NCBI GenBank assembly: GCA_028345295.1
Contig: JAOMDA010000003.1
Location: forward strand, 1 to 64,000
Length of the DNA stretch: 64,000 nucleotides
Source of the DNA: Candidatus Nitrosopelagicus sp.
GTDB taxonomy: Archaea; Thermoproteota; Nitrososphaeria; Nitrososphaerales; Nitrosopumilaceae
Direction: 5' to 3'
Positions 1 through 64,000 of the stretch are shown here, piece by piece. The notes under the pieces are model-generated. The model was not told where the DNA came from and did no database searches. It saw nothing but the letters and a program-made list of their open reading frames with translations. The first letter of the stretch is position 1, and each line of letters starts with the position of its first letter. The position numbers were made by a program, and so were the translations under genes.

Positions 1-2
1 CT

Positions 3-69
3 GATCGTAATTAGTCAGAAACGTTGACCGCGTGTATCACGCTAAAGCGTTACTCGGCAATTGACGATC
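3..69 (+). ncRNA. candidate structured RNA or terminator stem at left edge
   Basis: A 10-bp stem with one bulged G closes this stretch (GATCGTAATT at 3-12 against AATTGACGATC at 59-69). Inside it is a second hairpin of five G/C-rich pairs (GCGTG/CACGC) with a 3-nt loop. A run of T follows at 75-80. The stretch is richer in G and C than its surroundings and has no open frame on either strand. It may be the 3' end of an RNA gene that starts outside the window, or just a terminator. The strand is inferred from the trailing T-run only. Confidence 0.3.
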
Positions 70-121
70 TTCTATTTTTTAAATATTTGTTAAGCAAGGC
101 TATACAGAAATTTAGAAAGGA

Positions 122-131
122 CTTTTATTAT
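122..131 (+). promoter_or_regulatory. probable TATA box for psmB
   Basis: An A/T-rich element (CTTTTATTAT) lies about 22-29 nt before the ATG at 151, the spacing expected for leaderless archaeal transcripts. No Shine-Dalgarno sequence is present. Confidence 0.4.
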
Positions 132-150
132 CTTCAAACCGAGAAACTTT

Positions 151-750
151 ATGTCTGCAATGTACATGCCTGGAGCGACAGCAGTTGGTATAACATATGA
201 TCAAGGTGTTGTTTTTGCTAGTGAGCGTCGTATTGCATATGGAAATTTTCTTGTTAGTAAAACTACAAAGAAAACATTTTCTATAACTTCGAAAGTTGGT
301 GCAACATGCGCAGGTCTTGTAGCTGATATGCAATTACTATCATTACAGATTTCAGCACTTGCCAAAATTAGAAAGATGGAATTAAAACGAGATGTCCCAC
401 CTAACACTATTGCAAAAATGATGTCAAATATGATGTATGAAAGAAGATTCTTTCCATTATTGACTCAAGTAATAGTTGGTGGTGTGGTTGATAAACCAAC
501 AATCTATACATTAGACCCATTAGGTTCTGTTCTTCCTGATGAGTATGCAGCAGTTGGTACTGGTGCTGAGATGGCATTAGGTGTTTTAGATCCTCAGTTT
601 AAAGAAAATATGAATGAGAAGGATGCCATTGAATTAGCAACTAAAGCTGTTCGTTCTGCTACTATGAGAGATTCATTCAGTGGTGATGGTATAGATGTTT
701 TAGTAGTTAATAAAGACGGAACACAAGAATTTACTGAAAAAGTTAACTAA
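151..750 (+). CDS. psmB: proteasome subunit beta, probably non-catalytic
   Basis: This is a 20S proteasome beta subunit of 199 aa, the usual archaeal length, with an 8-residue N-terminal extension. Aligned by the conserved V-G pair (V12-G13) with Thermoplasma beta (TTTVG), the position of the nucleophile Thr1 is Ala9, preceded by the usual Gly8. The acidic residue at mature position 17 (Glu25) and Lys33 (Lys41) are kept, as are the GDGID and RDSFSG segments. From memory, one of the two Sulfolobus beta subunits starts with a similar ATAIG motif and is not the active one. The matching alpha subunit is at 47584-48321. A second, catalytic beta gene would be expected elsewhere in the genome. Family is certain; inactivity is inferred from the motif. 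Confidence 0.93.
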   Translation: MSAMYMPGATAVGITYDQGVVFASERRIAYGNFLVSKTTKKTFSITSKVGATCAGLVADMQLLSLQISALAKIRKMELKRDVPPNTIAKMMSNMMYERRFFPLLTQVIVGGVVDKPTIYTLDPLGSVLPDEYAAVGTGAEMALGVLDPQFKENMNEKDAIELATKAVRSATMRDSFSGDGIDVLVVNKDGTQEFTEKVN

Positions 751-751
751 T

Positions 752-1222
752 TCAAATGGTTTTACTGATTTCCCAAAAATTATCTGATATATAGTGTAAG
801 TTTTTAATCACTTCGCCTTTTGTCATTTCTTCCATTTCTGAACTATTAACTAATGATTTACCAACTGCTAAAAATTTATGCTGTGATTCTTCTACAATAC
901 AAACAATATCATCTTTTGAAAATTCTGAATAATTTTTAATTCCAGGTCTCATTACATTTGCTCCATTACACATGAATTTTACTGCACCCATGTCAACTGT
1001 GACATTTGGAAATCCCTTCAATAATTCTGTATCACTCAAGAATGGAATGAATTCATCCTTTAACTGAAGAATTTTTAAATTATCTCCAATCAATATTTGT
1101 GAGTCACTATTAATGTAATGTGATTTGAGATTCTTTATTTTTGGTATCTCTTGATTCCATTTATTAGAAATTAGCTTGAGTACATCAGCCGTTTCGCTTT
1201 TTGATAGCAAGTTACTTTTCAA
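752..1222 (-). CDS. PUA-domain RNA-binding protein (DUF1947/MCT-1-like)
   Basis: The 156-aa protein has an N-terminal alpha/beta half of the archaeal DUF1947 type and a C-terminal PUA domain (about residues 77-150, with VDMGAVKFMCNGANVMRPGI followed by a conserved DDIVCIVEE strand). PUA proteins of this kind bind RNA and are linked to translation or RNA modification. The start is TTG at 1222, overlapping the TGA stop of the upstream homoserine dehydrogenase gene, so the two are translationally coupled; no early ATG is available. It lies 1 nt from the convergent psmB stop. The domain call is good; the cellular role is unknown. Confidence 0.75.
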   Translation of the reverse strand: MKSNLLSKSETADVLKLISNKWNQEIPKIKNLKSHYINSDSQILIGDNLKILQLKDEFIPFLSDTELLKGFPNVTVDMGAVKFMCNGANVMRPGIKNYSEFSKDDIVCIVEESQHKFLAVGKSLVNSSEMEEMTKGEVIKNLHYISDNFWEISKTI

Positions 1223-2229
1223 GTCTTTGAAATCTCTTTTCTAATATCTAATAAGTCTCTTAAGATAGAACTTGCAGTTTCTATACCTCCAGCACCCCTA
1301 CCAATTATGGTCTGTGTACCTGAATGCTCAGATGTAAATGAGATTGCATTTAATGTACCATCTACGCATAATGGATCATCATTTTTTATTTCTATAGGAC
1401 TAACTACTAATTTATCATTACATGATGCGATGAGTTTAACAGAACATGATTTTTTTGCCGCATCATCTATGTCTTTTGAAGTCAATTTTCTAATTCCTAT
1501 TTTTTCTATATCCTTCATTGTTACCTTTAATCCCATAATCCAATTTGCTAGAATAACTAATTTTGCAGCAGCATCAAGTCCATCCAAATCAAGTGATTCA
1601 TCTGCTTCAACATAACCTTTATTTTTTGCATCTGATAATGCATCATTAAATGAAAGTCCTTTTGCCATATTTGTTAAGATATAATTTGTTGTTCCATTAA
1701 GAATACCTTGAAACGAAATAATTCTTTCACCACGTAAACTATTTTTTGCATAATCCAGTATTGGTGTACCACCACCTACAGTACCACTAAATCTTAACAA
1801 GACTTGATTGTATGTTGCAAGTTCCATAAGAGAAGGAAACGCTAATGCAAGTGGTCCTTTGTTTACTGAAATTACATGTAATCCTTTTTTCATGGCTGTA
1901 ATTATATGACTCATTCCAGGTTCAGCATCTTTATAGTTACTAGCTGTTGTTTCAATTAGTACGTCTGCATCAAGATTATGTATCATATCCAATCCTGAAA
2001 TTATTTTTTGTGATTTATCATATGCTCTAACACTACCAAATTCTTTTTTTACATTAACTAATTTTTTCAAATCTAATCCAGAATTATCATATGCACATCC
2101 CTTACTATCAAAAACTCCAACTATTCGTGGCTTCATGCCATATTTTGAATATAGATCTGATGTTCTTGATTCAAGTAATTTTGCTAGACTTTGTGCAACA
2201 ACACCAAATCCGCAGAGTATTATTCTCAT
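1219..2229 (-). CDS. hom: homoserine dehydrogenase
   Basis: Catalyses NAD(P)H-dependent reduction of aspartate semialdehyde to homoserine in threonine/methionine synthesis. The N-terminal Rossmann fold starts with CGFGVVA (residues 6-12); SVNKGPLA at 121-128 and GILNGTTNYILT at 175-186 are family hallmarks. The signature E208-ADESLDLDGLDAAAK ends in the catalytic Lys223. At 336 aa it lacks the C-terminal ACT domain of feedback-regulated enzymes, as is usual for short archaeal forms. It overlaps the downstream PUA gene. The next pathway enzyme present, threonine synthase, is at 61229-62566. Confidence 0.95.
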   Translation of the reverse strand: MRIILCGFGVVAQSLAKLLESRTSDLYSKYGMKPRIVGVFDSKGCAYDNSGLDLKKLVNVKKEFGSVRAYDKSQKIISGLDMIHNLDADVLIETTASNYKDAEPGMSHIITAMKKGLHVISVNKGPLALAFPSLMELATYNQVLLRFSGTVGGGTPILDYAKNSLRGERIISFQGILNGTTNYILTNMAKGLSFNDALSDAKNKGYVEADESLDLDGLDAAAKLVILANWIMGLKVTMKDIEKIGIRKLTSKDIDDAAKKSCSVKLIASCNDKLVVSPIEIKNDDPLCVDGTLNAISFTSEHSGTQTIIGRGAGGIETASSILRDLLDIRKEISKT

Positions 2230-2259
2230 AATTTCGCCAGTATTGTTGTATTATTTAGT

Positions 2260-2655
2260 TTAACTTTTTTTCAAATCTAATGAAGCAGAGTTTATACAGT
2301 ATCTCTGATTTGTTGGTTGGGGACCATCATCAAAAACATGACCAAGATGTGATCCACATTGTTTACAATTAACTTCTATTCTTTCCATGCCATAGCTAGT
2401 GTCTTTTACATATTCTATATTTTCATTATCGAGTGATTTGAAAAAACTAGGCCAACCACTACCAGAATCAAATTTTGTATCAGATGAAAAAAGTTCTGCG
2501 TCACAACATAAACAATTGTACGTGCCTTTTTCTTTACAATCATTATAGATTCCAGTAAAAGGTCGTTCGGTGTCTTTTTTTCTACAGATTTTAAATTGTT
2601 CTGCAGTTAATTGTTTTTGCCAATCATCATCGGTTTTAGATATTTTGTATGTCAT
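2260..2655 (-). CDS. msrB: peptide-methionine (R)-S-oxide reductase MsrB
   Basis: Repairs methionine-R-sulfoxide in proteins. All hallmarks are visible in 131 aa: zinc-binding Cys48, Cys51, Cys97 and Cys100, GWPSF at 67-71, GHVFDDGP at 105-112 and the catalytic Cys120 in the RYCIN motif. The ATG at 2655 overlaps the TGA of the upstream ThyX-like gene (ATGA), so they form an operon. A cytoplasmic repair role in an aerobic, nitrite-producing cell is reasonable. Confidence 0.96.
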
Positions 2656-4265
2656 TTTTTATTCCTTTTTTCTTCACTACGTTTTTCAGATTCAAATCTT
2701 TCTAATTCGTACTCATTTAAATCAACATATTTCATTATTTCGGATAAAATTGGATGTTTCTTTTTGATTGAATTAAACATTTTTTGTGCAACCTTTCGAT
2801 AATCAGGATGACCTTGTGGCACAGTTCTAAGTTCAATAAGATGTGTTGCCTCACGTAAATTCATATTCATAAAATATGGATAATTGTATGCAAAATTAAC
2901 TACATACTGTCCTTGTACTGGATTTTTTTTCCTAAGTAAATCAAAAATATTTTTTGTTGAATTCATACAATCATTGAAGTCTTTCTGTATTCCTAATTCT
3001 ACAATTTCATCTGGAGTATCAAAACCATTGTCTGTTGTCAATAATTGTCTTTCTAACGTTAATGCTCTGTGCCTATGAAAGTCTCTAAACATTCCATAGT
3101 TTGTAACTAGATCAAATGTATAATTTACCATTTCAAATGCACGTGGAGGTCTATGTCTTCTATTTTTTCGAATTGAAGCTAAATCATTAATAATTTTTCT
3201 TTTTTCCCTTGAACTAATTTTTTTGACATTTTTCTGTATTTCTGCAAATGATATACTTGGTGACTGTTCATAGATTAGTCCTGTAATTATGCTGTTTATG
3301 GAATTTGACTCAGTTTCACATTCAACTAATTTCACCTTGTTTCCACGCCTAGGTATCCCAATTGCATGCTTTTTACTTAATTTCTGAGAAATTTCCCTAA
3401 TGTTTACAAGGTATAATTGAAGAGCTTTCCCATATCTATCATTAGCTCTTCTAACAAATGACTTGACAGTTTTGTCTAATTCACGCTTGATTTGTGATGC
3501 AAGGTTTCGTTCTTCGTTTAGTTCTGAGCTATAAAGTATTGTAAGAAGATACTCAAATGCTCTACCATTCCCAGTAATTCCAACATTTGTTAATGTTGAT
3601 GCAGGTAGCAAGCTTCTTAGTGCATCAAGTGCTTTAGCTTTTGTTGCAGCATTGTATATTCTACCTGCTGATTTTATTTTATCTTGATCGGTTAGTTGAG
3701 AATATTTTTTTTCTTTTCCCGATTTATCTCTAAATGTATAATTATCAATTGAATCTTTCTCACGGATTAGTTTCAGCATTGGTTGAATATTTTTTGTATA
3801 AACTTCAAAATCTAAATTGCAAGCATCTAAGTATTTATCAGCATGCCTTGATTCCATTATTGTAGGTTCACGATAAAATTTGTATTTACCATTAATTTTT
3901 TTATCCCATGATACATACCTTGAGGATTTTTCTAAGTATGAAAAACCAATTCTTCTATCTTCAATTTTTTTTACTGCAATATTTGAAATGCCTTCAATTG
4001 CAATTTGTGCACTACCTAATTCAGCAACTGAATCATCGCCATATTCTAGTAAAACTCTTGTATAGAATTCCTCACCTCTGTTTTTATTTTTGAGAAATTC
4101 ATCAAGAAAAACCCTTCTCATGTCTTTATCAGTTCTACTATACCTTGACATCAATGCACCGCGGTCAACTTGTTTTGGCGTAGTAATTGCAAAAACAGAA
4201 TTTTCAGTATTGGAAAAGTGTTTGATTAATTTTTTCTTTTCATTTTTGGAAAACTTTGACAACAC
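2652..4265 (-). CDS. tandem-duplicated ThyX-like protein (flavin-dependent thymidylate synthase family)
   Basis: At 537 aa this is about twice the length of ordinary ThyX. The C-terminal half carries a ThyX-type motif, [12 protein letters not shown] (RHR at 398-400), plus an [10 protein letters not shown] segment. The N-terminal half repeats the fold with a degenerate counterpart, SYLEKSSRY at 109-117. Canonical ThyX methylates dUMP using FAD and methylene-tetrahydrofolate. Whether this long form makes dTMP cannot be told from sequence, since the RHR-x7-S signature is altered (no Ser at the expected place). The start is GTG at 4265. It is co-transcribed with msrB by a 4-nt overlap. Confidence 0.8.
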
Positions 4266-4293
4266 ATTCCAAGTCTTCTAATCGGTATTAATC

Positions 4294-4605
4294 TTATTCT
4301 CTTTTGATTTGAATTAGATCGGGTGATTTTTTTGGGAGTTCAGTACTTGTTTGCTGTCCTTTTGTTTGCCAGCGTGTTAACACTTCTTTGAATGCGTTAT
4401 CCATTTCTGGATCTTCAGTGTACATCAATGTAGTAATCCATCTACCTTTAGGCCCATCCTTGTTTCCCACTGGTCCTCCAAGAGATTTCATCCAAAACTT
4501 ACTTGGTAGCATTTTCATTGCATCGTTATCAGGATCATTTTTTAGTTTTGTCCAGTATTCTGAAAGAAATGCAAGTATTTCTCCAACTTCATCTTTTTCT
4601 ATCAA
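4294..4605 (-). CDS. hypothetical protein, 103 aa
   Basis: I do not recognise this gene. It encodes a small soluble protein with a central FWMKSLGGPVGNKDGPKGRW segment and a polar tail. Only a TTG start (4605) fits the frame. It lies 28 nt upstream of the ThyX-like gene on the same strand and may belong to that transcript. Coding is supported by an uninterrupted frame and ordinary codon use. Confidence 0.6.
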   Translation of the reverse strand: MIEKDEVGEILAFLSEYWTKLKNDPDNDAMKMLPSKFWMKSLGGPVGNKDGPKGRWITTLMYTEDPEMDNAFKEVLTRWQTKGQQTSTELPKKSPDLIQIKRE

Positions 4606-4705
4606 TATGTTCTATCATTTTTTAATTAATTTTAAAACCTTGTGCCTGACATGATAATTTTGTTAATTTCTTTCTACTAAAAATTCTAAGCTTGTTAACA
4701 CTTTG

Positions 4706-4717
4706 TTGGTTATATGA
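4706..4717 (+). promoter_or_regulatory. probable TATA box for cdvA
   Basis: The element GTTATATGA lies about 20-28 nt before the ATG at 4736, consistent with a leaderless transcript. The gene stands alone behind it. Confidence 0.4.
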
Positions 4718-4735
4718 AACTAGGAACTAATCGAC

Positions 4736-5566
4736 ATGAGTGATAACGAGGCTGTGATCATTGGAAAACCTGTAAAAGATATGTATGGCGCTTCAATGGG
4801 TAAAATCTTAGGCACTACTACAGATATTGACGGTTCAACTCAAACAGTTGGCATCAATTGTGGTTCAGGATGTCTAAAACAAGTACCATATTCTCAACTC
4901 GTAATTCAACCAGAAGTAGTAATTTTCATACCAAAATGGCGATTGGACTCACAACGTCTACTCCGAGAAAAGGAGCTTACTGTCCGACGTCTTTCTGCGT
5001 TAATGGAAATTGTCTCTGACAACGATAAAATGAAATCTGATGCAGAATTAATTCATGAGAAATACAAGAGCAAATTAAACTCGCTCAAGGAAACTGAATC
5101 TGAAATAAAGTCTGAATTAGAAGAAAGAGTCGTTGAAATCGATGCAGACATTAAATCTGTAAAAGTTATGCTATTTGATGCAAAAGTTCAAAGTAAGAGT
5201 AATGAGATTTCTCAGGAGACATTCGATTTAGTTAAAAAAGAAACTGACGAAATGCTTCAACATATGAAACACGAGAAAAGTGAGATTGCAAAAGTCAAAT
5301 CCAGACTATCTAATCTCTCTCTTGAGGGCATGATTCCTACAGAACCTGAATCTCACCATATACAGGATTCTGCTGTTTCATATTTATCTGAAAATAAAAA
5401 TCCGGAACTAGAACAAACACGTTTACCAGAACCACCACATGAAGCACAACCAGAAAACAATAAACCAGAATCACCAATGGTCATTCCACCAGAAACTCAA
5501 AAGAATGAATCAAAATCATCATCTGAATCAGAACCAGAATGGCTAAAGCGCATGCATTCTAAATAA
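4736..5566 (+). CDS. cdvA: cell division protein CdvA
   Basis: CdvA is the archaeal membrane-associated scaffold that recruits ESCRT-III-like CdvB to mid-cell. The 276-aa protein has the family layout: an N-terminal PRC-barrel-like domain (about 5-75, with GKPVKDMYGASMGKILG), a long charged coiled coil (about 80-200), a Pro/Glu/Ser-rich linker (about 205-262) and a short conserved C-terminal tail PEWLKRM (267-273), the likely CdvB-binding peptide. It is monocistronic, with its own TATA box and a downstream T-run. A CdvB homologue is at 48891-49547, not adjacent. The call rests on similarity to remembered Sulfolobus CdvA and on domain order. Confidence 0.9.
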   Translation: MSDNEAVIIGKPVKDMYGASMGKILGTTTDIDGSTQTVGINCGSGCLKQVPYSQLVIQPEVVIFIPKWRLDSQRLLREKELTVRRLSALMEIVSDNDKMKSDAELIHEKYKSKLNSLKETESEIKSELEERVVEIDADIKSVKVMLFDAKVQSKSNEISQETFDLVKKETDEMLQHMKHEKSEIAKVKSRLSNLSLEGMIPTEPESHHIQDSAVSYLSENKNPELEQTRLPEPPHEAQPENNKPESPMVIPPETQKNESKSSSESEPEWLKRMHSK

Positions 5567-5582
5567 TTAATAATATTTTTTT
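5567..5582 (+). terminator. T-run terminator after cdvA
   Basis: Directly after the cdvA stop is an A/T stretch ending in seven or eight T residues (5575-5582), typical of archaeal factor-independent termination. No stem is needed or seen. Confidence 0.35.
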
Positions 5583-5616
5583 AACATTTACTAATTACTT
5601 TTTTCTAACAGACATC

Positions 5617-7539
5617 ATGGAATCTGATGAATTTGAAATAAATTTAGGTAACTCAAACCCAAATATTCGAAAGTCATCTAATGAAGATTTTGTTACATTT
5701 TGGGAAAACCAGGCAAATTCCCTGAGTTGGTTTAAGCATTGGGATAATACATTAAATTGGAATCCACCATTTGCCAAATGGTTTGAGGGTGGATTACTTA
5801 ATGCATCATATAATACACTTGATATCCACCAGAAGGATAAATCTAGTAAAATTGCAATATTTTGGGAAGGAGAAGATGCAAGTCAGAGAACACTATCATA
5901 TTTACAGTTATTCACTGAGGTGAAAAAATTTGCCAACGTTCTCAAATCACTCGGAATCAAAAAAGGTGATAGGGTGACAATCTATTTGCCCATGATACCA
6001 GAGATTATTATCTCGATGTTAGGATGTGCACGAATTGGTGCTATTCATACAGTAGTATTTTCTGGTTTCAGCTCTACTTCATTAAAGGACAGAATTGAAG
6101 ATTCCAGATCAAAAATTGTCATTACATCTGATGGTGGGTTTCGTAAAGGTAAAATTATCAAGTTAAAGGATATAGTAGACGAAGCTGTTTCAGATGTAAG
6201 TTCTGTTGAGCATGTAATTGTTTTTGAAAGAGTCAAAAATGGAATTACATTAAATGAAAAAGATCATTTATGGTCAGAGTTGATGGAAGATGTATCAGAT
6301 AATTGTGATGTAGAGCAATTAGAAAGCACTCATCCGCTCTACATACTTTATACATCTGGGACTACTGGAAAACCAAAAGGTGTTTTACATGGAACTGGTG
6401 GGTATCTTACACATTTACATTCAACATACAAATGGGCATTTGATATTAAAGACACTGATGTTTATTTTTGTACAGCTGATATTGGTTGGGTAACTGGACA
6501 TAGTTATGTAGCATATGGTCCATTATTACATGGTGCTACACAAGTAATGTATGAAGGCGCACCAGACTTTCCTGACATATCTAGAATGTGGAAAATAATT
6601 CAAAAATATAAAATTACAATATTTTACACAACACCAACAGCATTACGTATGTTTATGAAATTTGGTGATAAAATACCAAACTCATTTAATTTATCAACAT
6701 TGAGACTACTTGGGACTGTAGGTGAACCAATAAATCCCGAAGTTTGGAAATGGTATTTCAATATAATCGGGAAAAAAAATTGTCCTATAATTGATACATG
6801 GTGGCAAACAGAAACTGGTGGAATGATGATTACATCATTGCCTGGAATAGAATCAAATGTTTTAAAACCTGGCTCAGCGACAAAACCAATTCCAGGAGTA
6901 AGCATAAGTGTTGTTAATGAAGATGGAGAAGAAGTAGACTCAAACACAAAGGGTTCACTAGTGATAAGAAATCCATGGCCTGGTATGTTAATGACATTGT
7001 GGGGAGATGATGAAAAATACAAAAATGTTTACTGGTCAAAATTTGAAAACATGTACTATTCAGGTGATTATGCAATACGTGATTCTGATGGATACTTTTG
7101 GTTATTAGGAAGATCTGACGATGTGTTAAAAGTTGCAGGGCATAGAATTGGAACAGCAGAGCTTGAAAGTAGTTTGGTTTCTAATGATAATGTTGCTGAA
7201 TCTGCGGTATGTGGAATTCCTGATGAGATTAAGGGTGAATCAATTATTGCATTTGTTGTTTTAAAAGAGGGTGCTGAACTTTCTGACGAAAAACTAAATG
7301 ACACCTTAAAAGACACTGTAAGAAATAGTATTGGTGCAATTGCTATCCCAAAGGAATTTTATTTTGTATCAAAACTTCCAAAAACTCGTAGTGGGAAGAT
7401 TATGCGTAGATTACTTAAGGCAATTGCAAACAAGGAAAAAATTGGTGATGTGAGTACATTAGAAGATGATGCTGCAGTAACTGAAGTTCAATCTGCCTTT
7501 GAAGAACTACAAAAATCGGTAAATAATTCAGATCGCTGA
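5617..7539 (+). CDS. acs: AMP-forming acetyl-CoA synthetase family acyl-CoA ligase
   Basis: Activates acetate or a related short-chain acid to its CoA thioester with ATP going to AMP and PPi. At 640 aa it matches the length of Acs. Visible motifs are the N-terminal ACS segment (FWENQANSLSWFKHWD), the P-loop YTSGTTGKPKG, DTWWQTETGG, YYSGDYAIRDSDGYFWLLGRSDD and the C-terminal acetylatable lysine motif TRSGKIMRRLL. In this lineage the CO2-fixation cycle is thought to use ADP-forming CoA ligases, so this enzyme may serve acetate or propionate/hydroxypropionate activation. The substrate cannot be fixed from sequence alone. The ATG at 5617 follows an A/T-rich promoter. Confidence 0.92.
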   Translation: MESDEFEINLGNSNPNIRKSSNEDFVTFWENQANSLSWFKHWDNTLNWNPPFAKWFEGGLLNASYNTLDIHQKDKSSKIAIFWEGEDASQRTLSYLQLFTEVKKFANVLKSLGIKKGDRVTIYLPMIPEIIISMLGCARIGAIHTVVFSGFSSTSLKDRIEDSRSKIVITSDGGFRKGKIIKLKDIVDEAVSDVSSVEHVIVFERVKNGITLNEKDHLWSELMEDVSDNCDVEQLESTHPLYILYTSGTTGKPKGVLHGTGGYLTHLHSTYKWAFDIKDTDVYFCTADIGWVTGHSYVAYGPLLHGATQVMYEGAPDFPDISRMWKIIQKYKITIFYTTPTALRMFMKFGDKIPNSFNLSTLRLLGTVGEPINPEVWKWYFNIIGKKNCPIIDTWWQTETGGMMITSLPGIESNVLKPGSATKPIPGVSISVVNEDGEEVDSNTKGSLVIRNPWPGMLMTLWGDDEKYKNVYWSKFENMYYSGDYAIRDSDGYFWLLGRSDDVLKVAGHRIGTAELESSLVSNDNVAESAVCGIPDEIKGESIIAFVVLKEGAELSDEKLNDTLKDTVRNSIGAIAIPKEFYFVSKLPKTRSGKIMRRLLKAIANKEKIGDVSTLEDDAAVTEVQSAFEELQKSVNNSDR

Positions 7540-7570
7540 GCTTTTTTACTATAAATTGGTAATGATACAT

Positions 7571-7717
7571 ATGAATGACCCACTCTGCAATTTATGCTCA
7601 AGAAAACTATCAGAGCACACATATCAGGAATCACTTGACTGTGCAATAAAACTAATCAAAGATGGGAGAAAAAAACTTGGGATGAGTCAACACAAGTTAA
7701 GACAATCCATGTCATAA
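7571..7717 (+). CDS. CxxC microprotein, 48 aa
   Basis: A short frame with a CNLC motif near the N-terminus and a third Cys at residue 24, then a basic helix (KLIKDGRKKLGMSQHKLRQS). The in-frame ATG at 7562 would add three residues. It lies just after the acyl-CoA ligase and ahead of a second Cys-rich microprotein. Function is unknown. It may be a metal-binding regulator fragment, because the tail resembles a helix of an HTH. Coding status is inferred from motif and spacing. Confidence 0.45.
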   Translation: MNDPLCNLCSRKLSEHTYQESLDCAIKLIKDGRKKLGMSQHKLRQSMS

Positions 7718-7758
7718 ATCATCACTATACTATTATCTCTCAAAATTCTGATTGGTTT

Positions 7759-7881
7759 ATGCCGTATGGTTATGATAAAACTAGAACAGAACGACGATGT
7801 AAAAATTGTCAAAAACTATTGTATGTTTTTGAAGTAGGGAAACTTTGTATTGAATGTTCTAGGAAAGAGCCAAAAAAATAG
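7759..7881 (+). CDS. zinc-ribbon microprotein, 40 aa
   Basis: A 40-residue basic protein with two CxxC pairs (CKNC at 14-17 and CIEC at 30-33), forming a minimal zinc ribbon. It ends 1 nt before the convergent fen gene. Proteins of this size and pattern are common in thaumarchaea, but no function can be given. The two correctly spaced CxxC pairs are the evidence for coding. Confidence 0.55.
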   Translation: MPYGYDKTRTERRCKNCQKLLYVFEVGKLCIECSRKEPKK

Positions 7882-7882
7882 A

Positions 7883-8905
7883 CTAAAACCATTTTTCTAG
7901 AGTTTGGCTTTTTTTCTCTAGATTCTTTTTTAGTCTGTTTAGTGACGAGTCTATTCTATCGCGTGAAAAACTTCTTTCGGTAGATAAATAGTTTGTAATA
8001 CCATCATAATCAATTTTACCAAACTCAATTTTATCAACTTTGGCAGTTTCAGGTTCTAGAAAGATCTTGCGCACTGCATTAAAATCAATTTGTTCTAATT
8101 GCTCTTGAATTTGGGTAACATTTTCTAACTTTCCATTTTCTTTTATCATTTTAATTGCAGTTTTAGGACCAATTCTTTCAAATCCATCTGGATTAAAATC
8201 AGTCCCAATCAAAATTCCAACATCAATAAGCTGTTCTCGTGTAATACCAAGATTGTCTAGATTTTTTTGGTAGTTAATAATTTCTGGTTCAATATCGACA
8301 TACGTATTTCTGTTAGGAAGTTTTCTCCTTCCACTATTTGTAAAATTTCTAACCAAATTTTTTGCTCCAAACAATATTGAATCAAAGTCTTGACTTGCCG
8401 CAACATCAGCCATTCCATTTTTGGTTAGAAGTGCAGCTGTTGCCTCACCTTCAGACGGTGCTTGAATATGTGGAATTCCAAATAAATCTAAAAGATGTTT
8501 TGAATCATCAACCATTCCATCTCTCATTGACGTTGTTTGTTGTGCATATTTTCTGGCATCCTCCATTTTTCCTTCAGACAATGCTCTTTCATATTTTACA
8601 GTGGCATCTTTTTTGATTCTTTTTCTGTGTTCAATTTCTGCTGATTTTAGTGATGGTGGTTTTCCATCAAAAACATAAACTGGTTTTATCCCTAATGACA
8701 AAAAATTGATGTTTCTATAAAATAACCCTGTCATATGACTAGTAACTCTACCCTGTGAATCTGTCAATTGCATTCCGTCTTGACCACGAATTATTGCTAG
8801 AAATTGATAAATTGCATTATAAGCGTCAATTGCTACAATTTTGTTTGTGAACGACTCGAGTTTTGTTTTCTCACGAATTAGTAGTGGTTTTAGGTCTAAT
8901 CCCAT
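7883..8905 (-). CDS. fen: flap endonuclease 1 (FEN-1/XPG family)
   Basis: Cleaves 5' flaps during Okazaki fragment maturation and excision repair. The 340-aa protein has the XPG N and I regions: MGLDLKPLL at the N-terminus, catalytic Asp27 and Asp80 (VYVFDGKPP), the acidic cluster in [12 protein letters not shown] and the [10 protein letters not shown] segment, followed by an H3TH DNA-binding motif near [16 protein letters not shown]. The last seven residues (QTLEKWF) form a PCNA-interacting PIP box. It starts at the ATG at 8905 and is convergent with the zinc-ribbon microprotein. Confidence 0.96.
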
Positions 8906-8984
8906 GTTATAATATAATATTCCCGGTTTTTGTGTTTACTGTTTTAATCGATTCACTATTTTAGGGCTAATTACAAAATATTTC

Positions 8985-9084
8985 GTCGGGATAGCCAAGC
9001 TTGGTCCAAGGCGGACGCCTCGAAATCTCAAAACAGGATAGCGTCTGTGCATTGCACACGGGGGTTCAAATCCCTCTCCCGGCG
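8985..9084 (+). tRNA. tRNA-Ser(CGA) with a 15-nt intron
   Basis: The class II cloverleaf folds fully: acceptor GTCGGGA/TCCCGGC, D stem GCC/GGC, anticodon stem GACGC (9014-9018)/GCGTC (9041-9045), a long variable arm with a perfect 5-bp stem (TGTGC/GCACA) and a T arm with TTCAAAT loop. Discriminator base is G9084 and CCA is not encoded. The 22-nt anticodon region implies a 15-nt intron after position 37. Removing it leaves loop C-T-CGA-A-A, anticodon CGA, serine. Class II shape and G73 agree with Ser over Leu. Confidence 0.88.
9025..9039 (+). other. tRNA-Ser intron (bulge-helix-bulge type)
   Basis: With cuts after A9024 and T9039, the two splice sites fall in 3-nt bulges (AA^A and AT^A). They are separated by a 4-position helix that pairs loop bases 9019-9022 with 9034-9037: C-G, U-G, one C-A mismatch, G-C. 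This matches the archaeal tRNA splicing endonuclease substrate at canonical position 37/38, with one weak pair. Confidence 0.7.
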
Positions 9085-9092
9085 TTTACCAT

Positions 9093-10493
9093 TCAGGAAT
9101 CAGATTTAATTTCTTCTTTTTTCATCCAGAGTGTTTTTTCTTTATGATCAATGAGGTAAATTCCCATGTTTGAAATTTCTTCTCGTATGGAATCAGCCTC
9201 TTCAAATTGTTTGTTTTTTCTACATTCTTCTCTTTTTTCAATTAATTCAAAGACAGATGTTATTTCATCATCTGTTGCTTTAATCACATTTAGTCCTAAG
9301 ACATCTAACATGTATTCTAATATCGGCATTACCAGATCTGCAATATCCTTTGAAATTTTTTCTTCTGCAGCAAGTCCATTGATATTTTTTATCATATTGA
9401 AGAATTCAGTTAGGGCTAGTGGTGTGTTAAAATCATTTTCTATAGCGGTATCAAATTTTTGTTTTGAATTTAAAACACTGGATGAAATACTATCTAAATC
9501 ACCTATTCCACTTGCTAATCGTAATTCATAGTAGCATGTTTCTAATTGCCTCCATTTTACTAGATTTTCTTTTAGAAGATCCTCAGTGTAATCAATTGGC
9601 TTTGAATAATGTCCAGAAAGACAAAAAAGTCTGATTATGTTTGGACCCCAATTTTCTAGTACATGTCTAACAGTCTTTACATTTCCTATAGATTTAGACA
9701 TTTTTTCACCATTAATTGTAATCATACCAGCATGCATCCAAATTTTTGCAAAAGGTTTTCCAGTAAATGATTCTGACTGTGCAATTTCATTTTCATGATG
9801 AGGAAATATTAGGTCGCGTCCACCACCATGTACATCAAAAGTTTCACCAAGATATTTGATACTCATTGCAGAACATTCAATGTGCCATCCAGGTCTACCT
9901 GATCCCCATGGACTATCCCAAAATGGTGCAGAATCAGAAAATTTCCAAAGAGCAAAATCAAGTGGGTTATCTTTTGATTCATCAACTTGAATTCTAGAGC
10001 CACTTTCTAATTCCTCAATATTCTTTTTTGATAATTTTCCGTATTCAGAAAACTTTGAGACACTAAAATATACCCCATTTTTACTAGTGTAAGCAATTTT
10101 TTTTGTAATTAAATCTGAAATCAGGTTTATCATATCTGATATGTGTTCAGTTGCTTTTGGGTATTCTGTAGCTCTTTTGATATTTAGAGCATCAAAGTCT
10201 TCAAAATAATTTTTGACGTATTTTGTACTAATTAGATCTGCTGAGGTATCAGTATCAGATGCTTTTTTTATTATTTTATCGTCTACATCGGTGAAATTCT
10301 GAATCAATTCAACATCATTACCATTACCCTCTAGAAATCTACGTAATGTATCAAAAATGACAATTGTTCTTGCATGACCAATATGGGCGTCATCATATAC
10401 TGTAACTCCACATAAATAAATTCTAATTTTTTTATCAGTTAGTAATTGTTTTTTAGTGTCGGTTAATGTGTCGTGTATTTCCATCTTCGTCAT
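9093..10493 (-). CDS. cysS: cysteinyl-tRNA synthetase
   Basis: Charges tRNA-Cys. The 466-aa class I synthetase carries HIGH at 37-40 and KMSKS at 264-268. Its zinc ligands fit the family: Cys28, Cys207, His232 and Glu236. The C-terminal DALR-type helical domain runs from about 320. It starts at the ATG at 10493 (a second ATG at 10484 is possible). It lies 10 nt after nadE on the same strand, so the two are probably co-transcribed, and converges on tRNA-Ser. Confidence 0.97.
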   Translation of the reverse strand: MTKMEIHDTLTDTKKQLLTDKKIRIYLCGVTVYDDAHIGHARTIVIFDTLRRFLEGNGNDVELIQNFTDVDDKIIKKASDTDTSADLISTKYVKNYFEDFDALNIKRATEYPKATEHISDMINLISDLITKKIAYTSKNGVYFSVSKFSEYGKLSKKNIEELESGSRIQVDESKDNPLDFALWKFSDSAPFWDSPWGSGRPGWHIECSAMSIKYLGETFDVHGGGRDLIFPHHENEIAQSESFTGKPFAKIWMHAGMITINGEKMSKSIGNVKTVRHVLENWGPNIIRLFCLSGHYSKPIDYTEDLLKENLVKWRQLETCYYELRLASGIGDLDSISSSVLNSKQKFDTAIENDFNTPLALTEFFNMIKNINGLAAEEKISKDIADLVMPILEYMLDVLGLNVIKATDDEITSVFELIEKREECRKNKQFEEADSIREEISNMGIYLIDHKEKTLWMKKEEIKSDS

Positions 10494-10503
10494 ATGTATA
10501 TGC

Positions 10504-11301
10504 TTAAAGATGTTCAGGTGTTATTCGTTTATGTTCGCTTTTTTTGTATAGTTGGTAGATTTTCTCTACAGTTTCCTCTTTGATTTTAGTTTGGTTGATA
10601 GTTTCATCAACTGACATTTTTTTGTCGAGAATACAATACAGTATACAGTCAATTTCTTCATAAGTTGAGCCTATTTCTGATTCAGCAACATGATTTGGCC
10701 AAAGATTAGGACTACTCTTTTTTTGAATAATATGATCTGGAATGCCTAGAAATCTTGCCAATTCACGCACTTGTGTTTTATAGAGTGATACAATTGGTAA
10801 AACATCTGCAGCACCATCACCAAATTTTGTAAAATATCCTATAAGATGTTCACTTTTATCACTAGAGCCTAACACAGTTAGGTTTTTTGAATTTGCATAG
10901 TAGTACAAAATATTTTTTCTTATCCTTGCTCTAAGATTACCTAATGCCCTGTCTTCTGGCTCTAAAACTTTGTAGTATTCTTTGTGTATTTGATTAATAT
11001 CAATCAATTTATAATTTAGATTTAGGCTGTCAACAATTTTTAGTGCATCATTTGTTTCATCTTCTGGAGAGATTTTAGAATCAGGCATTATGATTGCAGT
11101 TGCTTGGCAAATCAATGCATTTGATGTTTCGACATCTTTAGATAGATAGGCAATAACTGCAGAATCGATTCCTCCACTAAGACCAAAAATTACACCTTTA
11201 GAACCAATTTCTGTAATTTTTTCTTGCACCGTCTTCTGTATCCTTCCTTTAATTACAGAATAATCTCGATTTGTTATCTCATCTAGAATTTCTTGATTCA
11301 C
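10504..11301 (-). CDS. nadE: NAD+ synthetase (ammonia-dependent)
   Basis: Makes NAD from deamido-NAD, ATP and ammonia. The 265-aa length is that of the stand-alone synthetase without a glutaminase domain. The PP-loop SGGIDSA is at 42-48, and LGSSDKSEHLIGYFTKFGDGAADV and LARFLGIPDHII are typical. Using free ammonia suits an ammonia oxidiser. The start is GTG at 11301. It is upstream of cysS in a likely two-gene unit. Confidence 0.95.
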   Translation of the reverse strand: MNQEILDEITNRDYSVIKGRIQKTVQEKITEIGSKGVIFGLSGGIDSAVIAYLSKDVETSNALICQATAIIMPDSKISPEDETNDALKIVDSLNLNYKLIDINQIHKEYYKVLEPEDRALGNLRARIRKNILYYYANSKNLTVLGSSDKSEHLIGYFTKFGDGAADVLPIVSLYKTQVRELARFLGIPDHIIQKKSSPNLWPNHVAESEIGSTYEEIDCILYCILDKKMSVDETINQTKIKEETVEKIYQLYKKSEHKRITPEHL

Positions 11302-11335
11302 AGAGGAGGTTTATACTATTATCATAAAAACTGTA

Positions 11336-11653
11336 TTAATCTACATCAAGATAAATTCCATCATCACGAATATCTACTTCGTATTTTTTTAGTTTAACAC
11401 CTTTCAGGTAATCCATCAATTCACCTGTTTTGATATTGTAATGCCAAAAATGTAATGGACATTCTACAATATCACCTACAATCTTTCCTTCAGGTGCAAT
11501 TGAACCATCTTGATGAACACATACTGAATCTAATGCATGATAGCCATCTTGATTAAAAACAGCAATTTTCTTTCCTTCTATTTCAAATTCTTTACTTTTT
11601 CCAGATTGAATTGTGCCTTTCTCAGCTATTTTTTTCCATGTCAACTTAACCAC
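11336..11653 (-). CDS. Rieske-type [2Fe-2S] ferredoxin
   Basis: A 105-aa soluble Rieske protein. The cluster ligands are Cys45, His47, Cys65 and His68 (CVH and CPLH boxes, with the usual FWHYN after the second). It has no membrane anchor, so it resembles the small ferredoxin components of dioxygenase systems or NirD-like proteins. No partner oxygenase is adjacent. It may donate electrons to an unknown enzyme. GTG start at 11653. Confidence 0.9.
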   Translation of the reverse strand: MVKLTWKKIAEKGTIQSGKSKEFEIEGKKIAVFNQDGYHALDSVCVHQDGSIAPEGKIVGDIVECPLHFWHYNIKTGELMDYLKGVKLKKYEVDIRDDGIYLDVD

Positions 11654-11804
11654 CTGTTTTAGGCTTGATTATTTAATATTATATTTTAACAAAATAAAAC
11701 GTTGTAACCACTATTTTTTATTAATTCTAAGTAAATAGTGCATATTACAATAATTACTATCTATTTCAAGTCAGAGATAAATAACATATCAATAGAATTC
11801 ATTC

Positions 11805-13025
11805 ATGGTAATCAAGATAGGAATAATAGGAAAAACAAATACCGGTAAAACTACTTTTTTTAATTCTGCAACATTATCTTCTTCTGAAATTTCTACATAT
11901 CCTTTTACAACTAAAACACCTGAATCCTCTATCGCTAATGCAATTACACTATGTGTTCATATGGAGTTTAAAGTTCAAGACGAACCGAATAATTCTAAAT
12001 GTACAGATGGTTGGAGATATGTTCCTGTTGAATTAATTGATTTGCCTGGGTTAATTAAAGATGCATGGAAAGGAAAGGGTCTTGGCAATCAATTTCTTTC
12101 AATTGCAGCACAGTCAGATGCATTGTTACATGTAGTAGACTGTTCTGGCAGTATTGATGCATCTGGAAAAATTTCTGAGATTGGTACGGGTGATCCAGTT
12201 TCTGACTTTGCTGATATTGAAGAAGAGTTGATAATGTGGTATCAAAAAATTCTGGAAGGTAACAGAGATAAAGTGTCTAAAAACATCAATTCTGGAACTG
12301 AACTTGTTGATGCATTTACTGAACTCTACATGGGAATTGGTGTCAAAAAGAACCATGTTATTAATGCACTAAAGATATCTGAATTAGAAGAAAAGAAATT
12401 TGATGAATATGATTCAGAAGACACAAAACAGTTTGCAAAAATACTCAGAAAAATTTCAAAGCCAACACTAATTGTTGCAAATAAAATTGACATTCCTGGC
12501 GCGGATAAAAATTTTAATCGTCTTCGTGAACGATATAATGAAGTAATTACTGTTCCAGCAAGTGCAGATAGTGAATTAACACTTAGACGCGCTGAACAAC
12601 AGCAACTAATTAAATATTCACCAGGTTCTGAGCAATTTGAAATTGTTAATCCTGAAAAATTAAATGCCAAACAAAAGGTAGCTCTTGATTTTATCAAAAA
12701 AGACATTATGGGTGAATATATGAGAACTGGTGTACAATTTGCAATCAATGTAACTGTTTTCAAATTATTAAAAATGAATTCTATTTATCCTGTTGCTAAC
12801 GAAGATACACTTTCTGATAAAAAGGGAAGAGTGTTACCAGATTTGATTTTAGTCAAGGAGGGTGCAACCATAAAAGATCTGGCAAATGAAATTCACACGG
12901 GGTTGTCAAAAGGATTACTATATGGAAAAGATTTACGCTATAATCTTAGGCTTCCAACTCACTATCAGCTTAGAGATCGTGATGTAATTTCTTTGGTAAG
13001 TGCAACAAAGAAAGCATCAAGTTAA
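11805..13025 (+). CDS. ychF: YchF/Obg-family GTP-binding protein with TGS domain
   Basis: A 406-aa P-loop GTPase of the OBG-HflX superfamily. The Walker A motif GKTNTGKTT is at 9-17, the G3 motif DLPG near 77, NKID near 226 and the Obg-like helical insertion lies between. The C-terminal TGS domain (about 335-400) ends in RDRDVISLVSATKK. Such proteins bind ribosomes and are thought to act in translation control. The ATG follows an A/T-rich divergent intergenic region shared with the Rieske gene. The next gene begins 14 nt downstream, pointing to a translation-linked operon. Confidence 0.9.
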   Translation: MVIKIGIIGKTNTGKTTFFNSATLSSSEISTYPFTTKTPESSIANAITLCVHMEFKVQDEPNNSKCTDGWRYVPVELIDLPGLIKDAWKGKGLGNQFLSIAAQSDALLHVVDCSGSIDASGKISEIGTGDPVSDFADIEEELIMWYQKILEGNRDKVSKNINSGTELVDAFTELYMGIGVKKNHVINALKISELEEKKFDEYDSEDTKQFAKILRKISKPTLIVANKIDIPGADKNFNRLRERYNEVITVPASADSELTLRRAEQQQLIKYSPGSEQFEIVNPEKLNAKQKVALDFIKKDIMGEYMRTGVQFAINVTVFKLLKMNSIYPVANEDTLSDKKGRVLPDLILVKEGATIKDLANEIHTGLSKGLLYGKDLRYNLRLPTHYQLRDRDVISLVSATKKASS

Positions 13026-13038
13026 AAATTATTTTGAT

Positions 13039-13956
13039 ATGAAATCTGTAAATTTTACTATTCTTGGAGAGCAATCTATTGCTAATGATTTTGGAAAAAA
13101 AGGAACATCAACAGATCTTACATTGTATGACAGAAAAGAATCTGATGTTATCAGAACATGGGTGGTTCCAAATGGATTCCCAGAAAAAATTCAACCTCTG
13201 TTTCAATCAATTTACTTATCAGAATATGTGATATTTTATGTTGCATCTTTAGATAAATTTACAGGAGAACAAATTATTGCACTAGATTCATTAGGAAAAA
13301 AGAATGGTATACTAAGTCATTCATATGATGTTGATGAAACAAGATTGAAGACAATGATTAAAGGAACAGTATTAGAGCAATACATGAAAGTTGATTTACC
13401 GAACCTTAAAGATGAGATATTAAAGTTTCCAGTTATACAAAAAGATGGAAACCCATGTATTGTAATAGATCATTGTTTTGACGTGAAGGGTGTTGGTACA
13501 GTAGTCCTTGGGAAATTAGTATCTGGTAAAATCAATCAGTATGATAAACTGATTCATCTTCCATCAAAGACAGAAGCTATGGTAAAATCAATACAAATGC
13601 ATGATGATGATGTAAAAGAAGCAGTATCACCAGCACGTGTTGGACTTTCCCTGAAGAATGTTAAACCAGATGCAATTTCACGTGGGGATATATTATCTAC
13701 AGATGACTCGATAAAAATTCTGGATGAATTAGTATTGGATTTCAAACAAAATCAGTTTTATAAAAAAACAATTTCTGAAAATGAAATGTGCTTAGTAAGT
13801 GTCGGAATGCAAGTGAAGGCTGGAAAGTTTCTGTCAATTTCACCAGTAAAACTGAAGCTTGACAAACCAATTGTTATTTTACCGCATGATATCTGTATTT
13901 TATTAAAACCAGAATCTCAATCAATTAGAATCATTGGGAGTGGAAAGATTCAGTGA
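13039..13956 (+). CDS. SelB/EF-Tu-like translation factor paralogue without GTPase motifs
   Basis: The 305-aa protein resembles archaeal SelB/EF-Tu. The N-terminal domain keeps the G-domain outline (MKSVNFTILGEQSIANDF, IFYVASLD) but lacks a P-loop lysine and the NKxD box, so it should not bind GTP normally. From about residue 125 it has an EF-Tu domain 2 (GVGTVVLGKLVSGKINQYDKL, then GLSLKNVKPDAISRGDIL) and a domain 3-like tail. It matches my memory of the archaeal SelB-like (aSelBL) group. The ATG at 13039 was chosen because an upstream in-frame ATG would overlap the YchF gene. Role unknown. Confidence 0.75.
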   Translation: MKSVNFTILGEQSIANDFGKKGTSTDLTLYDRKESDVIRTWVVPNGFPEKIQPLFQSIYLSEYVIFYVASLDKFTGEQIIALDSLGKKNGILSHSYDVDETRLKTMIKGTVLEQYMKVDLPNLKDEILKFPVIQKDGNPCIVIDHCFDVKGVGTVVLGKLVSGKINQYDKLIHLPSKTEAMVKSIQMHDDDVKEAVSPARVGLSLKNVKPDAISRGDILSTDDSIKILDELVLDFKQNQFYKKTISENEMCLVSVGMQVKAGKFLSISPVKLKLDKPIVILPHDICILLKPESQSIRIIGSGKIQ

Positions 13957-14072
13957 CTCCAGCACGGTCTTGTCCAATTTGCCCTAATTGTGGCTCTAAA
14001 AAATTTATTCGCATTGAATCAAATCAGATCAGAGTTCAATGTGCTAATTGTAAAAAAATCATAAGTATTTAG
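13953..14072 (+). CDS. zinc-ribbon microprotein, 39 aa
   Basis: Starts at GTG 13953, overlapping the TGA of the SelB-like gene (GTGA), which argues for translational coupling. The 39 aa contain two zinc-binding pairs (CPNC at 10-13 and CANC at 30-33) separated by a short beta hairpin, the layout of a minimal zinc ribbon as in RNA-polymerase or ribosome-associated proteins. It ends next to the convergent gene at 14073. Function unknown; context suggests translation. Confidence 0.65.
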   Translation: MTPARSCPICPNCGSKKFIRIESNQIRVQCANCKKIISI

Positions 14073-14336
14073 TTATTTACCCAAACACTCTGCTAAATCT
14101 GTATGAAACTTACTTGCTTGATAATCATTTAGATTATCATCTTTATCTTCAAGTGCAAATTTTTCCATCTCGTTACATGTCCAATTCTCCCAAATTCGTG
14201 GGTTTGAGACATTTTTTTCGTAAAAATTAATTCCTATAATGCTTGCAGGGATTATAACTGCAAAAGCAGATATTATCAGAATTTTCAAAAATTTTGGATT
14301 TTCAGTTATCATATAATTATCAAAGTACTTTACCAA
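14073..14336 (-). CDS. single-pass membrane protein, 87 aa
   Basis: One transmembrane helix (about residues 18-36, LKILIISAFAVIIPASIIG) followed by a polar, acidic C-terminal domain with two Cys (WTCNEMEKF and DLAECLGK), probably outside the membrane. The TTG at 14336 is the longest start. The ATG at 14312 has an A/T box about 26 nt upstream and may be the real leaderless start. I do not recognise it beyond a thaumarchaeal-looking small membrane protein. Confidence 0.6.
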   Translation of the reverse strand: MVKYFDNYMITENPKFLKILIISAFAVIIPASIIGINFYEKNVSNPRIWENWTCNEMEKFALEDKDDNLNDYQASKFHTDLAECLGK

Positions 14337-14429
14337 TTAATGAACCTATGACACATGGTAATTCTACAAACACCTAAAGTGTTGGCTATACATCGATTTT
14401 TTTCTTGGTTAAATTTGAATTTAATAATA

Positions 14430-14792
14430 TCATATTCCTTTTTCCAATGAGCGTAAAGCCTTGATGTTAGTAATTTCTATGTCGCTACTCATTGTAATGA
14501 TTTTAGATAGTTTTGGTTTAGCTTTTTCACCTAGCCTTAATACCAATTTTCCCTTATACTGAATATCTAGAGTTACACCATCTTTTTTTAGAGTTTTTGC
14601 AAGATCCTTGGCATCACTTAATTTCTTTAATGCACTTTTTTTACCAGAAATTTTTACAGGCATTGATATAATATTTACAACTCTATCATAATCTCTTGTA
14701 GTAAATTCTATAGAGGGTTTTTTGCCTTCAGAAATTTTTACACTGCCTTTTGTTAGTGAAATTAAAAAATTGGCAGGGAGTTTTGATTTCAT
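14430..14792 (-). CDS. hypothetical protein, 120 aa (second gene of a MEDS-adjacent operon)
   Basis: A small basic soluble protein with many Lys and beta-strand-like segments (VSITKGSV-like N-terminus, GVTLDIQYKGKLVLRLGEKAKP). No known domain recognised. It follows the 61-aa gene at 14805-14990 by 12 nt and is presumably transcribed with it from the promoter inside the left inverted repeat (15007-15036). That promoter copy is shared with the operon starting at 16069, so co-regulation is likely. Confidence 0.6.
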   Translation of the reverse strand: MKSKLPANFLISLTKGSVKISEGKKPSIEFTTRDYDRVVNIISMPVKISGKKSALKKLSDAKDLAKTLKKDGVTLDIQYKGKLVLRLGEKAKPKLSKIITMSSDIEITNIKALRSLEKGI

Positions 14793-14804
14793 TTTCCCCC
14801 ATAC

Positions 14805-14990
14805 CTATTTGGTTGTTATAGTCAGTTTTCCTGTTAGGGCCACAGTTCCTGTTGGCTGTTTTTTACCATTTCTTTCGACTACACCATTCATCTCAAGGTT
14901 GTCAAATTCATAGGTAATGGCTGCATGCTTTGCAGTCAGTTTATCAAAAACTTCTGCCAAGAGGTTTGCCCATTCTTGTTCTTCTGTCAT
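14805..14990 (-). CDS. hypothetical protein, 61 aa (first gene of a MEDS-adjacent operon)
   Basis: A 61-aa protein starting MTEEQEWANLLAEVFDKL, with an amphipathic N-terminal helix followed by beta-strand segments (GTVALTGKLTITTK). No family recognised. The ATG at 14990 lies about 25 nt from the TATA-like TTATAA inside the repeat, which fits a leaderless message. It is divergent from the winged-helix gene at 15146. Confidence 0.6.
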   Translation of the reverse strand: MTEEQEWANLLAEVFDKLTAKHAAITYEFDNLEMNGVVERNGKKQPTGTVALTGKLTITTK

Positions 14991-15006
14991 AAAATAGAAT
15001 TAATTT

Positions 15007-15036
15007 TTGTGTTATAATGCGTGATGAAGCTAAGTA
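15007..15036. repeat. left copy of an inverted promoter repeat
   Basis: This 30-nt stretch matches 29 of 30 bases of the reverse complement of 16023-16052; 15012-15036 is a perfect 25-nt match. It contains TTATAATGCG followed by TGATGAAGCTAAGTA. A further 9-nt match (ACTCACCAT, 15036-15044) follows, offset by an 11-nt gap in the right copy. The TATA-like core sits about 25 nt before the ATG of the minus-strand gene at 14990. Confidence 0.9.
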
Positions 15037-15145
15037 CTCACCATAGTTATTATAGAATAGTTGGCACTAAGTGAGAAATTTACTGTTTGGTCGTATCATC
15101 CATCAGCGTTAGAATATATATACAATGCAAAATAATTTTCGGTCA

Positions 15146-15430
15146 GTGGCTAAAGAGAGACGATCAAAAATTCAATTGTATTATGACATTGTATCTGCAA
15201 TAGTAGAGGATAGTCAAAATAATGATGCAGTCTCCCCAACACGGATCCAATTCAAATGTAATACATCATATGATAAATTAACCAAATATCTAGAGGAAAT
15301 GAAAGACAGGCAGATTATTGAAAAAGAAAAACCAATTAAAATCACTGAAAAAGGTATGAAATTCCATCAGGATTATTCCAAAATTAACGAGTTGATTTTA
15401 GATGTCAGTAAACAGATTACGGCAGAGTAA
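15146..15430 (+). CDS. winged-helix transcriptional regulator
   Basis: A small winged-helix DNA-binding protein of the type abundant in thaumarchaea (RRSKIQLYYDIVSAI, then a recognition region TSYDKLTKYLEEMKDRQII and wing EKPIKITEKGMKFH). I prefer GTG 15146 (94 aa) because the TATA-like ATATATATA at 15114-15122 is then about 28 nt upstream. The ATG at 15125 would add seven residues but sits on top of that box. It overlaps the convergent MEDS gene by 14 nt. It is the natural candidate to bind the flanking inverted repeats. Confidence 0.8.
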   Translation: MAKERRSKIQLYYDIVSAIVEDSQNNDAVSPTRIQFKCNTSYDKLTKYLEEMKDRQIIEKEKPIKITEKGMKFHQDYSKINELILDVSKQITAE

Positions 15431-16004
15431 ACATTTCAGAGCCTTTATCCTTTCTGAGAAATATAATTGCTTTATGTGAATCAAGTAATTGATTTAGGAA
15501 TCTAGCACGAATTGCATCATCTATCTGGTTTACCTCAAACGAGCATACAAAATTCCCATTAATTTTATGGAAATTATCGTCTACACACTGCTCAATTTCT
15601 GCCATTCTGTCTGTTTTTTTTTCTGTGTTGAAGTCAAAATAATGGGTTGATACGACTCTAACCTTACTATTCTCTGGTAATGAATCAACCTTATCAAGAA
15701 TCATTTTGGAATAATCCTCAAATCTTTCTGGTATTTTAACAATATGGATTAATTCCTTATTAGCTTCTGTGTCAATACCAAATTCTTTCATCTCATCAGC
15801 AATTTTTTCTGGATTTTGAGTTGTATAGAAACAGTGTTCTTTTTTGGCAAGTCCTTTATTTATAAATCCGTATTCAGTATTTTTCGTTTCTTTTCCACCT
15901 TCATGAAAAAGTACAACATGCGTTCGTTCTAGTTTTTCTAAGTACTGATCTACGTCTGTCATGAAACTTTTGATACTATCATGACTATAACCTACACTCA
16001 CCAT
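15417..16004 (-). CDS. MEDS-domain sensor protein
   Basis: The 195-aa protein fits the MEDS domain (methanogen/methylotroph DcmR sensory domain): HVVLFHEGG, then GFINKGLAKKEHCFYTT, a central RVVSTHYFDFN segment and a C-terminal ALIFLR-like strand. MEDS domains were predicted to sense small organic ligands and usually sit beside a DNA-binding domain. Here the partner is the separate winged-helix gene converging on it. The longest start is the ATG at 16004, inside a 20-bp palindrome. The ATG at 15962 has a TTATAG box about 25 nt upstream and is an equally good leaderless start. Confidence 0.8.
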   Translation of the reverse strand: MVSVGYSHDSIKSFMTDVDQYLEKLERTHVVLFHEGGKETKNTEYGFINKGLAKKEHCFYTTQNPEKIADEMKEFGIDTEANKELIHIVKIPERFEDYSKMILDKVDSLPENSKVRVVSTHYFDFNTEKKTDRMAEIEQCVDDNFHKINGNFVCSFEVNQIDDAIRARFLNQLLDSHKAIIFLRKDKGSEMFTLP

Positions 16005-16013
16005 GGTGAGTGT
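15994..16013. promoter_or_regulatory. 20-bp perfect palindrome over the MEDS start codon
   Basis: ACACTCACCATGGTGAGTGT is its own reverse complement and contains the possible MEDS start codon at its centre. It is either an operator or an RNA hairpin hiding the start. Half of it (ACTCACCAT) recurs at 15036-15044 near the left repeat. Confidence 0.75.
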
Positions 16014-16022
16014 TTTAGTACT

Positions 16023-16052
16023 TACTTAGCTTCATCACGCATTATAAGACAA
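16023..16052. repeat. right copy of an inverted promoter repeat
   Basis: Inverted partner of 15007-15036, with 29 of 30 bases identical. Read on the plus strand it ends in CGCATTATAA, a TATA-like core about 26 nt before the ATG at 16069, so it probably drives the downstream operon as a leaderless message. Read on the minus strand it also lies upstream of the MEDS gene. Confidence 0.9.
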
Positions 16053-16068
16053 CTGTGAATACATACAC

Positions 16069-16254
16069 ATGGAACTTAGATCAGAGTCACAAAACTCGTT
16101 TGCCATTGAAGAGGTAAGTTGTGTTTTCTGTGATAGATTACTTGATGATCATTCTACCGATCAATTAAAACAATGCATGGCAAAACATCTAGAGGTACAA
16201 AATATTTTACAGGGGGCAATTGGTGACGGTTCATCAATTTGTGAGACTGAGTAA
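16069..16254 (+). CDS. small zinc-finger-like protein, 61 aa (operon leader gene)
   Basis: A 61-aa protein with a Cys pair CVFC (18-21) and a following H-x-Q-x-C / AKH region (Cys36, His40) that could complete a zinc site. It is the first gene of an operon running to 19524 and starts without a Shine-Dalgarno sequence 26 nt after a TATA-like box, whereas the genes behind it have GGAG motifs. No family recognised. Confidence 0.6.
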   Translation: MELRSESQNSFAIEEVSCVFCDRLLDDHSTDQLKQCMAKHLEVQNILQGAIGDGSSICETE

Positions 16255-16266
16255 GGAGTGAATGAT

Positions 16267-16848
16267 ATGACAGCTACACAAACTAAAATGACAAAAATTG
16301 ATTTTATGAAAGCTGGTGCAGGAGCTGGCTTAATTGCAGGATTTGCTTTGTTTTCTTCATTTTTTGCAATTGATCAGATGTTGGATATTCCAACAGGTAC
16401 ATTCTACAAAACTATCGGAGTAACGATGGGTGTGGATGAATCACTTGGAATTGCATTAGGTTTCCTGTCACATATGGGTGTGGCTGCATTAATTGGGTCC
16501 ATGTATTTACTATCATCAAGTATTTGGAGATTTTTCAGATTGGTAACAGTACCAAAGGCAATTATGACTGGTGTATTAACCGGGTTAATAGTATTCACTT
16601 TAGCATTTTTACCAATTCATATGTTTATCATGACACCAATGATGGAAGTTGAATTAATTATAACTGACATATCAGACTTTGACTTGAAAGAACAAGAAGC
16701 TTTGGCAACATTATTGTTCAATAGTGACAAAATCTACTACCATTCATTAATTCTCCATATAATTTTTGGATCAATTATGGGACTTATGGGTGGATTTTTC
16801 TTGCATGAAGAATATGAAAAAGTTCCAAGAAAAGGAGGAATATTCTAA
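16267..16848 (+). CDS. multi-pass membrane protein, 193 aa
   Basis: Four or five hydrophobic helices (around AGAGLIAGFALFSSFFAI, SHMGVAALIGSMYLL, MTGVLTGLIVFTLAFLPI, SLILHIIFGSIMGLMGGFFL) separated by short loops, with an acidic extracytoplasmic-looking loop (EVELIITDISDFDLKEQE). No transporter family recognised. I chose the ATG at 16267 because GGAG at 16255-16258 lies at a good distance; a GTG three codons upstream would sit on that motif. The stop overlaps the next ATG (TAATG), indicating coupling. Confidence 0.7.
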   Translation: MTATQTKMTKIDFMKAGAGAGLIAGFALFSSFFAIDQMLDIPTGTFYKTIGVTMGVDESLGIALGFLSHMGVAALIGSMYLLSSSIWRFFRLVTVPKAIMTGVLTGLIVFTLAFLPIHMFIMTPMMEVELIITDISDFDLKEQEALATLLFNSDKIYYHSLILHIIFGSIMGLMGGFFLHEEYEKVPRKGGIF

Positions 16849-17231
16849 TGGACAAAAAAGCACCAGACCTTTTTGTTTCCTCCCCAAACAAAGATAAACT
16901 TCAGGCATTATACGAGAGTTTCATTTCTAATGTAAGAGAGATAGCACCAAAAGTTGACGCAATTTTACTTTTGAAAGCAATGAGATTGGAAAGAATGTTC
17001 CCTGGTGATCTACCACATGTCCATTTGGAGATTGACTTTACAGATGATGTTGATATTAATATTCCAAAATATCAAATAAGTGAAAAATTTACAGTTGCAA
17101 CATCGGTTCATCGATGGGAAAAAACTAAATTAGTTGTTTCTGGAAAAATGTCAGTTGATAATATTTTAGAAATTGCAGAACATGAGAAGGTTATAAAAAT
17201 AGTTGGGTACGCTAACGCGTCACATTATTGA
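16848..17231 (+). CDS. hypothetical protein, 127 aa
   Basis: Soluble protein with an N-terminal helical region and a C-terminal alpha/beta part (LPHVHLEIDFTDDVDINIPK, VATSVHRWEKTKLVVSGKM, EHEKVIKIVGYANASHY). I do not recognise a family. Its start overlaps the previous stop and is preceded by GGAGG, so it is translated as part of the operon. Confidence 0.65.
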   Translation: MDKKAPDLFVSSPNKDKLQALYESFISNVREIAPKVDAILLLKAMRLERMFPGDLPHVHLEIDFTDDVDINIPKYQISEKFTVATSVHRWEKTKLVVSGKMSVDNILEIAEHEKVIKIVGYANASHY

Positions 17232-17244
17232 TGGAGTGAATGGT

Positions 17245-17454
17245 ATGGGCGCATCATGTAAGGGGATTTGTTTACAATTCGAACCAACAAGAATTCCAAA
17301 TGCAAGAAAGTATCAGGAAGGATTGAAAAGATGTAGTTGGTGTGATATATGGTTTAAAACTGAAGAGATTCGTTGTCCATGCTGCAGAATGATACTGCGA
17401 GTAAAAGCAAGAGGTTCACGAACTAAAAATATGGAGGTTAGTCAAGTTGCTTAA
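17245..17454 (+). CDS. zinc-ribbon protein, 69 aa
   Basis: A basic protein with a zinc ribbon made by CSWC (residues 30-33) and CPCC (44-47), in RCSWCDIWFKTEEIRCPCC. The N-terminus GASCKGICLQFEPTRIPNARKYQ with two more Cys is typical of a small thaumarchaeal protein family seen beside regulators. The ATG at 17245 follows GGAG at a good distance; earlier in-frame starts would overlap the preceding gene. Likely nucleic-acid binding, but this is inference. Confidence 0.7.
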   Translation: MGASCKGICLQFEPTRIPNARKYQEGLKRCSWCDIWFKTEEIRCPCCRMILRVKARGSRTKNMEVSQVA

Positions 17455-18028
17455 TGGAAGCCTAATAGATACAGTGTGGGAGAAATTCCCTGAAAAAAGA
17501 GATGTTCCAGAACAAGGGGATGAAATTTTTACAAAATGGAATTTTCAAGATTTTCAAGATGGTGGATATTTAAATTTTAGAGCAGACAGATCTGATCTTT
17601 TTGCATTGAGTATAATGGTTGAAAATTATGCTGCAAAACACAAATACCCACTTTTAGCATCATTTGAAGACGAAAGTAGGTACAAGTTTGTTGAAGATAG
17701 ATACATCAAATTAATGAAGTCTATTCCACGAGTTTGGGTTATTGGAAATTTCAATAATCCAAATCTAGCTCAAAGTGTACCATCAAGTTGTAAAGTGATT
17801 AGCTGTATAGGTACTCCGTTATCTACAGTTTGGGCAGTAGTAACACGTGGAAGTGATGGTCCTGTAGGATTGATTGCAGATGAAGTAGGTAATAAGAAGT
17901 TCAAAGGATTTTTCACAACTAATCCTAACGTTATGCAGTATGCAGTTGACTTGATTGCAGAAACGCTTGTCACAAAATTTGATTTTAACAAAGCAGAATA
18001 TACTGATGGTGGGAAAGGCGGCTACTAA
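17447..18028 (+). CDS. DICT-like sensory domain protein
   Basis: The 193-aa protein resembles the DICT sensory domain: PLLASFEDESRYKFVEDRYIKL, RVWVIGNFN, GTPLSTVWAVVTRG, VGLIADEV and a closing FKGFFTTNPNVMQYAVDLI. DICT domains accompany diguanylate cyclases, two-component systems and MerR-type regulators and have been linked to light or stress responses. The start is TTG 17447, overlapping the upstream stop by 8 nt with GGAGGT 8 nt before it. The presence of both MEDS and DICT modules here suggests a signalling circuit. The assignment is from remembered motif pattern, not a search. Confidence 0.55.
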   Translation: MLNGSLIDTVWEKFPEKRDVPEQGDEIFTKWNFQDFQDGGYLNFRADRSDLFALSIMVENYAAKHKYPLLASFEDESRYKFVEDRYIKLMKSIPRVWVIGNFNNPNLAQSVPSSCKVISCIGTPLSTVWAVVTRGSDGPVGLIADEVGNKKFKGFFTTNPNVMQYAVDLIAETLVTKFDFNKAEYTDGGKGGY

Positions 18029-18044
18029 TTCCTGGAGTTAAGAT

Positions 18045-19430
18045 TTGTCACAAAAATTAGAGATTACAAACTTCAAACAAACTAAACCATATTCAATTTT
18101 AGTAACTGGTGCAACTGGCTTTATCGGTAGCAAATTAGTAGATAGACTCACCAGTTCTGGTTATACAGTAAAAGCCATGTCAAGAAGGCCGGTTTCAGAT
18201 ATACCAGGTGTCAAATTTGTCAAGGCTGATGCATTAATTGATGGTGGGTTAGAAAATGCTTTAACTGGTGTAGAAGTTGCATATTATCTCCTTCATTCAA
18301 TGGAGGGTCATAAGAAAGAATGGGAAAATTTTGATAAACGTGAATCAATTCAAGCAGAAAACTTTCTAAAGGCTGCAACAAAAGCAGGGGTAAAAAGAAT
18401 AATCTATCTTGGTGGATTGGTTAATGACGGTTTAGAACTATCTAGACATATGAAAAGCAGGAAAGTTGTTGGTGATATCTTGTCATCAGGTAACATTCCA
18501 GTAACACAGCTTCGCGCATCTATCATCATTGGCGCACAAGGTGGCTCTTTTGCGATGTTACGATATCTTGTTGAAAGATTACGTGTAATGGTATGTCCAA
18601 AATGGGTTAAATCACTTGCACAGCCAATTTGTCTAGATGATGTAGTTGAATATTTAGCTAGATGTATGGATATACAGGAGACATCAGGAAAGATTTTTGA
18701 TATTGGAGGTCCTGAAAAAGTAAATTATGAACAGATGATGCGTATCTACTCTGCTATTCTTAATAGAAATTTGTTTGTATTACAAATTCCATTTTTAACA
18801 ACAAAACTTTCATCATACTGGATTGATTTGGTAACTCCTGTAAAGGCATCACTTGCAAGACCATTGGTTGAAAGCTTAATTCATGATTCTGTGGTTCACG
18901 ATGAATCTATTAACAAATACATAAATTTTGAATTAAAATCACTTCATGAGTCAATTATAATTGCACAAGAAGATATGCTAGAAATTGAGGAAAAAAATAA
19001 AAATTATAAGTTTTCTGAAAAAATTGGATTCCCAATTAATCAAAAACTATTATCAGTCTCTTTGATATTAATGGCAATAATAGGAACCACATATTATTGG
19101 CTTGATAACAGGCAGGATGTTTTTGAAATTACTTGGTTAATTGGATCAATAGTTTGGTTTGTAGCAATTGGTTTTGGAATTTTATTCGTAATGCAGAAAA
19201 CTAGACTTGGGTATCTTATTGCAGGACTATTATCATGGGTAACAATTGCATTTTGGCTCTTCGATAACTTCTATGTGATATTTGACATGTCTTTGATTGC
19301 ACAAGAGCCAAATATCTTTATGACAATTAGGAACTTTCTTGGTGTGACAGTTGCAGGGCTTGCAGTGTTTTCGTCCCATAATGTCTTCCACAAGATTAGA
19401 ACCTATCAGACTAAGGGAAAGAAAATTTGA
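18045..19430 (+). CDS. NAD(P)-binding SDR/NmrA-type protein fused to a four-helix membrane domain
   Basis: Residues about 15-310 form an extended/atypical short-chain dehydrogenase: glycine motif VTGATGFIGSKL, MSRRP, VEVAYYLLHSM, IIYLGGL and a C-terminal substrate region. The active Tyr-x3-Lys motif is not obvious (YLGGLVNDG instead), as in NmrA-like members. Residues about 335-450 add four hydrophobic segments, so it is membrane anchored. The start is TTG at 18045 with GGAG upstream. It follows the DICT gene by 16 nt. A redox-sensing or quinone/isoprenoid-reductase role is possible, but the substrate is unknown. Confidence 0.7.
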   Translation: MSQKLEITNFKQTKPYSILVTGATGFIGSKLVDRLTSSGYTVKAMSRRPVSDIPGVKFVKADALIDGGLENALTGVEVAYYLLHSMEGHKKEWENFDKRESIQAENFLKAATKAGVKRIIYLGGLVNDGLELSRHMKSRKVVGDILSSGNIPVTQLRASIIIGAQGGSFAMLRYLVERLRVMVCPKWVKSLAQPICLDDVVEYLARCMDIQETSGKIFDIGGPEKVNYEQMMRIYSAILNRNLFVLQIPFLTTKLSSYWIDLVTPVKASLARPLVESLIHDSVVHDESINKYINFELKSLHESIIIAQEDMLEIEEKNKNYKFSEKIGFPINQKLLSVSLILMAIIGTTYYWLDNRQDVFEITWLIGSIVWFVAIGFGILFVMQKTRLGYLIAGLLSWVTIAFWLFDNFYVIFDMSLIAQEPNIFMTIRNFLGVTVAGLAVFSSHNVFHKIRTYQTKGKKI

Positions 19431-19443
19431 GGAGGTGAAGTGA

Positions 19444-19524
19444 ATGGATAAAATGATGTTATTAGCAGCAATAGCTGGTATAGGTGTAGTTGGTGGTTAT
19501 TTGGTATTCTTTAATTTTCTTTAG
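19444..19524 (+). CDS. single-helix membrane microprotein, 26 aa
   Basis: A 26-residue peptide: MDK followed by one hydrophobic helix (LLAAIAGIGVVGGYLVFF). It starts 13 nt after the SDR stop with a strong GGAGGTG motif just before the ATG, which is good evidence that it is translated. It ends the operon. It could be a small subunit of the membrane proteins encoded upstream. Confidence 0.6.
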   Translation: MDKMMLLAAIAGIGVVGGYLVFFNFL

Positions 19525-19603
19525 AGAAAATTTTTTGAATATAAAACCAATCCTTTTTTGTATGATTTCATAGGATTATATTTGCAATTTTTTGCATTTA
19601 TCT

Positions 19604-20602
19604 ATGGCACAAACTTGGAAGGATGAAGATATTTCTCTTGACTCAATTAAAGATCAAACTATAGCAGTAATTGGTTATGGAATACAAGGTGATGCACAGG
19701 CAAACAATATGAAAGACTCTGGACTCAATGTTATTGTTGGGCTAAAAGAAGGTGGGGTAAGCTGGCAAAAAGCAAAAGATGATGGTCATGAAGTTTTGTC
19801 AGTATCTGATGCGACAAAAAAGGCAGATATTATTCACATCTTAATTCCTGATATGGTTCAAGCAAAAGTGTACAAAGAAGAGATTGCACCTAATCTCTCA
19901 GAAGGAAAAGCATTATCATTTTCACATGCAGCAGCAATCTACTGGAAATGGATTGACGCACCAGAAAACGTTGACTTAATTATGGTTGCACCAAAGGGTC
20001 CAGGTTCTAAGGTACGTGAGACATATCTACAAAACTTTGGAACTCCATCAATTGTGGCTGTAGAACAAGACAAGACAGGTAAGGCATGGGATAGAACACT
20101 TGGAATTGCAAAAGCAATTGGAAGTGCACGTGCTGGACTAATTCAAACAACATTCAAAGAAGAAGTTGAGACTGACTGGTTTGGTGAGCAAGCAGATCTA
20201 TGTGGCGGTTCAGCGTCAATGGTAGTTAACGCGTTTGAGACTTTGGTTGAGGCAGGTTATCAACCAGAAATTGCATATTTTGAGGTATTACATGAATTAA
20301 AATTAATTGTTGACATGATTCAAAGATACGGAATCAATGGAATGTGGAGGCGTGTTTCAGAGACTGCAAGATATGGTGGACTAACAAGAGGTCCTATGGT
20401 AATGACTTCTGACACTAAAGAAAGAATGAAAAAAGTTCTAACAATGATTCAAGACGGAACATTCAATGATGAATGGATAAAAAATTATCAGTCAGAAGGT
20501 AAATCTGCATTTGATAAATATATGAAAGAACTAGACGGTCATCAAATTGAAACTGTTGGAAAGCAGATGAGAAAAATGATGTGGCCTGATTCTACAGAAT
20601 AA
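19604..20602 (+). CDS. ilvC: ketol-acid reductoisomerase
   Basis: Catalyses isomerisation and NADPH reduction of acetolactate and acetohydroxybutyrate in valine, leucine and isoleucine synthesis. The 332-aa class I enzyme has the Rossmann motif VIGYGIQGDAQANNM, the MVAPKGPGSKVRETY segment, catalytic DWFGEQADLCGG and EVLHELKLIVDMI. I use the ATG at 19604 (MAQTWKDE); an upstream ATG four codons earlier is less likely. It ends exactly where the convergent mcmA2 gene ends. Confidence 0.97.
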   Translation: MAQTWKDEDISLDSIKDQTIAVIGYGIQGDAQANNMKDSGLNVIVGLKEGGVSWQKAKDDGHEVLSVSDATKKADIIHILIPDMVQAKVYKEEIAPNLSEGKALSFSHAAAIYWKWIDAPENVDLIMVAPKGPGSKVRETYLQNFGTPSIVAVEQDKTGKAWDRTLGIAKAIGSARAGLIQTTFKEEVETDWFGEQADLCGGSASMVVNAFETLVEAGYQPEIAYFEVLHELKLIVDMIQRYGINGMWRRVSETARYGGLTRGPMVMTSDTKERMKKVLTMIQDGTFNDEWIKNYQSEGKSAFDKYMKELDGHQIETVGKQMRKMMWPDSTE

Positions 20603-21025
20603 TTATAATTTTCTTAATTTAGAAACGCCTTTTGTTATATGGCCTATTATCAATTCTAATGACGTACCTGGTCCAAAGTTACCGGTAACACCTGATTTCT
20701 CCAATGCTTTTTTATCTTCTTCAGGAATTACTCCTCCACCTACAATAAGTACATCTTTTATTCTCCGTTTCTTCAATTGTTGTGAAACTCTTGGAAACAG
20801 TGTACTATGTGCACCATTTAGAAGACTCAGTGCAACAGCATCAACATCTTCATCCTCAACAATCTGTGCAATTCTGTCAGGTGTGGCAAACAAGCCAGAA
20901 TAGATCACTTCCATTCCAGCATCACGAAATGCTCTACATAATACAAGAGCACCTCTGTCATGTCCATCAAGACCAAGTTTTGCAACTAGGATTTTGATTC
21001 GACGTGTTTGTACTTGCTGCTTCAT
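20603..21025 (-). CDS. mcmA2: methylmalonyl-CoA mutase small subunit (cobalamin-binding)
   Basis: The 140-aa protein is the B12-binding domain of methylmalonyl-CoA mutase as a separate subunit. The base-off/His-on motif is D20-x-H22-x-x-G25 (LDGHDRG), followed by LSLLNGAH and the GGG loop. It pairs with the catalytic subunit at 22198-23787. In this lineage the mutase converts methylmalonyl-CoA to succinyl-CoA in the 3-hydroxypropionate/4-hydroxybutyrate cycle. It is transcribed apart from the other mutase genes and divergent from them. Confidence 0.95.
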   Translation of the reverse strand: MKQQVQTRRIKILVAKLGLDGHDRGALVLCRAFRDAGMEVIYSGLFATPDRIAQIVEDEDVDAVALSLLNGAHSTLFPRVSQQLKKRRIKDVLIVGGGVIPEEDKKALEKSGVTGNFGPGTSLELIIGHITKGVSKLRKL

Positions 21026-21085
21026 ACATTTACTTTGATGGTTTGTTTTAAAATCTTTCTTGAAATTAGTCTGAGCTTTGTGATA

Positions 21086-21214
21086 TTAAGAATTTAATGA
21101 TTTGAATTTTTTCATCGCCTGTTTTGCCATATTTTCCATATCGTCATGCGGAAATTCAGTTGGGTCATCATTAGCAAAATGCTCTTCAGCTTTTTTGGGT
21201 TTTTCTTCTTTCAT
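21086..21214 (-). CDS. acidic-basic microprotein, 42 aa
   Basis: A very polar 42-residue frame beginning MKEEKPKKAEEHF, with an acidic middle (NDDPTEFPHDDMENM) and a basic tail. It lies between mcmA2 and the divergent meaB gene. No domain. Codon use looks like the neighbours, but the short length keeps confidence moderate. Confidence 0.4.
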   Translation of the reverse strand: MKEEKPKKAEEHFANDDPTEFPHDDMENMAKQAMKKFKSLNS

Positions 21215-21273
21215 GTTTATTGATGAATAAAAGAGATAATACGTTTTATTAAAGCAACCCATATGATTTTTGT

Positions 21274-22191
21274 ATGGATATCACTTCTGACCTCAAAAAA
21301 GCAAAACGTGGTACAATCGCAAAGGCAATTTCAATAGTTGAAAATGACCCAAAAGAGGCACGAAAATTAATAAAAAAAATATACAAAAATTCAGGTAAGT
21401 CAATAATAATTGGAGTCACAGGTCCCGCAGGAGCAGGCAAATCCTCATTGATTAACAAATTATCATTAGAGTTAAGAAAATTAAAACTCAAACCAGCAGT
21501 TCTTGCAGTAGATCCTACAAGTCATGTTACGGGCGGAGCAATTCTTGGTGATAGAGTAAGAATGACTGAATCTACAGATTCTGGAACATACATACGAAGT
21601 ATTGCATCAAGAGGAGCAACTGGTGCAATTGCACATTCAGTAAGAAATAGTATTAGAATTTTAGAATATTCAGGATTCAATCCAATTATTATTGAGAGTG
21701 TTGGGGCAGGACAGACAGAAATTGAAATATCCAAAATTGCCGATATAACAGTAGTTACATTTAATCCTCATACCGGAGATAGTATTCAGACAATCAAGGC
21801 AGGAATTACAGAGATTGGAGATATCTATCTAGTTAACAAAAGTGACTTAGATGGTGCATCTCAACTGTTTCAGGCAATACAAGACTTCATTGGAAGCTCT
21901 CAAGATCAACCAACAATTCTTAAAACATCTGCTAAAAATAATAAAGGAATCAAAGAACTTGCCAAAATACTAAAAGAGATGATGTCTGAAAAAAGGAAAT
22001 CTAAAAAAGATTTAGTCAAGAAGCAGTTAGAATCAGAACTGCATGATATTGTTTTAAATAACGTTTCACAAGAAATCTCAACAATGCTTGCAAGCAGTAA
22101 GTCATTTTCAACTTATCTCAAAAAGGTCCAGGATAAAAAAATGGATCCATTTGAAGCTGCAGACAAACTTACGAAGAGCGTCTTAAAGTGA
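21274..22191 (+). CDS. meaB: methylmalonyl-CoA mutase-associated GTPase MeaB
   Basis: A G3E-family GTPase that protects and reloads the B12 cofactor of the mutase. The P-loop GPAGAGKSS is at 50-58; LAVDPTSHVTGGAILGDRVRM, SIASRGATGA, IIESVGAGQTE and NKSDLD are diagnostic. The 305-aa length is normal. It starts an operon with mcmA1 (6-nt gap) and the epimerase gene. Confidence 0.96.
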   Translation: MDITSDLKKAKRGTIAKAISIVENDPKEARKLIKKIYKNSGKSIIIGVTGPAGAGKSSLINKLSLELRKLKLKPAVLAVDPTSHVTGGAILGDRVRMTESTDSGTYIRSIASRGATGAIAHSVRNSIRILEYSGFNPIIIESVGAGQTEIEISKIADITVVTFNPHTGDSIQTIKAGITEIGDIYLVNKSDLDGASQLFQAIQDFIGSSQDQPTILKTSAKNNKGIKELAKILKEMMSEKRKSKKDLVKKQLESELHDIVLNNVSQEISTMLASSKSFSTYLKKVQDKKMDPFEAADKLTKSVLK

Positions 22192-22197
22192 TAAACT

Positions 22198-23787
22198 ATG
22201 GTAGCAAAAAAACAAAAACCTGATAAGAAAATTGTAACTGATTCTAACATCCCTGTAAAGCAGTTTTACAAAAAACCATCAAAATCAAGTAAAGATGAGC
22301 CCGGAAAATTTCCATTTACTAGGGGTATTCATGCTGGAATGTATCGTGATAGATTTTGGACTATGCGTCAATATGCAGGATTTGGCGATGCCAAACAAAG
22401 TAATGCAAGATACAAGTTTATGTTAGAAAAGGGTCAAACTGGAATTTCTATGGCGTTTGATTTGCCAACACAGATTGGATATGATCCAGATTCAGCACAG
22501 GCAGAAGGCGAGGTTGGAAAAGTAGGCGTCTCAATATCATCATTAAAGGATATGCAGACAGTTTTCAATGGGATAGAATTGGGAAATGTCTCTACATCTA
22601 TGACGATCAATTCCACTGCATCAACACTTTTGGCTTATTACATTGCTGTTGGGCAATCACAAGGATTCTCAAGTAAACAGCTTAGAGGAACAACACAAAA
22701 TGACATTCTCAAGGAATATGTTGCAAGAAATACGTACATCTATCCACCAGAGCCATCTATGAGATTAATTGGGGATATGATTGGATATTGTGCAACTGAG
22801 GTACCACAATGGTATCCTGTATCAATTTCTGGTTATCATATTAGAGAAGCAGGTTCAACTGCAGTCCAAGAAATTGCTTTTACATTAGCAAATGCAATTG
22901 AGTATATACAGACATGCTTGGACCGTGGATTGAAAATTGATGATTTTGCACCAAGACTATCATTTTTCTTTTGTTGTACAATTGAATTCTTTGAAGAGGT
23001 AGCAAAATTTAGGGTGGCAAGGAAAATTTATGCCAAAATTCTAAAAGAAAGGTTTCATGCAAAAAACCCTAAATCACTACAATTAAAATTCCATACACAA
23101 ACTAGCGGTGAGTCACTGACTGCACAACAGCCTGACAATAATATTGTTCGTGTTGCAATCCAGTCAATGGCTTCTGTATTAGGTGGTACACAATCACTTC
23201 ATACGAATTCAAGGGATGAGGCATTAGCACTTCCAACGCAAGAGTCAGCAAAGATTGCCTTAAGAACTCAGCAAATTGTAGGGTACGAAAGTGGTATAAC
23301 AAAAACAGTTGACCCAATGGCTGGCTCGTATTACTTGGAGGAACTCTGTGATGAAATAGAAGAACAGACATGGAAGTATCTCAAAAGGATTGACAAGATG
23401 GGTGGTGCACTAAAGGCTATTGAAAAAGGATTTTTCCAGGCAGAGATTAGACAAAATGCATACAGATTAAAAAAAGAAGTTGATGATGATTCAAGGATTC
23501 TTGTTGGTGTGAATAAATTTTCTGATGAAGTAGAAGCTAAACAGAATCTTTTGAGGATAGATGATTCTTTAGGTAGAAAGCAGGAAAAGGCAATTAAGGC
23601 TCTACGTAAATCACGCGATAACAAGAAGACCACCGCATCTCTATCAAAGATGCAAGCAGTAGCAGAGTCGGATGAGAATCTGATGCCATACATACTTAAT
23701 TCTGTTAAGGCACATGCAACAACTGGTGAAATTAGTAATACATTCCGTGAGGTGTTTGGTGAGTACCGACCAAAGGAGATTTTTTAA
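22198..23787 (+). CDS. mcmA1: methylmalonyl-CoA mutase large (catalytic) subunit
   Basis: The TIM-barrel substrate domain (529 aa) without the C-terminal B12 domain, which is encoded at 20603-21025. Motifs include YPPEPSMRLIGDMIGYC, the FHTQTSGESLTAQQPDNNIVR segment and GGTQSLHTNSRDEALALPTQESAKIALRTQQI. It produces succinyl-CoA for the hydroxypropionate/hydroxybutyrate CO2-fixation cycle. Its stop overlaps the ATG of the epimerase gene (TAATG). Confidence 0.97.
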   Translation: MVAKKQKPDKKIVTDSNIPVKQFYKKPSKSSKDEPGKFPFTRGIHAGMYRDRFWTMRQYAGFGDAKQSNARYKFMLEKGQTGISMAFDLPTQIGYDPDSAQAEGEVGKVGVSISSLKDMQTVFNGIELGNVSTSMTINSTASTLLAYYIAVGQSQGFSSKQLRGTTQNDILKEYVARNTYIYPPEPSMRLIGDMIGYCATEVPQWYPVSISGYHIREAGSTAVQEIAFTLANAIEYIQTCLDRGLKIDDFAPRLSFFFCCTIEFFEEVAKFRVARKIYAKILKERFHAKNPKSLQLKFHTQTSGESLTAQQPDNNIVRVAIQSMASVLGGTQSLHTNSRDEALALPTQESAKIALRTQQIVGYESGITKTVDPMAGSYYLEELCDEIEEQTWKYLKRIDKMGGALKAIEKGFFQAEIRQNAYRLKKEVDDDSRILVGVNKFSDEVEAKQNLLRIDDSLGRKQEKAIKALRKSRDNKKTTASLSKMQAVAESDENLMPYILNSVKAHATTGEISNTFREVFGEYRPKEIF

Positions 23788-24182
23788 TGAAAATTGATCA
23801 TATTGCAATTGCAGTAAATGACGTAGATGCATCTGCTAAGGTGTATCAAAAGGCATTGGGTATAGATGAAATTGAGTTTGAGACGGTGGAATCTGAAGGT
23901 GTTAGAGTTGCAATATTACCTATGGAAAATGGGAGAATTGAGCTAATACAACCAACAAAAGATGATAGTCCAATTAAGAAATTTTTGGATAAGAAAGGTC
24001 AAGGACTTCATCATATGGCATTAGAAACAAATGATATAGATGGAGAGGTTGAAAGGATGGAAGGCTGTGGTATTCAATTCCTAGGAAAAGTGAGACCTGG
24101 TTCAGCTGGAACCAAGGTTACATTTATTCATCCAAAATCATTGGAAGGCGTTTTAGCAGAACTTTGCTCACATCCAAAATAA
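23787..24182 (+). CDS. mce: methylmalonyl-CoA epimerase
   Basis: Interconverts (S)- and (R)-methylmalonyl-CoA. The 131-aa VOC-fold protein starts KIDHIAIAVND with metal-ligand His5 and carries GLHHMALETNDI and HPKSLEGVLAELC. Translational overlap with the mutase large subunit supports the pathway assignment. Confidence 0.95.
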   Translation: MKIDHIAIAVNDVDASAKVYQKALGIDEIEFETVESEGVRVAILPMENGRIELIQPTKDDSPIKKFLDKKGQGLHHMALETNDIDGEVERMEGCGIQFLGKVRPGSAGTKVTFIHPKSLEGVLAELCSHPK

Positions 24183-24216
24183 TAACCTTAAAAAATGAAA
24201 GCACAGGTCGTAAGAT

Positions 24217-24321
24217 ATGCCGGACATAACTAGGTTCAATGATAAACAAGTTATGGGATTTATTGTAGTAATATTCAGTGCAATTGGACTGTATCTTGCA
24301 ACCACAGGATTTTTTGACTAA
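24217..24321 (+). CDS. single-helix membrane microprotein, 34 aa
   Basis: A 34-residue frame: a short polar head (MPDITRFNDKQ) and one hydrophobic helix (VMGFIVVIFSAIGLYLATTG). It lies 34 nt after mce. The clean head-helix layout resembles the other microproteins of this window. Function unknown. Confidence 0.5.
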   Translation: MPDITRFNDKQVMGFIVVIFSAIGLYLATTGFFD

Positions 24322-24363
24322 TCTCACAAACTGTTAAATTAATCATTTTGATCACAAAATCGT

Positions 24364-24618
24364 TTGAAACTAGCAAATATCATCCTAATTTTATTTACTA
24401 TGACTATCATACCATACATGACATTTGCTCATGCAGATTTAGATACTGATCCATTTTCTGCCGGCACCCAATTTGATTCAAAACCATTAGATGAGGCAGA
24501 ACAAGAGAATAAAGACATTTCAGACATCTGGACAATTTCGATTATAATTGTTGCATCATTACTGATAGTACGAATTGCGTTTCAAATTATTAAAAAACGC
24601 AGAGCACGGACAGATTAA
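24364..24618 (+). CDS. exported or membrane-anchored protein, 84 aa
   Basis: The N-terminus is a signal-like hydrophobic stretch (LANIILILFTMTIIPYMTFAHA) with a possible cleavage after AHA. A short acidic domain follows, then a C-terminal transmembrane helix (WTISIIIVASLLIVRIAF) ending in a basic KKRRAR tail, so the acidic loop faces outside. The start is TTG 24364, with an A/T box about 26 nt upstream. It overlaps the convergent gene by 4 nt. No family recognised. Confidence 0.55.
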   Translation: MKLANIILILFTMTIIPYMTFAHADLDTDPFSAGTQFDSKPLDEAEQENKDISDIWTISIIIVASLLIVRIAFQIIKKRRARTD

Positions 24619-25190
24619 CCACTCATTGGGGCGGGAGGTAATTTGTTAAAACAGTCAGCACATAGGTCATCTCTGGTGGTCATTCCTCTTGGAAGTTTGA
24701 AATTAAATTTTCTAACATCAGAAACTGAGAATTTTTGTGAGAATCTCTTGAGTTCTTTTTTGCATTCATAGCATAGGTGCTTACCTTCGAGCAGAAATCT
24801 TAGATTTAATCTACTTAGTGTAGGCAAGTCAGTTACACCAAAAAATACCATAGTATTGACCAAAAATGGATGGTCTACAATCATTTTATCAAGAGTATCG
24901 CGTTCACCTGCAATAGCCAGATCTATCATTTCTTCCCATTTTTTGGTTAGCATTTCTATATACTCATTATTCTTTTTTGTTCCTGCTTCAGTGATATTTA
25001 TAATAATTTTTTTCTGACCTAAAAGACCAGTTTTTGTCCCTGTAGTAACCAATTTAGTTTGATCTAGAATGTCTAATGTTTTTTCTAATTCTTCATTTTT
25101 TATCTTTAGTAGAGTTTTCATGGCACCAAATGTATTTTGACCACGATTTATGAGTTCAAGTATTTTCATGTCAAGGGCTTCATATTCCAT
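24615..25190 (-). CDS. winged-helix-like protein with C-terminal zinc ribbon
   Basis: The 191-aa protein begins with an HTH-like region (MKILELINRGQNTFGAMKTLLKIKNEELEKTLDILDQTKLV) and a wing, continues with a helical middle, and ends with four Cys (CYEC near 150, CADC near 180) that can form a zinc ribbon. It looks like a DNA-binding or transcription-related protein. It is divergent from the urea transporter and could regulate it, but this is only positional. Confidence 0.6.
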   Translation of the reverse strand: MEYEALDMKILELINRGQNTFGAMKTLLKIKNEELEKTLDILDQTKLVTTGTKTGLLGQKKIIINITEAGTKKNNEYIEMLTKKWEEMIDLAIAGERDTLDKMIVDHPFLVNTMVFFGVTDLPTLSRLNLRFLLEGKHLCYECKKELKRFSQKFSVSDVRKFNFKLPRGMTTRDDLCADCFNKLPPAPMSG

Positions 25191-25276
25191 AAATTACATA
25201 AAATTAGACCATTTTAAAAATTGATTACCTAAATCCGTGCCTAAATTCTTTTAAGTTATTCTGATATTATAGAATG

Positions 25277-25328
25277 GGTCTCAGCTTTACCTACAAATCG
25301 TTGAAAATCAGCTGGTATCACTGAGACC
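25277..25328. other. stem-loop in the dur3 upstream region
   Basis: Arms GGTCTCAG (25277-25284) and CTGAGACC (25321-25328) pair perfectly, and inside them TACC and GGTA can add four pairs. The 316-nt gap between the divergent genes at 25190 and 25507 holds this element, then A/T-rich DNA with TATA-like GTATATAAG near 25443-25451. It may be a leader RNA, an operator or a terminator. Confidence 0.4.
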
Positions 25329-25506
25329 ACTATCGTGATTAATTTTTAATTATATTTAAGGAAGGCAATATTTTTTTCATAGTGCTAACTGTGAAATTAT
25401 AGTGCATAACTACTTAGGTTTAAAATCGGGAACAGAAATGTGGTATATAAGATTTTTTGTTGGATAAAAAATCAACAGCTTTATTTACTATAATTTATCA
25501 GATGTT

Positions 25507-27546
25507 TTGTTGAAAATTAGCTGGTTAGTAGTACTTTTAGCATTTGCAGTAGGATCTAGTATATTTCTAGCAACACCATCTGCAGAAGCCGCTGGAGTTA
25601 TTGAAGGTGAGTTCAAACTTGGTGAAGTTCTAGACGAATCTGTCGGCTGGTTTATTGTCGTAGGTCTTGGAATGGTATTTGCAGGTATAATTTCAGCTGA
25701 AATCAAAATTGAGGAAAAATATCTTGGTCATGTACAAAACTCAGAGTGGTTTAACACTGCTGGTAGAGTTATCAAGACAGGATTAACTGCAGCAGCAATT
25801 GTATCTGCCTGGACATGGGCGGCAACACTGCTTCAATCTTCTACAGTAGCGTATCTTTATGGTGTAAGTGGTCCATTTTGGTATGCAGCAGGTGCAACAA
25901 TTCAGGTTCTTTTATTCGGCATTTTGGCAATTGAGCTAAAACGAAAGGCTCCAAACGCTCACACATTCTTAGAAATTATCAGAGCACGATTTGGTGCTGG
26001 TACTCACAAAATTTTCTTAGGTTTTGCATTAACATGTAACATGATTGTAACTGGAATGCTCCTTCTAGGAGGCGCAGCAGTTGTAAACGGTCTAACAGGC
26101 ATGGACATTTCACTTGCAGCATTTATGATTCCAATAGGAGTTATGATTTACACGCTGGTAGGAGGTCTAAAGGCGACTTTCGTGGCGGATTATATGCACA
26201 CAGTCATAATATTCATTGTAATTCTCTCATTCGTAGCTATGGTATTCTTCATCAGCCCAATTACGGGTGGAGTTGAAGGAATGTATGATAAACTGGTAGC
26301 TGCAGCTGATTTGAGCCCAGTTATGAGCCCAACATTCTCACCAGATGGTGTAGTTGAAGGTGACCCAAGTACATATGGTAATGCTATGGGTGCATATCTA
26401 ACAATGGCCTCTGCGGGAGGTTTGATATTTGGAGTAATCAATATTGTAGGTAACTTTGGTACAGTCTTTGTAGACCAAGCATATTGGCAGAGAGCAATTG
26501 CAGCACAGCCAAGTGCAACAGTAAAAGGTTTCTTACTTGGTGGAATGTGCTGGTTTTCAATTCCATTTACACTAGCAACTACGATGGGGCTTACGGCGGT
26601 GGCGCTGGATGTGCAGCTGACTCCAGAGCAGGTGCAGCTCGGACTTACAGTACCGGCAGCAGCATCGGTTTTGATGGGTGAAGTAGGTGCAATTATGGTT
26701 TTAGTAATGTTGTTTATGGCTGTGACTTCAGCAGGATCTGCTGAATTAATTGCCGTATCTTCTCTAATAACATATGATGTGTATCGGACTTACTCGAATC
26801 CGAACGCAACAGGAAAGCAACTTCTTAAAGTGAGCCGGGGTACGATAGTGGCGTTTGGTTTAGGAATGGGTGGTATTGCCGTAGTATTACTTGGTATGGG
26901 ACTTAGCTTAGGATTTGTATACTTAGCAATGGGTATCTTGATTGGTTCGGCTGTAATTCCGATTGCATTGACTATAACGTGGAGTAAGACTACTCGCGGA
27001 GGTGCGGTTGCGGGCGCGCTAATAGGTGTAATGTTATCATTATTGACCTGGACAAGTGTTGCAGCATCAGAAGCAGACGGAGTTGTTGATATTGCCTCAC
27101 TTGGTGGAGCATTCCCAATGCTTTATGGTAACGTTGTAGCAATATTATCGTCAGGATTAATCTGTGTAGTAGTCAGTTTGGCTCAGAACAAGAAATACGA
27201 TTGGAGCTTGTTAAACAAAGAGATGAGACTTGTTGACGCAGACATAACTGCAGACGTAGCAGCAGAGCAAGAAAAACATGCACAAGACGAAGCAACTTTA
27301 AAGAAAGCATTCCAGTTTAGCCTCAAAGGCGGTGGTATTTTGACTTTGATTTGTGTAGTAATTTGGCCAATGCCTTTGTATTTCTCTGGAATGGTATTCG
27401 ACTTAGCATTCTATTCATTATGGGTAGGAATTGCTGTGGTTTGGGTATCAATAGCATCATTCTGTATCATCTGTATCCCAATCATAGAAGCAAGAAAAGG
27501 ATTCGCCCAAGTATTTAGCGGCAAAAAAGAAGCTGCAAAAGAATAA
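25507..27546 (+). CDS. dur3: urea transporter, DUR3-like sodium/solute symporter
   Basis: A 679-aa SSS-family permease with about 14-15 hydrophobic helices, longer than ordinary SSS proteins and matching the DUR3 urea/H+ or Na+ symporters. Helices such as AAAIVSAWTWAATLLQSS, IGVMIYTLVGGLKATFVADY (the SSS signature region) and AVTSAGSAELIAVSSLITYDVY are typical. The only start in frame is TTG (25507 or 25510). The urease genes begin 3' of it, giving uptake plus hydrolysis of urea to feed ammonia oxidation. Several GC-rich patches are present, e.g. 26581-26640 where 39 of 60 bases are G or C. Confidence 0.92.
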   Translation: MLKISWLVVLLAFAVGSSIFLATPSAEAAGVIEGEFKLGEVLDESVGWFIVVGLGMVFAGIISAEIKIEEKYLGHVQNSEWFNTAGRVIKTGLTAAAIVSAWTWAATLLQSSTVAYLYGVSGPFWYAAGATIQVLLFGILAIELKRKAPNAHTFLEIIRARFGAGTHKIFLGFALTCNMIVTGMLLLGGAAVVNGLTGMDISLAAFMIPIGVMIYTLVGGLKATFVADYMHTVIIFIVILSFVAMVFFISPITGGVEGMYDKLVAAADLSPVMSPTFSPDGVVEGDPSTYGNAMGAYLTMASAGGLIFGVINIVGNFGTVFVDQAYWQRAIAAQPSATVKGFLLGGMCWFSIPFTLATTMGLTAVALDVQLTPEQVQLGLTVPAAASVLMGEVGAIMVLVMLFMAVTSAGSAELIAVSSLITYDVYRTYSNPNATGKQLLKVSRGTIVAFGLGMGGIAVVLLGMGLSLGFVYLAMGILIGSAVIPIALTITWSKTTRGGAVAGALIGVMLSLLTWTSVAASEADGVVDIASLGGAFPMLYGNVVAILSSGLICVVVSLAQNKKYDWSLLNKEMRLVDADITADVAAEQEKHAQDEATLKKAFQFSLKGGGILTLICVVIWPMPLYFSGMVFDLAFYSLWVGIAVVWVSIASFCIICIPIIEARKGFAQVFSGKKEAAKE

Positions 27547-27583
27547 GAAATTCTTTTTAATATGAAATTGAGGATATTAGATT

Positions 27584-28078
27584 ATGGCTTCATGTAGTGG
27601 TTGTGGTATTGTACTTGGATTCAAAAAGTACAAGTTCAAGAAACTATGGCGAATTGGTGGTAGTTATTGTAAGCCATGTATGATGAAGGTTGGTGCAAAT
27701 TGGGAAGATCACGGAAAGGTGACACTACCAATGAAATCATGTGACCTCTGTCAGACCGAGTTTTATTTTCTACAAACAGCATGGCAAGGAAAAAAACAAA
27801 AGCATTTTTGTGATGTATGTCATAAAGTTGCAATAAGTGGTGCATTACCTGACACCAGTAGAAAGGAAATGACACATAAATTTCCAATACCTATGCTGAT
27901 AATAGGTGGTCTTGGGGCTGTGCTAATGGTTTTAGGTTTGACATTTACATTGATAGGAACTGGTGGTGAACCAAATATGGTCAATATCTTGTTTGGTGCA
28001 TTTACTACTGGTGCAGGATTTTTGTTGATACGACGTACGATAAATAATAGAAGACTACTTTTAGGAAACCAAGTTTAG
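27584..28078 (+). CDS. double zinc-ribbon membrane protein, 164 aa
   Basis: Four CxxC motifs (CSGC at 4-7, CKPC, CDLC, CDVC) form two probable zinc ribbons in the N-terminal 90 residues. Two transmembrane helices follow ([23 protein letters not shown] and [17 protein letters not shown]). It lies 37 nt after dur3 and overlaps the convergent ureC stop by 4 nt. No known function; a membrane-tethered redox or zinc sensor is possible. Confidence 0.65.
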
Positions 28079-30207
28079 TATAAACTGTATAATCTTGCTA
28101 ATGAAACTTCTTTAGCAGGATCTACTGTTGCAACTTCACCATCAACTTTTACTTCGTATGTCTCTGGGTCAATTTCAATTTTTGGTGTTGCATCATTGTA
28201 CACCATATCTTTTTTTCCAATGTTACGACAATTCTTCACAGCCAGTAGCTTCTTCTCAATTTTCAATTTTTCTTCCAGTCCATTATCAAGTGCAATTTGT
28301 GAAGTAAACGTAAAAGATGTTGATGTCTTTGCCTTGCCCAAAGCACCAAACATTGGTCTATAGTAGACCGGCTCGGTAGTTGGAATTGAAGCGTTAGGGT
28401 CACCCATCAGTGAATATGCGATGAATCCTCCCTTTATGATCATTTTTGGTTTGATTCCAAAGAACTGTGGCATCCATACCACAATGTCTGCAATCTTTCC
28501 CGGTTCTATTGAACCAACATAATCTGATATGCCATGTGTAACTGCAGGGTTGATGGTAATTTTTGCAATGTATCGTTTGATTCTAAAGTTATCATTATTT
28601 TCATTATCTTCTGCTAATGGACCTTTCATTTTTCTCATTTTATCTGCTGTTTGCCAGTTTCTTGTTGTAACCTCTCCAACTCTTCCCATTGCTTGACTGT
28701 CTGAAGACATCATACTAAGTGCCCCTACGTCATGGAGAATGTCTTCTGCAGCAATTGTCTCAGCTCTAATTCTTGATTCTGCAAATGAAATATCCTCTGG
28801 AACTGATGGGTTCAAATGATGACATACCATCATCATGTCAAGATGTTCTTCTAGTGTATTGGTGGTAAATGGTCTTGTAGGATTAGTAGAGGACGGTAAA
28901 ATATTTGGTTCTGAAGCTATTTTCATAATATCTGGGGCATGACCACCTCCTGCTCCTTCTGTATGATATGTATGAATTACTCTTCCATTGATTGCTGCAA
29001 TTGTATCGTCTACATACCCACATTCATTTAGAGTATCGGTATGTATCGCAACTTGAGTATCTGTCTTATCTGCCACATTTAATGCAGAATTAATCGTAGC
29101 TGGAGTGGTTCCCCAATCTTCATGTAATTTCAATCCACATGCACCTGCCTTGACTTGCTCCAACAATGATTCTTCTCTGGAATCATTCCCTTTACACAAA
29201 AATCCAAAATTCAATGGAAATTCTTCCACTGCTTGAATCATTTTGTGAATATTAAATTCACCTGGGGTGCATGTTGTTGCATTTGTGCCATCTGCAGGTC
29301 CTGTACCTCCTCCAATCATTGTAGTGGTTCCATTACAAATTGCATCAATTGCTTGTTGAGGTGATATGAAATGTATATGACTGTCAATTGTACCAGGTGT
29401 ACAGATTGTATGCTCTCCAGAAATTATTTCTGTATTAGATGATACGATGATATCTACATCATCCATTACATCTGGATTACCTGCATTTCCAACTCCTAAA
29501 ATTTTTCCATCTTTAATTCCAATGTCTGCTTTAATTATTCCTAATTTAGGATCAATAATCATTGCATTGGTGATCACCAAATCTGCAGAATCCTTGCGTA
29601 ATACTCCGCTTGCTTGACCAAGACCATCTCGTGCACTCTTTCCGCCACCAAATACTAGTTCATCTCCATACTTGATCAAATCTTTTTCAATTTCCATCAC
29701 TAGGTCTGTATCTGCCAGTCTAACTCTATCACCTTTGGTTGGACCAAACAACTCCACGTATCTAATACGTGGAATTTCTAATGAAGTTGATTCATGTTCT
29801 ATATTTTCTAAAACACTTTTGAAGCCTTTTTCATGAATATTCTTAATAGCCTCTTCTCTTTTCGATTCCAGTTCTCCACTTACTAGTCCACTAAATCCAA
29901 ATATCGTTTTGGTTCCTCCAAACTCTACAACTTCAACATGTTTTGATTCTCCTGGTTCAAATCTTATCGATGTACCTGATGATATGTTTAGATGATATCC
30001 TAATGCTTTTTCTCTATCAAACTCTAATGCCTTATTTGCTTCGGCAAAATGTGTATGGGAACCAACTTGGATTGGCCTATCTCCTGTATTTGAAACACTG
30101 AGTTTGAATGTTTTTTTTGAATCATTGGCGATTATGTTGCCATCTTCTGGCATATACTCTCCTATATGAGGTGTTTTAGAACGCCATCTAGAAATCATAT
30201 TTATCAC
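28075..30207 (-). CDS. ureC: urease, fused beta and alpha subunits (UreB-UreC)
   Basis: Hydrolyses urea to ammonia and carbamate at a di-nickel site. Residues about 15-115 are the UreB beta subunit, then a linker, then UreC from about 147 ([21 protein letters not shown]). All catalytic residues are found at a constant offset of 143 from Klebsiella UreC: His277, His279, carbamylated Lys360, His389, His415 and Asp503, plus flap Cys462 and His463. The 710-aa length and the unbroken frame show a true fusion. It starts at GTG 30207, overlapping the ureA stop; an ATG at 30198 is also possible. Accessory genes are divergent. Confidence 0.96.
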
Positions 30208-30506
30208 ACTATGGGGTCGTGAATTGTCACGAGTTTTGTTCCATCGTTAAATGTGGCTTCCACCTGAATTGTATGAATAATATCTAAGACTCCTGGCATT
30301 ACATCTTCTTTTTTTAACACATTTTTTCCTGAACTCATCAAGTCAGAAACTGATTTTCCATCTCTTGCGCCTTCTACAATATGATCAGCTATTATCGCAA
30401 CTGACTCTGGATGATTTAATTTTAATCCTCGTGCTTTTCGTTTTCGAGCGAGTTCTGCAGTCATAAAAATATGTAATTTATCTATTTCTCGTGGTGTAAG
30501 ATTCAT
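30204..30506 (-). CDS. ureA: urease gamma subunit
   Basis: The 100-aa small subunit carries the family opening [33 protein letters not shown] and the end [18 protein letters not shown]. It precedes ureBC and overlaps it (GTGA), giving stoichiometric expression. The ATG at 30506 has a TATA-like ATATATAT about 21-29 nt upstream. Confidence 0.97.
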
Positions 30507-30579
30507 ACTTTGATTGTTTTTTTGTCATATATATTATTTAGAATTAAAAATTTATCTTCATAGTTTATAGGATAGATCT
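30507..30579. promoter_or_regulatory. divergent urease promoter region
   Basis: This 73-nt gap separates ureA (minus) from ureE (plus). It holds two TATA-like boxes, 30527-30535 for ureA and about 30545-30554 for ureE, each about 25-30 nt from its start codon, so both messages are probably leaderless and controlled together. Confidence 0.55.
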
Positions 30580-31086
30580 ATGTTAATTATTAAAAAAATT
30601 TTAGGTAATATTTACAGTGATATATCATTAAACAAAAAATTTGAAGAATCTAAAATAAGTGGTAATCTTCAAAAATTATTTTTGAGTAGATCTGAAATGG
30701 AAAAAATACATCTAAGAAAGGAAACTGACGGTGGATTAGAAATTGGTCTGACATTTGAAACAGGAACAAAGCTTCATCATGGAGATGTTCTAAATGATGA
30801 AACATCATTAATTGTAATTAATCAAATCCCAGAAAAAATTATCAAAGTTAGATTCAAAAGCGATACATTTTCCTCAAACTTGGCTGTCATAGTAGGTCAT
30901 GTGATTGGAAATAGACATCGTCCAATTTCTCTTAACGATGATTCCAGTGTATCATTTCCAATACATGATGATTCCGAGATTGATTTATTTCAGAAATTAT
31001 TTCAAGATGCTAATCAGTATTTAATTCTCAATATTGAAGAAACTATATTTGTTCCAAATGATAGCATGAATGTACATGAACACTGA
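30580..31086 (+). CDS. ureE: urease accessory protein UreE (nickel chaperone)
   Basis: The 168-aa protein has the UreE N-terminal domain and the C-terminal metal-binding domain with VIGNRHRPISL, where the conserved His binds nickel. The His-rich tail of some UreE proteins is reduced to NVHEH. It delivers nickel to the UreDFG-apourease complex. First gene of the ureEFGD operon; it overlaps ureF by 17 nt. Confidence 0.92.
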   Translation: MLIIKKILGNIYSDISLNKKFEESKISGNLQKLFLSRSEMEKIHLRKETDGGLEIGLTFETGTKLHHGDVLNDETSLIVINQIPEKIIKVRFKSDTFSSNLAVIVGHVIGNRHRPISLNDDSSVSFPIHDDSEIDLFQKLFQDANQYLILNIEETIFVPNDSMNVHEH

Positions 31087-31768
31087 TTTTTCTGATCTTA
31101 GCATAATGCAAATGTCTGATTCATTTTTTCCTACAGGATTATACACAATGTCAAATGGATTAGAAACATTATTTGATGAAAAACAGATTCAAACAGTTGA
31201 TCAAATTGAGGAATTAATTACCACCATAATTTCTTATCAACTTGGTCCTGCTGATTGTGTTGCATTATCAAATTCATATGATTTTGCAAAATCAAATGAT
31301 GTCGATAAAGTAATTCAGTGTGATAAAATGCTTTACTCGATGAAGCTTGTAAAGGAATCTCGTGATGCTATGTGTAGAAGTGGATCACAGATGATAAAAT
31401 GTGTAAAATCATTTACAAATAATAATTTTTTAGATTTGTACTACAAAGAAATTAGTAAATCAAATACACCTGCTACACATCCAATTGTAATTGCAGTTTG
31501 TTCTAGCATACTTGGAATAGAAAAAGAAAAAGCTGCAATGATGCTACTTTATGGATTTACTGTTAGTACTATTGGTGCAGCACTAAGATTAGGTCTAATA
31601 GATCACATTCAAAGTCAACAAATACTGCATAATTTAAAACCACATATGGTAAGCACCATTGAAAAATTTATGTCAACTTCTATTGAAAACATGTGGCAGT
31701 TTGCACCTGAATATGATTTAGTTCAAATGACACATGAGCAAAAATTTTCTAAAATGTTTATCACATGA
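31070..31768 (+). CDS. ureF: urease accessory protein UreF
   Basis: The 232-aa all-helical protein has the usual SDSFFPTGLYTMSNGLETL opening and SNTPATHPIVIAVCS in the middle. UreF acts with UreD and UreG as the activation scaffold. ATG 31070 or ATG 31076 could be used; both overlap ureE. Confidence 0.93.
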   Translation: MYMNTDFSDLSIMQMSDSFFPTGLYTMSNGLETLFDEKQIQTVDQIEELITTIISYQLGPADCVALSNSYDFAKSNDVDKVIQCDKMLYSMKLVKESRDAMCRSGSQMIKCVKSFTNNNFLDLYYKEISKSNTPATHPIVIAVCSSILGIEKEKAAMMLLYGFTVSTIGAALRLGLIDHIQSQQILHNLKPHMVSTIEKFMSTSIENMWQFAPEYDLVQMTHEQKFSKMFIT

Positions 31769-31786
31769 TATGGAATTGAGATTATA

Positions 31787-32443
31787 ATGAGTTCAAGAAT
31801 ACCACGTATTGGAATTGGCGGTCCTGTTGGATGTGGTAAGAGTATGCTGATTGAAAAAGTCGTACCATTATTAGCAAAAAAAAATTACCGTGTATGTATA
31901 ATTTCTAATGATGTAATTTCAAAAGAGGATGCTGATAGAATGAGAAAAAATCTTTCAACTGATCAAGGTCTTCTGCCTGAAAACTTGGTAATTGGGCTTG
32001 CAACAGGTGGATGCCCACATACTGCAGTAAGAGAGGATCCATCCATAAATCTTTCAGTGATAGAAGAAATAGAATCAAAACATGATGATTTGGACTTGAT
32101 TATAATTGAAAGTGGAGGGGATAACATTACAACTACTTTTAGTCCAGCCTTGGCAGATTATTTCATTTACATCGTAGATGTTTCTGGAGGTGATAAGTAT
32201 CCTAGAAAAAGGGGATTAGGAATTGAGACAAGTGATTTACTTGTTATTAACAAAATTGATCTTGCAAGTATGGTTGATGCAAATTTAGATGTAATGGAAC
32301 GTGATGCAAAAATTGTAAGAAAAAACAAACCACATGTATTAGTAAATTGTAAAACCAATCAAGGCATAGACCAAGTTACAGAGCATATAATTCATGATGT
32401 ATTTTTTGATCAGCCACCAAAAACAGTTACAGCGAGTGTCTGA
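31787..32443 (+). CDS. ureG: urease accessory GTPase UreG
   Basis: A SIMIBI GTPase that couples GTP hydrolysis to nickel insertion. The P-loop GPVGCGKS is at 12-19 (Cys replaces the common Ser), with the metal motif CPH in GGCPHTAVREDPS and LVINKIDLA for guanine binding. 218 aa, normal length. It lies 3 nt before ureD. Confidence 0.96.
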   Translation: MSSRIPRIGIGGPVGCGKSMLIEKVVPLLAKKNYRVCIISNDVISKEDADRMRKNLSTDQGLLPENLVIGLATGGCPHTAVREDPSINLSVIEEIESKHDDLDLIIIESGGDNITTTFSPALADYFIYIVDVSGGDKYPRKRGLGIETSDLLVINKIDLASMVDANLDVMERDAKIVRKNKPHVLVNCKTNQGIDQVTEHIIHDVFFDQPPKTVTASV

Positions 32444-32445
32444 TA

Positions 32446-33342
32446 ATGAGTTTAAAATTTTGTTCTCCAGAGAAAATTCCTTCTGAAATAAAATTCTATG
32501 ACAAAAAAATCTCACAAATGGATGTTGGTAAAACTGGAAAAATTGGGTATCTAAAAATAGATTTAAAACATGATTTACAAAAAAATAAAACAATAATCAC
32601 ACATCAAAAATCACAAGTTCCACTTTTTATTCAAAAAGCATTGTATTATGATGAAACAATCCCATCAATGGCACATCTCTTTATTTTATCTCCATCAGGT
32701 GGAATACTACAAGGTGACAGGTATAGGACAGACATTACATTGACAAATAATGCTATATCCCATATCACAACACAAGGTGCAACTAGAATCTATAAAATGG
32801 ATTCAAATTATGCAACACAAATTATTAATCTGAATGTTAGTGAAAATTCATATTTAGAATTTATTCCAGAGCAACTTATTCCATATAAGAATTCTAGGTA
32901 TTATCAAAAAATTAATTTCAATGTTGATAAAAGTTCAACACTTGTTTATTCTGAGATAATTGTTCCTGGCAGAGTTGCAATGGGTGAATTATTTGATTAT
33001 GATATTTGTTATTTGAAATCATCTGGCAGAGATGGTGACCAAATTTTATTTAATGATTCATGCATTTTGGAGCCTAAAAAACAGAAAATTACAATTTCAT
33101 CAGTTCTTGGAAACAATACAATTCTTGCATCAATATACATTCTAACCAAAAAAGAAAATATTTCAAATCTGAAAGATGGCATTTATGCTCATTTTCAGGC
33201 TACTGATGAAATAAAATCTGGTTTGAGTATTTTACCAAATGATTCTGGGTTAGTAATTAGAATTTTAGGAAATTCATCAGAAGAAATTCGTACAAGCATC
33301 TATAATATTGCAAAGATTGTAAGAAAACATGTTTTATTGTAG
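32446..33342 (+). CDS. ureD: urease accessory protein UreD/UreH
   Basis: The 298-aa beta-helical scaffold shows the typical HLFILSPSGGILQGDRY, TTQGATRIYKM and YLEFIPEQLIPYKNSRY segments. Last gene of the ureEFGD operon. It completes a full set of urease structural and accessory genes in this window. Confidence 0.93.
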   Translation: MSLKFCSPEKIPSEIKFYDKKISQMDVGKTGKIGYLKIDLKHDLQKNKTIITHQKSQVPLFIQKALYYDETIPSMAHLFILSPSGGILQGDRYRTDITLTNNAISHITTQGATRIYKMDSNYATQIINLNVSENSYLEFIPEQLIPYKNSRYYQKINFNVDKSSTLVYSEIIVPGRVAMGELFDYDICYLKSSGRDGDQILFNDSCILEPKKQKITISSVLGNNTILASIYILTKKENISNLKDGIYAHFQATDEIKSGLSILPNDSGLVIRILGNSSEEIRTSIYNIAKIVRKHVLL

Positions 33343-33403
33343 GTCTCATTCTATATACTTAGAATAATTAAAAATAAATAGATAGGTATTTTAGAAATTG
33401 TAA

Positions 33404-33739
33404 ATGACTAAACGATTAACATTACCACAATTAAAAAAATATGATGTTACACAAAAGGTTGTTGACATGTTAGCTGATGCAGAATCACGTACTATATTAT
33501 TTTCAGTTATTAAAAAAGGTAAAACTGCATCAGAGCTTTCTCAAAAACATAAAATACCGTTGAGTTCAGTTTACAAAAAAATTTCAGACCTGGAAGAATT
33601 AACTTTGATAAAAGTTGATAGTTGGAGAATTTCAGATAGTGGTAGAAAATTTAAGATTTACAAAAGTAGAATTAAACATGCTGAAATAAGTATAAAAAAA
33701 CCTGAAGTTACATTAGTTCTTACCCCAAATGCTGTGTGA
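33404..33739 (+). CDS. winged-helix regulator, first of a tandem pair
   Basis: The 111-aa protein contains an HTH (TASELSQKHKIPLSSVYKKISDLEELTLIKV) and a wing ending in KIYKSRI. It is paralogous to the next gene: both share Y-D-[VI]-T-Q-K, LFSV, S-[SA]-VYK and the YKSRI-x-[HN]AEI block. They directly follow the urease accessory genes, which makes urea or nitrogen control a reasonable guess. A TATA-like stretch lies just upstream. Confidence 0.8.
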   Translation: MTKRLTLPQLKKYDVTQKVVDMLADAESRTILFSVIKKGKTASELSQKHKIPLSSVYKKISDLEELTLIKVDSWRISDSGRKFKIYKSRIKHAEISIKKPEVTLVLTPNAV

Positions 33740-34112
33740 GTTAATGCGAAAAAGTATAATTCGAGAAGCGTTACCAAAGCCTAACGTTTTACAATTGAGT
33801 GAATATGATATCACCCAAAAAATAATGGATTCTCTTGTAAATCCTTGTCATAGAGCAGTTTTATTTTCTGTTGTAACTGAATCTAAAATAGCAAATCAGA
33901 TATCAGAGGATCTGAATATTTCACTGTCAGCAGTTTATAAGACATTAGGAAAACTTGAAGGATTAACATTAGTTTTTGTTGAAAAATTTGAACTTAAAGA
34001 AGGTAAAAAAATCAAATTTTATAAAAGCAGGATAGGTAATGCAGAAATTGCACTACATACTGATGATGCTATATTGAAATTATATCCAAATAAAGCAGTA
34101 ATTGATACTTAG
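33729..34112 (+). CDS. winged-helix regulator, second of a tandem pair
   Basis: A 127-aa paralogue of the previous regulator (HTH IANQISEDLNISLSAVYKTLGKLEGLTLV, then YKSRIGNAEI). ATG 33729 overlaps the preceding gene by 11 nt; ATG 33744 is the likelier start since homology begins near residue 20. The pair may act as a heterodimer or bind different sites. Confidence 0.8.
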   Translation: MLCELMRKSIIREALPKPNVLQLSEYDITQKIMDSLVNPCHRAVLFSVVTESKIANQISEDLNISLSAVYKTLGKLEGLTLVFVEKFELKEGKKIKFYKSRIGNAEIALHTDDAILKLYPNKAVIDT

Positions 34113-34118
34113 ATATGG

Positions 34119-34514
34119 TTGACAATATTGGTGGATTCAAAATTTATTGCTGTGATATGCATTTCTGCAGGTATAGCTGGAATATTAGCTGCCATTTTTC
34201 TTCTTTTTCCAACTAGTGTAACATCTGGTGAATATGGTATAATGGTTGATCCAACAAAAGAAAAGCAGAGCCTTTTCATTATGGCAAGAGTCTCAATTGA
34301 AAATACTGGGGCACTGCCATTAACCAACGTACGAGTAAATTTTGGTGATGGTGATATACTTTCACTTGGAATATTAAAACCAGGCCAAAATATTATTGTT
34401 TCACCACCATCAGGAAATTCATTGCAGTATGTAATTGTAACATCTGATGAAGATATCTACGTAAGTAAGGCATACAGAGAACCAATACCTATGCCTGGAA
34501 TGATGGGGTCTTAA
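34119..34514 (+). CDS. membrane-anchored extracytoplasmic protein, 131 aa
   Basis: An N-terminal hydrophobic helix (FIAVICISAGIAGILAAIFLLF) is followed by a beta-rich domain (ARVSIENTGALPLTNVRVNFGDGD, LKPGQNIIVSPP) resembling CARDB/Ig-like outer domains. Start codon is TTG 34119, TTG 34128 or GTG 34131; the last gives a compact anchor. Its TAA abuts the ATG of purC. Function unknown. Confidence 0.6.
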   Translation: MTILVDSKFIAVICISAGIAGILAAIFLLFPTSVTSGEYGIMVDPTKEKQSLFIMARVSIENTGALPLTNVRVNFGDGDILSLGILKPGQNIIVSPPSGNSLQYVIVTSDEDIYVSKAYREPIPMPGMMGS

Positions 34515-35339
34515 ATGAAATTTCTTACTTCTGGTAAAGTAAAGGATGTCTATGAGGTAGACAACGAAACTCTTCTTTTCAAATTTAGTAATCGTGTGTC
34601 AGCATATGATGTTAAATTCAAAGATGAAATTCCAAAAAAAGGTGAAGTGTTATCAAAATTTGCAGAGTTTTGGTTTGAAACTTTAGATATACCAAATCAT
34701 TTTGTAGAAACAAAATCTGATACAGAAATAATTGTAAAAAAAATGCAGATGTTACCAATTGAGTGTGTGGTGAGAGGTTATTTTTATGGAAGTATGGTTT
34801 CAAGATGGAAGAATGGCATGATATCGTTACATGATGGTGCATCTTCTGAATTGGCAGCAAAACTATCAGAACCAATTTTTGATCCTACAACAAAATCAAC
34901 ACATGACATTCCAGTAAATCGTGAGGAATCTATTTCACAAAATCTAGTTACATCAGAAGAATTTGATTGGTTATCACAAAAATCTATTGAGATTTACAAT
35001 AAAATGGCTAATATTTCTGAAAAAGCAGGATTCATTTTAGCTGATTTGAAACTTGAATTTGGAAAATTAGATGGTAAAATTACTTTAGGTGATTCAATTG
35101 GCCCTGATGAGTATAGATTATGGCCTATTGATTCCTATGAAGTTGGAAAAATACAAGAAGCCTATGATAAGCAATTACTTCGTGATTGGTTAACTGCTAA
35201 TGGATACCAAAAACAGTTTAATGAAACACGTCAGCGTGGTGAAGAACCAGTTGCACCTAGTATTCCTAAAGAAATTATAGATAAAATGACTCAACGTTAT
35301 ACTACTGCATATGAACGCACGACTGGAAAAACCCTATAA
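34515..35339 (+). CDS. purC: SAICAR synthetase (phosphoribosylaminoimidazole-succinocarboxamide synthase)
   Basis: Adds aspartate to CAIR in purine synthesis. The 274-aa protein has [21 protein letters not shown], the core [24 protein letters not shown] and [14 protein letters not shown]. The start codon follows the preceding stop with no gap, so it is translated from the same message as the extracytoplasmic protein. Confidence 0.96.
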
Positions 35340-35455
35340 CTCGATTTTTCTTTTGTATTAAATTCTAAAATTCACTGTTTTAGACATTTTTGAGTGCATT
35401 GATGGGCATTTTTTCAAAATTTCAGAATTTTTTGATTTTTTCATTTTTTTTGTAT

Positions 35456-35474
35456 TACTATCAATATATTAGTA
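35456..35474. promoter_or_regulatory. operator-like dyad, copy 1
   Basis: TACTATCAATATATTAGTA, a dyad (TACTA/TAGTA ends) sharing 16 of 19 bases, in the same orientation, with copy 2; the differences are confined to the central three bases. It lies upstream of the ArsR-like gene at 35594 in a 254-nt A/T-rich gap. Confidence 0.6.
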
Positions 35475-35496
35475 ATAATACTATATTATTTGGCTA

Positions 35497-35515
35497 TACT
35501 ATCAAATAATTAGTA
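35497..35515. promoter_or_regulatory. operator-like dyad, copy 2
   Basis: TACTATCAAATAATTAGTA starts 41 nt after copy 1, about four helical turns, so both lie on the same DNA face. It ends immediately before a TATA-like run (GTATAAAAAAA, 35515-35525), a position where a bound repressor would block TFB/TBP. Confidence 0.6.
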
Positions 35516-35593
35516 GTATAAAAAAATTAATGCGATAGGACAAAAAAATATGATACAGCCAATTTTTAGCTTAGATCCAAATAAAATTAATAC

Positions 35594-36094
35594 ATGTCAA
35601 CATTATTGGAAAAACCAATATCGGTAAATCGAATATTAACAACAAGTATTGGTCATGCTAAAGCAATAGAAGACCCTGCTAGGGCAAAAATTGTCCAAAT
35701 GTTGTATAACAGAAATTTAAATGCTGAACAAATCACTCTTCAATTAAAGAAACAAGGACATAAGAAAGCACTTACAACAATCAGACACCATCTTGACATT
35801 TTAAAAGAATCAGGGTTAATCGAGATTGTTAGAATTGAAGAAAGTCGTGGCGCAATTAGCAAATTTTATGGAACGTCAACAAAATTATTGGACTATGAAA
35901 CTCCCAAAGATTTTGATGAGAAGTATTCCGGATTGATAAAATCTACATCAACTAAGTTAGAAAAAATTGTCCATTCAATGTCTAAAAAGACTGGAAAAAC
36001 TACCAAATCTGATGTCAAACGTGAATTTAATCAGTATTTGATGATGGAGATAGTTAATCGTGCTATGACTAGTGTTTTAGAAGCAAAAACCTAG
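35594..36094 (+). CDS. ArsR-like winged-helix transcriptional regulator
   Basis: The 166-aa protein has an ArsR-type HTH (AKAIEDPARAKIVQMLYNRNLNAEQITLQLKKQ, then TTIRHHLDILKESGLIEIV) and a wing, followed by a charged helical C-terminus that could dimerise. No metal-binding Cys pair is seen. The twin dyads upstream suggest autoregulation. The second A/T box near 35579-35590 could serve a leaderless start at 35594. Confidence 0.82.
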   Translation: MSTLLEKPISVNRILTTSIGHAKAIEDPARAKIVQMLYNRNLNAEQITLQLKKQGHKKALTTIRHHLDILKESGLIEIVRIEESRGAISKFYGTSTKLLDYETPKDFDEKYSGLIKSTSTKLEKIVHSMSKKTGKTTKSDVKREFNQYLMMEIVNRAMTSVLEAKT

Positions 36095-36507
36095 GATACT
36101 TCTATAATCATATTTCCTTTAGTTTTTGGATTCTGAAGTATTTTAACAAAATCTCTTGGTATATCACTAGAAGCATTATCACAGTTTATTGCAATTGTTC
36201 TAGAGCATGTAAACGCACTTTTTCTTAAAACAATATCCTTTGTATGTTTTAGAGATAGTTTCTCTGAGCCATATCCGTTAATTGTGAATTTTTTACCATT
36301 TGCCTCTATAGAAAACAAAATTTTTGTTTTTGTATTTTGAATTTTTTTCTTCATTTTTTCAGGTAAATCCATACATGAAATATCTGCTCCAACACCTACT
36401 ATACAGTCACCATTAGTAGTTAATTCTGAATCTTTTGTAATTTCTATAGTTTTTTCATGAAGAGAAAGTATGTTCTTATGACCTAAAAATGGCACAGAGA
36501 TTTTCAT
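36091..36507 (-). CDS. DUF371 domain protein
   Basis: A 138-aa archaeal DUF371 protein: F-L-GHKNILSLHEKTIEITKDSELTTNGDCIVGVGAD, then FTINGYGSEKLSLKHTKDIVLRKS and a C-terminal CDNASSDIPRDFV. ATG 36507 (MKISVPFLGH) matches the family start; a longer frame to 36540 is less likely. Function unknown in the family. It overlaps the ArsR-like gene tail to tail by 4 nt. Confidence 0.8.
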   Translation of the reverse strand: MKISVPFLGHKNILSLHEKTIEITKDSELTTNGDCIVGVGADISCMDLPEKMKKKIQNTKTKILFSIEANGKKFTINGYGSEKLSLKHTKDIVLRKSAFTCSRTIAINCDNASSDIPRDFVKILQNPKTKGNMIIEVS

Positions 36508-36557
36508 AGTTTTTGTGTGTATAAGAGAAATAAATATCACATTTTATCTAATTTAGT

Positions 36558-36965
36558 ATGGATTCTAAGGTAGAAAAACTGCTTAATGGAAAAAATCTAG
36601 TTTTTTTGGCCACCACCATGTCTGATGGGTCTCCACAAGTTACTCCAGTTTGGGGAAATTTTGTTAATTCATACATTTTGATAAACACTGCAGAAGGTAG
36701 GCTAAAACACAAAAACATACTTAGAGATCCTCGAGTTGCAATTTCAGTAGTTGACGCTAAAAATCCTCTTGATATGACATCAATTCGTGGTAAAGTTATT
36801 GCAATTTTGCCTGATTATGAATACAAACATGCTGATTTTCTTACAAAACAATACATGGGAAAAGAAAAGTATCCATTCAAACGCCCTGGAGAAAAGAGAA
36901 TCACACTCAAAATTGAACCTGAAAGAGTTTTTATTCTCCCTGAATTGGAAATGTCTAACGACTAA
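36558..36965 (+). CDS. flavin/F420 split-barrel (PPOX-family) protein
   Basis: A 135-aa protein with the pyridoxamine-phosphate-oxidase-like fold: NLVFLATTMSDGSPQVTPVWGNF, ILINTAEGRLKHKNILRDPRVAISVVD and RGKVIAI. Such proteins bind FMN or F420 and reduce or sense small molecules. The substrate is not predictable. Thaumarchaea make F420, so F420 use is plausible. Confidence 0.85.
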   Translation: MDSKVEKLLNGKNLVFLATTMSDGSPQVTPVWGNFVNSYILINTAEGRLKHKNILRDPRVAISVVDAKNPLDMTSIRGKVIAILPDYEYKHADFLTKQYMGKEKYPFKRPGEKRITLKIEPERVFILPELEMSND

Positions 36966-36973
36966 CTAAAATT

Positions 36974-37002
36974 AATATTTCTAAACTCGAATTTAGAAAC
37001 AT
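36974..37002 (+). repeat. 29-bp dyad operator, left copy
   Basis: Contains the palindromic core TTTCTAAA-N6-TTTAGAAA (36978-36999). The full 29 nt are identical to the reverse complement of 37900-37928. The copy lies 45 nt before the ATG of the 48-aa membrane protein, and TATA-like ATATAATA follows directly (37001-37008). Confidence 0.92.
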
Positions 37003-37046
37003 ATAATATCTAACATCTCAGATTAACGTATTCTTAAACAGAGTTT

Positions 37047-37193
37047 ATGCGTAATAGTATCATGCATCCAGACACAAATAAGAACGGTATTTTTTCAAGT
37101 GATAAACCAAAAAACATTCCAAAGTTTTGGTATCCATTAACTCTTGGTGTAATAATCACTTGGATTATTTTCTCATTAGTTGTTGTAAAATAG
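37047..37193 (+). CDS. single-helix membrane microprotein, 48 aa
   Basis: A polar head (MRNSIMHPDTNKNGIFSS) followed by one transmembrane helix (FWYPLTLGVIITWIIFSLVVV). It is behind the left copy of the 29-bp dyad, which supports it as a regulated gene. Function unknown; perhaps a small membrane partner of another complex. Confidence 0.6.
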   Translation: MRNSIMHPDTNKNGIFSSDKPKNIPKFWYPLTLGVIITWIIFSLVVVK

Positions 37194-37200
37194 GTAAAAA

Positions 37201-37377
37201 GGAGGGGTTGAGCGTTTGTTCGTAACTAATAATGAAACATGATCATTTAACCACTGATCACCCTGGTTTGAGCTTTGTTTATTGTATATACGAACAACTG
37301 TTAAACCCCCCCAGTTTTTTGATATTTTTGAAAATATGGTCCATTCGTAAAATCGAATTGGTGTCATGGGGGTTTAG
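37201..37377. ncRNA. strongly structured intergenic region, candidate RNA
   Basis: Between two convergent genes lies a 210-nt gap with nested inverted repeats. GGGGTT (37204-37209) plus TTGTTCGTA (37216-37224) pair with TACGAACAA (37289-37297) plus AACCCC (37304-37309), leaving a symmetric 6x6 inner loop. TAAACCCCC (37302-37310) can alternatively pair with GGGGGTTTA (37368-37376). The two folds exclude each other. A frame on the minus strand here looks accidental. Confidence 0.45.
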
Positions 37378-37404
37378 CTTTTATGAACAAATGAGAGAAA
37401 TTAT

Positions 37405-37848
37405 CTAGAATGTCTTGATCAAAAATCTATTTGTTTTTTCACTCATTTCTATTACATTTTGAAGTGTTTCCATAAAAAATGGCTGATTAAGTTGCTCTTG
37501 TTTGTCTAAAACAATGTAAACTCCCACCTTTTTTTTACCATCTTCATCAAGAAATTTATGAATTGCTTTAATGGAATAACAAAAATCTGCTATTTTTGAT
37601 TTGATTTTTTCCTGTTCATTTTCATTAAGTTCTAAAAATCTGCGGATTAGTTTAGTTTTAAATTCAACTTTTACACCAACAACAAGTATATTTTCTTGTT
37701 GCCGTGGTTCAAAAATTTCGATGTTGTTACCAAGCCCATCACCATTATTTATTATAAATCTAAAATTACTTTCATCATTATCTATTTTTTTGAATGAATA
37801 ATTTTCATGTATTAGCCATCTTTCAACATTGTCTCTTAGACTTGACAT
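37405..37848 (-). CDS. DUF2299-like archaeal protein
   Basis: The 147-aa soluble protein resembles archaeal DUF2299 proteins (VERWLIHENYSFKKID, NNIEIFEPRQQENILVVGVKVEF, LIRRFLELNENEQEKIKSKI, GVYIVLD). Function unknown; the fold recalls type III secretion chaperone-like domains. The right copy of the 29-bp dyad lies 52 nt upstream of its ATG, in the same relative orientation as the left copy has to the 48-aa gene. Confidence 0.65.
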   Translation of the reverse strand: MSSLRDNVERWLIHENYSFKKIDNDESNFRFIINNGDGLGNNIEIFEPRQQENILVVGVKVEFKTKLIRRFLELNENEQEKIKSKIADFCYSIKAIHKFLDEDGKKKVGVYIVLDKQEQLNQPFFMETLQNVIEMSEKTNRFLIKTF

Positions 37849-37899
37849 AATGAACAGAAATATTCACAGTATAAGATGTTTGACACGTTTAGATTAACA

Positions 37900-37928
37900 A
37901 TGTTTCTAAATTCGAGTTTAGAAATATT
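37900..37928 (-). repeat. 29-bp dyad operator, right copy
   Basis: Exact reverse complement of 36974-37002. It lies upstream of the minus-strand DUF2299-like gene; its last base overlaps the stop codon of the gene at 37928-38173. Confidence 0.92.
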
Positions 37929-38173
37929 TAATATCCTGGGTTGAAATCCTGCTCAAATGGAAAGATTGCAGATAACGAAATTGATGCCACGATGTTAATT
38001 ATTGTAAGAATTCCGCCAAGTATAAGACAATTTTTTGCTTTCTTTGGATCATCTTTTCTTAGTGCAAAGTATCCAATAACACCTCCTACTAAACCAAACA
38101 AAATTGGCACTAAATACCACCATCTACTTCTAATACTCGCATTATAATTTGGGTCCAATTGTTTAAACTCCAC
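37928..38173 (-). CDS. two-helix membrane protein, 81 aa
   Basis: Two transmembrane helices (WWYLVPILFGLVGGVIGYFAL and NCLILGGILTIINIVASISL) joined by a basic loop RKDDPKKAKN, a layout common in small archaeal and bacterial membrane proteins with a zinc-ribbon-free head. Start is GTG 38173. It lies 8 nt downstream of the zinc-ribbon gene and is probably co-transcribed. Confidence 0.65.
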   Translation of the reverse strand: MEFKQLDPNYNASIRSRWWYLVPILFGLVGGVIGYFALRKDDPKKAKNCLILGGILTIINIVASISLSAIFPFEQDFNPGY

Positions 38174-38181
38174 TTTTTTTA

Positions 38182-38430
38182 CTATTTATTTTTTCCAATC
38201 TTTTTTCTAATCTGATTAATTTCAATTTCGACAGTTTCTAGTGGTTCTTCAACAATGTTTCGTCTAATTGAAAACATCTTTGGTTTTTCAAAATCATCAG
38301 TGCAATCTGGACATGCATAAACTAAGATCCTATGTTCGTTTGGGGCTTTGGGATTTGATAATCTTGGATAATACACTAGTCTTGCACCACAATCGACACA
38401 ATATCGATTTGCTCTTCTAATTCTGGCCAA
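38182..38430 (-). CDS. zinc-ribbon protein, 82 aa
   Basis: Two Cys pairs, CVDC (11-14) and CPDC (40-43), define a zinc ribbon, followed by a basic tail. The start is TTG 38430, supported by GGAGGT seven nt upstream. It may bind nucleic acid; no family recognised. Confidence 0.7.
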   Translation of the reverse strand: MARIRRANRYCVDCGARLVYYPRLSNPKAPNEHRILVYACPDCTDDFEKPKMFSIRRNIVEEPLETVEIEINQIRKKIGKNK

Positions 38431-38543
38431 TGTAGACCTCCTGCATTATTACTTCTTTGCGATCAACTATTAGATCGACACTGTCTAACCTTATGCACTA
38501 ATTGGTTACATGAAATCATCCATAGTTTCAGATAATAGAAAGG

Positions 38544-38617
38544 CGCCGCCCATCAGACTTGAACTGATGACCAATCGATTAACAGTCGAACGCTCTACCA
38601 CGCTGAGCTAGGGCGGC
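38544..38617 (-). tRNA. tRNA-Asn(GTT)
   Basis: A full 74-nt cloverleaf on the minus strand: acceptor GCCGCCC/GGGCGGC, D stem GCTC/GAGC, anticodon loop CTGTTAA (anticodon GTT, asparagine), T arm ATCAG-TTCAAGT-CTGAT, discriminator G. No intron and no encoded CCA. The first anticodon-stem pair is a T-T mismatch. Confidence 0.93.
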
Positions 38618-38676
38618 TCAAATTAAAACCTAGTAAAATATGATTTAATCTTTCGCATTTGTTTGATTTTTAACTT

Positions 38677-38964
38677 TTAATTAAATTTTGAGAAAAATTC
38701 AACTATTTCATTTTTATGGGCTTCAACAATTTCTACAATCTCCATATGTTCATCTGGAGTAGGTTCTCGCTTATGGAATAATTGAAATGCACTTAATGCT
38801 GAGCCTACCATCTCACCTACAAAAAAACCACACAAGAAATCACCAGTATTTTCACACTTCCATACATCGTTAATTCTTGGTGATGCACCAGCTTTTTCGT
38901 AAAGTGCTAATGTATCTACAATTAGTTTTTCGGTCTGTTCTTTAAATTCAGGATCTAATGGCAA
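38677..38964 (-). CDS. hypothetical protein downstream of uL6, 95 aa
   Basis: An acidic helical protein with conserved-looking segments (ASPRINDVWKCENTGDFLCGFFVGEMVGSALSAFQLFHKREPTPDE). It starts at TTG 38962-38964, 18 nt after the uL6 stop, so it rides on the ribosomal transcript where other archaea have L32e. I do not recognise a family. Confidence 0.6.
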   Translation of the reverse strand: MPLDPEFKEQTEKLIVDTLALYEKAGASPRINDVWKCENTGDFLCGFFVGEMVGSALSAFQLFHKREPTPDEHMEIVEIVEAHKNEIVEFFSKFN

Positions 38965-38982
38965 GGAAGTTTTACCTATGAG

Positions 38983-39540
38983 TTATTTTTCAATTCCTTT
39001 CTTTTTTTCAAATTTATAAATTCCATCTAAAAATACTCGATGGTCTTTATTTTTTACTCTAGAATTATTTTCAATCTCTGCGGCTGTTTGTGTCACATCA
39101 GTTAACACATGTCCAGTGATTATAACATCATCACCTTTAGGCACTACTTTCGTTTTACCCCAAATTTTTGTTTTTCTTGCTGCTCTTTCACCCTGAAAAT
39201 TTTCAATTAAGACCGTTTTCTCATCAGCTTTAACAGTAATAGGGAAATGTGAAAATACAATTTTCATTTTGATTGTATATCCTTCAATCACACCTTCACA
39301 AAGATTTCTTATAATTGATCTGGCTGTGTTCATTATGGCATAATTCTTATTTCTTGTACCTACTGCTTTAAGAGAAACTTTGCCATCAGAAATTGAAATG
39401 TCAACAGGAATTTTTTTAAATGATTTATGTGTTTTACCTAATGGTCCACTTATCTCTAGCATGTTTGATTTGTATGTTACTTGTACATCCTCTGGTATTT
39501 CTACTTCAGTTTCAAACTTTCCTAATTGTTTAGTAGACAT
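38983..39540 (-). CDS. rpl6: ribosomal protein uL6
   Basis: A large-subunit protein near the sarcin-ricin loop. The 185-aa sequence shows the two L6 repeats and archaeal motifs (ISGPLGKTHKSF, IMNTARSIIRNLCEGVIEGYTIKMKIVFSHFP, KDHRVFLDGIY). It overlaps uS8 by 11 nt. Last ribosomal gene of the cluster in this window. Confidence 0.96.
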   Translation of the reverse strand: MSTKQLGKFETEVEIPEDVQVTYKSNMLEISGPLGKTHKSFKKIPVDISISDGKVSLKAVGTRNKNYAIMNTARSIIRNLCEGVIEGYTIKMKIVFSHFPITVKADEKTVLIENFQGERAARKTKIWGKTKVVPKGDDVIITGHVLTDVTQTAAEIENNSRVKNKDHRVFLDGIYKFEKKKGIEK

Positions 39541-39922
39541 ATCCTATCAAAAATCCTCCCAATCCTTTATTTGCAGCTTCATGATGTGACATAACACCTT
39601 TATTCGTTGTAACAACCAGCATACCTCTTGTATATGATGGTAAAAATTGTTGTTCCCATCTTGAGTACTCTGATTTTTTTACTTTAAATCTTGGTGAAAT
39701 TGAACCACACTTTGAAATCTTTGCAAATAATTTAATTTTAAATTTTCCACCTCTATTGTCTTCTATATGTTCAAAATCTTCAATATAACCATCTTTTTTT
39801 AATGTGTTTAATACTTGAATAGCTAATTTTGATGTAGGGACTATAACACATTCAGACTTTCGTCTAGATTCTGTATTATCTATAGTGACAAATAAATTTG
39901 CTAAGACATTCATTGCTGGCAT
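39530..39922 (-). CDS. rps8: ribosomal protein uS8
   Basis: A 130-aa 16S-binding protein with the archaeal MPAMNVLANLFVTIDN start and C-terminal SYTRGMLVVTTNKGVMSHHEA. Between uS14 and uL6, the standard spc order. Confidence 0.97.
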   Translation of the reverse strand: MPAMNVLANLFVTIDNTESRRKSECVIVPTSKLAIQVLNTLKKDGYIEDFEHIEDNRGGKFKIKLFAKISKCGSISPRFKVKKSEYSRWEQQFLPSYTRGMLVVTTNKGVMSHHEAANKGLGGFLIGYVY

Positions 39923-39926
39923 TTTA

Positions 39927-40121
39927 TCACCTAAACTTTTTGAATCCTAATGAATTTGCAACTTCTCTAAAACATTGTCTGCATAAATGTAAATCATATT
40001 TTCTAATATTTGATGTATAGCATCCACATCTTTTACACCATCTTGAGCCTCTTCCAAAACTTTTTTGTTTTCTTTCTGTATATCCAGTTCCACGGTCACC
40101 CCATGATCTATTTTTTGCCAT
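39927..40121 (-). CDS. rps14: ribosomal protein uS14 (zinc form)
   Basis: A 64-aa zinc-binding S14 with C29, C32, C47 and C50 in CKRC and CRQC. The start overlaps the stop of uL5 by one base. Confidence 0.96.
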
Positions 40122-40642
40122 TATCTAACGTTGACTCCAAATTCTTTGGTTAGATAATCTTTTGCTTCACTAGGTGTGATTTTGTGTGTTTTACCTACCT
40201 TCGCTTTATGTTTACTTCTTAATTTAATACTAAAACCTGGCCTAGAAAGATTTACGGTAACATTTAATCCTAAAATCCCAATTTTTGGGTCATACTTTAT
40301 TCCAGGAATATCAATATGCTCTAAAATACCAAATGACAGATTACCATCGCTATCAATAGATTCTTGCTTAACATTGTTTCCTTTTGCCTCAAACAATTTT
40401 TGTAATAGTTTTTTTGCATCATCACTTCTAACAGTTACTGCAACTCCAATCGGTTCATTCTTTCTAACTCCCCAATCTCTTTGAGCTTTTTTTGCATTTC
40501 TTGCATTAGGGCTTTTACCAGATATTTGTTCTAGAGCCTTTTTTGCTATTTCAATAGCATCACCTGATTTTCCTACACCCATGTTTAAAACAACTTTTTC
40601 AAGTCTTATCTCTTTCATTAAATTTTTTGTTTCCTGTGCCAT
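40121..40642 (-). CDS. rpl5: ribosomal protein uL5
   Basis: A 173-aa protein that binds 5S rRNA. Typical segments: [70 protein letters not shown]. Follows S4e by 6 nt. Confidence 0.97.
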
Positions 40643-40648
40643 TTATCA

Positions 40649-41365
40649 TCACCTAATTTGTATTGGAGGTTTTTCTTTACCTATTGCCATCACAAGGCTT
40701 GCAGGAATTTCAATTTGCTTTTCCCCTATTTTTATGTCAACCCTTTTTGGAAGAACAAAAGTACCTTCTTTAATATTTTTAATTTCACCTATCTCCCCTG
40801 CATTTGTTCCTTGTATAATGAGACCATGTGAATCTTTTTCTAATTTTATTATCTCAAGTATTTTCTGTTCAGGAATTTGCATTAAACATGTATCACCTAC
40901 ATTTACTACAGCATCATCAATTAATGAACGACCATCATGAAATCCAATTTGGGTTCTTCCATCTTTAATTGTAGTTTTTGATTTAACAATAACTAGTTTT
41001 TTTGTTTTATCTATTTCTTGAATAAGTATTGGTTTTAGTAATGTACCATTTAATGGTACTAAGCGATAAATTTCTTTCATTCCATCTAATTCTACTACAT
41101 CCATTAATCCAATTCCATGATGTAGAGATTTTATTTTTACACCATCTATTGTAACTTTACCATTATATATTGCAAATTTTGCCTCACGTAGTTCTGAAAC
41201 AAGTTTTAATGTATCTCTCAAAAAAACTGCGGTTGGAATTGATTGTTCTTTTTTATGTGAACCAGGTCTTACTGTAACTACAAATCGTTTGTTTTTACGA
41301 GTAATTCCCCAATAACTTGGAGCCATTTGTCTTTTTAGTTTTTTACTTCCTGCGATTTTTACCAA
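40649..41365 (-). CDS. rps4e: ribosomal protein eS4
   Basis: A 238-aa archaeal/eukaryotic S4e with S4 and KOW-like parts (LKRQMAPSYWGITRKNKRFVVTVRPGSH, VTIDGVK, IQGTNAGEIGEIKNI). The start is TTG 41365 with GGAGG upstream. Located between uL24 and uL5, as in other archaea. Confidence 0.96.
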   Translation of the reverse strand: MVKIAGSKKLKRQMAPSYWGITRKNKRFVVTVRPGSHKKEQSIPTAVFLRDTLKLVSELREAKFAIYNGKVTIDGVKIKSLHHGIGLMDVVELDGMKEIYRLVPLNGTLLKPILIQEIDKTKKLVIVKSKTTIKDGRTQIGFHDGRSLIDDAVVNVGDTCLMQIPEQKILEIIKLEKDSHGLIIQGTNAGEIGEIKNIKEGTFVLPKRVDIKIGEKQIEIPASLVMAIGKEKPPIQIR

Positions 41366-41827
41366 TTAATTTTCCTCCTTTTTCTTTTTTTCAGTTTTTA
41401 ATTTACTAGATTCTTTTTTTTCTGATGGTTGACTCTTAGATTCTTTTTCAGTTTTTTCAGTATTTGATTTGGGTTCAGATCTTACACTTCTTGGTTTTTT
41501 ACCTTCAAGTTTATTCATACGCCATTTATCATCACCATTAAGTCCTGTAACCACAATGTTTGTAGTATGAACATACACATCAAATTTATCGCCTTTTATT
41601 TTGTCTTTTTTAACACCTTCAATATTTATTCCGTTATTTTCTAGTGAAACTTTAGTAACTTTACCATCTACTCCATCAAATTCACCGCGAACTACTTTTA
41701 CTGTATCACCTTCAATTATACGAACACTTCTTTTATGATATTTTTTTTGTAATTCTTTTGAAAGTGATCCTGAAAGCTGGGAGCTAGCAGTTTGCTTTGT
41801 TGCATAATAAATTTGACGGTTTCTCAT
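41366..41827 (-). CDS. rpl24: ribosomal protein uL24 with charged C-terminal extension
   Basis: The KOW motif is in [23 protein letters not shown]. The protein is 153 aa from ATG 41827 (158 aa if TTG 41842 is used), longer than usual because of a Lys/Glu/Ser-rich tail of about 45 residues. That low-complexity tail is probably disordered. Confidence 0.93.
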
Positions 41828-41842
41828 TTTTCTTCCATTCAA

Positions 41843-42274
41843 TTATACCACCATCGATGCCAAGTTTGCAACTCTTGGCCATTTTTCTGTTGCTTCAGCA
41901 GCTACTGGACCTTTAATATCAGTTCCTTTAACTTCTCCTTCTGGAGTGATTAAAACACCTGCATTATCTTCAAATTGAACACGAACTCCATTTAGACGAT
42001 TTATTGCATACTTCTGTCTTATAATCACTGCACCGTAAACTTGCTTACGTAATTCTGCTGGACCTTTTTTAACTACAACGTTACAAAAATCACCAACTGC
42101 GGCTGCAGGCAATCTTGATACTCTTGTTTTATATTTATGTACATTTACAATCTCTATAATTTTTGCACCTGTATTATCTGCACATACGATTTGTGCACCC
42201 ACTGGAATTGATCTTGTGACATATGGTCTAAAGTCTACTACACCTTTAGATGCTTTAGATCGTGCACCACCCAT
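41843..42274 (-). CDS. rpl14: ribosomal protein uL14
   Basis: A 143-aa protein with the classic IVCADNTGAKIIEIVNV and the AAVGDFCNVVVKKGPAELRKQVYGAVIIRQK block. Forms an intersubunit bridge. Overlaps uS17 by one base. Confidence 0.97.
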   Translation of the reverse strand: MGGARSKASKGVVDFRPYVTRSIPVGAQIVCADNTGAKIIEIVNVHKYKTRVSRLPAAAVGDFCNVVVKKGPAELRKQVYGAVIIRQKYAINRLNGVRVQFEDNAGVLITPEGEVKGTDIKGPVAAEATEKWPRVANLASMVV

Positions 42275-42603
42275 TATTCTTTAACCTCCACCACTACAAA
42301 TGAAACTGATTTTGATAACGGTCTACATTCTGCTGCTATTACAATGTCACCTTCATTTACTTCAATGTTAGATGGCACATGTGCATGTATCGAATTTTTA
42401 CTCCTTGCATATCTTTTGAATTTACTATAGTATGTTGGAGATTCTTTTTCTAAAACTACCGTGTTTTTTGCTTTTGACTTGATTACTTTTCCTTGAAATA
42501 ATTTTCCACGAACAGATAATGTTCCATTAAAAGGATTTTTTTTGTCATTTTCTTCTATATTTTCAGTTGGCTCTGGAACTTTAATTCCTATATCTCTAGT
42601 CAT
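42274..42603 (-). CDS. rps17: ribosomal protein uS17
   Basis: A 109-aa archaeal S17: LSVRGKLFQGKVIKSKAKNTVVLEKE, KRYARSKNSIHAHVPSNIEVNEGDIVIAAECRPLSKS. It overlaps uL29 directly; no SUI1/aIF1 or Rpp29 gene lies between them, unlike many euryarchaea. Confidence 0.96.
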   Translation of the reverse strand: MTRDIGIKVPEPTENIEENDKKNPFNGTLSVRGKLFQGKVIKSKAKNTVVLEKESPTYYSKFKRYARSKNSIHAHVPSNIEVNEGDIVIAAECRPLSKSVSFVVVEVKE

Positions 42604-42802
42604 TTTTATTCATCTCATTTAATCGTGTTAAAAGTCTTGCAATATCTCTTTTTAATGGTTTAATTTTACCAGATTCTTTTCTTAGAGTTCCTTTAGCATT
42701 TTCTACTTCAAGTTTTGATAGTTCTGTTCTTAGTTGTATAACCCTATCCTTCAAATCATTCTCATTTAACTCTCTTACAGATTTCATTTTTAATCTAGAC
42801 AT
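42596..42802 (-). CDS. rpl29: ribosomal protein uL29
   Basis: A 68-aa helical hairpin protein at the tunnel exit (ELRTELSKLEVENAKGTLRKESGKIKPLKRDIARLLT). The ATG overlaps the uS3 stop. Confidence 0.95.
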   Translation of the reverse strand: MSRLKMKSVRELNENDLKDRVIQLRTELSKLEVENAKGTLRKESGKIKPLKRDIARLLTRLNEMNKND

Positions 42803-43542
42803 TATTTCAACTCCTGTTCATCTTCTTCCATACTATCAATTTTCTTAATTTTTTCTTCTTCTAATGCGATTAACTCTGATTCTGTCTCAGCTTTTGTTTT
42901 AATATCATCTTCTTGTTTCTGTTTGGCTTCTTTTTCTTGATCTTCTTTAGATTTTCCTTTCAATTCAAATTCAGGAATGAGTTTTTCTTTTTGGGCAATT
43001 CTAATCCTTATTCCAATTAGTCCCATGGGGGTTTCAACATGAACAATATCCTCAGATACTACTACATCAGCATGATGTCCAGCTCTTGGTAATATACCAG
43101 CACTATGTTTTTCAAATGCTGATCTGTCACCTCTAAGTTTTCCAGAAATTGTAATTTGTGTTCCCATTGCACCATTATCCATTATTTGTTGCATTGTCCA
43201 CATTGTTGCACGTCTAAATGCTGTACCACGTTCAAGGTGTGATGCCATTCTATTACACATGACATTTGGTGATAATTCTGGCTTTAGAATTTCTTCTACG
43301 GCAATCTGTGGATTTTTTAAATCAAATTGTTTTTCCAACGTTTCTGTTAGTTCTTTTATCCCAGTACCTTTTCTACCTATTACTATTCCGGGTCGTGTTA
43401 CATGTAATACAACTCGTGTGCCTGTAGGTGTTTTTGATATCTCTACATTAGAAAACCCTGCATCTTTTATTTTCTCTCGTAAAAAATCATTTATCAGCAT
43501 TGCATTATAATTATCTTTGATTACGTTTTTTACAGATGACAA
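42802..43542 (-). CDS. rps3: ribosomal protein uS3
   Basis: A 246-aa protein with an N-terminal KH domain ([25 protein letters not shown]) and a C-terminal S3 domain (GRLRGDRS-like [27 protein letters not shown]). A highly acidic and basic tail of about 45 residues is added. Start TTG 43542. Confidence 0.96.
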
Positions 43543-44001
43543 TTATATCTCCACTGCGACAATTTCTACATGTGTCATTGTATCATTTTTTGGTGTTGCA
43601 CGACCTTGTGCTCTTGGAATAAATCGTTTTATTGAAACTCCTTTGTGCGCAGTTGCATTAATAATTTTTAATCTATCTAAATCCATTCCTTTGTATTCTG
43701 CGTTAGATTCTAAATTATCTAATAATTTTAGAACTTCAGTTGCAGCTTTCTGTGGGTATCTACCTGACATAACTCCAGGATCACTTCTATGTCCTACTTG
43801 ATTTTTATATCTTCCAAATGGAATACATCTTTTCTGCTCTACAACATCTTGAAGATAATCTCTTGCCTTTTCAATAGTAAGACCTTTAATTGCAGTAGCA
43901 ATTTCTCTTGCATGTTTATGTGAAATTTTCTTTTCTCTCATTGCAGATCTAACATGTCTAGTTGAATCATAATTTTGAAAAGCGTAACTATATCTTCCCA
44001 T
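43543..44001 (-). CDS. rpl22: ribosomal protein uL22
   Basis: A 152-aa L22 with RYSYAFQNYDSTRHVRSAMREKKISHKHAREIATAIKG and the tunnel loop FIPRAQGRATPKNDTMTHVEIVAVE. I chose the ATG at 44001; a GTG at 44010 would add three residues and overlap uS19. Confidence 0.96.
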   Translation of the reverse strand: MGRYSYAFQNYDSTRHVRSAMREKKISHKHAREIATAIKGLTIEKARDYLQDVVEQKRCIPFGRYKNQVGHRSDPGVMSGRYPQKAATEVLKLLDNLESNAEYKGMDLDRLKIINATAHKGVSIKRFIPRAQGRATPKNDTMTHVEIVAVEI

Positions 44002-44006
44002 TTTAA

Positions 44007-44402
44007 TCACTTTAGTGGTACATACAAGCTAGATCTTGATGATCCTACACCTGGAGCTCCATGATTAACTCGTTTATTTGTAATTACATATTCTCCAATA
44101 TAATGTCCAATCATTTCTGTAGAAAGTGTGATTGGGGTAAATTCTTTACCAGAGAATACATTTAATGTGACACCTACCATATATGGTAAAACTATAATGT
44201 CGCGCTGATGAGTTCTAATTGGATTTTTATTCTTTCCTTCTTTTGTTGCTTTTATCTCAGATATAAGCTTCTTTTTATTATCAGATAGTCCTCGTTTTAA
44301 TGAGCGACGCTGTCTTGAATTGAGTAATTCAAATAATTTATCACTAGGAACTTTCTGTAATTCACCAAGTTCGATTCCTTTATAATCAAATTTTTTAGCC
44401 AA
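44007..44402 (-). CDS. rps19: ribosomal protein uS19
   Basis: A 131-aa archaeal S19 (RTHQRDIIVLPYMVGVTLNVFSGKEFTPITLSTEMIGHYIGEY). Start TTG 44402. uL2 normally precedes it; here only 41 nt separate it from uL23. Confidence 0.96.
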   Translation of the reverse strand: MAKKFDYKGIELGELQKVPSDKLFELLNSRQRRSLKRGLSDNKKKLISEIKATKEGKNKNPIRTHQRDIIVLPYMVGVTLNVFSGKEFTPITLSTEMIGHYIGEYVITNKRVNHGAPGVGSSRSSLYVPLK

Positions 44403-44443
44403 TTTTTTGCTCCATTAGTATTTTTTTGTTTTTTAGAACCAAT

Positions 44444-44710
44444 TTATAGCATTCCTATTTTTGTAGCAAGGTCTCTGGCTTTATCTGAAGAATCAAATTT
44501 TACAAATGCCTTTTTTCCGTATACAGTTCGTGCAGTTTCAATTTGAATGGCATTCTGGTCGTATAGAATTTTTATGGCTTCAATAATTTTTGGTTTTGAT
44601 GATTCCCTATGAACTAAGAAACAGATCTTTTGTTCGTTTTCAACTAATGCAAATGTTTTTTCTGTAATATATGGGCGAATTACAATTTTATTTGCTTCTT
44701 CTACATTCAA
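44444..44710 (-). CDS. rpl23: ribosomal protein uL23
   Basis: An 88-aa tunnel-exit protein (VIRPYITEKTFALVENEQKICFLVHRESSKPKI, ARTVYGKKAFVKF). Start TTG 44710, overlapping uL4 by 4 nt. Confidence 0.96.
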   Translation of the reverse strand: MNVEEANKIVIRPYITEKTFALVENEQKICFLVHRESSKPKIIEAIKILYDQNAIQIETARTVYGKKAFVKFDSSDKARDLATKIGML

Positions 44711-45519
44711 TTTAACGTCACCATTAATTCTAGATGTCTTGATTTTATTTTTGATATTTCGTCAATAGCTTTCTTTGAATATACCGTTAATCTAATCAAA
44801 TCAGAGCCTGGTGCTAATTCTAGTACACTTAGATCTTTGACTGAACATGAATCTACCCCAGGAATTGAATGACAGGCTTTTTTAACATTTTTTGAATTAT
44901 CTAGAACAAATAAAACACTTTTACCTGTTTTTTTAGTTCGTCCCCGTAACACCACTTTTCCTGATCGTCTTTTTCTGTTTTCTAATCGTTTTACATCTTG
45001 AATAAGATTCAAATCTTCTAAAATTTTGATCAATTTACTCGTCTGTGTAATTGATTCTATTTCGTCTGATATTATAAATGGAAATGAGTTAATTTTATCA
45101 ATTTTATGTCCACGTTGCAAAATTAATTCTCTTGATTTTGTTGCAGAAATTGCAGAGCATAACGCAAGTTTATTTTCTTTTTTGTTAATTTTTTTGTAAA
45201 TTACTTTTTGAGCTTTTGGTGGGTGTGCTTGTCTTCCACCTCTAGTAGATGCAACTTCACCAGCCTGTCCTTGTCTTCCACCACCACCACCTTTCATTCT
45301 TGCTATTCTTGCAATACCTCTTCCTGTTGGTGGATCATTGGAATCTGCAACAACATCCTGTCCAGCAGTTGCATGTGTTGAATGTTTTTGAAATCCATGT
45401 GTTTCTAAATTTATGTATGCTTTGTGTATTACATCTTTCTTAACATCTGTTTGGAAAATATTAGGAAGTTCTATTTGACCATTTTTTTTTCCATCGAGTG
45501 AAAATGTATCTACTTTCAT
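44707..45519 (-). CDS. rpl4: ribosomal protein uL4
   Basis: A 270-aa archaeal L4 with a glycine/arginine tunnel loop (GIARIARMKGGGGGRQGQAG) and KINKKENKLALCSAI. Overlaps uL3 by one base. Confidence 0.97.
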   Translation of the reverse strand: MKVDTFSLDGKKNGQIELPNIFQTDVKKDVIHKAYINLETHGFQKHSTHATAGQDVVADSNDPPTGRGIARIARMKGGGGGRQGQAGEVASTRGGRQAHPPKAQKVIYKKINKKENKLALCSAISATKSRELILQRGHKIDKINSFPFIISDEIESITQTSKLIKILEDLNLIQDVKRLENRKRRSGKVVLRGRTKKTGKSVLFVLDNSKNVKKACHSIPGVDSCSVKDLSVLELAPGSDLIRLTVYSKKAIDEISKIKSRHLELMVTLN

Positions 45520-46514
45520 TATGGAAGAACCACCTCTAGAATATTTGGTTTAACAGTTTTTTTTGATTCGTTTCGTATTTGATGTCTTAATTTTATTAGC
45601 CTTCTATATGTTCCAGGTACAGAGCCTTTTACAACAATAAAATCTCCACTTACATTTCCAAAATGTTTGTAACCACCATCTGGATTTATTTTAAATTCAT
45701 TTTTTCCTGTATTACTCATTATCATTATGCGTTTATCATATTCTACTCTTTGATGAAATCCAGTTTGTCCTGCTCTAGGAACTGTGTACATAACATTTTG
45801 TGGTGAAATTGGACCTAGTGAACCAATCTCTCTAACAGTTTTTCTTGATTTATGTTGTTTTCTTTTAGCACCCCATCTATAGATTACACCTTGCCATCCC
45901 TTGCCTTTTGTAATTGCAGCGGCATCTACTATTGAACCACTTTCAAAAACTTGGTCAATCTTAACTTCCTTACCAAGTAATTCTTTTACAAATGCAAATT
46001 GTTTTATTACATCACCACCTTTCACAGCAATTTCAAACACATACGGTTTTTTCTGTTCTAGTCCTACTAACTTTGGTGTAACTGCAACTATTGCAAAAAT
46101 TTCTTTGATTTTTGAAAGTGATTTTTCTGCATTTTCTATACCTGCATCATTAACTTTTACTTTGAAAGCTTTTTCAATATTTTTTGGTGTATCTTTTGCA
46201 TAGATATCAAATGACGCATGTGCTCCATTAGCATTTTTTGTATAACCCCTAATTCCAATTACAACAAATGGTGGTGTTGCAATTACAGTTCCAAGTGTTA
46301 CAAGTTGTTTTCCATGATTTGGCGTATGTTCATGATCGTCAACGCTTACAATTTGAATACACCCAGCCTTGAAACCTGCATGAGCTAATAATTTTGGTTC
46401 ATCAGAGTTGATTTGAGGCCATCCACGAATTCTGGCTTCCATACTTTTAGCACGTCCTCTAGGAGAATATGCCATACTTCCTCTTCTTGGCTGACTATGT
46501 TTTCTATGTCCCAT
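45519..46514 (-). CDS. rpl3: ribosomal protein uL3
   Basis: A 331-aa archaeal L3, first ribosomal gene of the cluster (GHRKHSQPRRGSMAYSPRGR, GKGWQGVIYRWGAKRKQHKSRKTVREIGSLGP). Starts at ATG 46514. Confidence 0.97.
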   Translation of the reverse strand: MGHRKHSQPRRGSMAYSPRGRAKSMEARIRGWPQINSDEPKLLAHAGFKAGCIQIVSVDDHEHTPNHGKQLVTLGTVIATPPFVVIGIRGYTKNANGAHASFDIYAKDTPKNIEKAFKVKVNDAGIENAEKSLSKIKEIFAIVAVTPKLVGLEQKKPYVFEIAVKGGDVIKQFAFVKELLGKEVKIDQVFESGSIVDAAAITKGKGWQGVIYRWGAKRKQHKSRKTVREIGSLGPISPQNVMYTVPRAGQTGFHQRVEYDKRIMIMSNTGKNEFKINPDGGYKHFGNVSGDFIVVKGSVPGTYRRLIKLRHQIRNESKKTVKPNILEVVLP

Positions 46515-46595
46515 CGATAATCGAAAAAAGTCGTTAACCGTTTAATAAATTAAGAGATTTTTTGATTAAATAGAACTGATTTTTGTAAAAATTTC

Positions 46596-46706
46596 TTATT
46601 GACCTGTAAATTGTAGTATTAATGAAAAAATAGTCGCAGAACCAATTGCAATACCAGCAATTCCTAATAAAATAGCTAAAATTAGAAAATTTTTCTGCTT
46701 CTTCAC
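46596..46706 (-). CDS. single-helix membrane microprotein, 36 aa
   Basis: Starts at GTG 46706 with KKQKN followed by one long hydrophobic helix (FLILAILLGIAGIAIGSATI). It lies between the SPOUT gene and uL3. Layout matches other microproteins in this window; function unknown. Confidence 0.5.
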   Translation of the reverse strand: MKKQKNFLILAILLGIAGIAIGSATIFSLILQFTGQ

Positions 46707-46736
46707 AAAATAATTGTATTTTTTTTTAAATTTATT

Positions 46737-47555
46737 TTATTCGAAATATATCTTGGTGTTTAATATGGCAAGACATCCTAAAATTGCTTCTTCTAATCTC
46801 ACCGTTTCTGTCCCTTGATGCGGAAAGAAGTTCCATGCCTTAAAGTTCTGAATAGTGCTTATTTTTTTGTTAAGTATTTCATGAATTCCTTTATCAGTAG
46901 TTCCAAAGACTACCAAAACTGCTTCTTTTGAAGATAGAATTTTTGATATTGATTCATTGTTGAACTTTTTTGATTTTCTACTTGTAAGTATTTTTGGACC
47001 CTTCCATTCGTTAAGAAGTGTTAAGAGATTTCCACCATGTTTTACATTATAACTCCAAAAATTTGGTAATTGATCCTTTTCTATATCATAAACTACAAAA
47101 TCTGGAAGCCCCTGCTTAATTTTCACAATAACTCTTTTTCCTATTTCTTTTTTTCCATGATATTGTATTGTATAATCAATTCCAATATCTATAATTTTTT
47201 TTCCATTTTTTCCTAAGATTATACCTTCACGTATGTCATTTTTTTTTACTTGTTTAGGATCTGATGTTACTACTTGATTTGGTATTTTTAATGGAGAAAG
47301 AGCCCCAACAAATTGTAACAATCCTGATTTTGGATATAATTGCTTTCTAAAATGTTGTGGAGTTTCTAAATATCGTAAAATTGTAGTTAGTAGTTTTGAA
47401 TCAGTTTCAAATTCTTTTCCATCCTTGTAAATAATTATATTATCTACTTGAAATATTCCTGCAGCACGTGCAATTTGGAAAATTTTTCGTGTTTTATTTT
47501 CATGTTTTTTTTCATCTTTTAAACACGAATCAGGTATTGCAATAGATAATTTCAT
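46737..47555 (-). CDS. SPOUT-family RNA methyltransferase (COG2106/DUF171-like)
   Basis: A 272-aa protein with the SPOUT knot-like C-terminus (VVFGTTDKGIHEIL, NFFPHQGTETVRLEEAILGCLAILN) and an inserted OB-like part. The family is thought to methylate rRNA, possibly a uridine N3. It lies just upstream of the uL3 cluster, its usual archaeal place, which supports a ribosomal role. Confidence 0.85.
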   Translation of the reverse strand: MKLSIAIPDSCLKDEKKHENKTRKIFQIARAAGIFQVDNIIIYKDGKEFETDSKLLTTILRYLETPQHFRKQLYPKSGLLQFVGALSPLKIPNQVVTSDPKQVKKNDIREGIILGKNGKKIIDIGIDYTIQYHGKKEIGKRVIVKIKQGLPDFVVYDIEKDQLPNFWSYNVKHGGNLLTLLNEWKGPKILTSRKSKKFNNESISKILSSKEAVLVVFGTTDKGIHEILNKKISTIQNFKAWNFFPHQGTETVRLEEAILGCLAILNTKIYFE

Positions 47556-47583
47556 TTTAATTTTTATTTTAGATACTATTAAT

Positions 47584-48321
47584 TTATTTTTCAGTTGTTG
47601 GATATTTTGTCTTAGACATATCTATTAATTTTGTTATTTCAGATTCTTGAATAAATTCAAATAATTTAGTTTCTGAATTTATCTGAGATATTTTAATATG
47701 TTCCGAACCTTCTTTTACTTCACTAACAAGATTAATTACTGCAATTGCTAATGCTTTTGCATCATCTAATGTTAAATCACTTGAATAGTTTTTTTCAAGA
47801 AATTCAGTTGCTACATCTGAGTTAGCACCAATTGCTACTGCATCATACAAAACATATGCACCACTTGGGTCAGTCAGATAAAGTGAACTTCCAGCATTAT
47901 CTACTCCTCCAATTATTAATGATACTCCTAACGGTCTAGCCCCAGCATATTGTGTATATTGTTGACATTGATCTGCTAGATGTTTTGCAACAGTTTGAAC
48001 TTCTACTGGTTCATCATAAACCAGTTTATTACTTTGTGAAAAAAATCTTGCATTATCAACTTGTGCACGTGCATCAGGAATATATCCTGCTGCAGCTGCA
48101 CCTATATGATAATCGACTTGAAAGATTTTTTGAGGGGTTGTTGATATTTGTAATCTTCTTGGCTTTTCTTCAACTGCAATAACTACTCCCTGTTTTGTTT
48201 TAATACCAATTGCTAACGCACCTCTTTTTACAGTCTCAATGGCATATTCTACTTGGTATAATCTACCATCAGGTGAGAAAACTGTTATTGCTCTATCATA
48301 ACCTTGCTGTGAGGGCATCAT
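47584..48321 (-). CDS. psmA: proteasome subunit alpha
   Basis: The outer-ring subunit of the 20S proteasome, 245 aa. It has the gate helix motif GYDRAITVFSPDGRLYQVEYAIETVKRG and AVAIGANSDVATEFLEKNY. It assembles with beta subunits such as that at 151-750. It lies 28 nt upstream of the SPOUT gene on the same strand. Confidence 0.97.
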   Translation of the reverse strand: MMPSQQGYDRAITVFSPDGRLYQVEYAIETVKRGALAIGIKTKQGVVIAVEEKPRRLQISTTPQKIFQVDYHIGAAAAGYIPDARAQVDNARFFSQSNKLVYDEPVEVQTVAKHLADQCQQYTQYAGARPLGVSLIIGGVDNAGSSLYLTDPSGAYVLYDAVAIGANSDVATEFLEKNYSSDLTLDDAKALAIAVINLVSEVKEGSEHIKISQINSETKLFEFIQESEITKLIDMSKTKYPTTEK

Positions 48322-48375
48322 TGTAATGAAAAATCATTCGAATGGTTAATTTAACATTTTGCTATTAATTTGATT

Positions 48376-48495
48376 ATGGGTTTTAAGGAAAAAGCAGTTA
48401 TTATTCCCCTTGCTTTATGTGCAATTGTAATTTTTGGCTTTGGAATTTATAATACTGCCTGTAAGCATTCATTTTTTAGCTTTTTTGGATGCTAA
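48376..48495 (+). CDS. single-helix membrane microprotein, 39 aa
   Basis: MGFKEK plus a hydrophobic helix (AVIIPLALCAIVIFGFGIY) and a short Cys-containing tail (TACKHSFFSFFGC). Divergent from psmA. Function unknown. Confidence 0.5.
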   Translation: MGFKEKAVIIPLALCAIVIFGFGIYNTACKHSFFSFFGC

Positions 48496-48562
48496 TTCTC
48501 AATGTGATTGGTTTAATCAAATTTAGCATGTTTTTATTATTTAACAATTTTTAAAATTTTTT

Positions 48563-48898
48563 ATGTCTAAAAATGAGGGAATTCCTTTTAATGAAAAATT
48601 CTCTGAAACAGAAATTAAGGAAATTAGATCGTATCTTGATGAATTACCTACTAGAGAAATTCTGATCGGTTTAAAATTTGCAAAAAATAGATGGGTTGCA
48701 AAAGATGCGGGTGTTTTAAAAGTTGGAAGAAAAAGTATTATTCAAAAAGAAATTCATTCTGTAACATCTGAACAAGCAACCTGGAGATTAAAAAATTGGA
48801 AAATGATGATTGCTAATTATCGTAAACGTGGTTACAGTTACCCTACAATATCACGTATAAAAAAATTATTTATTCAAATTAGTCAAAAACCTAAATAG
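48563..48898 (+). CDS. hypothetical basic protein, 111 aa
   Basis: A basic helical protein (ETEIKEIRSYLDELPTREILIGLKFAKNRWVAKDAGVL, then WRLKNWKMMIANYRKRGYSYPTISRIKKLF). The C-terminus looks HTH-like and could bind nucleic acid. It overlaps the convergent CdvB gene by 8 nt. No family recognised. Confidence 0.6.
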   Translation: MSKNEGIPFNEKFSETEIKEIRSYLDELPTREILIGLKFAKNRWVAKDAGVLKVGRKSIIQKEIHSVTSEQATWRLKNWKMMIANYRKRGYSYPTISRIKKLFIQISQKPK

Positions 48899-49547
48899 GT
48901 TTTTCTTTTTCAGCTAGAATTGTATCAATTGTTGTGATTGGTGGTTCAGGCATATTACTTCGTATGTTACCTTCTACAACAGACTCTGCTTCTTTTAGTA
49001 TGGACAATGCGTCTGAACTAGTTGTTTCTGTTATTCCCATTGAACCATCATGTGTAACTGATGAACCTGACACAATATCACCTAACATGTTAGAAAGGTC
49101 TTGCATTGATGCTGCAGCACTTGGCATCATATCACCTAATGATGTACTAAGACCTTTGATTAGTGACATGCATGGACTTAATGTAACTACAACATCTCCT
49201 AATTCTGACACTGTGTTAAGTCTTAGTTGTACTTGCTCCATAGATAATTTTGCATTACTAACCATATTTTTCATTTTTCTAATTTCAGATAATTCATTTG
49301 CATAAACTTTTGCATATGTTTCATTATTGGATTTCTTGGAATCAACGATTTTTTCAAAAATTGCATCATGTTTGATTTTTAATTTGTTATCTATTTCTCC
49401 TAATCTAGTTATTTGAAGTTGGAGTTTTTTTTGTGCCGAATCAAGTCTATTTTTTAATGGTGCTTCTGGTTTAACTGTACCCATAAATTTTTGAGATAAT
49501 GCATCTCCTTTTTTTAACACATTCCATTTACCAGAAAATGATACCAT
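48891..49547 (-). CDS. cdvB: CdvB-family ESCRT-III-like protein
   Basis: The 218-aa protein is a Snf7/ESCRT-III-like division protein. It has a basic N-terminal helix pair (PEAPLKNRLDSAQKKLQLQITRLGEIDNKLKIKHDAIFEKIVD), a long helix with ANELSEIRKMKNMVSNAKLSMEQVQLRLNTVSELGDVV and a C-terminal acidic helix. A short Pro-rich tail (MPEPPITTIDTIL) could be a MIM-like motif for CdvC. It lacks an obvious C-terminal winged-helix domain, so it may be one of several CdvB paralogues. CdvA is at 4736-5566. Confidence 0.85.
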   Translation of the reverse strand: MVSFSGKWNVLKKGDALSQKFMGTVKPEAPLKNRLDSAQKKLQLQITRLGEIDNKLKIKHDAIFEKIVDSKKSNNETYAKVYANELSEIRKMKNMVSNAKLSMEQVQLRLNTVSELGDVVVTLSPCMSLIKGLSTSLGDMMPSAAASMQDLSNMLGDIVSGSSVTHDGSMGITETTSSDALSILKEAESVVEGNIRSNMPEPPITTIDTILAEKEKPI

Positions 49548-49656
49548 TTGATTTTAGTTATTAAATTGGCTTTTGATATTCAAACTAAAAAAAAATGATC
49601 TAAATGGATCAAATTTTATTACAATATTAGAAATTTTATTCATAACAAATCAAATT

Positions 49657-50742
49657 TTAGCCAAATGTGAATGTAAAAATCTCAAAATCTGGCTTTTTGA
49701 TATTGATTGTTAATATGTGTGATTCACCATTTTGTAATTCTATTATATTGTATAATCTTGGTTCTAAGATTGTAACTGTACTTGATTTAACATCCACCCC
49801 AGAAATATCATCCATTATTATTTTTCCATCAATAAGAATCTCTAATTCAGTATCGCCTGATGCAACTATGTTAACTTGTTTTGCATGATAATTTAAAACA
49901 ACCTTTCCAGTGTCTGAGATTAATTTCATTCCATCTCTGGTATTTTTCCATTGTCCTTCCAGGTAGAAAAAATGTTGATTAATTTCAGTTGGTAATTTAT
50001 AATCAACTATTGCATTTGGTTGAAACCCTTCTATATTTCCTAAATGATCTCTTCCACTTGAAAATTTGTATCCAAAATATAATTCAGGTGTTCTTAGAAT
50101 TGAATGTTCATACTCATTAATTTCTATTGTATTTCCTGTATTGATCTTCTGATTATTTTTTTCTGATCGTTCATGCAGTAATTCTTGAATTACTATTTCG
50201 GTTTCCTTGTATGCACCTTCACCAATATGATCAAACCTGATATAACCTTCATCATCAGCAATATATTTTCGAGGCCAATATCTATTTTCAAATGAGTTCC
50301 AAATTTCTTTATTATTATCTAGAACAACTGGATAATTAACTTCGAATTTATTTACCGCAGTTAATACATTTTCTTGGTTTTTTTCAAACTCAAATTCTGG
50401 GGTATGTATACCAATAATCACTAATCCCTGTTCTTGATATTTATCATCCCATGCTGTGATGTATGGAAGTGTTCGTATACAATTTATACAACTATATGTC
50501 CAAAAATCGTACAAAACAACGTTACCCTTAATTAATTTATCAAGATTTTTTTCTGTTGTATTAATCAACCCTGTCATTCCTTTTAATGTGGGTGCTTTTT
50601 TGAGCAGATCTTTATTTTGAATTTCTAATTGATTGGTTGTATTTTTTTTAAGATCAATCTCAGTATAAAATAGATATAATGATACTGTACCAACTAGAAT
50701 TATTATACCAAATATGAGCCCAGTTTTTATCTCTGATTTCAT
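49657..50742 (-). CDS. thioredoxin-like protein with DipZ-type C-terminal domain
   Basis: An N-terminal transmembrane anchor (8-25) is followed by a thioredoxin fold with the active site C85-x-x-C88 (WTYSCINCIRTLPY). The domain after about residue 215 (TPELYFGYKFSSGRDHLG, FFYLEGQWKN) is the beta-rich C-terminal part of DipZ proteins. It acts outside the membrane and receives electrons from CcdA, encoded 6 nt upstream. Confidence 0.88.
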   Translation of the reverse strand: MKSEIKTGLIFGIIILVGTVSLYLFYTEIDLKKNTTNQLEIQNKDLLKKAPTLKGMTGLINTTEKNLDKLIKGNVVLYDFWTYSCINCIRTLPYITAWDDKYQEQGLVIIGIHTPEFEFEKNQENVLTAVNKFEVNYPVVLDNNKEIWNSFENRYWPRKYIADDEGYIRFDHIGEGAYKETEIVIQELLHERSEKNNQKINTGNTIEINEYEHSILRTPELYFGYKFSSGRDHLGNIEGFQPNAIVDYKLPTEINQHFFYLEGQWKNTRDGMKLISDTGKVVLNYHAKQVNIVASGDTELEILIDGKIIMDDISGVDVKSSTVTILEPRLYNIIELQNGESHILTINIKKPDFEIFTFTFG

Positions 50743-50748
50743 TGTATG

Positions 50749-51480
50749 TCAGGATCCTATGATATTGTTCAGAAGTGGAAAACTTGCTATGAGTGCCAGT
50801 TTATTGGTAAAAACAAGAATTCCTAAAAATATTATTAATACACCAAAAATTATTGTAGCATATTTTAGATGATTACTTATGCGTACTACAAATCGATTTG
50901 CTTGAGTGATTAACCCTCCCATTATTATGAATGGTATGCCTAATCCTAAGGAATATGCAAGAAGTAGATTAAATGAGATACTAGGAGTTGTTGCAGCAAG
51001 TGTTAGTATTGCACCTAAAATTGGACCCACGCATGGTGTCCATCCTCCTGCAAATGCAAGCCCGAAAATGAATGATAATGGATAGCTAGCACCAGATTTT
51101 GTTGGAAAGATTTTTCTTTCAAAGTTTAGTCTGTTAATTTTTGAGCTTAGTATCATAAACGTTCCAAATCCAATAATGATTATACCACCTATTTGACTAA
51201 AATTTGAAATTAAACTTAATGCATTTATCGCAAAAGTTGAGTTTATTGTTACACCTATTACAGAAAATACTAACGAAAATCCTAAGACAAAAAATATCGT
51301 ATTAAGCATTACATTTGCCTTATTAATCAAGATCTTTGATGAATGATTAGATTTTGATATGTCTGAAATTGTTGTACCAGAAATATATGCTAAAAATGCA
51401 GGAATTATTGGTAAGATACATGGTGCAAAAAATGATCCCAAACCTGCAATGAATGCAACAAAAATTGTAACTTCACTCAT
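50749..51480 (-). CDS. ccdA: CcdA-type membrane thiol-disulfide transporter
   Basis: A 243-aa six-helix protein of the DsbD/CcdA family: GLGSFFAPCILPIIPAFLAYI and FAGGWTPCVGPILGAIL carry the two membrane cysteines. It passes electrons from cytoplasmic thioredoxin to the exported redoxin encoded next to it. The two together equal a split DipZ. Confidence 0.92.
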   Translation of the reverse strand: MSEVTIFVAFIAGLGSFFAPCILPIIPAFLAYISGTTISDISKSNHSSKILINKANVMLNTIFFVLGFSLVFSVIGVTINSTFAINALSLISNFSQIGGIIIIGFGTFMILSSKINRLNFERKIFPTKSGASYPLSFIFGLAFAGGWTPCVGPILGAILTLAATTPSISFNLLLAYSLGLGIPFIIMGGLITQANRFVVRISNHLKYATIIFGVLIIFLGILVFTNKLALIASFPLLNNIIGS

Positions 51481-51561
51481 ACATATTTCTTTTTTTTTTG
51501 AATTAATAATCTTGTTTACATTATCACTTACTTTTTATTCGAGATGTAATTTGCGTATATT

Positions 51562-51669
51562 ATGAATAAGCGATTCATAATTGTTGGTATTGCATTAGGA
51601 ATTGCTGTTACAATTGCTGCCATCGTAGGTTCACCTGCTGGGCCGGTTGGAATTGATGCAATGAGATAA
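51562..51669 (+). CDS. single-helix membrane microprotein, 35 aa
   Basis: MNKR plus a hydrophobic helix (FIIVGIALGIAVTIAAIVG) and a short tail (SPAGPVGIDAMR). It lies divergent from ccdA and stops immediately before the convergent bioF stop. A similar head-helix-tail plan appears in other microproteins here. Confidence 0.5.
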   Translation: MNKRFIIVGIALGIAVTIAAIVGSPAGPVGIDAMR

Positions 51670-52806
51670 TTATACTGTTTTAAATTTTTTAGTACATTTT
51701 TCTAATATCGCTAAAGTTTTATTGATATCTTTTTTACTATGCCACGCTGTAACTGAAAATCTTATTCTAGCACTATTCTTTTTCACTGTGGGATAACGAA
51801 TTGGTTGTGCAAAAATACCATTTTTAAATAAATACTTTCCAAATTGAATAGTTGTTTTTTCATCACCAATTATTATTGGTATTATTTGGCTTACTGAATT
51901 CGTTTCATATCCAAGTTCTTGTAGTCCTTTATGAAATAATTTGATATTAGCCCAAAGTTTTTTTCTATTTTGTTCTCTATTTGAATTAAATCTTTTCAGA
52001 GTAAATTCAATGATTGTTGAGGGTAATGCTGATGTATAAATGAATGATTTTGAGCGATTTATGCATAATTCAATTATATTTTTTTGAGATGATACATACC
52101 CACCAAAACTGCCTAATCCCTTACTTAGGCTACTAATGTATAGATCAATTTTCTTACTAACTCCAAATTGTGATGCAGTTCCTTTTCCATCTTTACCAAA
52201 AACAAAATCTCCATGCGCATCATCTAAGATTGTTATACCATTGTATTTTGATGAAATTTCAGTAATTTCTTTTATTTTTGATAAGTCTCCATCCATACTA
52301 AAAACCCCTTCAGTGACAATGAATTTTTTACCTTTAGTTTTTTTTATTTTAGATTCTAAATCATTCATGTCATTATGTTTGAAAATTTTTATTTTTGCTG
52401 ATGATAATCTACATGCTTCTATAATACTTGCATGATTTAGTTCATCACTGAAAATTGTATCGTGTTTTTCAATAATCGCTGTAATTGCACCTAAGTTAGC
52501 CATATAACCAGTGGGGTATACAATAGTATTTTCTTGTGATTTATGCTTTGAGATTTTTTTTTCTAATTCCAAGAATTTCTTATCATTACCTGTCACTGAA
52601 CGTGAGCTTGATTGGAATTGTTTAAAATATAAATTTCTTATATTCAAACCTAGGTAATCATTTGATGATAGATTTAGTAGTTTTTTATTTTTAACATGAA
52701 TAAATTGTTTATTTACTATTGTATCCTCTAATTTTCTAAATAGACTATCATTTTTTAATTTATTTAGTTTGGCATTAATGAAATCAAGTTTAGGTTTCAA
52801 GATCAA
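51670..52806 (-). CDS. bioF: 8-amino-7-oxononanoate synthase
   Basis: A PLP enzyme that condenses pimeloyl thioester with alanine in biotin synthesis. The 378-aa protein has LNLSSNDYLG-like LLNLSSNDYLGL, SGSRS-like RSVTGN, DDAHGDFVFG and the PLP-lysine motif SSLSKGLGSFGGY. No ATG fits; TTG 52806 or 52800 starts inside the end of bioB, indicating coupling. Confidence 0.94.
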   Translation of the reverse strand: MILKPKLDFINAKLNKLKNDSLFRKLEDTIVNKQFIHVKNKKLLNLSSNDYLGLNIRNLYFKQFQSSSRSVTGNDKKFLELEKKISKHKSQENTIVYPTGYMANLGAITAIIEKHDTIFSDELNHASIIEACRLSSAKIKIFKHNDMNDLESKIKKTKGKKFIVTEGVFSMDGDLSKIKEITEISSKYNGITILDDAHGDFVFGKDGKGTASQFGVSKKIDLYISSLSKGLGSFGGYVSSQKNIIELCINRSKSFIYTSALPSTIIEFTLKRFNSNREQNRKKLWANIKLFHKGLQELGYETNSVSQIIPIIIGDEKTTIQFGKYLFKNGIFAQPIRYPTVKKNSARIRFSVTAWHSKKDINKTLAILEKCTKKFKTV

Positions 52807-53770
52807 TCTCTTTAATCATTTTGGCATCTTTATTCATAGAATTTCCACCTAAAGTAAGGTATCCAGCACTGATAATTCCATTTGCCCCACTTAGAAGTAA
52901 TTCTTTTCCATCATCATTCAGATTTACTTCTCTTCCCCCAGAAATTTTAATTATTGATTTTGGAAGAAGAAATCTTAATACTGCAAAAACTCTTAAAATC
53001 TCTTCTAGTTCTAACGGAATTTGAAGTTCTAATGGTGTTCCAGGAAATGGTACTAACAGATTAATTGTTACTTCTTCCGGATTTAATTCTGCAATCTCCA
53101 ATACAAATTCTTCTCTCTGCTTTACTGTTTCTCCTAGTCCTATGATCCCACCTGTACAAAGTTCTAATCCTGCCTGTCTAGCAATTTGGAGTGTTTTAAC
53201 CCTATCATCAAATGTATGAGTAGTGCAAATTTCAGGAAATTTTGTTCTAGATGTTTCTAAATTATGATTATATCGTTTTACATTAAGTAATTTTAATTGT
53301 TTTGCTTGCTCATTTGTTAAAAAACCAAGACTACATTCAAGGTTTATTCCTATTTTGGAATTAATTTGTTTTATAATATTACAAATCATTTCAAAATCAT
53401 TATCAGATGGTTCCCTCCATGCAGCAACAAGACAAAATGAATCGGCACCATTATTTTTGGCAGTTATTGCCTGTTTGATAATTTCTTCAGCTGGTTGAAG
53501 CTTATAGTCATCAATTTTTGTATTAAAAAATGCAGATTGGCTACAAAACGAACAATCTTCACTACAGTAATTTTTTTTAATATTTGTTAATTGTTCAACA
53601 TCAATTTTCTTTCCTTGGAAAAATCGTGTAATTTCATTTGCAGCGTCAGATAGGTGTTTTAGAAATCTATCTTCAGTACTAAAGAGAATTTTTGCATCTA
53701 ATTCAGTAATTTTTTCATTTTTCAGTACTTGGTTTTTACAGTTTTCAATAATTTGCTGTTGAGAATTCAT
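52790..53770 (-). CDS. bioB: biotin synthase (radical SAM)
   Basis: Inserts sulfur into dethiobiotin. The radical SAM cluster motif is CxxxCxxC in NYCSEDCSFCSQS (about residues 69-76). GGIIGLGETVKQRE and the C-terminal GANGIISAGYLTLGG are family features. ATG 53770 is used, 326 aa. It shares a divergent control region with bioA. Confidence 0.96.
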   Translation of the reverse strand: MNSQQQIIENCKNQVLKNEKITELDAKILFSTEDRFLKHLSDAANEITRFFQGKKIDVEQLTNIKKNYCSEDCSFCSQSAFFNTKIDDYKLQPAEEIIKQAITAKNNGADSFCLVAAWREPSDNDFEMICNIIKQINSKIGINLECSLGFLTNEQAKQLKLLNVKRYNHNLETSRTKFPEICTTHTFDDRVKTLQIARQAGLELCTGGIIGLGETVKQREEFVLEIAELNPEEVTINLLVPFPGTPLELQIPLELEEILRVFAVLRFLLPKSIIKISGGREVNLNDDGKELLLSGANGIISAGYLTLGGNSMNKDAKMIKEIDLET

Positions 53771-53801
53771 CAATAGTTTTGATTCCTTTCTATAATTAAG
53801 C

Positions 53802-53829
53802 GTTAACTATGGATTTTTTTTAGGTTAAC
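53802..53829. promoter_or_regulatory. candidate BirA-type biotin operator
   Basis: Two palindromic GTTAAC hexamers (53802-53807 and 53824-53829) separated by 16 nt lie at the centre between divergent bioB and bioA. TATA-like boxes flank them on each side. The layout recalls the BirA BIO box of bacteria and archaea. Confidence 0.5.
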
Positions 53830-53859
53830 TATTATTAATAATGTAAAAAGACTTTGTAT

Positions 53860-56399
<2,540 letters not shown>

Positions 56400-56404
56400 G
56401 CTAA

Positions 56405-57802
56405 TTATTCTGTATATGCATATCTTCTTTCTCCCCTACTCTCAGAGGATTTTCCTTCAACATATTCAAGAACAAATTCTTTTTTGGAATTAAGTAATGA
56501 TTGTTCTGGTTTTAGTTTATTTTCATGTAGTTGCTCATATTCTTCTAGGCTAAGCTTCTTTCTCTCCCCAATTTCAGATTCTAAATTCATGTCTTTTACA
56601 ATTTCTTTATATCCTGATTGGATTACCCCACTAAACACCATGGCACTACTACCACTTCCATATGATGCAAATCCAAATCTTTTAGATTCTAGATCAATTC
56701 CCTTCTGGAATTCAAATTCAAGGCAACTTCTAAATCCTAAATAAAGTGAAGCAGTATAGAGATTACCAATCATTTTTGATGCAATTAATGAACTTGCAAC
56801 TTTATTTTCATATACTTCTTGATAATCAGTTGTATTAGCAAAACGTTTGGTAAACTCATGGTCTTTTGCCATAAATTCTGAATCTGCAAGAATTGATTCA
56901 ATTGTTCCACGTGGATCTTTAGGAACTGGTTCATCCATTCCTACCTGCTCAATAATTTTTGTCCATCTAGGAGTACCTCTCCATTCATGACGAACAAGGT
57001 ATGCCAGAGCTTTTTTGCCCATGTTACTATAAGGTAAGTGCATGTTTATGTAATCCATGTGGTCCAACATACTCTCATTTTCACCCAAGGTTATCATTCC
57101 AGTTTTTATCGCCTTTTTAGTATAATCAACTAATGCATTTTTTACTTGTATTAGATAAAGTAAATTAGAATATTGACCATGTACAACAGGTGTTTCTTTA
57201 CCAAATGGTCTGTAAAAGTCATATTCATTTTTGATTGATGTTGATGTAACTTTTGGATCAAATGTTAACAATCTTGGTATATCATTAAGCAACATTGCTA
57301 TAGCCCCACCACCTTGTGTCATCTCACCACTTGAACCTAAATCATATTTTGCTATATCTGAAACAACTACTAATGCATGTTTATCTTCTGACTCACCAGC
57401 ACGAATCCAATTTGAATTATCATATAATGCATAAGAACCACTTACACAAGCAAATTTACATTCAATGCCACCACAGTGTTGAAATGAGCCGTCACCATAA
57501 ACTTGTTCTAACATTCCAATTACATAGGAATTCATTGCTTTAGATTCATCTAGAGATGATTCAGTTGCAACATACAATCTACCAATGTTTTCTGGAGATA
57601 GTTTGTTTTTTTGCATTATTTTCAAGCATGCATTTGCAGCTAAAGTTGCAGGATCCTGGTTTGCATCTACAATTGCCATTTTTGCTATACCTAAACCATG
57701 TACCAATTTCTGAGGATCAAGACCTCTTGCTTCTGCAAAATCAGAAGCATCTACATACAATTTTGGTATATACACTGCAATATCATCAATTCCTGCTGCC
57801 AT
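56405..57802 (-). CDS. hydroxymethylglutaryl-CoA synthase
   Basis: Condenses acetyl-CoA and acetoacetyl-CoA in the mevalonate route to archaeal isoprenoid lipids. The 465-aa length is closer to the eukaryotic/bacterial long form than to the roughly 350-aa form of most archaea. Catalytic Glu81 (VATES) and Cys119 (KFACVSG) are visible, as is DAGGGAIAMLL-like MTQGGGAIAMLLND. Starts at ATG 57802. Confidence 0.93.
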   Translation of the reverse strand: MAAGIDDIAVYIPKLYVDASDFAEARGLDPQKLVHGLGIAKMAIVDANQDPATLAANACLKIMQKNKLSPENIGRLYVATESSLDESKAMNSYVIGMLEQVYGDGSFQHCGGIECKFACVSGSYALYDNSNWIRAGESEDKHALVVVSDIAKYDLGSSGEMTQGGGAIAMLLNDIPRLLTFDPKVTSTSIKNEYDFYRPFGKETPVVHGQYSNLLYLIQVKNALVDYTKKAIKTGMITLGENESMLDHMDYINMHLPYSNMGKKALAYLVRHEWRGTPRWTKIIEQVGMDEPVPKDPRGTIESILADSEFMAKDHEFTKRFANTTDYQEVYENKVASSLIASKMIGNLYTASLYLGFRSCLEFEFQKGIDLESKRFGFASYGSGSSAMVFSGVIQSGYKEIVKDMNLESEIGERKKLSLEEYEQLHENKLKPEQSLLNSKKEFVLEYVEGKSSESRGERRYAYTE

Positions 57803-57903
57803 AGCTATGCCTTTCTCAGTGAGTATATAACGGTTCTAGCGTAAAAATGTCTCCCCTAATTGAGAAATTTTTTTGCGATCAGTAGTCAAAATATATAAAT
57901 TTT

Positions 57904-58707
57904 TTATTTTTCTAGTATTGATTCAAAAACTTTTTCAAAAACTTCGTATGATTGGGCACCTTGAATTTTTTGTGCTTTGTTGTCTGATATAACATAAAAT
58001 GCAGGTGTTCCAGTTATTTCTAATGCATGTGCATCAGAATTACTAGATTCTATAATTGCCTGATATCTTTTTTCACTATTACATTTTTTTAATTCAACCA
58101 TATCTAAATCAATTTCAATGGCAAATTTTATTAATTTATCTTTTGATGCCCATCCATTATTTTCACCAGCCCAGTTGTTGAAAAGAATATTATGGTATGC
58201 CCAAAATTTATCTTGCTCACTTGCACAATGTGCAAAATGTGCAGCAGAAACAGAGTCAGGACCAATTATCGTAAAATCTTTATACATAATTTTTACTTTT
58301 CCTGTTTCAACAAAGTTTTCTATAATCTTATGATGTGTGTCATGGAAATAAACATTACAAAAGTGACATTGATAATCACCAAACTCAATCAATGTAATTG
58401 GTGCATTTCGATTACCTAAAACGGGAGATGTATTATCAAAAAATGTTTCTATTGTAATTGGCGTATGATTAATTTCCTCCTCTATTAATTGTATTTCAAT
58501 TAATTGTTGTGACTCTTCTGAAGTATTTTCTACTCCAAAAATTATGGCGGTAATACATATTCCTGCTATAACGGCTCCAATTGCTAATGATGGGGCATGT
58601 ATTTTTTTCCCTTGATCTTTTTTTGCCAATTCATTCTTTTCAGAAATTATGTAATCTTTACCTTCTATCTGAAAAGAAAATTCCTCATTAGAATTTTCCT
58701 CATTCAT
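57904..58707 (-). CDS. DsbA-family membrane-anchored thiol oxidoreductase
   Basis: The 267-aa protein has a cytoplasmic head, one transmembrane helix (about 38-58) and an outer thioredoxin/DsbA domain with C114-x-x-C117 (GDYQCHFCNVYFHDTHH) and the cis-Pro segment EITGTPAFYV. It probably makes or reshuffles disulfides in exported proteins, alongside the CcdA pair at 49.7-51.5 kb. Confidence 0.9.
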   Translation of the reverse strand: MNEENSNEEFSFQIEGKDYIISEKNELAKKDQGKKIHAPSLAIGAVIAGICITAIIFGVENTSEESQQLIEIQLIEEEINHTPITIETFFDNTSPVLGNRNAPITLIEFGDYQCHFCNVYFHDTHHKIIENFVETGKVKIMYKDFTIIGPDSVSAAHFAHCASEQDKFWAYHNILFNNWAGENNGWASKDKLIKFAIEIDLDMVELKKCNSEKRYQAIIESSNSDAHALEITGTPAFYVISDNKAQKIQGAQSYEVFEKVFESILEK

Positions 58708-58778
58708 AAGGCTTCGAATTTTTCACATGTTATAGTCCTTTGGTTAATTTTAAAAGACTGGATTTGTAATACATATTG

Positions 58779-59834
58779 ATGAAGAAAGTCTTTGTTAATG
58801 GTTATGGTTCTATAGGAAGTAGAATTGTACAATTCATCAAAGACGATCCAGAGATAGAGGTAATGGGTGTTGGTAAATATTCACCAGATTCAAAAGTGAA
58901 TGAAGCTATAGAAAAAGGCCTAAAAGTATTTGTTCCTGAAAAGAGTCAAAATGCCTTCTCAGATTTTAGTATATCTGGAAATATAGAATCCGTGTTAGAT
59001 GAATCTGATTTAGTAATTGATGCTTCTCCTGGTGGTCATGGGTTCAAAAATAAGAAATTATTTTATGAACCACGAGACATTTTATCGATTTACCAGGGTG
59101 GGGAAACAATTGATGGTGAGAATGCAGTTTCAGATTTGTTGTTTAACTCACGTGTGAATTACAATGATGCAATTGGGAAAAAACATGTGATGCAGGGTAG
59201 TTGCAATGTTACTGGAATGGGAAGAATTCTTGAACCATTACGAAAAAAATTTGGAGGTTCTATAAAGCGATTTGATGTAACACTGATTAGAAGATGGGCA
59301 GATATTGAACAAACTGAAAAATCTGTACCTGATACCATTGAACTTACACAAAGTCCACATCATGGTGAGGATGTTAAATCATATTTTGGTAAAGAATCAC
59401 CACTGTTTGTTCGTGCAATTAAAGTTCCAACAAGACAAATGCATTTACATATTATGGATGTTAGATTTGATGGAAAATCACCATCATCTGATGAGATACA
59501 TGATTTATTCAGAAATGAATTTGGTGTTGCCGTTCTATGGACAGCAAAAGGAACAAAGGATGTACGAGACTATGCAAATACTATGAATTTTAGTTTCAAG
59601 GATACAAATATGATACATATTCATGCAAACATGACAACATCAATTAATGACACTATACAAATTATGTATTCAGATGATCAAACTGGAATTGTAATTCCAG
59701 AAAACCATATGTTGATGCAAGCAATGTTGTTTGAAAAATCATATGATGAAGCATTTAATCATACTGAAAAACTGTTTAACATGAAAGAAAAGAAGCATCT
59801 ATTAGAAGAACATTTTGCAAAGAAAGAAAATTAA
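58779..59834 (+). CDS. gap: type II glyceraldehyde-3-phosphate dehydrogenase
   Basis: The archaeal class II, phosphate-dependent enzyme, used here mainly for gluconeogenesis. The 351-aa protein has the Rossmann motif VNGYGSIGSRI and the catalytic Cys near residue 140 in QGSCNVTGMGR. RADIEQT-like RRWADIEQTEKSVPDTI is typical. The ATG at 58779 is used, one codon inside the longest frame. Confidence 0.96.
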   Translation: MKKVFVNGYGSIGSRIVQFIKDDPEIEVMGVGKYSPDSKVNEAIEKGLKVFVPEKSQNAFSDFSISGNIESVLDESDLVIDASPGGHGFKNKKLFYEPRDILSIYQGGETIDGENAVSDLLFNSRVNYNDAIGKKHVMQGSCNVTGMGRILEPLRKKFGGSIKRFDVTLIRRWADIEQTEKSVPDTIELTQSPHHGEDVKSYFGKESPLFVRAIKVPTRQMHLHIMDVRFDGKSPSSDEIHDLFRNEFGVAVLWTAKGTKDVRDYANTMNFSFKDTNMIHIHANMTTSINDTIQIMYSDDQTGIVIPENHMLMQAMLFEKSYDEAFNHTEKLFNMKEKKHLLEEHFAKKEN

Positions 59835-61075
59835 TCTATTTTTTCTATTCTAATTTTTTCAGGTTTATTTTTTGAAACTTTTTCTATAATAATTCTTAAT
59901 GAACCAATCTCAATTTTATCATCCTCTTTTGGCATATCATGCAATTGTTCGTGTAACAATCCATTTAATGTTGAATAGTCGTCTCCTGGCGGGATATCTG
60001 ATTTGAAAATTTCATTAATTACATCAATTTCTATATCACCGTCAGTCACAATTGCATTTTGACCATCTCTTTGAAAACTGGGTTTCTCAGTATCTGTTTC
60101 ATCTTGTATTTCACCCACAATTTCTTCCAAAAGGTCTTCTAATGTAACACATCCTTCCACTCCACCAAATTCATCTAAGACAATTGCCATGTGGGTCCTT
60201 CTACCCTGCATTTCTTTTAATAAATCACTTACTCGTTTTTCTTGTGATACAAATACTGGCTCTCGCATAATTTGTTCAAGTGAAATAACTTTTTCATTCC
60301 CTTCAAGTTTTTTAAGAACATCTCTAACATGAACTATTCCTACTATTTGATCTGTGTTGTCTGCAAAAACTGGTATTCGTGAAAAACCACTTTTATTAAT
60401 TTCTGGTAATGCTTCAAAAAGCATCATTTTTGAATTTAGTTTAAACATTTTTGTTCTAGGGGTCATAACAGTTCTGATCACTATATCATCAAAATTCAAT
60501 GCACCGTGAACTAGTTCACTTTCTTGTTTTTCTATAGCTTTATCTTTGTAACCTTGTTCAACAACCTCTTTAATTTCATCCTCTGTTAATCCAGGTGGAA
60601 TATCACTACTACCTGTTAGTTTTATCATTCCTTTTGTGATTATTTCAAAAATCCACACAATTGGAAAGAATGCATAACCAAAAATCAATAAAATTCTACT
60701 GTTTTTGATTGCAACTTTTGCTGCATTTGCATTACAATATGTTTTTGGAGTAATCTCACCAAATATTAGAATTAAAAATGTCATAATCCCTATTGCAATT
60801 GCTAATCCATCATCACCAAATAATTTTAATGCAATATCAGTTGCTAAAGCAGTTGCCGCTATACTAGCCAAATTATTTCCTAAATTAACACTGGACATCA
60901 TTCGGCTTGGGTTAGATTTTAGTTTATGAAGTGATGTTGCACCTTTTACTTTGTCCTTTACCATCTGCTCAATTTTTGAGAGTCTAATACTAACTAAAGC
61001 AACTTCTAAACCACTAAAATATCCAGAAAGACCTATCATTGCAATTAGTACTGCAATTTCATATTCTAATTGCAA
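59831..61075 (-). CDS. CNNM/CorC-type membrane protein with CBS domains
   Basis: A 414-aa protein with an N-terminal DUF21/CNNM membrane domain (about 1-180; SVNLGNNLASIAATALATDIALKLF, IFGEITPKTYC), two CBS domains (about 195-315, starting VMTPRTKMF) and a C-terminal CorC/HlyC domain. The family transports or senses Mg2+/Co2+. Start is TTG 61075. It is convergent with gap, overlapping by 4 nt. Confidence 0.92.
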   Translation of the reverse strand: MQLEYEIAVLIAMIGLSGYFSGLEVALVSIRLSKIEQMVKDKVKGATSLHKLKSNPSRMMSSVNLGNNLASIAATALATDIALKLFGDDGLAIAIGIMTFLILIFGEITPKTYCNANAAKVAIKNSRILLIFGYAFFPIVWIFEIITKGMIKLTGSSDIPPGLTEDEIKEVVEQGYKDKAIEKQESELVHGALNFDDIVIRTVMTPRTKMFKLNSKMMLFEALPEINKSGFSRIPVFADNTDQIVGIVHVRDVLKKLEGNEKVISLEQIMREPVFVSQEKRVSDLLKEMQGRRTHMAIVLDEFGGVEGCVTLEDLLEEIVGEIQDETDTEKPSFQRDGQNAIVTDGDIEIDVINEIFKSDIPPGDDYSTLNGLLHEQLHDMPKEDDKIEIGSLRIIIEKVSKNKPEKIRIEKID

Positions 61076-61228
61076 TTTTTAATACCTCTTAAAATTAAAT
61101 TTATGAATTTGCTAAACGTCTTCATTTAGAATAGAAACAACCTCATTTCTGTATACCAACAACAAAAGATAGAGTCTATTAAGGTTTAAGATTTCTAAAA
61201 ATTGAGTTCATCCATTTTGTGCGTAATC

Positions 61229-62566
61229 TTAGATTCGTGGGGGTTTGGCAAATTTGTTAGCAGGATCATTATGATAATCAATTGGAAGTAATGGTTCTTT
61301 TTGCCTACCTGTCAATATGCCTACAACTATATCATCATTTTTTATAATTTCATCATCAACTAGTTTTTTTATGCCTGCAACTGTTGCACCTGATGCCATT
61401 TCACAATCAAAACCATTCAGACCAACAACTGACATCCCATCAAGCATTTCTTTATCTGATACTTGAATTACACATCCATTGGTAAATTCCAATGCACGTA
61501 AACCTTTAGCAATATTTGCTGGTTTTCCTATTTGTATTGCAGTAGCCTTAGTTTTTGGACCCAGATTATTTTTATTCATGTAATCGTAATATCTGTCTAC
61601 TAATTCCAAATTTGGTGAACCACCGTTCCAACGTAATTCTTCATTTTCAAACTCACCATTATACAGATTGTGTAACGTGTTTGCGCCTTCAGCATTTATT
61701 ACTGCAATTTTTGGAATTTTTTTGATCCACCCCCAATTGTATAATTCAATTAAACTTTTACCACAACTTGAAGTGTTTCCTAACGCACCGCCAGGATACA
61801 CTATCCAATCTGGAACTTCCCATTCTAAAAATTCAAGTGCCCTAAATGGGATTGTTTTTTGGCCCTCAATTCTAAATGGATTAACAGAGTTTACAGTGTA
61901 ACTTCCTTCTTCATTAGCTGCATCAAGTGATTTTGTAAATGCATCATCAAAATTTCCATTCACCTTAATCATCTGTGTTCCAAATTGATATGCCTGACTT
62001 AATTTTCCTGGAGCTATTTGACCATCTGGAATATAGACATCGCATTCCATATTTTCATTAGCAGCAAACATTCCTGCAGATGCAGAAGTATTTCCCGTAG
62101 ATGCACAAATGATTTTTTTTGCACCTGTCATTTTAGCATGAGTTACTGCTGACGCCATCCCATTATCTTTGAATGAACCACTAGGATTGTAACCTTCTGG
62201 CTGCAACATGAGATTGTTATTACCAATTCCAACAAAATTTGATACCTTGGACATATGATATGGTTTTGACTGTCGTCCTTCTGCACCATCCAAGGAAACT
62301 AAAAATTTTGAACATTGGTCTAATTCTTCAGTTTCAATTTCGGCAAAATTTAGCAATTCCCGAAATCTCCATACACCGCTTTCGTTATAGATGCTATCTC
62401 TGGATCGTCTTTGATAAAAAATTTCTTTTAGTTTAGTTGGGGGTTTTTCTTTATACTCAACATCTAGAAGGTGCCCACACTTTTCACATTTAATTTGTCT
62501 TGAAACAATAGGGTATATTTGACCACATTTCGGGTTTATACATAAAAGATGTGCACTTTGTTTCAT
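61229..62566 (-). CDS. thrC: threonine synthase
   Basis: A PLP enzyme forming threonine from phosphohomoserine. The 445-aa protein starts with a zinc ribbon (Cys9, Cys14, Cys27, Cys30), then the PLP lysine Lys133 in NPSGSFKDNGM, STGNTSASAGMFAA and the GGALGNTSSCGKSL phosphate loop. It works after homoserine dehydrogenase (1219-2229) and a homoserine kinase not in the window. Confidence 0.95.
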   Translation of the reverse strand: MKQSAHLLCINPKCGQIYPIVSRQIKCEKCGHLLDVEYKEKPPTKLKEIFYQRRSRDSIYNESGVWRFRELLNFAEIETEELDQCSKFLVSLDGAEGRQSKPYHMSKVSNFVGIGNNNLMLQPEGYNPSGSFKDNGMASAVTHAKMTGAKKIICASTGNTSASAGMFAANENMECDVYIPDGQIAPGKLSQAYQFGTQMIKVNGNFDDAFTKSLDAANEEGSYTVNSVNPFRIEGQKTIPFRALEFLEWEVPDWIVYPGGALGNTSSCGKSLIELYNWGWIKKIPKIAVINAEGANTLHNLYNGEFENEELRWNGGSPNLELVDRYYDYMNKNNLGPKTKATAIQIGKPANIAKGLRALEFTNGCVIQVSDKEMLDGMSVVGLNGFDCEMASGATVAGIKKLVDDEIIKNDDIVVGILTGRQKEPLLPIDYHNDPANKFAKPPRI

Positions 62567-62714
62567 TTAGATTTTTTTATACCCGTAACTAATTTAAAGT
62601 AATAATTATCAAAAAAATTTCAAGTTAAGTAAACTTAGATTACTGGCAATTCACTTTTTTAATATAATATATCCTAACCAAAGACTTACAACTGAAAAAT
62701 AACTTGACCAAAAC

Positions 62715-63089
62715 ATGCGTGAAACAAATGAATATTTTAAAGGAATTCTCAATCAGATACTTGATTCATATGCAATTATTGAAAATTTACACAATAGCCC
62801 AAATGATTTAGATGTGTTACAAATCGAGGTAGCCAAAATTATGGGTTTGTTTAAGATTATTTTCAGGAAACTCAGTAAAAATAATGATTCATTACAAGAT
62901 TTCTCTAAATTACATAAGATTGTTGGTGAATATTTAGAAAACTATGATTTCTCTAGAGAAATAAATTTATTATTAAAAACATTTTCCGAAGATCAGTCTA
63001 GAGTGAAAAATATTAGATTGTCAGTTTCAAAATCATTAAATGATAATGAGTTAATTGAAAAAATCTACAGTTTATCAAAAAAACTTTAA
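62715..63089 (+). CDS. hypothetical all-helical protein, 124 aa
   Basis: An alpha-helical protein without Cys and with no recognised motif (YFKGILNQILDSYAIIENLH, VAKIMGLFKIIFRKLSKN). It is divergent from thrC behind an A/T-rich promoter (AATATAATATATCC near 62660-62673). Unknown. Confidence 0.55.
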   Translation: MRETNEYFKGILNQILDSYAIIENLHNSPNDLDVLQIEVAKIMGLFKIIFRKLSKNNDSLQDFSKLHKIVGEYLENYDFSREINLLLKTFSEDQSRVKNIRLSVSKSLNDNELIEKIYSLSKKL

Positions 63090-63102
63090 TTTTCTATTAG
63101 TA

Positions 63103-63417
63103 TTATTTCTTCTTTTTCTTTGAAATTTTTGCATCTTTTTCTTTAATTTGTTTATCAACTTCAGATTTTTTGTCTTCAACTGCCTTGAAAACTTCCTGAA
63201 TTACTCCATCTAAATAAGAATCAGAAACTGTAGGTTCAACTGCAGTAGCAATATCATTAATAACTGAAGATATTTGGGAACTTACTTGTTCAAAATTTTC
63301 AGGATCATCTGAAACCGTTGCATAAAGTGATTTAAGATTATCTACTTGACTAATGACCTGATCGGTTAAGGTTACTTTGAATGTAGTATCATTTACAACT
63401 ATTTCTTTTGTTATCAT
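63103..63417 (-). CDS. hypothetical protein with Lys-rich tail, 104 aa
   Basis: An N-terminal beta-strand region (ITKEIVVNDTTFKVTLTDQVI) followed by acidic helices and a basic KEKDAKISKKKKK tail, which could contact nucleic acid or membrane. No family recognised. 52 nt downstream of the next minus-strand gene. Confidence 0.55.
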   Translation of the reverse strand: MITKEIVVNDTTFKVTLTDQVISQVDNLKSLYATVSDDPENFEQVSSQISSVINDIATAVEPTVSDSYLDGVIQEVFKAVEDKKSEVDKQIKEKDAKISKKKKK

Positions 63418-63469
63418 TATTGAAATGTCAAGATTTGAAGCTTATAAGTTTGTAAAATATTATTATTTA

Positions 63470-63829
63470 TTAAAAAACAATTAGATCCAACGCCGCTGCA
63501 TCACTAATTAACATTGTATGTCTCGTATTAATTACATAACCATTTTTAATATCTTTTGTTGGAACCCAACGATTAGTTGATGTATAATGTCTTTTTTCAA
63601 CTAATTCATTTTCAACACTCTCTATGTCTAATTCACCTTCCTCAACTTTTTGTGTCTCAAGATGCTTAATTGTAATCATAATTTTATTAATTTTAACTCT
63701 ATCACCAAACTTCCATTGCGACGGAGCAGTTTCATCAGAAACTTCAAGTACCTTAATTTTCATTTCTTTTTTACCTAATGCATCACGACTAACTAACATT
63801 CGTTCATCTATAAAATTTTCAAAGCTCAT
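63470..63829 (-). CDS. hypothetical protein, 119 aa
   Basis: A beta-rich small protein (KIKVLEVSDETAPSQWKFGDRVKINKIMITI, NRWVPTKDIKNGYVINTRHTMLISDAAAL). Its first half suggests an OB-like barrel, but no firm family is seen. ATG 63829. Confidence 0.55.
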   Translation of the reverse strand: MSFENFIDERMLVSRDALGKKEMKIKVLEVSDETAPSQWKFGDRVKINKIMITIKHLETQKVEEGELDIESVENELVEKRHYTSTNRWVPTKDIKNGYVINTRHTMLISDAAALDLIVF

Positions 63830-63880
63830 AGAACATCTGTCAATATATCAGTAATAAAGTATGTGTAGTTTAATTCATAG

Positions 63881-64000
63881 TTATAAAATTTTTTGATGCC
63901 GCGAATTAAAAGGCATTTGATAATCTTTTAGTTCCAACGTTATCTTATCACCATTAATTAATCCATAGACAGTGCCATCATATTTACATACTATATCTAT
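63881..64000 (-). CDS. C-terminal fragment of a protein cut by the window edge
   Basis: An open frame enters from the right edge and ends at TAA 63881-63883. The 39 visible residues (IDIVCKYDGTVYGLINGDKI, then a polar end) look coding but are too few to identify a family. Confidence 0.5.
   Translation of the reverse strand: MDIVCKYDGTVYGLINGDKITLELKDYQMPFNSRHQKIL

Follow-up and report, generated by a model that had tools for sequence, protein, structure and literature searches.

The closest described counterparts of the locus analysed here are the CarH/LitR B12 light regulons of Thermus, Myxococcus and Pseudomonas, the Sso10a family of winged-helix proteins (PDB 1r7j, 1xsx) and the DcmR-type signalling proteins that carry a MEDS domain. 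AdoCbl photoreceptors are recognized by the motifs Wx9EH and D/ExHx2G (PMC9304148), a photolyase, a short-chain dehydrogenase and an FAD oxidoreductase are among the genes listed for LitR regions of bacteria (PMC9758184), and MEDS is counted among the archaeal sensor domains, in the iKaiC class (PMC5847659). Searches on Nitrosopelagicus regulons, archaeal CarH/LitR and MEDS with a winged helix found no description of the present system in the open-access literature, outside which most subscription journals fall, and no light-sensing regulator of ammonia-oxidizing archaea is described in the open-access literature searched. Light inhibition of ammonia oxidation itself is well documented, and it bears on where marine nitrification occurs.

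We analysed a stretch of 64,000 nucleotides from Candidatus Nitrosopelagicus sp. (the window), and consider it likely that genes in and beyond it form a small regulon under an Sso10a-like winged-helix/MEDS pair, probably tied to a light response. Taken singly, the parts of this system all belong to known kinds; their combination, which joins a stand-alone MEDS protein, an Sso10a-like regulator, a likely palindromic operator and a non-MerR CarH-like sensor in ammonia-oxidizing archaea, was not found in the open-access literature searched. With the CarH/LitR regulons it shares a B12 photoreceptor domain with Wx9EH and D/ExHx2G, and a gene set with an FAD-dependent oxidoreductase, an SDR-type enzyme and, in some relatives (G047), a photolyase. 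Unlike them, it is an archaeal system without MerR and with TATA promoters, has an additional winged-helix/MEDS pair with its own palindrome, and lacks a photolyase in the window's genome. Likeness to the Sso10a family lies in a sequence match and an NCBIfam match (below cut-off), but the archaeal winged helix goes with a single sensor gene and a single palindrome, a pattern suggestive of a specific regulator and not of a chromatin protein. Similarly, the MEDS protein resembles DcmR-type signalling proteins in its above-cut-off Pfam match, yet it stands alone, with a separate winged-helix partner and no fused HTH, kinase or REC domain.

An earlier note on this DNA had described a near-perfect 30-nt inverted repeat enclosing two convergent genes, for a winged-helix regulator and a MEDS sensor, and both observations hold. 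The arms (15007-15036 and 16023-16052) are inverted with respect to each other, 29/30 identical (97%) and 986 nt apart, and a 20-nt part of the arm, searched at up to 3 mismatches, matched just the two arm sites in the window (shuffles: mean 0.02 matches); the two genes are borne out by the open reading frames and by family matches. The start codons proposed for them have moved: the MEDS gene most likely begins not at 16004 but at ATG 15962, where its orthologs begin, and the winged-helix gene probably not at ATG 15125 but at GTG 15146, as orthologs align from residue 8 and a TATA box lies at 15115-15122. The features of the locus are collected in Table 1.

Table 1. Genes and candidate regulatory elements of the winged-helix/MEDS locus (window coordinates).
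Feature	Position	Strand	Basis or remark
left120, 120-aa conserved protein, left operon gene 2	14430..14792	-	ORF list, relatives
left61, 61-aa conserved protein, left operon gene 1	14805..14990	-	no Pfam or NCBIfam match
Putative TATA box TTATAA, left61	15012..15017	-	centre 24.5 nt before ATG 14990; sequence, inference
Left 25-nt core TACTTAGCTTCATCACGCATTATAA, left61 promoter	15012..15036	-	exact match; 1 substitution in G009, G028 before same gene
GGTGAGT half-site of palindromic candidate operator	15036..15042	-	sequence; relatives' left-gene promoters
TTGGCACTAA, box B variant	15061..15070	+	motif comparison with TTAGCACTAG
Sso10a-like winged-helix protein (HTH_45)	15146..15430	+	likely start GTG 15146
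MEDS-domain sensor	15417..15962	-	likely start ATG 15962, 42 nt from palindrome centre as in orthologs
TATA-like box TTATAG, MEDS gene	15985..15990	-	centre ~26 nt before ATG 15962; sequence, inference
Perfect 16-bp palindrome ACTCACCATGGTGAGT, candidate operator common to MEDS and right operon	15996..16011	.	genus alignment and search
Right 25-nt core, R61 promoter	16023..16047	+	inverted-repeat and core searches
Putative TATA box, R61	16042..16047	+	centre 24.5 nt before ATG 16069; sequence, inference
R61, 61-aa protein, right operon gene 1	16069..16254	+	divergent from MEDS in 14/16 MEDS-carrying genus genomes
Rmem, hydrophobic 196-aa protein	16258..16848	+	no family match
R127, conserved 127-aa protein	16848..17231	+	ORF list, relatives
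R75, small Cys-rich conserved protein	17245..17454	+	paralog in C2 half of gene set
p193, conserved protein	17447..18028	+	adjoins CarH-like gene in relatives
NAD(P)-binding epimerase/SDR-like protein, same gene set	18045..19430	+	family match, relatives

The inverted repeat is very probably a cis-regulatory promoter element and not the end of a mobile element. A search of the window's genome (G000; 1,072,999 bases, 92% complete) for the 25-nt core, which the earlier note had suggested, returned 3 matches at up to 3 mismatches, all of them exact, against 0 in the reversed control of that genome. The third copy, at C2:28056-28080 on another contig, is solitary, with no winged-helix or MEDS gene at its locus, and lies upstream of a gene for a secreted repeat protein (VPDWVKNNAGWW type). 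Rather than recurring at many unrelated promoters, which the earlier note had named as grounds for rejection, all three copies fall within one functionally linked gene set; the core stands at several promoters of linked genes and is conserved against diverged flanks, as a regulon element should be, and it very likely is an element of a small regulon. At each copy TTATAA lies ~24 nt upstream of the first ATG, which at the C2 copy belongs to a 12-codon frame, and a GTGAG half-site lies further upstream. Archaeal TATA boxes precede the start of the transcript by about 25 nt, and transcripts from the core promoters are probably leaderless, to judge from these spacings. The proposal that the arms are outward promoters placing both flanking operons under shared control has been strengthened to very probable by the identical element, the same start-codon spacing, its retention in two sister species and the third promoter.

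The shared block extends beyond the core at two of the promoters, those of left61 and C2, which are identical over 30 nt (GTGAGTACTTAGCTTCATCACGCATTATAA); at the R61 copy, a 12-nt insertion separates the half-site from the core. Downstream of the block, similarity between the flanks is not significant (shuffle test, p 0.06 to 0.81), and upstream of it the outcome varies, since the half-site is part of the sequence compared. Similarity thus ends at the block edges, and such sharp limits are to be expected of an element under selection. The 25-nt core is limited to three closely related genomes, the other MEDS-carrying relatives keeping the palindrome or box but not the core, and an exact 21-mer scan of genome contigs gave no match. 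A 3-mismatch match to the core at order level (G150) was dismissed as chance, since it falls within a reading frame on the opposite strand and has no neighbours in common.

The palindrome, which does not appear in the earlier note, sits between the sensor gene and the right-hand operon. In an alignment of the MEDS/R61 intergenic region from 16 genus genomes, ACTCACC(AT/TA)GGTGAGT is strictly kept; it occurs upstream of MEDS in 16/16 MEDS-carrying genus genomes, exactly in 12 and with 1-3 mismatches in the other 4, and among the 31 genomes searched exact copies are restricted to the MEDS/R61 locus. Its spacing to both genes is also nearly constant: in 8 genomes its centre and the R61 ATG are exactly 65 nt apart, and on the other side the distance to the MEDS ATG is 41-42 nt in most genomes. 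In the window it abuts the MEDS TATA box, and the R61 TATA box follows ~41 nt downstream of it. On this pattern of sequence conservation, the palindrome is likely an operator.

The left61 and C2 promoters carry the half-site only, without the full palindrome. The ACTCACC box is present in the left61 promoter of 14/14 MEDS-carrying genomes with a readable promoter and absent from that of G010, G015 and G051 (0/3), in which the MEDS gene was not found either; a further genome (G001), in which a contig end cuts off MEDS, has a one-mismatch box. This co-occurrence, drawn from few independent lineages and incomplete genomes (G010 63%, G015 91%), links the box to the MEDS/winged-helix pair.

The family assignments of the two proteins are as follows. 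The winged-helix protein matches Pfam HTH_45 (E 2.4e-12), the NCBIfam Sso10a family (9.6e-11, below the curated cut-off) and the Sso10a structure 1r7j in the PDB (2.9e-5, the match spanning 73 residues), and counts by sequence match as Sso10a-like. The MEDS protein matches Pfam PF14417 (E 3.2e-8; 34 bits against a gathering cut-off of 29.8) and is assigned to that domain family. Across the genus the winged-helix gene adjoins MEDS in either orientation; the gene flips and the pairing is kept.

Beside this pair, in Nitrosopelagicus relatives, in another genus (G090) and in Nitrosopumilus limneticus, directly lies a gene for a B12-binding protein (L004:6345-7202 on contig C2 of the window's genome; orthologs L100-L129), which is present in 54/151 related archaeal genomes. 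In the window's genome, the B12 gene and the pair are on different contigs. CarH proteins are the top PDB matches of the cobalamin half (3e-15), an AlphaFold model matches photocobilin and TtCarH structures, and Wx9EH occurs in 30/30 close orthologs together with a kept E-x-H-x2-G-type ligand motif, so that the protein carries the cobalamin motifs of CarH; in G090, the B12 protein encoded next to the pair lacks Wx9EH. No match to a MerR domain was found at the N-terminus, where a three-stranded sheet is predicted instead, one that resembles the start of some transposases. The B12 protein is, as far as these models and motifs go, CarH-like in its sensor half and not a CarH. In G047 (L136:7249-9397), a photolyase gene lies directly 3' of the CarH-like gene, with TTAGCACTAG ~50 nt upstream; no photolyase gene was found in the window's genome.

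The motif TTAGCACTAG, here box B, occurs throughout the family in most gene-set promoters, that of the B12 protein among them, and is a candidate site for this protein. For example, 4/6 exact genome copies in G026 lie within gene set promoters. The genome-wide count is modestly above that of the reversed control, and it is the placement within the gene set that gives the motif its weight. As a further observation, TTAGCACTAG/CTAGTGCYAA recurs in gene-set intergenic regions (L004, L094, L097, L130, L133, L137, L138), also in genomes without MEDS.

The genes flanking the pair and those around the C2 copy constitute one gene set, fused or split variously among relatives. Its members include SDR-like, FAD amine-oxidase-like and SRPBCC-like proteins, a WelO5-like 2OG oxygenase, a secreted repeat protein and the B12-binding protein, and the half located on contig C2 contains the third core copy, at a distance of 2.3 kb from the B12 gene. 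The 2OG-Fe(II) oxygenase (L004:1948-2721, L137:8262-9008), similar to the halogenase family WelO5, is found inside the conserved cluster. In several genomes, paralogs of TFIIB (TFB) adjoin the light-type gene set (L137:2416-3414, L138:7716-8648, L098:7751-8647).

Control of these genes by the winged-helix/MEDS pair, in which binding is what we infer, has about the same good probability as the reading as a whole. The winged-helix protein would bind the palindrome as a dimer, and also the half-sites with the core; its relatives are dimers. MEDS would sense a signal and modulate the winged-helix protein, whose targets would comprise the pair itself, R61-Rmem-R127-R75-p193-SDR, left61-left120 and the C2 operon. 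Where the palindrome abuts the MEDS TATA box it would provide autoregulation, and at 65 nt before R61 it would occupy an activator-like position. The signal chain would answer to light or photo-oxidative stress, a link to which we give slightly less than an even chance; it is suggested by the position of the pair next to a B12 protein with the AdoCbl-photoreceptor motifs of CarH, and by the resemblance of the gene set to LitR/CarH regulons (FAD oxidoreductase, SDR and, in some relatives, a linked photolyase). More speculatively, and with a chance of perhaps one in three, surface-ocean ammonia-oxidizing archaea might possess a two-layer light circuit, in which a B12 photoreceptor that combines the sensor half of CarH with a DNA-binding head not of the MerR type acts on TTAGCACTAG, the Sso10a-like/MEDS pair acts on ACTCACC-GGTGAGT, and both jointly control photoprotection genes. 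If the overall reading is right, it would supply specific operator sequences, a candidate B12 photoreceptor and a pair of regulator and sensor for ammonia-oxidizing archaea, and light control through B12 would then reach an archaeal DNA-binding protein outside the MerR type. It would also assign to a stand-alone MEDS with an Sso10a-like partner a target site that is testable in vitro.

How the two elements came to bracket the pair can be read from the sister genomes. In G009 and G028 the left element, with one substitution, precedes the same 61-aa gene, which lies elsewhere among other neighbours with no winged helix or MEDS beside it, and the right element, with at least 2 changes, is at the MEDS/R61 locus. 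G028 furthermore keeps the order of the window genes from 11805 to 19430, minus the left pair between gene 14073 and the winged-helix gene. Two element copies thus existed at separate loci, their facing arrangement in the window follows from the position of the left pair, and the bracketing of the regulator-sensor pair is secondary. The earlier note's idea of a self-contained module formed by in-place inversion-duplication is therefore not sustained, as these sisters carry the left pair with its element elsewhere while the winged-helix/MEDS genes keep their remaining neighbours. Its alternative, a non-autonomous mobile cassette with terminal inverted repeats, could draw on near-perfect 30-nt repeats around exactly two genes, but is the least probable reading by far: a solitary copy stands at the C2 promoter without the two genes, the left element occurs without a cassette in G009 and G028, and most relatives in the genus keep the pair without such repeats. 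The repeats are hence not confined to element ends, and nothing is seen to move as a unit, the winged-helix/MEDS/right-operon order of G028 being that of the window and only the left pair differing; moreover, each repeat lies at a fixed promoter distance from a start codon, and the ORFs of the region include no transposase. Recent promoter duplication or gene conversion, making the similarity a matter of copying with no functional meaning, is improbable too, if less extremely so. Exact identity over 25-30 nt between copies within one genome would fit it, as would the appearance of the third promoter as ~110 nt of extra sequence relative to G020, G010 and G026, but the sister species retain the block at both genes despite diverged flanks, and the similarity stops at its edges.

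Control by the winged-helix/MEDS pair has two main rivals, in which either a dedicated TFB or the B12 protein itself would do the regulating. A specialised TFB paralog that reads the upstream element and the TATA box (CACGCATTATAA), so that a common TFB and not the pair would unite the genes, is the likeliest of the alternatives and still unlikely. All three copies are indeed identical across the TATA box and the sequence next to it on the upstream side, and G026, G033 and G051 have TFIIB paralogs adjoining portions of the gene set; most of the identity, however, lies upstream of any BRE, the GTGAG half-site and the palindrome are left unexplained, and other genomes with MEDS retain the palindrome despite a different TATA region. 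Slightly less likely again, though a shade above mere copying, is control of the core by the CarH-like B12 protein, with the winged-helix/MEDS pair merely another target. The third core copy near the B12 gene speaks for it, as do the element-bearing genes that neighbour the B12 gene, but promoters of the B12 protein bear another motif, TTAGCACTAG, also in genomes that lack MEDS or core, and core and palindrome track MEDS rather than the B12 protein.

Two smaller features of the sequence may be added. The stretch L004:4000-4130 on contig C2 is a leader before the secreted-protein gene with ~110 nt more than in G020, G010 and G026, and the extra sequence holds the third core copy together with the 12-codon frame (MTKKDQACELIG), which overlaps the gene start; we do not claim that this promoter was copied along with the left61 start, a possibility raised by similar first codons (shuffle test, p = 0.06). 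Lastly, a perfect 16-nt inverted repeat, AGGATTATTCCAAAAT, at window positions 15369-15384 and 15703-15718, spans both convergent genes within their coding sequence.
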